A stretch of 38,707 bases of DNA from Parvibaculum sp. (GTDB lineage: Bacteria; Pseudomonadota; Alphaproteobacteria; Parvibaculales; Parvibaculaceae), in contig JAGUWA010000109.1 in NCBI GenBank assembly GCA_020062605.1, positions 1-38,707 on the forward strand, in the 5' to 3' direction. A model generated the notes under the pieces. That model made no database searches. It was not told the origin of the DNA and saw only the letters and a program-made list of their open reading frames with translations. Of the stretch, positions 1-38,707 are shown one piece after another; within the stretch, counting starts at the first letter, position 1; every line of letters begins with the position of its first letter. A program made the translations under genes and the position numbers.

Positions 1-1203
1 ATTCCGGAATACCAGAACAAGGCCGGACAGGAAGTGCACGAACTGCGCGACGCTCGCTCCGATGGCGACGCCTTCGATGCCGAACCGCGCACCAATCAGA
101 ACGCTGGCGCCGACCACCAGCGCATGTTCGATCTGAAGCAGGAGCAGCCATGCGGCTTTTCCCCGGGATTTCAGAATGGTGGCGCATAGACGGTTTGCCG
201 TTCGGAAAAAGAAGCCGGCCGCCAGCAATTGCATCAGAAGCGCCGCCTCGTCCCAGCCGCGCCCCAGAAGGATATAGATCAGTTCATAGGAAAGCACCGC
301 GCTGCTCGCCACGACCGGCAGAACAAACGCGCAATAAATAGCCATGCCGCGCACGAAGATGGTTCTGACGCGGTCCGTGTCGTCCTGGACGGTCGCCATC
401 ATCGGGAAGAGGACGGATTCGATGGAACCGCCGAGCGCGTTGATGGGGCGGAACGTGGTGCCTTGCGCGCGGACGTAGAAGCCGAGCGGCGCGGCGCCGA
501 AAAGGCGCGCCACGACTGCCTGGTCGAAGGCGAATATCATCTGCCGGAGAAGCTTCGCGGCGCTGATGCTGATGCCGAAGCCGAGAAGTTCGCGCGCGGC
601 GGCGCGATCCAGGCCGAGACGCGTGGGCGGCGGGCTTTGCCAGACATAGAGAGTGCAGAGCACGACGGCCTGCGCCACTTCCGCATAGACGAGCGACCAG
701 TAGCCGAAGCCGGCGAGGGCGAGACCGACGCCGATCAGCGCATAGCCGATGAAATAGGAGATGACCTGAACGGCGGCGATGCGGCGGAACAGCAGCTTGC
801 GATAGAGAAGGGCCTCCGACACGGACATGGCCGTGCGCAGCAGGACGACGAGGCAGAGAACGCGCAGGGCCTCCGCGCTCTGCGTGATCGACAGCAGCCG
901 GGAGATGGTCCCGGCTGCAAGATAAAGACCGCCCGCCAGAACGACGGCGACCAGCAGGGCCAGCAACTGCCCCGTCTCCAGATGCCGGGACTCCAGCTCC
1001 TTGCGCTGGATCAGGGCTGGCGCGATGCCGAGAGCGCCTTCGAGATCGATCACCGAAACGACGATCATCGCGGCGGCGACGATGCCGAAATCGGCGGGCG
1101 AGAGGTGCCGCGCCAGAACGCCGATGACGACGAAGCGCAACAACGTCTGGACGGTCGATCCGAGAAGGATGTAGGACACGCCGCCAGCGGCGCGGGACGT
1201 CAT
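1..1203 (-). CDS. Wzx-like polysaccharide flippase (MviN/MATE-like, polysaccharide biosynthesis family), partial, runs off left edge
   Basis: Manual reverse-complement translation from ATG at 1203: MTSRAAGGVSYILLGSTVQTLLRFVVIGVLARHLSPADFGIVAAAMIVVSVIDLEGALGIAPALIQRKELE..., open to position 1, many TM stretches. Absent from the ORF track because there is no stop in the window. ATGA overlap with the upstream GT2 gene. Confidence 0.88.
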   Translation of the reverse strand, partial: MTSRAAGGVSYILLGSTVQTLLRFVVIGVLARHLSPADFGIVAAAMIVVSVIDLEGALGIAPALIQRKELESRHLETGQLLALLVAVVLAGGLYLAAGTISRLLSITQSAEALRVLCLVVLLRTAMSVSEALLYRKLLFRRIAAVQVISYFIGYALIGVGLALAGFGYWSLVYAEVAQAVVLCTLYVWQSPPPTRLGLDRAAARELLGFGISISAAKLLRQMIFAFDQAVVARLFGAAPLGFYVRAQGTTFRPINALGGSIESVLFPMMATVQDDTDRVRTIFVRGMAIYCAFVLPVVASSAVLSYELIYILLGRGWDEAALLMQLLAAGFFFRTANRLCATILKSRGKAAWLLLLQIEHALVVGASVLIGARFGIEGVAIGASVAQFVHFLSGLVLVFRN

Positions 1204-2171
1204 GGACAAGGATGTGTCCTCCCGGTTCCGTTATTTTGCGCGCGGTTGGCCAGCGCCGGGTTCCAATGCTCGAAGAGCCCCGGCAGCAATATCGAGAGCG
1301 CGATGGCGCCGTAAAGGCCATAGGTCTTCAGGCATACCGGGTCCAGACGGATCGCCTGAAGCGCCATGCCGAGCGCATCCCCGCGCCTGCGCAGCGCTAT
1401 GCATCGCTTGATGTTGCTGTGCAGTTCGCGCAGCAGATGGGGCACCTTGTCGAGGCCGGATTCGAACTCGCTCATCACGTCCAGGAACAATTTTCGCCGC
1501 GCCACATGGGCGCTGAAATCGAGATTTCTGGAAATGTGAGACATGCTGTCTTCATGCACCATCCGGAACGACAGTGCTTCGTCCAGACAGGTCCAGCGGA
1601 GGGTCCTCACCGCTCTGTAGAGAAGATGGTGATCTTCCAGAAAACGCAGGCGCGGGTCAAAGCCGCCAAGGGCGCGGAAGGCGTCGGTTCGGATCAGAAT
1701 GGACGAGGTGAACGAAAACACGCCGCCGCGCAGAACGGCGCTTGCGAAGGCCTGCCGGTCATATGCGCTCCAGCGGTGATGGCCGAGCAGGGTGCCGTCG
1801 AGCGTCATGGTCCTGGTATCGCACAAGACCATGTCGAAGTCGGCGGCCACGGCCATCTGCCGCGCGAGCTTGGTTTCATCCCACCGGTCGTCGGCGTCGA
1901 GAAAGGCGATCCACTCGCCCCGGGCGAGGCCCGCGCCGTGATTTCTCGCGCTGCCCGGACCGGCATTGTCCTGCCGCACACAGGTGGCGTGCCAGCGCGC
2001 GGCGGCCTCTTCCGCCAGGCGCGCCTCTTCCGGCGACGAGCCGTCGTCGACGATCACAACCTCGAAGTCCCGAAATGTCTGTTCGGCGAGGCGACCGAGC
2101 GTCGCATCGATGAAACGACCCGCGTTGAAATAGGGGATGACCACCGAGACGGCGGGGGCGGCTCCGGTCAT
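1200..2171 (-). CDS. Glycosyltransferase family 2
   Basis: GT-A N-terminus VSVVIPYFNAGRFIDATLGRLAEQTFRDFEVVIVDDGSS and LARGEWIAFLDADDRW. Confidence 0.92.
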   Translation of the reverse strand: MTGAAPAVSVVIPYFNAGRFIDATLGRLAEQTFRDFEVVIVDDGSSPEEARLAEEAAARWHATCVRQDNAGPGSARNHGAGLARGEWIAFLDADDRWDETKLARQMAVAADFDMVLCDTRTMTLDGTLLGHHRWSAYDRQAFASAVLRGGVFSFTSSILIRTDAFRALGGFDPRLRFLEDHHLLYRAVRTLRWTCLDEALSFRMVHEDSMSHISRNLDFSAHVARRKLFLDVMSEFESGLDKVPHLLRELHSNIKRCIALRRRGDALGMALQAIRLDPVCLKTYGLYGAIALSILLPGLFEHWNPALANRAQNNGTGRTHPCP

Positions 2172-3385
2172 GGCGCGCGCCCCGGCAGCGCCTCGTCGAG
2201 GAAGCTTCGGCCCTCGGCCCGGAGTGCGGCCAATGTGCGGGCGATGCCGGCATGGTCATAGGGCAGGGTCGAAATGTTCGTGCACATCTCCTCAAGGCGC
2301 CCGCGGCCCGCCGGTTCGACGACGGAGACGTAGCGATGGGAAAGGCCGAGCTTCTCGGTGAGAGCCCTGTTTTTCGTCGGGAAGCCGAGCGTCGGTCGCC
2401 GCCGGTCCAGACAGATCAGCGGGCAACCGTTCAGAACGGCGAAGATGCTGCCATGCATCCGTTCCGACAGGCACAGGTCGAAGTGGCGTGCGAGGCCGGC
2501 CCATTCCAGAGGGCCGATGGGTGCGCCCGTGAGGTCGACATCCGCATAAGGGTTCTTGTCGGAGACCGAAACGATCTGGTAGCCCTGCTGGCGAAGCAGC
2601 GCGACGGCGGCGGCATAGGCGTCGTGAACGCCCGCGATCAGCAACAGGCGCGGGCGCTGAAAATCCACGCCCCAGCCCGCGAGGCGGGCGCGCAGCCTGT
2701 CGGTGGGAACGTCGCCGGTGAGGTCGGCTATGAAGGTCGGGTCGGGCGTCCAGGTTATTTTCTTTTCCAGCGCCGGGTCCGCCCAAAGCGCGAAGGCGCG
2801 CGTGCGTTCGTCGCGCACGCCGATCGCATCGAAGTCGCCCAGCGCCTCCGCGATCCGCCGCCGCATGCACTTCGGCAAGGCAAGCCAGTCGGTTTTTTCT
2901 CCCGCCGTTGCCGCATAGGCGATCTTGCGGACGTGCAGGGAGGGGCCCGGCCAGAAGACATTCGGGAAGGCTGGTGCGTAAGGGTCCGTCTGGAGACGCA
3001 GGAGACCCTTCAGGCGGTGCTGGAATGCGATTTTCCACACCTCATCGCTGCCGACCACCAGCGCGTCGTAGCGCGACTGAATATAGTCGAAAGTAAGTCG
3101 GCGCGCCTTGCTATGGAAGCGGCGCGGGCTCAGCGGCAGATCGTTGTCATAAAAGGCTTGCAAAGCCTTCTTCCGATCATCGTCCGCCGGTCCATAGGCG
3201 CGCGCCATCAAGACGGGATAGCGATGATCGACGATCTCGACCTCCGCCGCCGGGCGCAACTCGCCGATCGCCCGATGCAAGGCCAGACTTTGCAGAATCG
3301 CACCCTCATTAAAACCCGCATGCAGTGTCAGAGTTCCGAAACGCATCGCCTCATTCAATTTCAATAATACCAACCGCGTAATCAA
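2168..3385 (-). CDS. Polysaccharide pyruvyl transferase family protein
   Basis: PF04230-like pattern: GTLTLHAGFNEGAILQSLAL, YDALVVGSDEVWK, CLSERMHGSIFAVLNGCPLICLD. Confidence 0.85.
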   Translation of the reverse strand: MITRLVLLKLNEAMRFGTLTLHAGFNEGAILQSLALHRAIGELRPAAEVEIVDHRYPVLMARAYGPADDDRKKALQAFYDNDLPLSPRRFHSKARRLTFDYIQSRYDALVVGSDEVWKIAFQHRLKGLLRLQTDPYAPAFPNVFWPGPSLHVRKIAYAATAGEKTDWLALPKCMRRRIAEALGDFDAIGVRDERTRAFALWADPALEKKITWTPDPTFIADLTGDVPTDRLRARLAGWGVDFQRPRLLLIAGVHDAYAAAVALLRQQGYQIVSVSDKNPYADVDLTGAPIGPLEWAGLARHFDLCLSERMHGSIFAVLNGCPLICLDRRRPTLGFPTKNRALTEKLGLSHRYVSVVEPAGRGRLEEMCTNISTLPYDHAGIARTLAALRAEGRSFLDEALPGRAP

Positions 3386-3461
3386 GGTAACAGAAAAAGG
3401 GCCGACGCGATTGTTCCAGAGTCGGAATTATATATAAAGATCATCCGGCATTTGGGGGTAG

Positions 3462-3492
3462 TGAAGTGGACCCCATCCGTGGGACCACTTCA
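3462..3492. repeat. Imperfect inverted repeat (tgaagtggaccc / gggaccacttca, 12-bp arms, 7-bp spacer) between divergent genes
   Basis: Arms 3462-3473 and 3481-3492 are reverse complements with one mismatch. Confidence 0.6.
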
Positions 3493-3575
3493 GTAGACTT
3501 ATCCTTGTGTCGCCTTGTGCTTTAGCGGACTGGCTGCGAGACTGGCCGGGCCACAGAATGCGGACGTTGCAGAAC

Positions 3576-5541
3576 ATGAATCATCGGAGAGACATTGATG
3601 GTTTGCGCGCCCTGGCGGTCTTGCCGGTCATTCTCTACCACGCAGGCGTGGAGTTTTTCTCCGGCGGGTTTGTCGGCGTCGATGTCTTCTTTGTCATTTC
3701 GGGTTTTCTGATCACCGGCATCATCAAGTCCGAGGTCGATGCCGGCCGGTTCTCCGTCATCAATTTTTACGAGCGGCGAGCGCGCCGCATTCTGCCGGCG
3801 TTTTTCATGATCGTCGCGGTGACGGCGGGAGTCGGCTGGTTCACGATGCTCCCCGAGGATTATCAAGGCTTCGCCGCCTCAGCCATCGCTTCGGCGCTGT
3901 TCGTCTCGAACATGTTTTTCTGGGCGCAGGCGGACAATTATTTCGACGCGCCCGCAGAGACCAAGCCGCTACTGCACACCTGGTCTCTTGCCGTTGAAGA
4001 ACAGTTCTATCTGATTTTCCCTGTCGCCATTCTTGTCATCATGTTCTTCATTTCGCGTTATCGGCGCAAGGACGCCATGCTCGTCCTCATCATCGCGGCG
4101 GCGACCCTCCTCTCCTTCGCTGTGGCGGTCTGGGCGACGAGCCACAAGCCCGTCGCTGCATTTTACTGGCTGCCCAGCCGCGCCTGGGAACTGATGCTCG
4201 GATCGTTGCTGGCGCTGGGTGCCGTGAAACCGGCCCGGCGTCAGTGGCATGCGGAGGCCGCCGCGTTCATCGGCGTCGCCTTCATCGTGGCGGCGATCTT
4301 CGGCTATTCGAGGACGACGCCTTTTCCGGGTCTGAGCGCCCTGCTGCCGACGCTGGGCGCAGCCGGTATTCTTTATGCCGGTCTCGACGGGCGCGCGACG
4401 GTCGCCGGGCGCGGACTCAGCCTTCTGCCGTTCCATTTTGTGGGGCTCATTTCCTATTCGCTCTATCTTTGGCATTGGCCGTTGATCGTCTTCAACAAGA
4501 TCTATTTTGGCGAAGAGACCAGCCCTGCCGTCGTCGCCGGCGTGATCCTGGCATCCTTCGTTCTGGCCACATTGTCGTGGCGCTATGTCGAGGGGCCTTT
4601 CAGAAAAAAGCCCCCCCCCCCCCCCGCGCCTCACGCGGGCACGTATTTTCGCTCTCTCCGCCGCCGCCGTCGCGCTGACGGTCGTCCTGTCCGCCGGCAT
4701 CGTCTGGCGGGATGGCTTCCCCGGCAGATTGTCTCCACGGGTGGAGGTGATCATGGACCGGCACCAGTATGAGGACGCGCGATATGGAGAGTGCCACCGC
4801 GCTTCGGAATTGCACCTGAAGGCGGATGACCTTTGTCTCCGCGGCGCGCCGGGACGGGCGGCAAGTTTCGTGCTGATTGGCGACAGCCACGCGGCCGCTC
4901 TGGCGGCGGGCGTTTTTGCGGCGGCAAAAATATCCGGCGTGGCGGGCTATCAGCTCACGGATTCAGGCTGGCGGCCAACCTATCCCTATATTCGTCTGTC
5001 GCGGGACAGCCAGGACCTCTGGATGAACGAGCAGCTTCGGCAGGTGCTGTCGGACAAGGCGATAGATCGCGTGGTCGTTATCGTGAACTGGGCCTCGGCG
5101 GTCGGCCAGACCTATATGCTGAACGCCAAGCCGGTGGCTGGAGCGGAAGCGGTGCCCGCCGCGCTCGTGGCGCTTGTTCAACGCCATCCTGAAAAGAAAT
5201 TCGTCCTGCTTGAGGATACGCCTTGGGCGCGCACGTTCGGCGTGAGAAATCTGGCGCAGGCGATGATGTTCAACCGCCCGTTCGATCCGAAAATTCCGGT
5301 CGATGAATACAAGCGTGAGTGGCGCCGGACGCGCGACGTGCTGAGGCCCCTGGAGCGGCTGCCGAATGTCGAATGGGTGGACATCTCCGACAGCTTGTGC
5401 GACGAGCGCTTCTGCCACGGCCAGCGCAACGGCGAAACGCTCTATTACGACGCCGACCATCTGACCAGCCAGTTCGCCGAGAGGCAGGCGGACAGGATTG
5501 CTCGCATATTCGGAAACGATCAGTCAGGCCGCGACCGGTAA
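3576..5541 (+). pseudogene. Acyltransferase-3 (OafA/YrhL-like) plus SGNH domain protein, split by a +1 frameshift at a C15 tract; possibly phase-variable rather than dead
   Basis: Frame 1 (MNHRRDIDGLRALAVLPVILYHAG...VDVFFVISGFLITGII...HTWSLAVEEQFYLIFP...) reads to the poly-C tract. The second frame (PRLTRARIFALSAAAV...FVLIGDSHAAALAAGVF...YYDADHLTSQFAERQADRIARIF) continues to 5541. Removing one C restores a ~654-aa protein. Confidence 0.88.
4611..4625 (+). repeat. Homopolymer tract of 15 C inside the acyltransferase reading frame
   Basis: Direct count: gaaaaaag followed by 15 C then gcgcctcacg. Confidence 0.95.
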
Positions 5542-5604
5542 GCCGCGCCGGATAGACAAGAAAAACTTTCTTGCCGCTCTTGAGCAAGGCATCGATTGTT
5601 TTTT

Positions 5605-5901
5605 TCAGGCTCTCTTGCGCAGCCTGTGCTGTTGTCCGAACACGCCCTGGTGCCATTCGCGCGAGGGCACCAGCACGTCCGGCGAACTGCCGATCATGTT
5701 CCAGACGATGTTCGATCCGCCTCGTCCGAAGCAGTCCAGGATGAAGGCGCGCGGCGGCAGCGGGTGGTCCTCCTCCCTCCCGGTCCTCATTCCCTCTCCG
5801 TTGCGGCTCGTGTCGTTCATCTCCGGCCTCGTCCAAACCGGGCACAAGTTTTTTCGTCCGTGTCTGCGGCGCGCTCGCGTCCCCGGATGTGACGTTTGCA
5901 T
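5605..5901 (-). pseudogene. N-terminal fragment of a sulfotransferase-like protein
   Basis: RAFILDCFGRGGSNIVWNMIGSSPDVLVPSREWHQGVFG resembles the PAPS-binding start of sulfotransferases. It ends after 98 codons, far short of a complete enzyme. Confidence 0.5.
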
Positions 5902-5928
5902 GACATTTCGATGACAGTCATCCCTTTT

Positions 5929-7113
5929 TCAGGCGTTTTCGGCCCCTCTTATCCCCGGCAGCGTCCGGTAGAGCGCCATGTGTTGTGCGACCACGCTCTC
6001 CATTCCGAAGCGTGTGGCGAGGGTCTCGCGGGCGGCGGCGCTCATTCGCGCATAGCGCTCCGGGGGTGTCGCGGCAGCCCTTTCGAGCGCCTCCACGCAA
6101 CTCGAAATATCTCCCGCTTCGAAGAGATAACCGTTCGTTCCGTCTTCCACCATGTCCTCGACGCCGCTCACGCGCGTCACCACGGGCACGACGCCGAAGC
6201 TCATCGCCTCCAGCACGGAATTCGACATGCCTTCCGAAAGCGACGTGGACAGATAAAAATCCGCTTTGCGCAGAGCCGGCGTCACATCGTCCATGCGTCC
6301 CGTGAATTCGACGCGGGCGGCGATACCGAGGTCTTGGGCGAGAGCCTTCAGCTCTTCCTCTCGCGGGCCGTTGCCGACGAGCATCAGCTTCGCGGCGTGC
6401 TTGCCTTCGAGCTCGGTAAAGCTTCGCAGCATCGTGTCGAGAGCCTTTTCGCTGTCGAAACGCCCCATGAAAAGGAAGATGCTTTCGTTTCTCTCTCGCG
6501 CGGCGCGCGGTTCGAGCTGCGGCATGATGACGCCGTTTGGAATGCGATGAACACGGGCTTTTTCGATGCCGTGGCGTTCCACGTCGTCCACCATTTGTGC
6601 GCTGTTGGCGATGAAACCCGTCGTCAGGCGTTTCACGAGTGCCGCGAACTGCGGGCCGAAGAGGCGTTTGTTCTTTACCGTATCGATGTCGAAATCGTAT
6701 CCGCCGCGTCCGAACTTGATGAGTGCGGGCCGTCCGGCGAGTTTCGCGCCGATCAGCGGGCCGACCGCGTGCAGCCGTCCGTGCACGATGTGAACCACGT
6801 CGTAGCTCCGCCTGTGCCGCCACAGCCACCAGGCCGTGCGAAGCGACCACCAGGCAAAGGAGAAAAAGTGACGGCCGCCGAGATTGGGCAGGCTGGTCAG
6901 GCGAAAGCGGATGATGCCGACGCCGTCCTTCGTTTCGCGCGCCGGCGTGTCCGCCTCGATGCGCGGTGCCAGCAGCGTGACCTTCGCACCCTCGCGCACC
7001 AGCGTGGCCGCGAACTTCCGGCTCTGCTGCTCCGCGCCGCCGAAGGACTCCGGCAGGTAGGTCGGCAGGACGAGCACGATGTGCAGGGAAGAGGTGCTGG
7101 GAGGTCTATCCAC
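5929..7113 (-). CDS. Glycosyltransferase family 4 (GT-B)
   Basis: HIVLVLPTYLPESFGGAEQQSRKFAATLVREGAKVTLLAP...IPNGVIMP...FMGRFDSEKALDTML...LSEGMSNSVLEAMSFGVVPVVTRVSGVEDMV. GTG start. Confidence 0.92.
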   Translation of the reverse strand: MDRPPSTSSLHIVLVLPTYLPESFGGAEQQSRKFAATLVREGAKVTLLAPRIEADTPARETKDGVGIIRFRLTSLPNLGGRHFFSFAWWSLRTAWWLWRHRRSYDVVHIVHGRLHAVGPLIGAKLAGRPALIKFGRGGYDFDIDTVKNKRLFGPQFAALVKRLTTGFIANSAQMVDDVERHGIEKARVHRIPNGVIMPQLEPRAARERNESIFLFMGRFDSEKALDTMLRSFTELEGKHAAKLMLVGNGPREEELKALAQDLGIAARVEFTGRMDDVTPALRKADFYLSTSLSEGMSNSVLEAMSFGVVPVVTRVSGVEDMVEDGTNGYLFEAGDISSCVEALERAAATPPERYARMSAAARETLATRFGMESVVAQHMALYRTLPGIRGAENA

Positions 7114-7254
7114 GTATTAGGTACCGATCTGAACGGGTCTGCTGGCGGCCGTTCCGGAGAATGCCAGATTTTGTCCTGTCTCTCTCGAAATATTGCTAGA
7201 GTTCTTCAACAAACGCATCGGCGACTTCAACCATACTTCCTTCATCACGGCTCC

Positions 7255-8400
7255 ATGTCATCCAGGCTCCGCATCGTCCATGTCATAACCCGCTTCGTTA
7301 ACGGCGGGGCGGACGAGAACACGCTCCTGACCTGCAACCATCAAGCCGAAGCAGGGCATGAGGTCTGGCTCGCCTACGGGCGGGACTGGACGGAGCGCAT
7401 GCGCGGCCAGCTCGATCCGCGCGTCAGGGCGGTGGCGATTCCATCGCTGGTGCGGGAGATTTCGCCGGCGAAGGATGTTGCTGCCTTGTGTGCGCTGGCG
7501 AGACTTTATCGCCGCGTCCGCCCCGACATCGTCCACACGCATACGAGCAAGGCCGGCATTGTGGGCCGTCTCGCCGCCTTGGCCTGGTTGCCCGCGAGGG
7601 TCGTTCACGGCGTGCACATCCTCCCCTTCACGAGCGAGCCCTTTCCGAAACGCATCATGTATGTCCTGCTGGAGCGGCTCGCGGCGTTGCGCACCCATGC
7701 CTTCATCGATGTCAGCGAGGGCATGCGCGACCTCTGCCTCGAATATGGGCTGGGGACGAATGACAATCACTTCGTCATCCGGAGCGGCATGGATGTGGAG
7801 CGATTTCGCGACGCATTGCCCGCGGACGATCTCTTGGCCTTGCGACAATCCTGCGACGGTGCCGTGATCGCCGGCTACGTCGCCGTCCTCGAAAGGCGGA
7901 AAAGGCATCTCGAACTCCTGAAGGCGTTGGCGCCGCTGCTCGCGAAGAACAGGGACCTGTTCCTTGTGCTCGCGGGCGACGGTCCGGAGCGTCCGGAGCT
8001 CGAACGGTTCGTGCACGACAAGGGTATCGCCGGGCGTGTGCGCATCCTGGGCTTCCGGGAGGATGTGGATCGGGTGGTCTCCGGCTGCGACATCTGCCTG
8101 TTCGCCTCGCAGCGGGAAGGCTTGCCCCGCTCGGTCGTCCAGTATGTCATTGCGGGGAAACCCGTCGTCGCTTCGGCGCTTCCGGGCATCGAGCGCGTCG
8201 TCCGCGACGGCGAGAACGGTTTCGTGGTGGCGGGGGACCGGCTCGATGGCATTGCCGAGGGGCTGGAGAAGCTGATGCGGGATACCGGACTTCGCGCAAG
8301 CTTCGCCGCCGCCAGCGCCGCAACCGATCTGTCCGAGTGGGACGCGCGTATAATGACGGACCGGATCGGGAGTGTGTACTCTTGGGTGCGTCATGATTAA
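7255..8400 (+). CDS. Glycosyltransferase family 4
   Basis: MSSRLRIVHVITRFVNGGADENTLLTCNHQAEAGHEVWLAYG...IVHTHTSKAGIVGRLAAL...LFASQREGLPRSVVQYVIAGKPVVASALPGIERVV. The upstream ORF extension to 5896 is antisense to another GT and is not accepted. Confidence 0.92.
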   Translation: MSSRLRIVHVITRFVNGGADENTLLTCNHQAEAGHEVWLAYGRDWTERMRGQLDPRVRAVAIPSLVREISPAKDVAALCALARLYRRVRPDIVHTHTSKAGIVGRLAALAWLPARVVHGVHILPFTSEPFPKRIMYVLLERLAALRTHAFIDVSEGMRDLCLEYGLGTNDNHFVIRSGMDVERFRDALPADDLLALRQSCDGAVIAGYVAVLERRKRHLELLKALAPLLAKNRDLFLVLAGDGPERPELERFVHDKGIAGRVRILGFREDVDRVVSGCDICLFASQREGLPRSVVQYVIAGKPVVASALPGIERVVRDGENGFVVAGDRLDGIAEGLEKLMRDTGLRASFAAASAATDLSEWDARIMTDRIGSVYSWVRHD

Positions 8401-9688
8401 TTACCTGCTTCCCCTCACCATCACGTGCCTCTTTCTGCCCTTCAGGGATCAGTTCGGGCCGGTGCAGGTGCGGCCGTTCGATGGCATGGTCGTTCTCCTG
8501 CTGTTGGCATCGCTGCCGCAGGCGGCCGCGATGCTTCGTTCGAAGCTCTCGCTCGGCCTTATTCTCATCGTTCCCTTTCTTGTCATTCACGTCCTGTCGG
8601 CGTTCACCCATTCAGGCACAAATGGCATTCGTGAGCTGCTTCAGGCCTCATTGCTCTTCGCGGTGGCGTTTCTGATCAACTTCCATGCGGACAAGCTGGA
8701 CTACAGGAAAGCGGGAGCGGTGTTGCTGGTCGGTATGTTCGCCGTCATGGCCTACAACATCGGCTGGCATATCAGCCAAGGGTTCTGGTCGGGATGGAAG
8801 AGGCTCCTCGACCCCAAGGCGGTGTTCTCGTTCTTGCCTATGCTGCTCGGTGTCCATCTCCTTCTCACGCCAAAGCATCAAAGAAGGACGTACTGGATTT
8901 TATGGTGGGTCGTCGGCATTGCAATTGTGTTGTCGGGCGAACGCAAGGCACTACTCGCTTATGCGCTGCTTTCGGTGGCGTTTATCGGCCGCGGGCAGTT
9001 GCGCCTGGTGGCACCGATTGCGGCCGTCGGGTTTGCGGGACTGGTGATTTTCGCGGGCCTCACGGATAACCGGTACCTTGCGAAGCAGCTGGATTCGATT
9101 CTGGAGCCATCTCCCACTCAACTGTCGTTGGGCGCGCTGGCTTCCGGTGATATACCGCGGTCGCTCAGCAACGCCTCGCGCGAATTTCAGATGGCGCAGA
9201 GCGCCGAGCTAATGTCGAAGCATCCCGTCTTCGGCGTTGGCACGAATGCATATGTCGATTTGATCATGCAGCGGTTCGGATCGCTTCCCCGCTACCTGAA
9301 GCAGGGGGTGCACAACGAGTTCCTCAGGGTGTTTGTTGAGAACGGGGTAGTCGGTTTTGCTGCCTATGTCACCATCTGGCTCGTGGCAACGATACGACTC
9401 TGGACGCTCGCGACGAGGCTCCATCAGACAGGTTACTTCGATGCGATGCGGGCCAGATTGCTGACGGCAACGCTTCTGGTTCCGCCGTTCTTCTATGTGG
9501 CTTTGGAGGCGTCCGGAACCCGCGTCATCATGGCGGGGATTGTAGTCAGCCTGTCTCCGGATGTTTTGCGGCTCGCCACCTATCGGTCCATCCGTACGGT
9601 AAGGCAAGAAAGCCGATACGGCCTGGAGCCGCCTGAGACCAATGGGACCCTCGCCGGCCACAGGCAGAGTTCGTCCGCAGGAAAGTGA
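8393..9688 (+). CDS. O-antigen ligase / polymerase family membrane protein (Wzy- or WaaL-type)
   Basis: Polytopic protein with the conserved loop KHPVFGVGTNAYVDLIMQRFG...YLKQGVHNEFLRVFVENGVVGFAAYVTIW, typical of PF04932-like proteins. Confidence 0.87.
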   Translation: MINYLLPLTITCLFLPFRDQFGPVQVRPFDGMVVLLLLASLPQAAAMLRSKLSLGLILIVPFLVIHVLSAFTHSGTNGIRELLQASLLFAVAFLINFHADKLDYRKAGAVLLVGMFAVMAYNIGWHISQGFWSGWKRLLDPKAVFSFLPMLLGVHLLLTPKHQRRTYWILWWVVGIAIVLSGERKALLAYALLSVAFIGRGQLRLVAPIAAVGFAGLVIFAGLTDNRYLAKQLDSILEPSPTQLSLGALASGDIPRSLSNASREFQMAQSAELMSKHPVFGVGTNAYVDLIMQRFGSLPRYLKQGVHNEFLRVFVENGVVGFAAYVTIWLVATIRLWTLATRLHQTGYFDAMRARLLTATLLVPPFFYVALEASGTRVIMAGIVVSLSPDVLRLATYRSIRTVRQESRYGLEPPETNGTLAGHRQSSSAGK

Positions 9689-9691
9689 GTC

Positions 9692-10657
9692 ATGATCTCC
9701 GCGATACTCACGTGTCACAACGAGGAGCGTTTCATTGCGCAGGCTATTGAAAGCATCGTAGCGCAAACCGCCTATGACGAAATCGGTCAGATCATCGTCG
9801 TGAATGACGGATCGCGAGACGGATCTCAAGCGGTGCTCGACGAAATTTCGGTACACAATGGAAAGCTTGAGATTGTCCAGGCCGGTGGCGTTGGTGTATC
9901 GGCCGCCCGCAATCTGGCTATCGCACGCGCGCAAGGCGATTTTATCGCATTCCTCGATGGTGACGATCTGTGGCACCCCGAAAAGACGGAGAGGCAGTTG
10001 GCGGCGGCGCGGACGGCCGGTGAGTCAACCGTGCTGCTCTACACGGACTTCCTGGACTTTTGCGAAGATATCAGCGAAGGGAGCCATGTTCCGGTTCGCA
10101 TTTTCGAAGCAACGAACCAGAACGTGTTGAACGATTTCTTTGTCTATGACGGCCCGATAATGCCTTCCTCGGTTCTTGTGCGGACGAGCGCGATCAAGGA
10201 GACGAAAGGATTCGATCCCGCGCTCAGATACGCGGAGGATACGGATGCGTGGCTGAGGCTGGCTGCAGCTGGAGGCCGATTCCAGCATGTTCCGGGAGTG
10301 CTGACGTTCAAAAGGCGACACGGCGCGAACGCCACGGGAGATCCTCGGGATTGGGACATGCTGGCCGAGCGTATTTCGCAAATCTGGGTAGGCAGAGTGC
10401 CGGAACTGAAGAGTCTTACGTCGCGGCGTGCATCTGTCAGGCGCGTGAAGATCGCGTCGACATATCTTTCGCGAGGAGAAAGGGCGCGCGCATTCACCTA
10501 CCTTGCGCGAGCTCTCGCCTGTAATCCGTTCAATGGACGGGCGTATATATTCGCCGTTCTGGCGCTTCTGCCAGATGGCATTCGCGGTACCTTGATTGCG
10601 GTACTGAAAAGATTGCGCTCGATGGCCCGCGGCAGCGGTGTCGTCAAGGTTCGTTAG
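9692..10657 (+). CDS. Glycosyltransferase family 2
   Basis: MISAILTCHNEERFIAQAIESIVAQT...IIVVNDGSRDGS...AQGDFIAFLDGDDLWHPEK. Confidence 0.93.
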   Translation: MISAILTCHNEERFIAQAIESIVAQTAYDEIGQIIVVNDGSRDGSQAVLDEISVHNGKLEIVQAGGVGVSAARNLAIARAQGDFIAFLDGDDLWHPEKTERQLAAARTAGESTVLLYTDFLDFCEDISEGSHVPVRIFEATNQNVLNDFFVYDGPIMPSSVLVRTSAIKETKGFDPALRYAEDTDAWLRLAAAGGRFQHVPGVLTFKRRHGANATGDPRDWDMLAERISQIWVGRVPELKSLTSRRASVRRVKIASTYLSRGERARAFTYLARALACNPFNGRAYIFAVLALLPDGIRGTLIAVLKRLRSMARGSGVVKVR

Positions 10658-10674
10658 TTTCCGAAAGGTGGCAC

Positions 10675-11679
10675 GTGTCGCAGGATGCGCTCTCCTCTTC
10701 TGACGGCCAATTGTCTGATGGTATCGATCTCACCATCGTGGTGCCCGTCTATAACCGGGCGGCATTGATCGGGCGCTGTCTTCGCAGCTGCCTTGCCCAG
10801 GCGGGCGAGAATGTCGAAGTGATTGTGGTGGACGATGCGTCCACTGACGACAGCGTTGCGGCGGTTCGGGCTTTCTCGCATCCGCGGTTGAGCGTGCTGG
10901 TGCAGGAGCGGAACAAAGGGGTCTGTTCCGCGCGCGGTCGCGGCGTTTCCGAGGCGCGAGGCGAGTGGGTTGCCTTCGTGGACAGCGACGACGAACTTGC
11001 CGGGGGAGCGATCGATACGCTGCTGGCGGCGATCCGGGAATGTCCAGAGGATTGCGGCGCGATCTATCACCGCGACCTCCATACCGATGGCGTCGTTTCT
11101 CCGGTTACTGTCCCCAGATACGGCAAGCTCCGGTATGAAGATTATATCGAGCTCATGAACGTCAATCTGCACCGCTACAAGGATGTCTTTCAATGCATGC
11201 GAGCCAGCGCGCTGAAAGAGGTTCCCTGGCCCGAGAACCGCGCGCCGGAGACCGAGTTTCATTTGAACTTCGTACGGCGCTTTCCGGTTCTGATGAGAGA
11301 GCCGGCTATCTATCTGGTCCATGATGACGCAGATGCTCGCTTGAGTACGGCGCAGACGCTGTCCCCCTCAAGGAGCGAGGCGGAGCTTGAAAGACTGCAC
11401 AGCCTTGAACGTATCATCGACGACCACGGCGACGCGCTGCGCGTCCACGGCCCGGCGCTCTGGGAACACATGCTGACGAATCTGATTTCCCTCGAAGCCA
11501 TTTTCGGGCGGAAGGAAAAGATGCGGGAACTCTACTCCTACGGCATTCGCGGTGGTGCTCGAAAGCTTCGCCTCGTGCTCGTGCTTGCGGCGGGCCTTCT
11601 TGGTCCGACGGTCGTCGTCCGGATGCGGTTCTTGTACAAATACCTCCGTACGTTCAGACACAGCTCTGCCTCGACATAG
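10675..11679 (+). CDS. Glycosyltransferase family 2
   Basis: IDLTIVVPVYNRAALIGRCLRSCLAQAGENVEVIVVDDASTDDS...WVAFVDSDDELA. GTG start. Confidence 0.92.
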   Translation: MSQDALSSSDGQLSDGIDLTIVVPVYNRAALIGRCLRSCLAQAGENVEVIVVDDASTDDSVAAVRAFSHPRLSVLVQERNKGVCSARGRGVSEARGEWVAFVDSDDELAGGAIDTLLAAIRECPEDCGAIYHRDLHTDGVVSPVTVPRYGKLRYEDYIELMNVNLHRYKDVFQCMRASALKEVPWPENRAPETEFHLNFVRRFPVLMREPAIYLVHDDADARLSTAQTLSPSRSEAELERLHSLERIIDDHGDALRVHGPALWEHMLTNLISLEAIFGRKEKMRELYSYGIRGGARKLRLVLVLAAGLLGPTVVVRMRFLYKYLRTFRHSSAST

Positions 11680-11711
11680 ACGTTTCCCACGCTTCCATTT
11701 CTTCCATAGAC

Positions 11712-12107
11712 ATGCCGCAAACAGGCTTCCGTGAGAGGGCTCGATTTTTGAGGATTCTCTATTTCATAAACGGCTTCGATCCCGGTGGCGCCGAGCACGG
11801 GTTGCTGACGCTTGTCGAGAGCGGGTTCTTTTCCGGTCACGAGCTGGACATAGCCGGCATGTGCCGGGGACGGGGCGATCTGGCCGAGACGCTCCGAAGG
11901 GCGGTGGGGGAGCAACGCTTTCATATCGCGGGTGAGAGAGAAAAGTGCGAGAACGAACTCAAAATGCTCAGGGTGTCCGGTTACGTTGCAACGCTTCGCG
12001 GGGGAATATCCACGATTGATGTCCGCAGAAAATTATCAGGTTCGAGAAAGGTGGGCTTTTCTCCGTGCAATCCGCCATTTGGAAGACTGGCGGGCCAACA
12101 TAAATAA
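11712..12107 (+). pseudogene. Truncated N-terminus of a GT4 glycosyltransferase, paralogous to the intact gene at 20303-21406
   Basis: FLRILYFINGFDPGGAEHGLLTLVESGFFSGHELDIAGMCRGRGDLAETLRRAVGE matches MRILYFINGFDPGGAEHGLLTLVESGFFSGHDLRVMGICRGRGGLADALRASLGE. Similarity stops near 11945 and the rest overlaps the 3' end of a convergent gene. Confidence 0.85.
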
Positions 12108-13341
12108 AATTCTCCTTGATGCCTTCTCCCACATCGATCTTCGAGATGTCGGCACGTGGAGAAGATGCGACTTGCTTCCACATTTCGGCTCCCCGGCCGA
12201 TAGCGGGGACGGATTGAACCAACGTCAGCAGGGCGAGAGGTAGCAGCACGGTCATACCGGTCACTATGAACAGCCGTTCCAGCTTCATCTGACGGAGAAT
12301 GTGGAACAGGATCAAAGCCGAGCAGGCGATTGCAGGAAAATAATATCGTGTTCCGCCCCTTATGAACGCATCTCCCTGTTTTGAGGCAGCGAAGGCTATA
12401 AGTGTCGCAAGAGCGAAAATGGCCAGCAGAAAAATAGCTGCATTCTCTTTCCGAGATGTGGATTTGTTCCGCATATATTCAATGAAAGAGGGAATGTAAT
12501 AAATGGCTGCTGCCATGGATAGAACCAGAGAACTCAGCCTAACGACACCAGGCAGGTTCAGTCCGCTTAATCCTCTGCCGTTGGTTATGCTGGAAAAAAA
12601 TACCGGGAGGTTTGTCAGCAGATTTGTCGCCATGGTACTCATAGTTCCACCGCGTGCCTGATCGCCGCTTTCTCTCAATATGAAAAAGGCGAAGATCGTG
12701 GCGGCAGTCAGAACGATGAGTTTCGCATCACGACGCATGAAGGCCGAAACCGCAAGCGCCGGCACGGCACAAATGGAGAGGGGCGACGCAAAGCAGAGAA
12801 TTAGCGCAATGCAGAAAATTCGCCAGGGTAGAGGTCTCTCGTTCAATACTGCCCCACCCCCGATCAGCGCTAGAATGAGAATAGAAGGCCAGATCGTATA
12901 GGTCAGGTTGGCAAAGTAGATGGGGTCGTAGCGGAAGAAGTACAGGCCAAGAAGACCGACCGCGATTGCGGCATTCCAGCATCTGTGTGCGATCGCGATC
13001 AGCAGAAGCCAGATAACCGCGGCAACGCTTGCATACATAAGGGGCTGAAGTACCGCCGGGAGTGCGGAAAAGCTCCAGGCGAGCAGTTGTGGGTGGAAAG
13101 AAATATATCCCTGATAATAGAATAAGACAGTGGCGTCCGAGATGCCGTTAAATCTGTTGAAGAGGACACTGGCGTCCTCTGCGGTCAGAAACTTCGTGAA
13201 AACGGTTACCGTGGAAAAGACGATGCTCGTGGCGAATATGATCCACAGCAGTTTTTTCGGTTCCGGTTCGAGGCTCGCTGCGTATGCGTTCTTTTCCTGC
13301 AGATAATGGAGTGCCTCGTCTACAAAGGTCTTGTGACGCAT
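11968..13341 (-). CDS. Polytopic membrane protein, candidate GT-C-type glycosyltransferase of unknown specificity
   Basis: 457 aa with many hydrophobic segments. First loop KFLTAEDASVLFNRFNGISDATVLFYYQGYISFHPQLLAWSFSALP has an acidic pair after TM1 and a GY.sfhPqLlAw.fsaLP pattern seen in GT-C-like proteins. AT-richer than its surroundings. Confidence 0.6.
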   Translation of the reverse strand: MRHKTFVDEALHYLQEKNAYAASLEPEPKKLLWIIFATSIVFSTVTVFTKFLTAEDASVLFNRFNGISDATVLFYYQGYISFHPQLLAWSFSALPAVLQPLMYASVAAVIWLLLIAIAHRCWNAAIAVGLLGLYFFRYDPIYFANLTYTIWPSILILALIGGGAVLNERPLPWRIFCIALILCFASPLSICAVPALAVSAFMRRDAKLIVLTAATIFAFFILRESGDQARGGTMSTMATNLLTNLPVFFSSITNGRGLSGLNLPGVVRLSSLVLSMAAAIYYIPSFIEYMRNKSTSRKENAAIFLLAIFALATLIAFAASKQGDAFIRGGTRYYFPAIACSALILFHILRQMKLERLFIVTGMTVLLPLALLTLVQSVPAIGRGAEMWKQVASSPRADISKIDVGEGIKENFIYVGPPVFQMADCTEKSPPFSNLIIFCGHQSWIFPREALQRNRTP

Positions 13342-13493
13342 GCTTCACCTTCTCCGAATGGATGATCTTCCGCGCAAAGACAGGAGCAACGTCCTGAAAT
13401 TTCAGAATACCTTAAAGCCTTTGCATTGATTGTACAGATAGGGTAATCGCCTGACAGGTGCCGCTCCTGACCGGGTTAGGGTCAAGCGGCTTC

Positions 13494-13935
13494 GGGTGTC
13501 GTTTTCATCTTCGCATTCTCCTTTTTCGGTAGTCCATCTGTGAAGGCCTTTTGCGGGGTGCGCCCCTTCATGGCGCGGGCGCTTGGTGTTGTAGACCACC
13601 AGGAAGGCGTCGAGGTCTTTCTGCATCTCCTCGATGGTCTCGTACCACTTCTTGCGGCCCATGACTCTGAAGTGCTCGTCGAGCAGGGTGCGGTGCAGGC
13701 GCTCGACAAAGCCGTTGGACTGCGGGCGTTTGACCGGGTGGTGCGGTGCTCGATCTCCTCGAGTTGGAGGAAGAGCTCGTAGGGATGCTGGTCCGGCCGG
13801 CCGCAGAACTCGCGGCCGTTGTCGCTCAGGATCGTGGTGATCCGGGCCTTGTGCTGCTCGAAGGTCGGCAGCACGTCGGTGTTGAGCAGATGCACGGCGG
13901 TGACTGGCGTCTTGTTGGGATAGAGCCCGGCCCAG
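13494..13935 (-). pseudogene. 3' remnant of an rve/DDE transposase (IS481-like), frameshifted and 5'-truncated
   Basis: Across two minus-strand frames: GLYPNKTPVTAVHLLNTDVLPTFEQHKARITTILSDNGREFCGRPDQHPYELFLQLEEIEHRTT / KRPQSNGFVERLHRTLLDEHFRVMGRKKWYETIEEMQKDLDAFLVVYNTKRP / AMKGRTPQKAFTDGL. Confidence 0.82.
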
Positions 13936-13961
13936 GGGCCTGTCAGTAATTTTGTGCGTGA

Positions 13962-14483
13962 GGCCGTTGGGGCAGGCCTTCTCGGCGCGGGGTAGTACGA
14001 GCGCGACATCCGGCGCCTGGCCGAGCGCGCTGTTCCCGTCCGATGTGATCCCGACAAGCGGCATCGAAAAGCGTTTGGCGAAGGTGATGGTCGAGGTGAG
14101 TTCGACGCTTTCGCCCGACCAGGAGAGCGCCGGAATGGCGTCATCCTTCGTGACCATGCCGAGATCGCCATGAGGCCTTGCCCGGATGGACGAACTGCGC
14201 GGGCGCGCCGGTGAAAGGCGAGCGTCGCAACGATCCTGCGGCCGATATGGCCCGATTTGCCCATGCCCGTCACGATGACGCGGCCCGCGCGGCGATGGCC
14301 CTCGCCGTCCTCGCCCCTTACGCCCGCCAGCGGCTCGACCGCGCCGGAAAACGGGCCATCCAGCGAGACGGTCATCTGTTTTGGACCATCGATTTCGAGC
14401 TCCAGCGTCCGCCGGGCGGAAGCGAGGTGATCGTGCGGTTGGGCTGTCTCCGGTGAGGCGGCGCCGGCCTTGCTTTTCGACAA
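13962..14483 (-). pseudogene. kdsD: KdsD/KpsF-type arabinose-5-phosphate isomerase remnant (SIS domain only, frameshifted, no CBS domains)
   Basis: ARRTLELEIDG...GRVIVTGMGKSGHIGRRIVATLA in one frame, then GDLGMVTKDDAIPALSWSGESVELTSTITFAKRFSMPLVGITSDGNSALGQAPDVALVLPRAEKACPNGL in another. Stops where CBS domains should begin. Confidence 0.82.
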
Positions 14484-14716
14484 ATCGGACTCCTGAAAAG
14501 GTTAATGGTGCCCGGCCGGTCCCCTTTTCCAGCCGGCTGCGCCGGTGTTGTTTGCATCTTCTTGTAGCAGGGGAAGAGGCCGAAGCGGAATCGTCCAATA
14601 CGGTAAAGGAAGTCGTGGGTTTGGCTGCTTTCAGCCGGTTCCTTCACCCATCCCGATGTTCTACACTCCGCGGCAGACGACCAAGCAAGGGCTTGGCATC
14701 AAGGGCTTGGTATCAT

Positions 14717-15736
14717 ATGCAGCGTATCTCCCCACGCTGGCGGCAGGGCGCGATCACGGTGACGGTGCTGGCCCTTGTCGGCTATCTCGTGATGTCTGCC
14801 ATGTCCGATGGCCGCCGCCTGATGGAAGCGGGCGTTGCAATAGGGTGGGGGCGGCTCGCGGCGGTACTGCTGCTTTCGGTCGTGAATTATGCGCTGCGCT
14901 TCTGGCGGTGGCAGTTTTACCTGGGCTGGCTCGGCCATGGCGTTCCGGCGGGCCGCAGTCTTCTCATCTATCTGAGCGGATTTGCCCTTACGGTAAGCCC
15001 TGGCAAAGCGGGCGAGGCGGTGCGCTGCCTCTATCTGCGGCAGGATGGCGTTCCCTACGCCACCGGCCTAGCGATGATGTTTGTGGAACGGCTTATCGAC
15101 CTCGTCGCCATTTTGGTGCTTGCCTCATTCATCCTGCTGGCGCGTCAGGATCTTTCCTGGATGGTCGGCCTTTTCGGCATTTGCCTCGTTCTGGGGCTCG
15201 CTGTGCTGCATCACCGTCATACGCCGGAGATGTTGAGCGCGCTTGGCAAGCGTTTCGGTGGACGGGTTGCAACGGCGGCGGACTGGCTTTCAACGACGCT
15301 CATGCATGCCCGCGGCCTTCTCGGCTGGGGGCGCCTTGTTCCGATACTCCTTATTGCAATCGTTTCATGGGGCGCGGAAGGTGTCGGTGTGTGGGTGCTC
15401 GCCGCCGCTTTTCCCGCCGGTCCCGATCTTGCACTTTCAATCGGGGTTTACGGTTTGGCGATCCTGGCCGGTGCGGCAGCGGTTTTCCTGCCTGCGGGCC
15501 TTGGCGGAACGGAGGCTGTGATGACGGGTCTTCTGCTGGCGGCAGGGCTTGCGCTGCCTGAAGCGGTGGCGATCACGCTGATCTGCCGGCTCGCTACATT
15601 GTGGTTTGCCGTGGCGGTGGGCGCTGCGGCGCTTCTCTGGCTCGAATATCGCGGTGGCGGAGGAGAGGGCGCGCGCGACATGAATGCCTCCGAGATTCCT
15701 CAGGGCAAGATTCATCAGGGAGAGGCTTCCCAATGA
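14717..15736 (+). CDS. Lysylphosphatidylglycerol synthase TM region / UPF0104 (PF03706-like) membrane protein, possible lipid-linked sugar flippase
   Basis: Polytopic; RFWRWQFYLGWLGHGVPAGRSLLIYLSGFALTVSPGKAGEAVRCLYLRQDGVPYATGLAMMFVERLIDL...FLPAGLGGTEAVMTGLLL. Confidence 0.82.
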   Translation: MQRISPRWRQGAITVTVLALVGYLVMSAMSDGRRLMEAGVAIGWGRLAAVLLLSVVNYALRFWRWQFYLGWLGHGVPAGRSLLIYLSGFALTVSPGKAGEAVRCLYLRQDGVPYATGLAMMFVERLIDLVAILVLASFILLARQDLSWMVGLFGICLVLGLAVLHHRHTPEMLSALGKRFGGRVATAADWLSTTLMHARGLLGWGRLVPILLIAIVSWGAEGVGVWVLAAAFPAGPDLALSIGVYGLAILAGAAAVFLPAGLGGTEAVMTGLLLAAGLALPEAVAITLICRLATLWFAVAVGAAALLWLEYRGGGGEGARDMNASEIPQGKIHQGEASQ

Positions 15737-17175
15737 ATGAAACGGCTCGGTTCGGAGCGGACTCCGTTCTCTGCGTCGATCTCGATGGCACGCTCTCACG
15801 CACGGATACACTGATCGAAACCCTGCTGATGCTGGTCAAGCAAAAGCCGCTGGCGGTGTTGCTGCTGCCTCTCTGGCTCATGCGCGGCAGGGCCGCGTTC
15901 AAGGCGGCCGTTGCGCAATCGGTCAGGTTCGATCCCGAGGATCTTACCTATAACGAGGAACTGGTTGACTGGCTCAAGGCCGAAAAGGCGCGGGGCCGGC
16001 GCATCGTGCTTGCGACCGCTGCCGATGAGCGGATAGCCCGGCCGATTGCAGAGCATCTCGGTGTTTTCGACGATGTTGTTGCCAGTGACGGATCGGCGAA
16101 CCGCAAGGGAAAAGCCAAGGCGGAGGTGCTCCGCGATGCCTATGGCACATTCATCTATGTGGCCAATGGCGACGTGGACGTGCCTGTCTGGGAGGCTGCC
16201 GATGGTGCCGTGCTTGTCGCCGGTTCCCCACGCATCGCCAAGCGGCTCGCCGGACGGGTTGCATTCGACCGTGTTTTCGAACCGGCTCCCGCCAAGGCGA
16301 CCTGGCGGCTCTGGCTGAAGCAGCTCCGGCTTCATCAATGGGCGAAGAACGGGCTTATGTTCGTGCCGCTGGTCCTGTCGCATCAGATCGCCGATCCGGC
16401 GCAATTCCTCAAGGTGCTGGCGGGTTTCTTCGCCTTCAGCCTTTGTGCATCCGGTGTTTATGTCCTGAACGATCTGCTGGACCTGGGATCGGATCGCCGT
16501 CACGCAACGAAAAAGAACCGGCCTTTCGCCGCGGCATCCCTGCCGCTTGAGCAGGGGCTTATTGTGTTTCCTCTGCTGCTCATCCCGGCCTTCGCCATAG
16601 CGCTTTCGACCAGCCTTCCCTTCGCCGGTGTGCTGGTGGTCTATTACTTTCTCACACTGGCCTATTCCTTCGATCTGAAGAAGCGCGTGCTGGTCGATGT
16701 CTTCACGCTGGCCGGTCTCTATACGGTGCGTATCGTGGCGGGCGGCGTGGTCGCGAGCATCCACCTGTCTCCCTGGCTACTGGCCTTTTCGATCTTTCTC
16801 TTCCTCAGTCTTGGCATTGTGAAGCGCGTGGCGGAGCTGGAGGCATCCTCCAGACGCGGTATCACGGAACTGCGTGGGCGGGGCTACAGATCGGATGATG
16901 CGCCCATTATGACTGCGCTGGGCGTGGCGTCCGGTTATGCCAGCGTCGTCATCTTTTCGTTGTATATCAGCGCGCCGGACAGCCGGGCACTCTATCCACA
17001 TCATGAGTTTTTGTGGCTCTTCGTGCCCCTCATCCTTTTCTGGATCAGCCGGGTCTGGCTTCTGACATGGCGGGGCGAGATGCATGACGATCCAATCGTC
17101 TTTGCACTGAAGGACCGCGTGAGTCAGTTGACGGCCATCGCCGCGGCCAGCGTTCTTCTCATTTCGGCGATTTGA
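15733..17175 (+). CDS. HAD phosphatase-UbiA prenyltransferase fusion, DPPR-synthase-like
   Basis: N-terminal HAD motifs LCVDLDGTLSRTDT, VLATAA, NGDVDVPV. UbiA motifs YVLNDLLDLGSDRRHATKKNRPFAAASL and YSFDLKKRVLVDVFTLAGLYTVRIVAGG. ATGA overlap with the upstream gene. Confidence 0.88.
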   Translation: MNETARFGADSVLCVDLDGTLSRTDTLIETLLMLVKQKPLAVLLLPLWLMRGRAAFKAAVAQSVRFDPEDLTYNEELVDWLKAEKARGRRIVLATAADERIARPIAEHLGVFDDVVASDGSANRKGKAKAEVLRDAYGTFIYVANGDVDVPVWEAADGAVLVAGSPRIAKRLAGRVAFDRVFEPAPAKATWRLWLKQLRLHQWAKNGLMFVPLVLSHQIADPAQFLKVLAGFFAFSLCASGVYVLNDLLDLGSDRRHATKKNRPFAAASLPLEQGLIVFPLLLIPAFAIALSTSLPFAGVLVVYYFLTLAYSFDLKKRVLVDVFTLAGLYTVRIVAGGVVASIHLSPWLLAFSIFLFLSLGIVKRVAELEASSRRGITELRGRGYRSDDAPIMTALGVASGYASVVIFSLYISAPDSRALYPHHEFLWLFVPLILFWISRVWLLTWRGEMHDDPIVFALKDRVSQLTAIAAASVLLISAI

Positions 17176-17179
17176 GGTC

Positions 17180-18493
17180 ATGACCGACGAATTCCAGAGC
17201 TGGGGACGGTATCCGCGTGTCGGCGATCAGCACGTCGTCCGGGCGCGCGACCGCCATGCCTTGCCGCCATTCGATGCGGGCAGACCCAATCTTGCCTATG
17301 GCAATGGGCGATCCTATGGCGATGTGTGCCTGAATGAGGGGGGAACGCTCATTGCCATGCGCGGTCTCAACCGGTTCATCGCCTTCGATGAGGAGGCGGG
17401 GGAACTGGTTTGCGAAGCGGGAGTGCTGCTCGCCGACATACTCGATCTCGTGGGACCAAGGGGCTGGTTCCTGCCGGCGGCGCCCGGCACGAAGTTCGTG
17501 ACGGTGGGCGGCGTGATCGCGAATGACGTACATGGCAAGAACCATCATCGTGTCGGCACATTCGGGGCGAATGTGCTGGCGTTCAGCCTGTCGAGATCGG
17601 ATGGATCGCATCTGCACTGTTCGCAGACGGAGAATCCGGAGCTCTTTGCGGCGACGATCGGCGGGCTTGGGCTTACCGGCGTCATCACGCAAGCGCGGCT
17701 CAAGCTGCGCCCGGTCAAATCGGGTTATTTCGAGGGTGAGCAGATCAAGTTCCGCACGCTGGACGAGTTCTTCGCCCTCGCCGAAGAGTCCGAAGACCCC
17801 TATGAATACACAGCCGCCTGGATCGACTGTCTTGCCGAGGGGGAGACGCTCGGCCGCGGGCTTTTCATGCGGGCCAATCACGCCGAGACGGGAGGTTTCG
17901 AGGCGCCGCGTTCATTGCCGCTGGCCATGCCGGCGACGCCTCCTCTTTCTCTCGTCAACCGGTTGAGCCTGGGCGTTTTCAACACGCTTTACTACGAACG
18001 TCAGCGTACTGCGGTGGTCGTGCGGCGCTGGCACTACAATCCATATCTTTTTCCGCTCGATACGATTGCGGACTGGAACCGGGTTTACGGGCCCAAAGGC
18101 TTCGTCCAGTACCAATGCGTGGTGCCGATGGCCGATGCGCGGGATGCTTCCCATGCATTGCTGACGGAGATCAGCCGGTCGGGCCAGGGCTCGCCGCTGG
18201 TCGTGTTCAAGACTTTCGGCGATGTGGTATCGCCCGGCATGCTGTCTTTTCCGATGAAGGGGGCGACGCTTGCTCTCGACTTTCCGATGGCCGGGGGGAA
18301 GACGCTTTCGCTCCTGGATCGACTGGACCGGATCGTGGCCGAGGCCGGTGGCCGATTGTATCCGGCCAAGGACGCGCGGATGACAGGCGACATGTTTGAA
18401 AAGGGATATCCGGCCTTCGGGCAATTCGTGAAGCATGTCGATCCGGCTTTCGGGTCGAGTTTCGGGCGCCGGGTTTTGAGGGGACAAAGATGA
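17180..18493 (+). CDS. FAD-binding oxidoreductase, DprE1-like (decaprenylphosphoryl-beta-D-ribose 2-oxidase family)
   Basis: AYGNGRSYGDVCLNEGG, GWFLPAAPGTKFVTVGGVIANDVHGKNHHRVGTFGANV, GGRLYPAKDARMT; order and motifs match DprE1. Confidence 0.88.
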   Translation: MTDEFQSWGRYPRVGDQHVVRARDRHALPPFDAGRPNLAYGNGRSYGDVCLNEGGTLIAMRGLNRFIAFDEEAGELVCEAGVLLADILDLVGPRGWFLPAAPGTKFVTVGGVIANDVHGKNHHRVGTFGANVLAFSLSRSDGSHLHCSQTENPELFAATIGGLGLTGVITQARLKLRPVKSGYFEGEQIKFRTLDEFFALAEESEDPYEYTAAWIDCLAEGETLGRGLFMRANHAETGGFEAPRSLPLAMPATPPLSLVNRLSLGVFNTLYYERQRTAVVVRRWHYNPYLFPLDTIADWNRVYGPKGFVQYQCVVPMADARDASHALLTEISRSGQGSPLVVFKTFGDVVSPGMLSFPMKGATLALDFPMAGGKTLSLLDRLDRIVAEAGGRLYPAKDARMTGDMFEKGYPAFGQFVKHVDPAFGSSFGRRVLRGQR

Positions 18494-19224
18494 AGCGCGT
18501 GGCGATTTTCGGGGCAACCTCAGCAATTGCCGAGGCGGCTGCCCGCGAATGGGCGGGGGAAGGGGCCCGGTTCTTTCTGGTCGGACGTAACGAAACGGCT
18601 CTCGGCGATATTGCCGCCGACCTCAAAGTGCGCGGGGCGGAAGAGGTAACGATCCGGACGGCGGATCTGATGGAAATGGAGGGGCTCGCGAAGCTTTGCC
18701 ACGAGGCCGAAGGCGCGCTTGAAGGGATCGACATTGCGTTGATCGCGCATGGCGTTCTGCCGGACCAGGCGGAGGTTTCCGCGTCGGCGGAGCAGCTTCT
18801 GAAAAATTTGGCTGTCAACGCGCTGAGCCCGGCGGCGCTGATGGTCGAATTGGGACAGATCATGAAGCGCCAGCAGCATGGCAGCCTGGTTGTGATGTCG
18901 TCGGTGGCTGGCGACCGCGGGCGGCCCAGCAACTGGGCCTATGGCGGCGCCAAGGCCATGCTTTCCGTCATGGGGGAGGGTATGGGAATGGAACTCGAGG
19001 CGGCCGGTGTGAGTGTGATTGTATGCAAGCCGGGCTTTGTCGATACGCCGATGACGGAGGCTTTCAAGAAGGGACCGCTCTGGGCGGCGCCGGCGCAGGT
19101 GGCGGGGCCAATTGTGCGAGCGGTTCAGAAAGGGCGAAGTTGTGTCATATATGCCCCGGCTTGGTGGCGAATTGTCATGCTGGTTGTCCGTTTTGCCCCT
19201 GCTTTCATCGTTCGGCGCTTATGA
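18490..19224 (+). CDS. SDR-family reductase, DprE2-like
   Basis: MKRVAIFGATSAIAEAAAREWAGEGARFFLVGRN, VVMSSVAGDRGRPSNWAYGGAKAML (S...YxxxK), CKPGFVDTPMT; ATGA overlap with the DprE1-like gene. Confidence 0.87.
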   Translation: MKRVAIFGATSAIAEAAAREWAGEGARFFLVGRNETALGDIAADLKVRGAEEVTIRTADLMEMEGLAKLCHEAEGALEGIDIALIAHGVLPDQAEVSASAEQLLKNLAVNALSPAALMVELGQIMKRQQHGSLVVMSSVAGDRGRPSNWAYGGAKAMLSVMGEGMGMELEAAGVSVIVCKPGFVDTPMTEAFKKGPLWAAPAQVAGPIVRAVQKGRSCVIYAPAWWRIVMLVVRFAPAFIVRRL

Positions 19225-19285
19225 TCGGCAGGACGCTTGCGCACGCGAGCCTTGCACGGCTTCTTTTTTCCGATGGTGACCTGTG

Positions 19286-20248
19286 ATGCTCGCTTCCCTG
19301 AAATCCGTTGAACATATACTGGCAAGCCCGAGCGACCCCGCTGCGCCGGTGGACCTCACATGGCGTGGCGATGCTTTGACGGAAGCGAAGGTGAACGACA
19401 GGGAGGGCCGGTCTGTATCGATGCCTCTGATATCGGGGCAGCCCATCCTGATCGACTTCGACGAAAGCGCGGTGTCGCGGCAGTGGTTTGAGGAGAAGCG
19501 CGAAAGTTACTCCCTCGTCGCGGAGCGGCGCAGCCTCCCGCGCGCGATCAAGGCGCGCCTTTTCGGGACCTATGGGGTGAGCAAGCGGAATTTCGAAAAA
19601 TTCAGCCGGGAGATTGCGTCCGGGCAGCCCGGTCCTCGGTTTGTGCTGATGGTGGGTGCCGGTCAGAGGGGCATGGGCACCGAGATACTCTATGACGATC
19701 CGGACACGGCCTTGATCGCATTCGACATCTATCCCTCGCCGTTCACGGTGTTCGCGGCCGACGCCCACCGGATACCTCTGAAGAGCGAATCCGTCGACGC
19801 CGTATGCATCCAGGCCGTTCTGGAGCATGTTCTCGATCCCGCCTGCGTCGTGTCAGAAATCCTTCGCGTTTTGAAGCCCGAAGGCGTCGTCTATGCGGAG
19901 ACGCCGTTCATGCAGCAGGTGCATGAGGGCGCTTCGGATTTCACCAGGTTCACCGAACTCGGACATCGCTGGCTGTTTCGCGATTTCGACACGATAGAGC
20001 GCGGGGCGATCGGCGGACCCGGACTTTCCGTGTACTGGTCGATGAAGTACTTCTTCCGCGGGCTGACTCGCAGCCGGAAGCTTGCCAACATTCTGAGCCT
20101 GCCATTCGGGCTCCTTGCGTTGTTCGATGCCGTGATGCCGCCCGGTCAGGTTATCGACGGCGCGAATGGTGTCTATTTCATCGGGCGAAAATCCGGCAAG
20201 CGGCTAGGATCGCGTGACATCTTCGAACAATATCTCGGCGCGCAGTGA
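19286..20248 (+). CDS. Class I SAM-dependent methyltransferase
   Basis: FVLMVGAGQRGMGTEILYDDPDTALIAFDIYPSPFTVFAADAHRIPLKSESVDAVCIQAVLEHVLDPACVVSEILRVLKPEGVVYAETPFMQQ. Confidence 0.85.
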   Translation: MLASLKSVEHILASPSDPAAPVDLTWRGDALTEAKVNDREGRSVSMPLISGQPILIDFDESAVSRQWFEEKRESYSLVAERRSLPRAIKARLFGTYGVSKRNFEKFSREIASGQPGPRFVLMVGAGQRGMGTEILYDDPDTALIAFDIYPSPFTVFAADAHRIPLKSESVDAVCIQAVLEHVLDPACVVSEILRVLKPEGVVYAETPFMQQVHEGASDFTRFTELGHRWLFRDFDTIERGAIGGPGLSVYWSMKYFFRGLTRSRKLANILSLPFGLLALFDAVMPPGQVIDGANGVYFIGRKSGKRLGSRDIFEQYLGAQ

Positions 20249-20302
20249 CCGGCGTGCTTATCCTTGTCTGCATAAAGAGATAATGCTGTTTCTGCGAGAG
20301 CC

Positions 20303-21406
20303 ATGCGCATTCTTTATTTCATAAACGGATTCGATCCCGGTGGCGCCGAGCACGGGTTGCTGACGCTTGTCGAGAGCGGGTTCTTTTCCGGTCATGATCT
20401 TCGCGTCATGGGCATCTGCCGCGGGCGAGGAGGGCTCGCGGATGCGCTGCGTGCCTCGCTCGGCGAAGGGAACCTGAAAATCGTCGACGACCGGGAAAAC
20501 CTCACTCTTCGCGCCTGTGTTGCGGCTGCCTTCGCGCTGGCGCGGGAGATCGGGCTCTTCCGTCCGGACGTCGTTGTCCTTTCCCTGAAGCAGGCCAATG
20601 TGATCGGCCGTCTCGTGCTGCAGGCATTTCCCGGTCCACGCTGCGTCTCCTTCGAGCACATCTCCCGCTACCGTGCCCGCCGTGCCGAAGCGGTTTACGG
20701 GAAGCTCCTCGCCGCCTTGTCGGGGCGCGTGGACGAGGTCTGGTCGGATTGCAAGGAAACCCTCGAGGCCACGCGTCCCTATTTCAGGAAGCCGGGACGG
20801 CGCGAAGCCGTCGTCCCCCTGTTCCGCGTCCGGCCCGGCGGCGCGGTCAAGACGGATTATTCTGTTGGCACGCCGCTCAGGATTGCCGCCGCCGGACGCC
20901 TTGTCGACCGGAAGAATTTCGACCGGCTCATTCTCGCGGTGAAGGCGCTTGCCGACCGGGGAACACCGGCGGCGCTTACGATATTCGGAGACGGACCCGA
21001 GCATGAAAGGCTGGAACATCTCATCTCCAGTACCGGTCTTGAAGGTCAGGTGCGGCTCGCGGGCTATCGGGACCGGTGGTTCGAGGAGGCGGCCAACGGC
21101 GATCTCTTCGTCAATGCGAGCGACACGGAAGGTTTCTGTATCGTCGTTGCAGAAGCAATGTCCGTCGGTCTGCCGGTGGTGGCGACCGATGTGGGCGGGA
21201 TCAGGGAATATGGCCGCGACGGCGACAACATGCTGAAGGTCGCCGATGCCGGCATCGAGACGCTCGTGGTGGCGATACAGAAGCTGGCGGGTGACGAAGG
21301 GCTTCGCCGGTCGCTCGGTCTGCGCGCCCGGGAAGACATATGCCGCCGCTATTCCGAGGCGGGCATTGCAGAACGTGGACGTTCGGTCCTCGGCGAGGCC
21401 CGGTAA
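20303..21406 (+). CDS. Glycosyltransferase family 4
   Basis: MRILYFINGFDPGGAEHGLLTLVESGFFSGHD...IAAAGRLVDRKNFDRLILAVKAL...TIFGDGPEHERLEHLI...NASDTEGFCIVVAEAMSVGLPVVATDVGGIREYG. Confidence 0.93.
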   Translation: MRILYFINGFDPGGAEHGLLTLVESGFFSGHDLRVMGICRGRGGLADALRASLGEGNLKIVDDRENLTLRACVAAAFALAREIGLFRPDVVVLSLKQANVIGRLVLQAFPGPRCVSFEHISRYRARRAEAVYGKLLAALSGRVDEVWSDCKETLEATRPYFRKPGRREAVVPLFRVRPGGAVKTDYSVGTPLRIAAAGRLVDRKNFDRLILAVKALADRGTPAALTIFGDGPEHERLEHLISSTGLEGQVRLAGYRDRWFEEAANGDLFVNASDTEGFCIVVAEAMSVGLPVVATDVGGIREYGRDGDNMLKVADAGIETLVVAIQKLAGDEGLRRSLGLRAREDICRRYSEAGIAERGRSVLGEAR

Positions 21407-21411
21407 ATCGT

Positions 21412-22716
21412 CTACCGGCCGATGCCGGTGTAGCTGAAGCCCGCGCGTTCCACTTCCGCAATATCGTAGATGTTGCGGAGGTCCACCATGATGGCGCCGC
21501 GCAGGGTCTTTGCCAGCCGGTCGAGATCGAGCGCCCGATATTCGTTCCACTCCGTGATGATGACCACGGCGTCGGAATTCCGGGCGGCCTCGTAGGGCGT
21601 GTCGCAATAGACCACGCTGTCCGGCAGGAGATGCTTTGCTTCCTTCATGCCCTGCGGATCGTGCGCGCGCACGGCCGCGCCGCGTTCGATCAGCGCGGGA
21701 ACGATGTCGAGCGATGGCGCGTCGCGCATGTCGTCCGTTTCCGGTTTGAATGTCAGGCCGAGAACGGCGACCGTCTTTCCCTTCACGGATACGTCGCAGG
21801 CGCGCTCTATCTTGTCGACCATGCGGCGCTTGCGCTCGCTGTTCACTTCGACCACCGCCTCGATGATGCGGGTCGGCGATTGATACTGCTGTGCGGTGCG
21901 GACGAGGGCGAGCGTGTCCTTGGGGAAGCACGAGCCGCCATAACCGGGGCCTGCGTGAAGAAATTTCGAGCCGATGCGGCGGTCGAGGCCGATGCCGCGC
22001 GCGACGTCCTGCACGTTGGCGCCCGTCTTTTCGCAGATGTCGGCCATCTCGTTGATGAAGGTGATCTTCATGGCGAGGAAGGCGTTCGCCGCATATTTCG
22101 TAAGCTCGGCAGTGCGCCGGCTGGTGAAGAGTATCGGCGTTTCGTTGAGATTGAGCGGACGATAGAGCTGGCGCATCACATCGCGGGCGCGCTCGTCCTC
22201 CGCGCCGACTACCACGCGGTCGGGCCGCTTGAAGTCGTCGATGGCCGCGCCTTCCCGCAGGAACTCCGGATTGGAGGCAACCGAGAAATCCGCATCGGGC
22301 GCCACCCGGCGGATGATGGCCTCGACTTCGTCCGCGGTGCCGACGGGGACGGTCGATTTCGTCACAACCACGGTGTAGCCGGTGATCGCGGCGGCGATTT
22401 CTTCCGCTGCCGAATAGACATAGGATAGGTCGGCGTGGCCGTCGCCTCGCCGGGTCGGCGTGCCGACGGCGATGAAGACGGCATCGGCATCCGCGACTGC
22501 GGTCGCGAGGTCGGTGGTGAAGGCGAGCCGCCCGGCGAACCTGTTGCCGTTAACCAGGACGTCGAGCCCCGGCTCGTAGATCGGGATTTGACCCTGCATC
22601 AAGGCGTCGATCTTGGCGGCATCCTTGTCGACGCAAGTCACCGTATGGCCGAAATCGGCAAAGCAGGCGCCGGACACCAGTCCCACATAACCCGACCCAA
22701 TCATCGCCACGCGCAT
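21412..22716 (-). CDS. ugd: UDP-glucose 6-dehydrogenase
   Basis: MRVAMIGSGYVGLVSGACFADFGHTVTCVDKD, GTPTRRGDGHADLSYV, GPGYGGSCFPKDTLAL, GLTFKPETDDMRDAPSL. Confidence 0.96.
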   Translation of the reverse strand: MRVAMIGSGYVGLVSGACFADFGHTVTCVDKDAAKIDALMQGQIPIYEPGLDVLVNGNRFAGRLAFTTDLATAVADADAVFIAVGTPTRRGDGHADLSYVYSAAEEIAAAITGYTVVVTKSTVPVGTADEVEAIIRRVAPDADFSVASNPEFLREGAAIDDFKRPDRVVVGAEDERARDVMRQLYRPLNLNETPILFTSRRTAELTKYAANAFLAMKITFINEMADICEKTGANVQDVARGIGLDRRIGSKFLHAGPGYGGSCFPKDTLALVRTAQQYQSPTRIIEAVVEVNSERKRRMVDKIERACDVSVKGKTVAVLGLTFKPETDDMRDAPSLDIVPALIERGAAVRAHDPQGMKEAKHLLPDSVVYCDTPYEAARNSDAVVIITEWNEYRALDLDRLAKTLRGAIMVDLRNIYDIAEVERAGFSYTGIGR

Positions 22717-22850
22717 GCCGGTACCTCTGTTCTGCTGGCTCGCATTCCCAGTTCGTTCATAGCGGCTTTGGTCCGTTAAATGAAGTCTCGGAGCCGTCTC
22801 CGGCTTGCTTTCTTCCGCATATATGGACCATCTTCCCGAAGCGACAGATC

Positions 22851-23846
22851 ATGGCAGGTGGAGATAAAGGCATGACGGTTCTTGTGACAGGCGCTGCCGG
22901 GTTCATCGGTAGCCACGTTTGCCACCACTTGCTCGATCGCGGCGATACGGTGGTCGGTATCGACGATCTGAACGCCTATTACGACCCCGCCCTCAAGGAT
23001 GCGCGGCTTGAACGCTTGCGGGGCCGGAACGGCTTCTCCTTCCTCAAGGGCGACATTGCCGACACCGGCGCGCTGGCCGATGCCGTCAGGGGAAGAGAAA
23101 TTATCAAGGTGGTTCACCTGGCGGCCCAGGCCGGCGTCCGCTATTCGCTCGAAAACCCGCGCGCCTATGTCCGGTCGAATCTCGACGGGCATCTCGAGAT
23201 CCTCGAGCTCTGTCGCGGTCTCGGTACGGTCGGGCATCTCGTTTACGCGTCTTCCAGCTCCGTCTATGGCGGTAACGAGAAGGTCCCCTTCAGCGAAGAC
23301 GACCCCGTCGATCATCCGGTATCGCTTTACGCCGCCACCAAGAAGGCGGACGAGCTGATGAGCCATGCCTATTCGCACCTCTACGGTATCCCGCAGACAG
23401 GACTCCGATACTTCACAGTCTATGGCCCCTGGGGGCGTCCCGACATGGCCTACTGGCTTTTTACCGAGGCCATGCTGAAGGGGAAGCCGATCCGCGTCTT
23501 CAATGACGGTAATATGTGGCGGGATTTTACCTATGTGGACGACATCGTCCGGGGGACGGTTGCCGCACTCGATCACCCGCCGCAGGCTAACGGGGGAGCG
23601 CCACACCGGATCTACAATATCGGCCACAACAAGCCGGAACGGCTCGGGACCTTCATCGACATCCTGGAGGAGGTCCTCGGGGTCAAGGCCGTTCGCGAAT
23701 ACGAACCCATGCAGCCGGGCGACGTGCCGAGGACCTATGCCGATATCGGGGCGATCGAACGCGATCTCGGCTTCCGGCCCCAGGTCAGTCTTCGGGAAGG
23801 GTTGACCCGTTTTGCCGAATGGTATCGCGGCTACCTCAAAATCTGA
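22851..23846 (+). CDS. UDP-glucuronate 4-epimerase-like NAD-dependent epimerase
   Basis: [49 protein letters not shown]...[39 protein letters not shown]. Alternative start at 22872. Confidence 0.9.
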
Positions 23847-23941
23847 CACGTTCAGGTGTGCCGAAGAGGCCCTCGGGGCTTGCCTCGGAGGCCGAAAAAC
23901 GCTCAATTCCGTCGGTTCCGGGCCGGTTTCAGGGCCGGCCG

Positions 23942-25039
23942 ATGCAACGGGGAACGAATGTGACGGCGACGAGAGCGCGAAAAGCCCTGATCACGGGCGT
24001 AACGGGGCAGGACGGGGCGTGGCTCGCACGCCTGTTGCTCGACAAAGGCTACATCGTCCACGGCGTGAAGCGCCGCTCATCCTCCTTCAATACCGGCAGG
24101 ATCGACGATCTCTATCAGGACCCGCATCTCGACAGCGTCCGGCTCTTCCTGCACTACGGCGACCTGACCGACGCCACAAATCTCATCCGGGTCGTGCAGG
24201 AAACGCAGCCGGACGAAATCTACAACCTCGCGGCGCAGAGCCACGTTCATGTCAGTTTCGAGACGCCCGAATATACGGCCAATGCCGATGCCATAGGTAC
24301 GCTGCGTCTGCTTGAGGCGATCCGCATTCTCGGCATGTCGGAGAGCGTCCGCTTCTATCAGGCTTCGACATCGGAGCTTTACGGCAAGGCTCAGGAAACC
24401 CCGCAAAACGAACGTACACCTTTCTATCCGCGCAGCCCTTATGCGGTGGCCAAGCTCTACGCCTTCTGGACGACGGTGAATTACCGGGAGGCCTATGGCA
24501 TGCATGCCTCCAACGGCATCCTGTTCAATCACGAAGGGCCGACCCGCGGCGAAACCTTCGTCACGCGCAAGATCACGCGAGCGGTCGCGGCAATCGAACT
24601 CGGGCTTCAGGACAAGCTCTATCTCGGCAACATCGACGCGCGCCGGGACTGGGGGCATTCGCGTGACTATGTCGAAGGCATGTGGCGGATCGTGCAGCAG
24701 GATGAACCGGACGACTACGTGCTCGCGACCGGCGAGACGCATTCGGTCCGGGAGTTCGTGGAGCTCGCCTTTGCCGAGGTCGGCAGGCACATCGTCTGGA
24801 AAGGGCAGGGAGTGGACGAGGTCGGTCTCGACGCATCCAACGACAAGGTGCTGGTGAAGATCGATCCCCGCTATTTCCGGCCCACCGAGGTCGACGTTCT
24901 TCTCGGAGATCCGAGCAAGGCCCGGCATAAGCTCGGCTGGCACCACAAGACGAAGTTCCCCGAGCTCGTCGCCGAAATGATTGCCGCCGATCTGAAGGCG
25001 GTTGCCCGCGAGGCGAACCGGATCGGCCGGCATGACTGA
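23942..25039 (+). CDS. gmd: GDP-mannose 4,6-dehydratase
   Basis: [48 protein letters not shown]...[35 protein letters not shown]...[17 protein letters not shown]. Start chosen at the Met before the Rossmann motif. Confidence 0.95.
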
Positions 25040-26063
25040 CAGGCGCTCGGCGCTGGTGACGGGCGTGACGGGGCAGGATGGCGCCTATCTGGTGGAGCTT
25101 CTGCTCGGCAAGGGATATGCCGTTCACGGCATCGCTCGCGATGTCGCGGCGTTCGACTACAGCAGGCTGGGCAATACCCGATACGATGCAGGCGAGTTCC
25201 GGCTCTATAATTGCGACATCACCGATGAAGCTGGCTTGAGAAAACTCGTCGCTGCGATCCGGCCGGACGAAATCTACAATCTTGCTGCTCAGAGCCATGT
25301 TCCGACGAGCCTTGCCGACCCCCGCCGGACGATGGAGATCAACGCCACGGCTGCCGTCAGCCTGCTGAGGATGATTGTCGATCTCGAGTTCCAGGAACAC
25401 ACGCGACTCTTTCAGGCATCGAGTTCGGAGGTCTTTGGTGACGCGAGCGGAGCCGTTCTCACGGAATCGTCTCCCATGCGGCCCTGCAATCCCTATGCGG
25501 AGTCCAGATATCAGGCATATGTCGCATCGACGCGGTTGCGTGCTGAAACGGGGCTTTTCGTTGTAAACGGCTTCTTGTTCAACCATGAGAGCCCCTACCG
25601 AAGTGCCGCCTTCGTTACCCGCAAGATATCCCTGGCGGTTGCTTCGAGGGCGCGGGGTGGGCGTGCGCCGCTCCGGCTCGGCAATCTGGACGTCAGGCGG
25701 GACTGGGGGCATGCGCGTGACTATGTCGCAGGCATGTGGCTGTCGCTGCAGCGGGACCAGCCGGACGACTACATTTTTGCGACGGGTGAGAACCATTCGG
25801 TTCGCGAGTTCGTCGAGTTTGCCTTCGCCACAGCCGGGCGAAGAATCCGCTGGCAGGGCGCGGGGCTTCACGAAGCCGGCCATGACGCCGAGACGGCAGA
25901 GCGGCTTGTCGAAATCGACCCCGCCTTCTTTCGCCCCCATGAAATAAGCGCAACGCTGGGCGACGCATCGAAGGCGCTTCAAGAACTTGAGTGGCGCCCT
26001 CGGACGACTTTCGAGGAACTCGTGCGTGAAATGGTTATCTCGGATCTGGACCGAACTCGCTGA
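25032..26063 (+). CDS. GDP-mannose 4,6-dehydratase-like SDR paralogue (possibly a reductase or altered enzyme)
   Basis: [37 protein letters not shown]...[19 protein letters not shown]...[14 protein letters not shown]...[11 protein letters not shown]. Overlaps gmd by 8 bp. YxxxK reads YAESR. Confidence 0.85.
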
Positions 26064-26299
26064 CCCCTCTGGGCGACTGTTAACCTAGGTAAATGTAAGC
26101 TCTCCACCGAAAGTTACAGACCGCCGCAGGGCGGATTGAAATGGTTCACAAATCAATACTGCAATTCGCGACTGCCGCTGTTTTCGATCTTGGCTTCTTG
26201 TCCTAGTATTGCAGATGGCTTTGTTGTCCTTCGGGGCAGGAGTAGGCTGTTTTCCAATGCGCGGCGGGTGGGCGGCGCTTAGGCGAACGAAGCCTCGAG

Positions 26300-27877
26300 G
26301 TGATTGAGACGCCGTCAGCGGCTGTGGTTGCCGGCCAGTCCGGTGCGAGGGGACGCCCATTCATGATGAGTCTTGGCAAGAAATCCGGCGACGGGGAACG
26401 GCAGCCTGCAGGCGGTGTGTCGCGGGAACCGTCCGGACTCGTTAATGGGGAGATGTCCCGCGCTCCTTCCGAGCCGGCGAGAGAGCAGACACCCGTCTCG
26501 AAACGGGTCGTTTCCGACACCATCATGTGTGTCGATGGTGTTGCCATCTTTCTCGCCGCACTGGTTGCGAAGTGGGCCTACATCGTCGCATTCCTTCAGC
26601 ACAGCCCCGAGATAGGACCCTACGCGGTGGTTGGCGCCGTCGGAGCGGTGATTGCCGTCGCGGCGATGCATTATCAGGGACTCTATGACTTCGAGGTGCT
26701 GAGCGAAGCCAGGGGGCAGACCCGGCGGATATTCCTGGGGCTCGTTGCGGCGGCAATGTTTCTCGTTGCTATCGGCTATCTGCTGAAGATTTCCGAACAA
26801 TACTCGCGCGGCTGGTTCGCCGTCTGGTTCACGCTTTCCGCGTTTGCGGTGCTTGCGGTGCACGTCGTCAATACGCGGGTGCTGCGGTGGCTCCGCGCGC
26901 TGGGCGCCTTCGCGCGAAACATCGTCATTTATGGCAGCGGCGATATTGCGGAAAGCGTCATCCGGCGCGTCGCGATGTCGCCCATGAACCTGAGGGTGAT
27001 CGGTGTCTTCGACGATCTGTCGCGCGATCAGACGGCGCAAGTCCCGGTGTCGGGCGGGCTTTCCGATCTCATTTCCTTCGGACAGCAACGGCGCATCGAC
27101 GAAATCCTGATCGCCATGCCCATGACGAACGAGTTGCGGATTGCAAATCTTGTTGAGCAACTATCGCTGCTGCCTGCCGATATCAGGATTTGCCCCAGCG
27201 CGACGGCCTTTCGGATCCCGCCAAAGAGGCTTCTGGACTATGAAGGGTTGGCGGTTCTGGAGCTCGAACGGCGGCCCATGGAAGGTTGGGCACCGATCAT
27301 CAAGAATGTCGAAGACAAGCTGCTTGTCTCGTTTCTCCTGATCGCTTTTGCGCCGTTCTTTGTTCTCATTGCATTGGCGGTGAAACTCGACAGCCGGGGG
27401 CCTGCCATTTTCAAGCAGCGTCGCCACGGCTTCAATCATGAGGTTTTCACCCTCTACAAGTTCCGCACGATGCATGTGGTCGAGGATGGGCCTGGCATAG
27501 CGCAGGCGACGCGGCAGGATCCGCGGATAACACGGGTCGGCCGCTTCCTCCGGAAGACCAGCCTCGACGAGCTGCCGCAACTTTTCAATGTGCTGCGGGG
27601 CGACATGTCCCTTGTGGGGCCGCGCCCGCATGCGCTCTCGCATAATGAATATTATTCGACGGTGCTGGCGCGCTACGCGAACCGGCACAAGGTGAAGCCC
27701 GGCATGACCGGGTGGGCGCAGGTCAATGGTTACCGCGGCGAGACCGACACACCGGAAAAGATGCGCCGGCGCGTCGAGCACGATCTCTGGTACATCGAGA
27801 ACTGGTCTGTCTGGCTCGATGTAAAGATTCTCGCCATGACCCCGTTCTATGGTTTCGTAAACACCAACGCCTTTTGA
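26300..27877 (+). CDS. Undecaprenyl-phosphate glucose phosphotransferase (WcaJ-type polyprenyl glycosylphosphotransferase)
   Basis: N-terminal TM bundle, [16 protein letters not shown] Rossmann-like core, C-terminal bacterial sugar transferase domain [23 protein letters not shown]...[37 protein letters not shown]...[21 protein letters not shown]. Start uncertain (GTG 26300 or ATG 26363). Confidence 0.93.
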
Positions 27878-27880
27878 CGT

Positions 27881-28771
27881 CTATTTCTTCACGAGCTTGT
27901 CGAGCACGGGCCGGAACTTCGGCTCGATGTCGGGCCGGTCGAGCGCAAGAGCCACGTTGGCAGCCAGATATCCGACCTTGTCGCCGCAATCATATGTCGT
28001 GCCTTCGAAGCGATAGGAAAAGAAATCCTGCTCGTCCATCAGTGCAATCATCGCGTCGGTCAGCTGGATCTCTCCGCCCGCGCCGGGTTTCTGCGTCGCG
28101 AGCTTTGCAAAAATTTCCGGTTGCAGAATGTAGCGGCCCGAGATGATGAGGTCAGACGGAGCATCTTCGACTTTCGGCTTTTCCACCATGCCTGTAATGC
28201 GGAAGGTTTCATGGCCCATGTCGTCGGCGAGGGCGACCACGCCGTAGCGGTTGACATGTTCGTGGGGCACTTCCTCAACGGCGATGATGTTGCCGCCATG
28301 CCGGGAGTAGACATCGATCATCTGCGCAAAGCACCCGCGACGCCCGTGGATCAGCATATCCGGCAGGGCGAGCGCAAAGGGTTCATCGCCTACGATGTCC
28401 CGCGCGCACCAAACGGCGTGGCCGAGGCCGAGCGGTTCCTGCTGGCGAACGAAGCTTGCCGCCCCCGCCATGGGCCGCGAGGCCTTGAGCATTTCGAACT
28501 CCGCAGATTTGCCGCGAGCCTTGAGCGTTGCCTCGAGTTCATAGGCGAGGTCGAAGTGGTCTTCGATCGCGCCCTTGCCCCGGCCGGTTACGAAGACGAA
28601 GTGTTCGATCCCGGCTTCGATCGCCTCTTCGACCGCGTACTGGATGACGGGCTTGTCCACGACAGTCAGCATTTCCTTCGGAACGACTTTCGTGGCGGGC
28701 AGGAACCGCGTTCCAAGACCAGCGACGGGGAAAACGGCTTTTCGAACTTTTCGGGGGGATTTCGAGTTCAT
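27881..28771 (-). CDS. galU: UTP-glucose-1-phosphate uridylyltransferase
   Basis: [66 protein letters not shown]. Confidence 0.96.
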
Positions 28772-29077
28772 AGCTCTTGCTTGTTCTGGGAGACCAGTCT
28801 CAACAACTCTCGATGTCTCGTCTGGTTTCGCATTTCTTCCTATGGGCCGCAAGCTGTGACCTCTCCGTGGCGGGGAAGATCACAGAGAGCCTCGCCGGAG
28901 TGGAAATCCGCCGGGAACCGCAGTGGATGGCGCTTGCTCGCCCGTGATCGGGGCACAAGCCTTAACCATCGCCGCCTGTCCGGGGATGAAATCCGCCTCA
29001 AATTCCCGTACCTTGGGCGTGTCGGCCTGTGGCTGGCTGGATACCTTTCCTGTCGGGCAAACTGGATGGAGCTTCGC

Positions 29078-30511
29078 ATGATCTACCCCGTAATACTTTC
29101 GGGTGGTGTCGGGTCGCGCTTATGGCCGACGTCCAGATCGCTCTACCCCAAACAGCTGCTTCCCCTGGTGTCGGAGAAGGCCATGCTGCTCGAGACGGCG
29201 CTCCGCGTCACGGGAGACGACCGTTTCGCCGATCCCATCATCGTGTCGAACGACGAGCACCGGTTCATCATTGCGCAGCAATTGCGGGAGGCGGGGATCA
29301 CGCCGCTTGCGCATATTCTCGAACCCGAGGGCCGGAATACGGCGCCCGCCGCCGCCGCCGCCGCCGCCTTCGTTCAGGCTCGCGATCCGAAAGGGATACT
29401 GCTCGTTCTGCCGGCGGATCATCACATCGCGGATCTCGAAGCGTTCCGCGCGGCGGTCGAACAGGGGGCCGCGCTGGCGAGCGCGGGCAAGCTCGTCACA
29501 TTCGGCGTGGTGCCGTCGGCGCCGGAGACCGGCTACGGCTATATCAAACGCGGCGCGCCGCTTCCCGGCGGCAATGCCTATGCGGTGGAACGCTTCGTCG
29601 AGAAGCCGGACGCAGGTACCGCCCGTGCCTATCTTCAGGAGGGCGGGTATGACTGGAATGCCGGCATCTTCATGTTCCGCGCCGACAGCATCCTTCAGGA
29701 GATGCGGACCCATTGTCCCGACATCGCCGCCCATGCGGCCGAAGCTGTCGTCAAAGGGGTGCGCGACCTTGACTTCCTGCGGCTCGAATCGACCGCCTTC
29801 GCCGCCTGCCCCTCGAATTCTATCGACTATGCGGTGATGGAGCATACCTCGTCGGCCGCCGTTGTACCGGTCGACATGGGCTGGAGCGACATCGGTTCGT
29901 GGTCCGCGCTTTGGGAGATCGGCGACAAGGATGCAGACGGAAACGTCGTCAGCGGCGATGTGATTGTCGAGGACACGAAGAATTGCCTGGTGCGATCCGA
30001 GGCGGGACTGACGGCCACGATCGGTGTGGAGAACCTCGTCATTGTGGATACCGGCGACGTTCTGCTCGTTGCGTCGCGGGACCGGGTGCAGGACGTCAAG
30101 AAAGTCGTCGACCGGGTGGCTGCTGCGGGCCGCACCGAGCATCAGGCCCACAAGCGCGTCTATCGGCCCTGGGGATTCTACGAGTCTCTCGATGAGGGCC
30201 TCCGGCACCAGGTGAAGCACCTCCTCGTTTACCCGGGCGCAGCTCTTTCGCTGCAGTTACATCATCAGCGCGCGGAGCATTGGGTGGTGGTCAAGGGGCG
30301 AGCCGAGGTGACGGTGGGAGAAACGCAGAAGATTCTCGAAGAGAACGAGTCCGTCTACATTCCTGTCGGCACGAAACACCGGCTTGCCAATCCGGGAGAT
30401 GAACCGCTCAGCATCATCGAGGTGCAGTCGGGTTCCTATCTCGGCGAGGACGACATCGTTCGCTTCGACGATGTGTATGGCCGCGAGGTCAAGATGCCGG
30501 CGGCGGAATAG
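29078..30511 (+). CDS. manC: Mannose-1-phosphate guanylyltransferase / mannose-6-phosphate isomerase
   Basis: MIYPVILSGGVGSRLWPTSRSLYPKQLLPLV...RPWGFYESLDEGLRHQVKHLLVYPGAALSLQLHHQRAEHWVVVKGRAEVTVG. Bifunctional architecture. Confidence 0.95.
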   Translation: MIYPVILSGGVGSRLWPTSRSLYPKQLLPLVSEKAMLLETALRVTGDDRFADPIIVSNDEHRFIIAQQLREAGITPLAHILEPEGRNTAPAAAAAAAFVQARDPKGILLVLPADHHIADLEAFRAAVEQGAALASAGKLVTFGVVPSAPETGYGYIKRGAPLPGGNAYAVERFVEKPDAGTARAYLQEGGYDWNAGIFMFRADSILQEMRTHCPDIAAHAAEAVVKGVRDLDFLRLESTAFAACPSNSIDYAVMEHTSSAAVVPVDMGWSDIGSWSALWEIGDKDADGNVVSGDVIVEDTKNCLVRSEAGLTATIGVENLVIVDTGDVLLVASRDRVQDVKKVVDRVAAAGRTEHQAHKRVYRPWGFYESLDEGLRHQVKHLLVYPGAALSLQLHHQRAEHWVVVKGRAEVTVGETQKILEENESVYIPVGTKHRLANPGDEPLSIIEVQSGSYLGEDDIVRFDDVYGREVKMPAAE

Positions 30512-30698
30512 GTCCCGTTTCTCCTCGCCGTATCGGTTCTATCTCTGCCCGGGTTGCCTCCGGGGTGGATACGTCTCCCTTCATCGGAAAGAGTTTTTAA
30601 TTCTCCTCGGGCGCAGTCTATGCGCTCGTGTTGCGCTGCCCGCGGGGCTCATCGAGTTCTCGTGGGGTGCGATGAATCCATGAGGATGGGAGAGAACC

Positions 30699-31289
30699 AT
30701 GTCGATGGGGACCATGAATACAGCGAGCTCAGCCGCCGCGGATGCCGCCAGGCAGGACAATCAGATCCGCCGGCCCGAGGCGCCGGTCCGGCTCATCAGA
30801 GGCGGGAACGAGGATATTGCGATCGGTGAGAACAGCCTCCTCGAGGGATCGTTCGAAACGCAAGGGTCGATCTTCGTCGATGGTGCGGCCGTCAACGCGG
30901 ATCTGCGCGCATCGCAGCTCTCGATCGGCGCAAGCGGGCGCGTCGAAGGACAGGCGGCCGTTCTGCGCGCCGAGATCGCAGGCGTCTTCGACGGCACGCT
31001 CGAATGCTCTGGCGAGGTTATCCTGCGTTCCTCCAGCCGCATCGCCGGAGAGGTCAAATGCGCGAAGCTGGTCACACACCGCGGCGCGGTCATCGATGCG
31101 CAGATACGTGTCATCGCCGAGAACGATGAAGCGGAGGAGAAGTCTCCGCAAGGCGCCGTCATCGCTCAGGCCGCGCGCGAATCCGCCATCCGTCCATGGA
31201 CGCGGCGGCGTTTCAGGCGGGCCATCCCGATGATGTCCGGCGCGGCTCTGTCGCTCGGCCTGGTGGGCCTCGGCGCCCTGATCTTCTGA
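30699..31289 (+). CDS. Bactofilin-family polymer-forming protein with hydrophobic C-terminal tail
   Basis: IGENSLLEGSFETQGSIFVDGAAVNADLRASQLSIGASGRVEGQAAVLRAEIAGVFDGTLECSGEVILRSSSRIAGEVKCAKLVTHRGAVIDAQI, then RRAIPMMSGAALSLGLVGLGALIF. Confidence 0.87.
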   Translation: MSMGTMNTASSAAADAARQDNQIRRPEAPVRLIRGGNEDIAIGENSLLEGSFETQGSIFVDGAAVNADLRASQLSIGASGRVEGQAAVLRAEIAGVFDGTLECSGEVILRSSSRIAGEVKCAKLVTHRGAVIDAQIRVIAENDEAEEKSPQGAVIAQAARESAIRPWTRRRFRRAIPMMSGAALSLGLVGLGALIF

Positions 31290-31342
31290 GAAGGCCGCCC
31301 GCCACCGCGTTCATCGAGGCTGGCCTTTTCGGCAGAATATTG

Positions 31343-31376
31343 CTCTCCTTCGGGAGGGGCTTTGCGATGAAGCCCC
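31343..31376 (+). promoter_or_regulatory. Overlapping hairpins: UUCG-tetraloop stem 31343-31358 and a perfect 7-bp stem 31356-31362/31370-31376
   Basis: ctctcc-ttcg-ggaggg and ggggctt-tgcgatg-aagcccc share bases 31356-31358, so they cannot both form fully. Confidence 0.4.
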
Positions 31377-31400
31377 GTCTCGAAGTGCGGAGTCCTGCCC

Positions 31401-32168
31401 TTGAAAATCGCCGAGCGCTGGTTCGAGAGATGCGAGATGGGAGATGGCATCACGCTCCTCTACGAGAGCCATGTCCACCCCTTCATCCGCTGCAACATAT
31501 GGTTCGTTCGGGGCCGAGACCGCGACCTCCTGGTCGACACGGGCACGGGGATCGCCTCGCTGAAGGACGCCATTGCCGATCTCACGGAGAAACCGCTCAC
31601 AGCCGTCGCGACACATATCCATTACGATCATGTCGGCTCCCTGCACGAATTCGAGACGCGCCTCATGCATGAGATCGAGGCACCGCGGATGGCCGACTAT
31701 CGCGAGTTCGCAACGTTGACGGCGGCGGGCTTCCCGCCGGAAATCCGTGCCAGCCTCTCGGGCTATGGGCTTGACGAGGGCGGTGGCCTCCTCGTCGATG
31801 CCTTGCCGCATGAGGGATACTCGCTCGACGGCTATCGTATTACCTCCACTCATGCGACGGAGCATCTCAAGGAAGGCGATGTCGTCGATCTCGGAGACCG
31901 TCATTTTTCGGTCTTCCACCTGCCGGGTCATTCGCCCGGGTCGCTTGGCCTTTTCGAGAAGGCGTCGAAGACGCTTTTCTCGGGTGACGCGATCTATGAC
32001 GGGCCTCTCCTCGATGAACTGCCCGATTCCGACATTGCGAGCTATTGCAGAACAATACGCCGCCTTCGGGAACTCGACGTCGATGTCGTCCATGGCGGTC
32101 ACGATCCTAGCTTCGGGCGCGAGCGCCTCGTCGCCATTTGCGACGCCTATCTCGCGCGACGGGGCTGA
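31401..32168 (+). CDS. MBL-fold metallo-hydrolase
   Basis: RDLLVDTGTG, AVATHIHYDHVGSLHEF, FHLPGHSPGSLGLF, LFSGDAIYDGPLLDELP. TTG start in the ORF track, alternative internal ATG. Confidence 0.88.
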   Translation: MKIAERWFERCEMGDGITLLYESHVHPFIRCNIWFVRGRDRDLLVDTGTGIASLKDAIADLTEKPLTAVATHIHYDHVGSLHEFETRLMHEIEAPRMADYREFATLTAAGFPPEIRASLSGYGLDEGGGLLVDALPHEGYSLDGYRITSTHATEHLKEGDVVDLGDRHFSVFHLPGHSPGSLGLFEKASKTLFSGDAIYDGPLLDELPDSDIASYCRTIRRLRELDVDVVHGGHDPSFGRERLVAICDAYLARRG

Positions 32169-32186
32169 ACTTCAGGATATGAAAGC

Positions 32187-32744
32187 TCACGCGGCGGGCG
32201 CTGCCTGAAGTTCGTCCTCGTCGTGCTCCGCTTTCCACGCCGCGACGAGGTCGCGATTGTCGTGCTGCCAGGGGTGGAAGCTCGGGCGGAACCAGTCGAG
32301 ATAGGCCGGGATCGACCTGCGCAGAGGACCCGGTTCGACCCAGAGATAGCGGAAGAGGCGAGCCCATGCGCGCGGCGACCACTGCAGACCGTCTGCTTTC
32401 AGAAGATCGCGCAGATGGAAGAACAGGTTGATGTTGAAGAAGATTGTCGTCATCACCAGCGCGCGCACGCGATTGAGATAGAAGACGGGCTTCGACGAGA
32501 CCGCCTTCAGTACGTCGAAGGTAACCGCCTTGTGTTCGGTTTCCTCGACGGCGTGCCACATCCAGAGTTCATATTCCTCTGGTGCCGCGTGCTCGCGGAA
32601 CATCTCGTGGTCCTTCAACAGATTGTCGGCGAGGATTGCGGTGAAGTGCTCCAGCGCCACGGTCTGGCCAAGTTGCGCGCGCGGCGGCATCAGAATGCGC
32701 ATGAGCTTGATCATCCGCCGGGAGCGCTTCTCGATCTTCTCCAT
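32187..32744 (-). CDS. Metal-dependent hydrolase, PF10118-like; appears to lack the usual N-terminal part
   Basis: LGQTVALEHFTAILADNLLKDHEMFREHAAPEEYELWMWHAVEETEHKAVTFDVLKAV...RPSFHPWQHDN. Sequence upstream of MEKIEKRS does not look like the family N-terminus. Confidence 0.65.
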   Translation of the reverse strand: MEKIEKRSRRMIKLMRILMPPRAQLGQTVALEHFTAILADNLLKDHEMFREHAAPEEYELWMWHAVEETEHKAVTFDVLKAVSSKPVFYLNRVRALVMTTIFFNINLFFHLRDLLKADGLQWSPRAWARLFRYLWVEPGPLRRSIPAYLDWFRPSFHPWQHDNRDLVAAWKAEHDEDELQAAPAA

Positions 32745-32831
32745 GGGGTCCGGAATTCCGGTGGCACATTCGTATCTATCTGAACCGGGGTGTGAGAGCA
32801 GGGCAGCCTTGACCGGGAGCAAACGGCGTTC

Positions 32832-33128
32832 ATGAAGATAAGGGTAGGGAAGTACCGGATTCCGGTCCCCGGAAGCCGTGCGGGACGGATTGGTGCTGGC
32901 GTCCGTCTCGTCATTCCGGGCTTCATTCCGGGTCCGCCGGGGCCTGCCGCCATCCCTGTCGGGCTCACTATCCTCACGCTTGATCATCCGCGCGGCCGCC
33001 GCTGGCGGCGCGCCACCATCGTGCGGGTGGGACGCCGCTGGCAGGCGATACAGGCGAAAAGACAAATGCGCCGCGCTGGAAAGCGCGACGCAGTTATCGG
33101 TGGAATCGATCCGGAAGGTGGCCGGTGA
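32832..33128 (+). CDS. Small conserved alphaproteobacterial-type protein (PGPGW-like / hypothetical)
   Basis: MKIRVGKYRIPVPGSRAGRIGAGVRLVIPGFIPGPPGPAAIPVGLTILTLDHPRGRRWRRATIVRVGRRW; resembles small proteins with an RIG.G..L..G...G..IPLGL.iLs.D.P..RR.RR pattern. Confidence 0.55.
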   Translation: MKIRVGKYRIPVPGSRAGRIGAGVRLVIPGFIPGPPGPAAIPVGLTILTLDHPRGRRWRRATIVRVGRRWQAIQAKRQMRRAGKRDAVIGGIDPEGGR

Positions 33129-33137
33129 GACTCTTCC

Positions 33138-34703
33138 TCAGCAGGCGCCGCGACGAAGCAGCACGGCGGGGAAGGTCTTGAACATGATGGCGATGTCCTG
33201 CCACAGCGACCAGTTCTTTACATACCAGGCGTCGAGTTCGACGCGGCGTACGTAGGTCGTTTCATTGCGGCCGCTTACCTGCCAGAGGCCGGTGATGCCG
33301 GGCTTTGCCGAGAGGTAGTATTCCGCATCCTCGCCGTAGCGCAGCACTTCGGCGTAGGTCACGGGGCGCGGGCCGACAAGGCTCATCTCGCCGCGGATCA
33401 CGTTGAAGAGTTGCGGCAGTTCGTCGAGGCTCGTCTTGCGCAGGAATTCACCCACCGGCGTTACGCGCGGATCGCTGCGGAGCTTCTGATCTCGGGCCCA
33501 TTCGGCGGCGCGCAGCGGGTCGTTCTCCAGCACTTCTTTCAGGATCGCGTCGCTGTTCACATGCATTGTGCGGAACTTGCGGCAGTGGAACTCGCGGCCC
33601 TTTTCGCCGACGCGGCGATGACCATAGAAAGCCGGCCCGCCGTCGAGACGGATCAGCATCGAGACGATGCCGAAGAAGGGCAGCAGCACGAGCAGCGCCA
33701 CGGAGGCGACAACGAGGTCGAAGCTGCGCTTCAGCAGACGCGCCAGCGGCCGGTTCAGATTGTCGGCGAGCGTCAGCATCACGAGGTCGTGGCTGAAGAA
33801 GTTACCGGCCTCGAGCGCCAGCGCGCCGATCCCCTTCACCGGGGGCACGATCGAGAAGGCGATGCGGGCGCGATGCAGCGCACGCAGAATGTTGTCGAGG
33901 CTCGCCATTTCCTCGGGCGAGGGGGCGAGGACGACGAAACGGGCGCCATGCCGCTCGCAGGCGAGCTTCAGCGCGGCGGAGAGCTGGCCGCCCGCGCGAT
34001 AGAGAAGGCTCGACGGATCGGAGGCATTCCGCTCGGAGGTGAGTTCGGCCAGATCGAGCGTGCCGGCCACTTCGTAACCGAGATAGGGCTCGTCCTCGAG
34101 CACCTGGGCGGCCTCGGCCGCGTTTTCCCGAGAGCCGATGATGAGCACGGGCGCGGTCCAGCTGCCGTACCGCTTCAGGACATGTCTCATCCCGATACGG
34201 GCCATCGGCACGAAGAGGAGGGCCCAGATCCAGGCCTGGAGCAGCCAGAGGCGGGAGAAATAGTCCTTCACGATGTACTGAAGGAAGCCGTCGACCAGCG
34301 CGACGAGCGCGATCGCCTTCACGATCTCCTTCGCCTCCGCCCAGAAGGGAGTGCGCTTCGAATAGTGACCCTTGGCCGCCCACCAGAGGATCGGCAGCAT
34401 GGCAAGGAAGCCGATGCTGACGAGGCGGCTCGAGAGCTCGCCAGCCTCGATGGCGGCGAATTCCGTATTCAGGACCTGCACATTGATGCCGAGTGCGATG
34501 TATCCCGCGACGGCTTGCGCCAGCGCCAGCGCGCCCAGATCGCCCAGCAGAAGCATGAAGCGGTCGGCTAGCGGGGTGAGGCGCGTGCCCGTGCCCCGGC
34601 CTTCACGATGGGTGCTTTCGAAGCCGGCGATGCGGGGTCCGGTGACGGGGGTCACCCTCTCGAATGCCTGTATGTCCTTGTTCAGTGCAGTCACGATGCT
34701 CAC
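33138..34703 (-). CDS. Exopolysaccharide biosynthesis polyprenyl glycosylphosphotransferase (second initiating sugar transferase)
   Basis: [65 protein letters not shown]...[44 protein letters not shown]...[21 protein letters not shown] start proposed. Confidence 0.93.
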
Positions 34704-34888
34704 GCCAACCTGTATCCGAATGCGACAGTCGGTTGGGGAGAGCGCAAGTAGCGCGCCAGTGCATTTCGTCTCGTTTTGAGCGTGCGGTGGCGGCCAATCC
34801 GCCAAATTTATGCCAATGCGTTAAGAGATGGACGGTATAGTTAATTTACCGCACTCGCGGCAGGCAAACGAACCGGGGCGATGGGGAA

Positions 34889-35503
34889 ATGGTCTACAAG
34901 ACGGAACAGGAAAATTTCTGGTCGGGCGAATTCGGAGCGGCCTATATCGAACGCAACAAGGGCGAGCGGCTGATCAACGCGAATATCGTCAAGTTCAGCC
35001 AGGTGTTGCGCTCGGCGCCCGGCGTCTCCTCCGTGGTCGAGCTCGGATGTAATATCGGTCTCAATCTTCAGGCGCTGAACAGGATCAACAAGGACTTCCA
35101 GCTCTGCGGGTACGAGATCAACGAGATCGCGGTGGGCAAGGCGCGCGAGCTCGGCATCGCCGACATCGTGCAGGGTTCGATCATCGAGCCGCTTTCATCC
35201 GGCAGGCAGTACGACCTTGCCTTCACGTCAGGCGTTCTCATTCACATCAACCCCGATGAACTCGGCAAGGTCTATCAGAACCTCTACGACCTCTCGAGCC
35301 GCTACATTCTGGTTGTCGAGTATTACAATCCGAAACCCGTGACTGTGAACTATCGCGGTCATGACAACAGGCTCTTCAAGCGCGATTTCGCAGGTGAGCT
35401 GATCGACAAGTTCGGCCTGAAGTTGAGGGACTACGGATTCCTCTATCACCGCGACAATTACTTCCCGCAGGACGATCTGACCTGGTTTCTGCTCGAGAAA
35501 TAG
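34889..35503 (+). CDS. Class I SAM methyltransferase, pseudaminic-acid-biosynthesis-associated methylase type
   Basis: YKTEQENFWSGEFGAAYIERNKGERLINANIVKFSQVLRSAPGVSSVVELGCNIGLNLQALNRINKDFQLCGYEINEIAV...FTSGVLIHINPDELGKVYQNLYDLSSRYILVVEYYNPKPVTVNYRGHDNRLFKRDFAGEL. Confidence 0.85.
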   Translation: MVYKTEQENFWSGEFGAAYIERNKGERLINANIVKFSQVLRSAPGVSSVVELGCNIGLNLQALNRINKDFQLCGYEINEIAVGKARELGIADIVQGSIIEPLSSGRQYDLAFTSGVLIHINPDELGKVYQNLYDLSSRYILVVEYYNPKPVTVNYRGHDNRLFKRDFAGELIDKFGLKLRDYGFLYHRDNYFPQDDLTWFLLEK

Positions 35504-35511
35504 AGCGGGGC

Positions 35512-36204
35512 TCAGGCTTCGCGTTTGCGGGCGGCTGTCGCGCAGAACAGGCTTTTCACGTCCTGAACGATAATCTGTCCGAGTGCGGCGAAAATCCGCA
35601 TATTTGCGCGCAGGCGCCGGTCGAAGCGGGGAGCATCCTGTCTGCGGGTGCCGCTGACGCCGAGCTGCCGGAATGTCGCGCCGCGCCGGATCGAGTTGAT
35701 CGCGAGTTCCGTGCCGATGGAGTTCGTATGATCGAAGCCATGATTCTCCACGGCGAGCTTCAGATCATATCCCTTCATTCCGCAGAGAATGTCGCGTACG
35801 CCGAACCTTAGCCTGATGTAGAGTCCCATGACGATCTCCGCAAAGCGCTGCTTGCGGGGGCGGACGCCGAGCACCAGCGGCACACGGTCTTCCGTGAGCA
35901 GGGATTTGAAGCCGGCAATCAACGACGGGTCGTGCTCGCCATCCGCATCCATCGTGATGGCGAAGTCGAAACCCAGTTCGAGCGCTTTCTCGAAGGCACG
36001 GTTCAGCGAACCATCATACCCGAGGTTGGCTTCATTACGGACGACAATGGCGCCTGCCTCTGCGGCCCTCTTCCCGGTTTCGTCGGGCGAGGCATCGTCG
36101 ACCACGATGACGTCGGCATGGTTACGCGCCGCCCTGACGACGGGCCCTATCGTGGCTCCTTCCCGGAAAGCCGGAATCAGGATTGCTGTGCGAGGTCTGT
36201 CCAC
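35512..36204 (-). CDS. Glycosyltransferase family 2 (dolichyl-phosphate-mannose synthase-like)
   Basis: TAILIPAFREGATIGPVVRAARNHADVIVVDDASPDETGKRAAEAGAIVVRNEANLGYDGSLNRAFEKALELGFDFAITMDADGEHDPS. GTG start overlapping the neuB-like 3' end. Confidence 0.88.
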   Translation of the reverse strand: MDRPRTAILIPAFREGATIGPVVRAARNHADVIVVDDASPDETGKRAAEAGAIVVRNEANLGYDGSLNRAFEKALELGFDFAITMDADGEHDPSLIAGFKSLLTEDRVPLVLGVRPRKQRFAEIVMGLYIRLRFGVRDILCGMKGYDLKLAVENHGFDHTNSIGTELAINSIRRGATFRQLGVSGTRRQDAPRFDRRLRANMRIFAALGQIIVQDVKSLFCATAARKREA

Positions 36205-37262
36205 AGCAGTTCCTTTCCCGCTTCCTTGCTGGCTGCAAGACGCTTCCCTATCACCTGCGAAAGTGCATCGGGCGAGACGGCGCCGTCGGGACAAGGCCGC
36301 AAGGCTTCGAGATGGTCTTCCGCAAGAACCGTTCCTGCTTCAAGCGCGGTTTTGAGTCTCAGCGCGCGGCGCTGGATCACCACCGTTTCCATCTCGTTCC
36401 TTTCGATCCGCTTCACGCCGTCGCCGAGAGCGGCCTCGAGCTCGCGCGTCGCATCGACCATGGCGCGCCATGTCTGCGGGTTGAGCGCGAAGGAGTGGTC
36501 CGGGCCTTCGCGCGAATTGTCATCGGTAAAATGTTTTTCGACCACCCGGGCGCCGAGCGACACGGCGCCGAGAACCGCGGCATGGCCGGGTGTGTGGTCC
36601 GAGAAACCAAGCACCATTCCCGGCCAGCGGGTGGCGAATGTCTGCAGGACGCGGAGATTGACATATTTGAAATTCTCGGCGCTGCCGGTGTAGTTGGTGT
36701 TGCACTGCATGAGGCAGAGCTGACGATTGTCCCGCAGGGTCAGTTCCACCGCCGCCTCGACCTCGGCCATCGTCGCTGCTCCTGTCGCCAGAAGAACGGG
36801 CTTGCCCGTTCGTGCGATGTGTTCGATCTCGCCGTGATAGGTGATGTCGCCCGAGCCGATCTTGAAGGCGGGAACGATGTCGCGAAACATGTCGACCGCC
36901 TCGATGTCGTAAGGCGTCGTCATGAAGTGGATGTCTGCCTTGCGGCAGGTTTCGAGCAGTTCCGGCGTCCAGTCGCGGCGCGTGTGATACTGGTCGTAGA
37001 CTTCGACCACGGATTTCTTCCATTTCGCCTGATGCGAAACCTGGCCTTTTGGTCCCTCGAAACCGACCTTGCTGACGATCCTGTCCGCGAGGAAGTGCTG
37101 GAATTTGGCGCAGTCGGCTCCCGCCTCCTTCGACTTCCAGATCAGTTCCTTTGCGCGCCCCAGATCGCCGTCATGGTTGGCGGCGATGTCCGCGATGAAA
37201 TAGGCCGGCGCATCGAGAGATATCTCATGCGTTCCGATGCGAAGCGATGTGTCGTACTTCAT
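36177..37262 (-). CDS. NeuB-family nonulosonate (sialic/pseudaminic/legionaminic-type) synthase
   Basis: PAYFIADIAANHDGDLGRAKELIWKSKEAGADCAKFQHFLADRIVS...VPAFKIGSGDITYHGEIEHIARTGKPVLLATGAATMAEV...VLGFSDHTPGHAAVLGAVSLGARVVEKHFTDD plus C-terminal SAF-like domain. Confidence 0.92.
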   Translation of the reverse strand: MKYDTSLRIGTHEISLDAPAYFIADIAANHDGDLGRAKELIWKSKEAGADCAKFQHFLADRIVSKVGFEGPKGQVSHQAKWKKSVVEVYDQYHTRRDWTPELLETCRKADIHFMTTPYDIEAVDMFRDIVPAFKIGSGDITYHGEIEHIARTGKPVLLATGAATMAEVEAAVELTLRDNRQLCLMQCNTNYTGSAENFKYVNLRVLQTFATRWPGMVLGFSDHTPGHAAVLGAVSLGARVVEKHFTDDNSREGPDHSFALNPQTWRAMVDATRELEAALGDGVKRIERNEMETVVIQRRALRLKTALEAGTVLAEDHLEALRPCPDGAVSPDALSQVIGKRLAASKEAGKELLWTDLAQQS

Positions 37263-38127
37263 GGGACGATTTCTCTTTGTATTGCTGCAGAAGGGAAGCA
37301 ACCACTTCTGCAAGATTCGGCAGCGGGTACCCGAGAACGGCTTCGGCCCTGCGGACGTCGAGCCCGAGACAATGAGCGCGAGGTGTCGAAAGCATGCGGA
37401 CGGAGCCTGTTTTCGCGGCGGTCAGGCTCAGGCCGCGCTGACGTGCAATCTCGCGCACGAATTGTTCCTTTGTATACACTTCGTGTGCGGCGAGGTTGTA
37501 GAGGCCCGATGCGCCGGCCTCCACCATGTCGAAGGCGGCGCGGACGAAAGCCGTCACATCGATCGACGAAGACCATGCATCGCTGAAAAGCGTGACTGGC
37601 CTGTCGTTTTCGACCGTATCGATGGCCCATTCGGCGAAAGTCGGCTGCTCCCAGCCTCGAGCGCCAACGATGCTTGTGCGAAGGACGAGAGCGTTTGCCG
37701 CGGTGAGCGCGAGCGCTTCGCCGGCAAACTTGCTGCGCGCATATTCGTTGACGAGAGATACGGGCGCCATCTCGTCATGCGCTAAGGTGCATCCTTCCGT
37801 GAAATACTGGTCCGTCGAAATATGCAGGAGTCTTCCACCCGTCGCCTTGGACCACGCGGCAAGAAAGGCGAGAGGGCGCGCATTGACGCGCCAGGCGAGA
37901 GCGGGGTCGCGCTCGCAGAGATCGATGTCCACGAGCGCCGCGCAGTTGACCACGAGATCGGGCCGTTCGGCGTCGAGGAGGGCGCAAAGGGCCGCGTCAT
38001 CCGCAATATCCACCTGGATCGGGGCACCGCGTCTCGCTGCCTCGCGCAGTTCGGCGCCCCGGCGCCGCGCTTCCTGTGCGACCGCCTGGCCCAGCAACCC
38101 CGTGCTGCCCAGCAGGAGCGTTTTCAT
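37225..38127 (-). CDS. RmlD-like sugar-nucleotide reductase (SDR)
   Basis: MKTLLLGSTGLLGQAVAQEARRRGAEL...DLVVNCAALVDIDLCERDPALAWRVNARPLAFLAAWSKATGGRLLHISTDQYFTEG...NEYARSKFAGEALAL. Confidence 0.88.
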   Translation of the reverse strand: MKTLLLGSTGLLGQAVAQEARRRGAELREAARRGAPIQVDIADDAALCALLDAERPDLVVNCAALVDIDLCERDPALAWRVNARPLAFLAAWSKATGGRLLHISTDQYFTEGCTLAHDEMAPVSLVNEYARSKFAGEALALTAANALVLRTSIVGARGWEQPTFAEWAIDTVENDRPVTLFSDAWSSSIDVTAFVRAAFDMVEAGASGLYNLAAHEVYTKEQFVREIARQRGLSLTAAKTGSVRMLSTPRAHCLGLDVRRAEAVLGYPLPNLAEVVASLLQQYKEKSSHEVRHIASHRNA

Positions 38128-38146
38128 CCAGGTCCGTCCTGTTTGG

Positions 38147-38707
38147 TCAGCGCTGCCGCCGCATGGCGTTCAGCGCCGAAATGCCTTCATTCTCTTCGCA
38201 TACACGCAAGGTTTCTTCCCATGACGGTATGCCCGCTCCGAGCAGCGGGAAGAGCGCTCGGCAGAATTCGAGATCTTCGGGGTAGTCGAGCGTCCAGCGC
38301 AGCTTGCCCAGTTCCTCGCTCGGCCCTTCAAGCGAGATACGCCTGATTTCCGGTGCCCGGCGCAGCCAGGGCGTCACATGCTCGCGATCATACGGATCGC
38401 TTGCTTCCTTCCAGTCGCGCTCCATGGCGCTCCACGTGAAGGCCTCGCAGTCGAGCCCATGCGGGTAGCGGTGAACGAAGTTGTTGGCCGCGTAGTCTGC
38501 CGTGGGGTCGGCGAGGAGCGCGGCGAGAACTTCGCCGCAAAGGCCCGGGTCGATCAGCGGGCAGTCGCTCGTCACGCGCATGATGACATCCGCGCCGAGA
38601 TCGCGTGCGGCCGTGTAATAGCGGTCCAGCACGTCATATTCCGAGCCGCGCGCCACGGTGGCGCCACAGGCTTCCGCTTCGGCGGCGACCGGCTCCTGCT
38701 CGGGCCC
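38147..38707 (-). CDS. SpsF/NeuA-like cytidylyltransferase family protein, partial at right edge
   Basis: GSEYDVLDRYYTAARDLGADVIMRVTSDCPLIDPGLCGEVLAALL...YPHGLDCEAFTWSAMERDWKEASDPYDREHVTPWL; the frame remains open to 38707. Confidence 0.87.
   Translation of the reverse strand, partial: GPEQEPVAAEAEACGATVARGSEYDVLDRYYTAARDLGADVIMRVTSDCPLIDPGLCGEVLAALLADPTADYAANNFVHRYPHGLDCEAFTWSAMERDWKEASDPYDREHVTPWLRRAPEIRRISLEGPSEELGKLRWTLDYPEDLEFCRALFPLLGAGIPSWEETLRVCEENEGISALNAMRRQR

Follow-up and report, generated by a model that had tools for sequence, protein, structure and literature searches.

In Citrobacter youngae, a HAD-UbiA fusion protein encoded in an O-antigen locus makes polyprenyl-phosphate-ribose, which was established by assaying membranes, supplying defined lipid substrates and comparing mutants (Kelly et al. 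2024, PMC11127046). The same study described a GT-C enzyme that uses such a polyprenyl-phosphate-pentose donor and observed that glycans containing arabinofuranose (Araf) are accompanied by homologues of DprE1 and DprE2 (Kelly et al. 2024, PMC11127046). A related set of genes is the rhizobial noeCHOP, known from Azorhizobium and Sinorhizobium alkalisoli, for the D-arabinosylation of Nod factors (PMC2443382, PMC6689892). In the mycobacterial pathway, the components are Rv3806c, Rv3807c, DprE1, DprE2 and Rv3789. A further point of comparison is the membrane protein family PF03706, a broad family with both lipid-translocating members and members of unknown role, for which a flippase function has been put forward on independent grounds, and within which the MprF domain translocates lysyl-phosphatidylglycerol (PMC5898192).

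The window analyzed here is a 38,707-nucleotide stretch of Parvibaculum DNA, contig C294 of a 2.77 Mb genome assembled in 453 contigs and 79.5% complete. It contains a cassette of four genes:

14717..15736, + strand: PF03706/TIGR00374 membrane protein, 339 aa, candidate flippase for a polyprenyl-phosphate-pentofuranose (Pfam)
15733..17175, + strand: HAD (phosphoribose phosphatase)-UbiA fusion, 480 aa, putative polyprenyl-phosphoribose synthase (Pfam, NCBIfam, PDB)
17180..18493, + strand: DprE1-like FAD oxidase, 437 aa (Pfam, NCBIfam, PDB)
18490..19224, + strand: DprE2-like SDR reductase, 244 aa (Pfam, NCBIfam, PDB)

An earlier note on this DNA had reported four consecutive co-directional genes with two ATGA junctions, and all of this is present: the four ORFs are intact on the + strand of 14717-19224, the first and third junctions are ATGA overlaps (15733-15736 between the PF03706 and HAD-UbiA genes, 18490-18493 between the DprE1-like and DprE2-like genes), and a gap of 4 bases separates UbiA from DprE1 at the second. 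Pfam scores all exceed their cut-offs, with 132 bits for PF03706 (cut-off 33.4), 69 for UbiA, 37 for HAD, 65 for FAD_binding_4 and 103 for adh_short. The cassette order is kept in Parvibaculum indicum and in the metagenome-assembled genome (MAG) CPC32, with 74-75% DNA identity over 5.3 kb, and the order HAD/UbiA-E1-E2 recurs across Pseudomonadota, so that the arrangement is not due to chance. The HAD-UbiA protein itself is 78-79% identical to those of P. indicum DSM 25305 and CPC32. We put at roughly 0.72 the probability that the four genes form one unit making and presenting a lipid-linked pentofuranose donor, a joint figure that covers the lipid-linked Araf donor and the PF03706 flippase and leaves the acceptor aside.

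In the pathway proposed here, the HAD-UbiA protein would convert PRPP into polyprenyl-phosphate-ribose, the 5-phosphate being taken off by its HAD domain, and the DprE1-like oxidase and DprE2-like reductase would together invert C2 to give polyprenyl-phosphate-D-arabinofuranose. The PF03706 protein would move this donor to the periplasmic face, in place of the GtrA or EamA/SMR-like proteins of other cassettes, and a GT-C enzyme would then transfer Araf onto the polysaccharide made by this locus. Enzyme activities, sugar identity, flipping and acceptor alike are what we infer from sequence comparison.

With the mycobacterial pathway, the cassette would share the same sequence of chemical steps, together with all 11 of the Rv3806c residues considered below, and DprE1 and DprE2 are the closest solved structures to its oxidase and reductase. 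The mycobacterial phosphatase is the separate protein Rv3807c, whereas a HAD domain is fused here, and cysteine C387 of mycobacterial DprE1 is replaced by alanine. The mycobacterial flippase is Rv3789, a member of the GtrA family, whereas a PF03706 protein is proposed here. The lipid is decaprenyl in mycobacteria and presumably undecaprenyl in this organism. Like the cassette, noeCHOP gathers a UbiA protein, a flippase-type protein, an FAD oxidase and an SDR in one gene run, but its GtrA gene sits between UbiA and the oxidase, its UbiA protein is without a HAD DxD motif, and its acceptor is the Nod factor. The C. youngae O1/O2 loci likewise hold a HAD-UbiA gene, a flippase gene and epimerizing enzymes within a polysaccharide locus (PMC11127046). 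Their flippase candidate, however, is a small four-helix MATE/EmrE-like protein, the O2 system uses a single SDR for xylose in place of an FAD oxidase and SDR pair, and their GT-C enzyme is known (GT136), whereas none was identified here in searches of the locus and genome. Finally, the PF03706 protein has its Pfam family and, by its predicted model, its fold in common with the flippase domains of MprF and AglD, but it stands alone as a protein and belongs to a clade of its own, associated with genes for pentose lipids.

From these comparisons, the earlier note's route from PRPP through polyprenyl-phosphate-ribose to polyprenyl-phosphate-arabinose gains support: it had suggested comparing HMMs and structures with Rv3806c, DprE1 and DprE2, and exactly these three are the best PDB matches. 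DprE1-like genes are not limited to the few Gram-negatives in which it gave D-arabinosylation as known but are common: of the 399 Pseudomonadota genomes sampled, 59 carry them. Nor is the use of such a cassette in a polysaccharide locus notable in itself, given the O-antigen precedent (PMC11127046) and the similar make-up of noeCHOP. The lipid-linked arabinose reading is thus probably right but describes a kind of pathway already known, in view of Kelly et al. 2024 (PMC11127046), noeCHOP and the frequency among Pseudomonadota. What we propose as new is the flippase slot, in which PF03706 would be a third type beside GtrA and EamA/SMR-like proteins.

The PF03706 protein is the single member of its family found in this assembly (79.5% complete). 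Its AlphaFold2 model has a pLDDT of 84, and its only significant PDB matches are to MprF. For P. aeruginosa MprF, the Foldseek E value is 3.9e-05; the TM score for the similarity to MprF is ~0.55, a value that indicates fold rather than substrate. By family and by predicted fold, the product of 14717..15736 would accordingly be classed with the PF03706/MprF-type domains.

Flippase families were surveyed at ~70 DprE1 loci (71 counted) from other genomes and plasmids, mostly within 8 kb of dprE1. PF03706 was found at 14 loci, GtrA at 21 (19 by HMM and 2 by record annotation) and EamA/SMR-like proteins at 6; none of the three types was detected at ~30 of the ~70 loci, and no two of them occurred together at any. 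The chance of zero overlap between PF03706 and GtrA is ~0.003, and that of all three being disjoint ~3.5e-5, with 69 loci treated as independent, which makes both figures optimistic given kinship. At the genus level, PF03706 proteins of the cassette clade occur in 6 of 8 genomes with the cassette and in 0 of 17 others (p ~1.6e-4, again assuming independence and optimistic to the extent of kinship).

The cassette PF03706 proteins, drawn from five family-level groups, form one clade. The 18 other PF03706 proteins in the tree, some of them paralogues encoded by the very genomes that carry the cassettes, fall outside it. The clade's support of 98/95 comes from a final tree in which two labels had been changed after the first tree and one long-branched protein excluded, the clade being defined post hoc; the same 14 proteins already grouped at 96/94 in the first tree. 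The proposition that all proteins first labeled as cassette members form a single clade was rejected, the labels at issue being those of a G004 protein 27 kb from the cassette, entered as cassette, and an L108 protein at 6 kb, entered as 'other'. The gene's placement varies: in Parvibaculum it precedes UbiA, in the second cassette of G007 it stands between UbiA and E1, and elsewhere it adjoins E1; G117 has UbiA, PF03706 and a PMT_2 GT-C in succession. No report of PF03706 in such cassettes was found in the openly accessible literature searched.

That the PF03706 protein flips the lipid-linked pentose here is probable, on the strength of the non-overlap of families, the co-occurrence within the genus, the distinct clade, the MprF-like model and the G117 gene order; the protein's earlier designation as a candidate flippase thus survives. 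Slightly more cautiously, the distinct clade may well represent a third, non-homologous class of flippase that is specialized for polyprenyl-phosphate pentofuranoses and can take the place of GtrA or EamA/SMR-like proteins in the DprE1/DprE2 cassettes of several families of Pseudomonadota. If so, one branch of the large PF03706 family would gain a class of substrate. The natural exchange of GtrA, EamA/SMR-like and PF03706 genes between such cassettes also lends itself to a direct genetic swap test.

The most serious competitor, although itself unlikely, holds that the enzymes do make polyprenyl-phosphate-D-arabinofuranose but that an unlinked transporter flips it, the PF03706 protein having some other job, for instance on bare undecaprenyl phosphate or another lipid. 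Such a role would suit the breadth of the family, and some cassettes, including those of the Parvibaculum genomes G003 and G004, are without a member of the PF03706 clade. It sits poorly with the mutual exclusion of PF03706 and the other two flippase types at the surveyed loci, with the separate clade of the cassette members and with their co-occurrence with the cassette in the genus. Furthermore, a search for GtrA in the window's genome, and in G015 and G020 as the nearest relatives with a cassette, found none.

The HAD-UbiA protein scores 635 bits against NCBIfam NF006088 and at most 145 bits against the DPPR synthase models, under their cut-offs. Its UbiA domain has a sole convincing match among solved structures, M. 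tuberculosis Rv3806c (PDB 8j8j, E=1.3e-27). The site residues checked, most of them from the Rv3806c structure paper (PMC10994848) and the remainder from the NDxxDxxxD motif, are identical at 11 of 11 positions (R22, K28, Y70, N73, D77, D81, K87, R90, Y138, K143, Y157), the motif reading NDLLDLGSD. The same 11 residues are identical in a Sinorhizobium noeC-type protein, and the one other comparable UbiA protein of this genome differs at R22, K28, Y70 and K87. The HAD domain matches PF12710 and bears the DLDGT nucleophile motif with its catalytic Asp. In motif, site residues and fused HAD domain, the protein has the make-up predicted for a polyprenyl-phosphoribose synthase of the C. youngae ORF15 type.

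The oxidase is closest among PDB entries to DprE1 (E=4e-74), the next family following at E ~1e-11. Active-site positions for comparison were chosen from general background on DprE1 structures. Nine of the 12 that align clearly are kept (Y60, G117, H132, K134, W230, Q334, Q336, K367, K418) and three are substituted (S228A, N385T, C387A); Y314 is ambiguous in the alignment used. Its FAD fold, nearest solved family and active site are therefore those predicted for a DprE1 enzyme, apart from the replacement of S228, N385 and C387. Against NF053785 it scores 352 bits, below the equivalog cut-off of 500, a score reached in 0 of the 399 sampled Pseudomonadota genomes, so that this cut-off appears to have been set for actinobacterial sequences. 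The best PDB match of the reductase is DprE2 (21gq_C, E=6e-27), and its YGGAK agrees with the SDR YxxxK motif; by motif and nearest solved family it would be a DprE2 enzyme. It too falls below the curated cut-offs, with 167 bits against NF053786 (cut-off 250) and 245 bits against NF005489 (cut-off 267). Since both proteins score under equivalog cut-offs, they are named DprE1-like and DprE2-like.

Synthesis of polyprenyl-phosphate-D-arabinofuranose is, with good confidence, the best reading of the three enzymes. These sub-threshold scores, and the replacement of S228 and N385 in the oxidase, would also suit a diverged E1/E2-like pair acting on another pentofuranose, the donor remaining ribose or becoming another epimer, and xylofuranose and ribofuranose versions of the pathway do exist (PMC11127046). 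We consider this improbable: the xylofuranose system has a single SDR epimerase rather than an FAD oxidase with an SDR, Araf glycans in the Citrobacter study went with DprE1/E2 homologues (PMC11127046), and most of the catalytic-site residues checked are kept.

The putative arabinose cassette is surrounded by genes for a Wzx-like protein (PF13440), Wzy_C, several glycosyltransferases (GT4, GT2), GDP-mannose dehydratase-type enzymes and two Bac_transf initiating transferases. Three further features of this locus are:

8372..9688, + strand: Wzy_C polymerase/ligase of the surrounding locus (PF04932, 62 bits; CPC32 homologue on the cassette contig)
11968..13341, - strand: orphan multi-spanning membrane protein, 457 aa with ~8 hydrophobic segments, speculative GT-C candidate
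19283..21406, + strand: methyltransferase and GT4 glycosyltransferase downstream of the cassette (Pfam; GT4 homologue at E=1e-140 on the CPC32 cassette contig)

Genes for polysaccharide export (Poly_export/SLBB, BBP2_2 porin, Wzz) come after the cassette in CPC32, and the contig there also holds homologues of the GT4, Wzy_C and Wzx genes of the window. The G006 and G016 cassettes, too, have homologues of some of these export genes close by. An assignment of the cassette neighbors in relatives as lpt/rpoN core genes was dropped, Pfam identifying them as the Poly_export/SLBB, BBP2_2 and Wzz genes of an exopolysaccharide export locus. The link to polysaccharide is thus not peculiar to this contig, and a predicted lipid-donor synthase in a glycan locus matches one component of a three-component extracytoplasmic pentofuranosylation system. 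Decoration of the polysaccharide of this locus with Araf appears rather probable, which would make Parvibaculum a likely source of a D-arabinose-containing polysaccharide.

No PMT_2 GT-C protein was detected in the window's genome (79.5% complete) or in G007. The unlinked PMT_2 GT-C proteins of the genus, most of which fall into two related ArnT-like groups, were not adopted as the arabinosyltransferase. The orphan at 11968-13341 has a GC content of 0.517, compared to 0.614 for the window. Searches of Pfam, NCBIfam, PDB, plasmids and the 399 genomes gave it no convincing homologue, the genomes yielding three weak partial matches. An AlphaFold2 model built from its one sequence is uninformative (pLDDT 45), and a role as a GT-C arabinosyltransferase, by position only, is speculative.

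Between the orphan and the cassette lie two remnants:

13570..13740 (approximate), - strand: C-terminal remnant of an IS481-family transposase, close to the kdsD fragment (NF033577, E=6e-13, residues 287-342 of ORF 13402-14598)
13960..14483, - strand: broken 5' half of kdsD (arabinose-5-phosphate isomerase), similar to P. indicum/CPC32 kdsD in two frames

Window positions 13961-19226 (5.3 kb) are colinear with CPC32 and P. indicum from the kdsD 5' half to the end of dprE2. Because the homologous block begins in the broken kdsD fragment and ends at the stop codon of dprE2, adjoins IS481 debris and sits in an assembly of 453 contigs, the cassette might be a passenger of recombination or IS activity with no role in this polysaccharide, or the contig might be misjoined at the debris, but the four intact ORFs, the export genes and shared GT4, Wzy_C and Wzx homologues of the CPC32 contig, and the export-gene homologues near the G006 and G016 cassettes make this improbable. 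The simplest account of the block would be arrival by horizontal transfer together with half of the neighboring kdsD, as suggested by its colinearity, the IS481 debris and the kdsD fragment itself: residues 1-89 and 105-175 of the fragment are 80-82% and 77-79% identical to P. indicum/CPC32 kdsD, whereas the intact kdsD on contig C420 of the same genome is only 69% identical to it.

A LALDFP-type motif, similar to that of the DprE1-like FAD oxidase encoded in the window, was the sole motif found in 41 of the 71 homologues. The window protein itself (17180-18493, + strand) carries an alanine where mycobacterial DprE1 has the cysteine C387. BacA, an undecaprenyl pyrophosphatase, is encoded near dprE1 in three genomes (loci L086, L090 and L157). 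A second Parvibaculum cassette (L052, contig C1 of genome G007) is arranged in the order UbiA, PF03706 and DprE1, and its UbiA protein is devoid of a HAD domain.

HAD-UbiA genes are also present in Pontiellaceae and Spirochaetes MAGs (L036 and L037), with no DprE1 or DprE2 homologues detected within 10 kb of them; these loci are possibly ribose- or xylose-type systems.

Upstream of the cassette, the orphan membrane protein gene (11968-13341, - strand) has a low GC content of 51.7%, and its product found no convincing relative in Pfam, NCBIfam, PDB, plasmids or 399 genomes. Nearby, a truncated GT4 fragment contains one copy (11754-11896) of a 143-bp GT4 coding repeat, 83% identical to the other at 20309-20451. 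Finally, the stretch at 3507-5541 holds two ORFs, one for an AT3 acyltransferase and one for an SGNH domain, which are read in different frames and overlap at ~4585-4772. Pfam describes these domains as fused; the overlap suggests a frameshift or assembly error.
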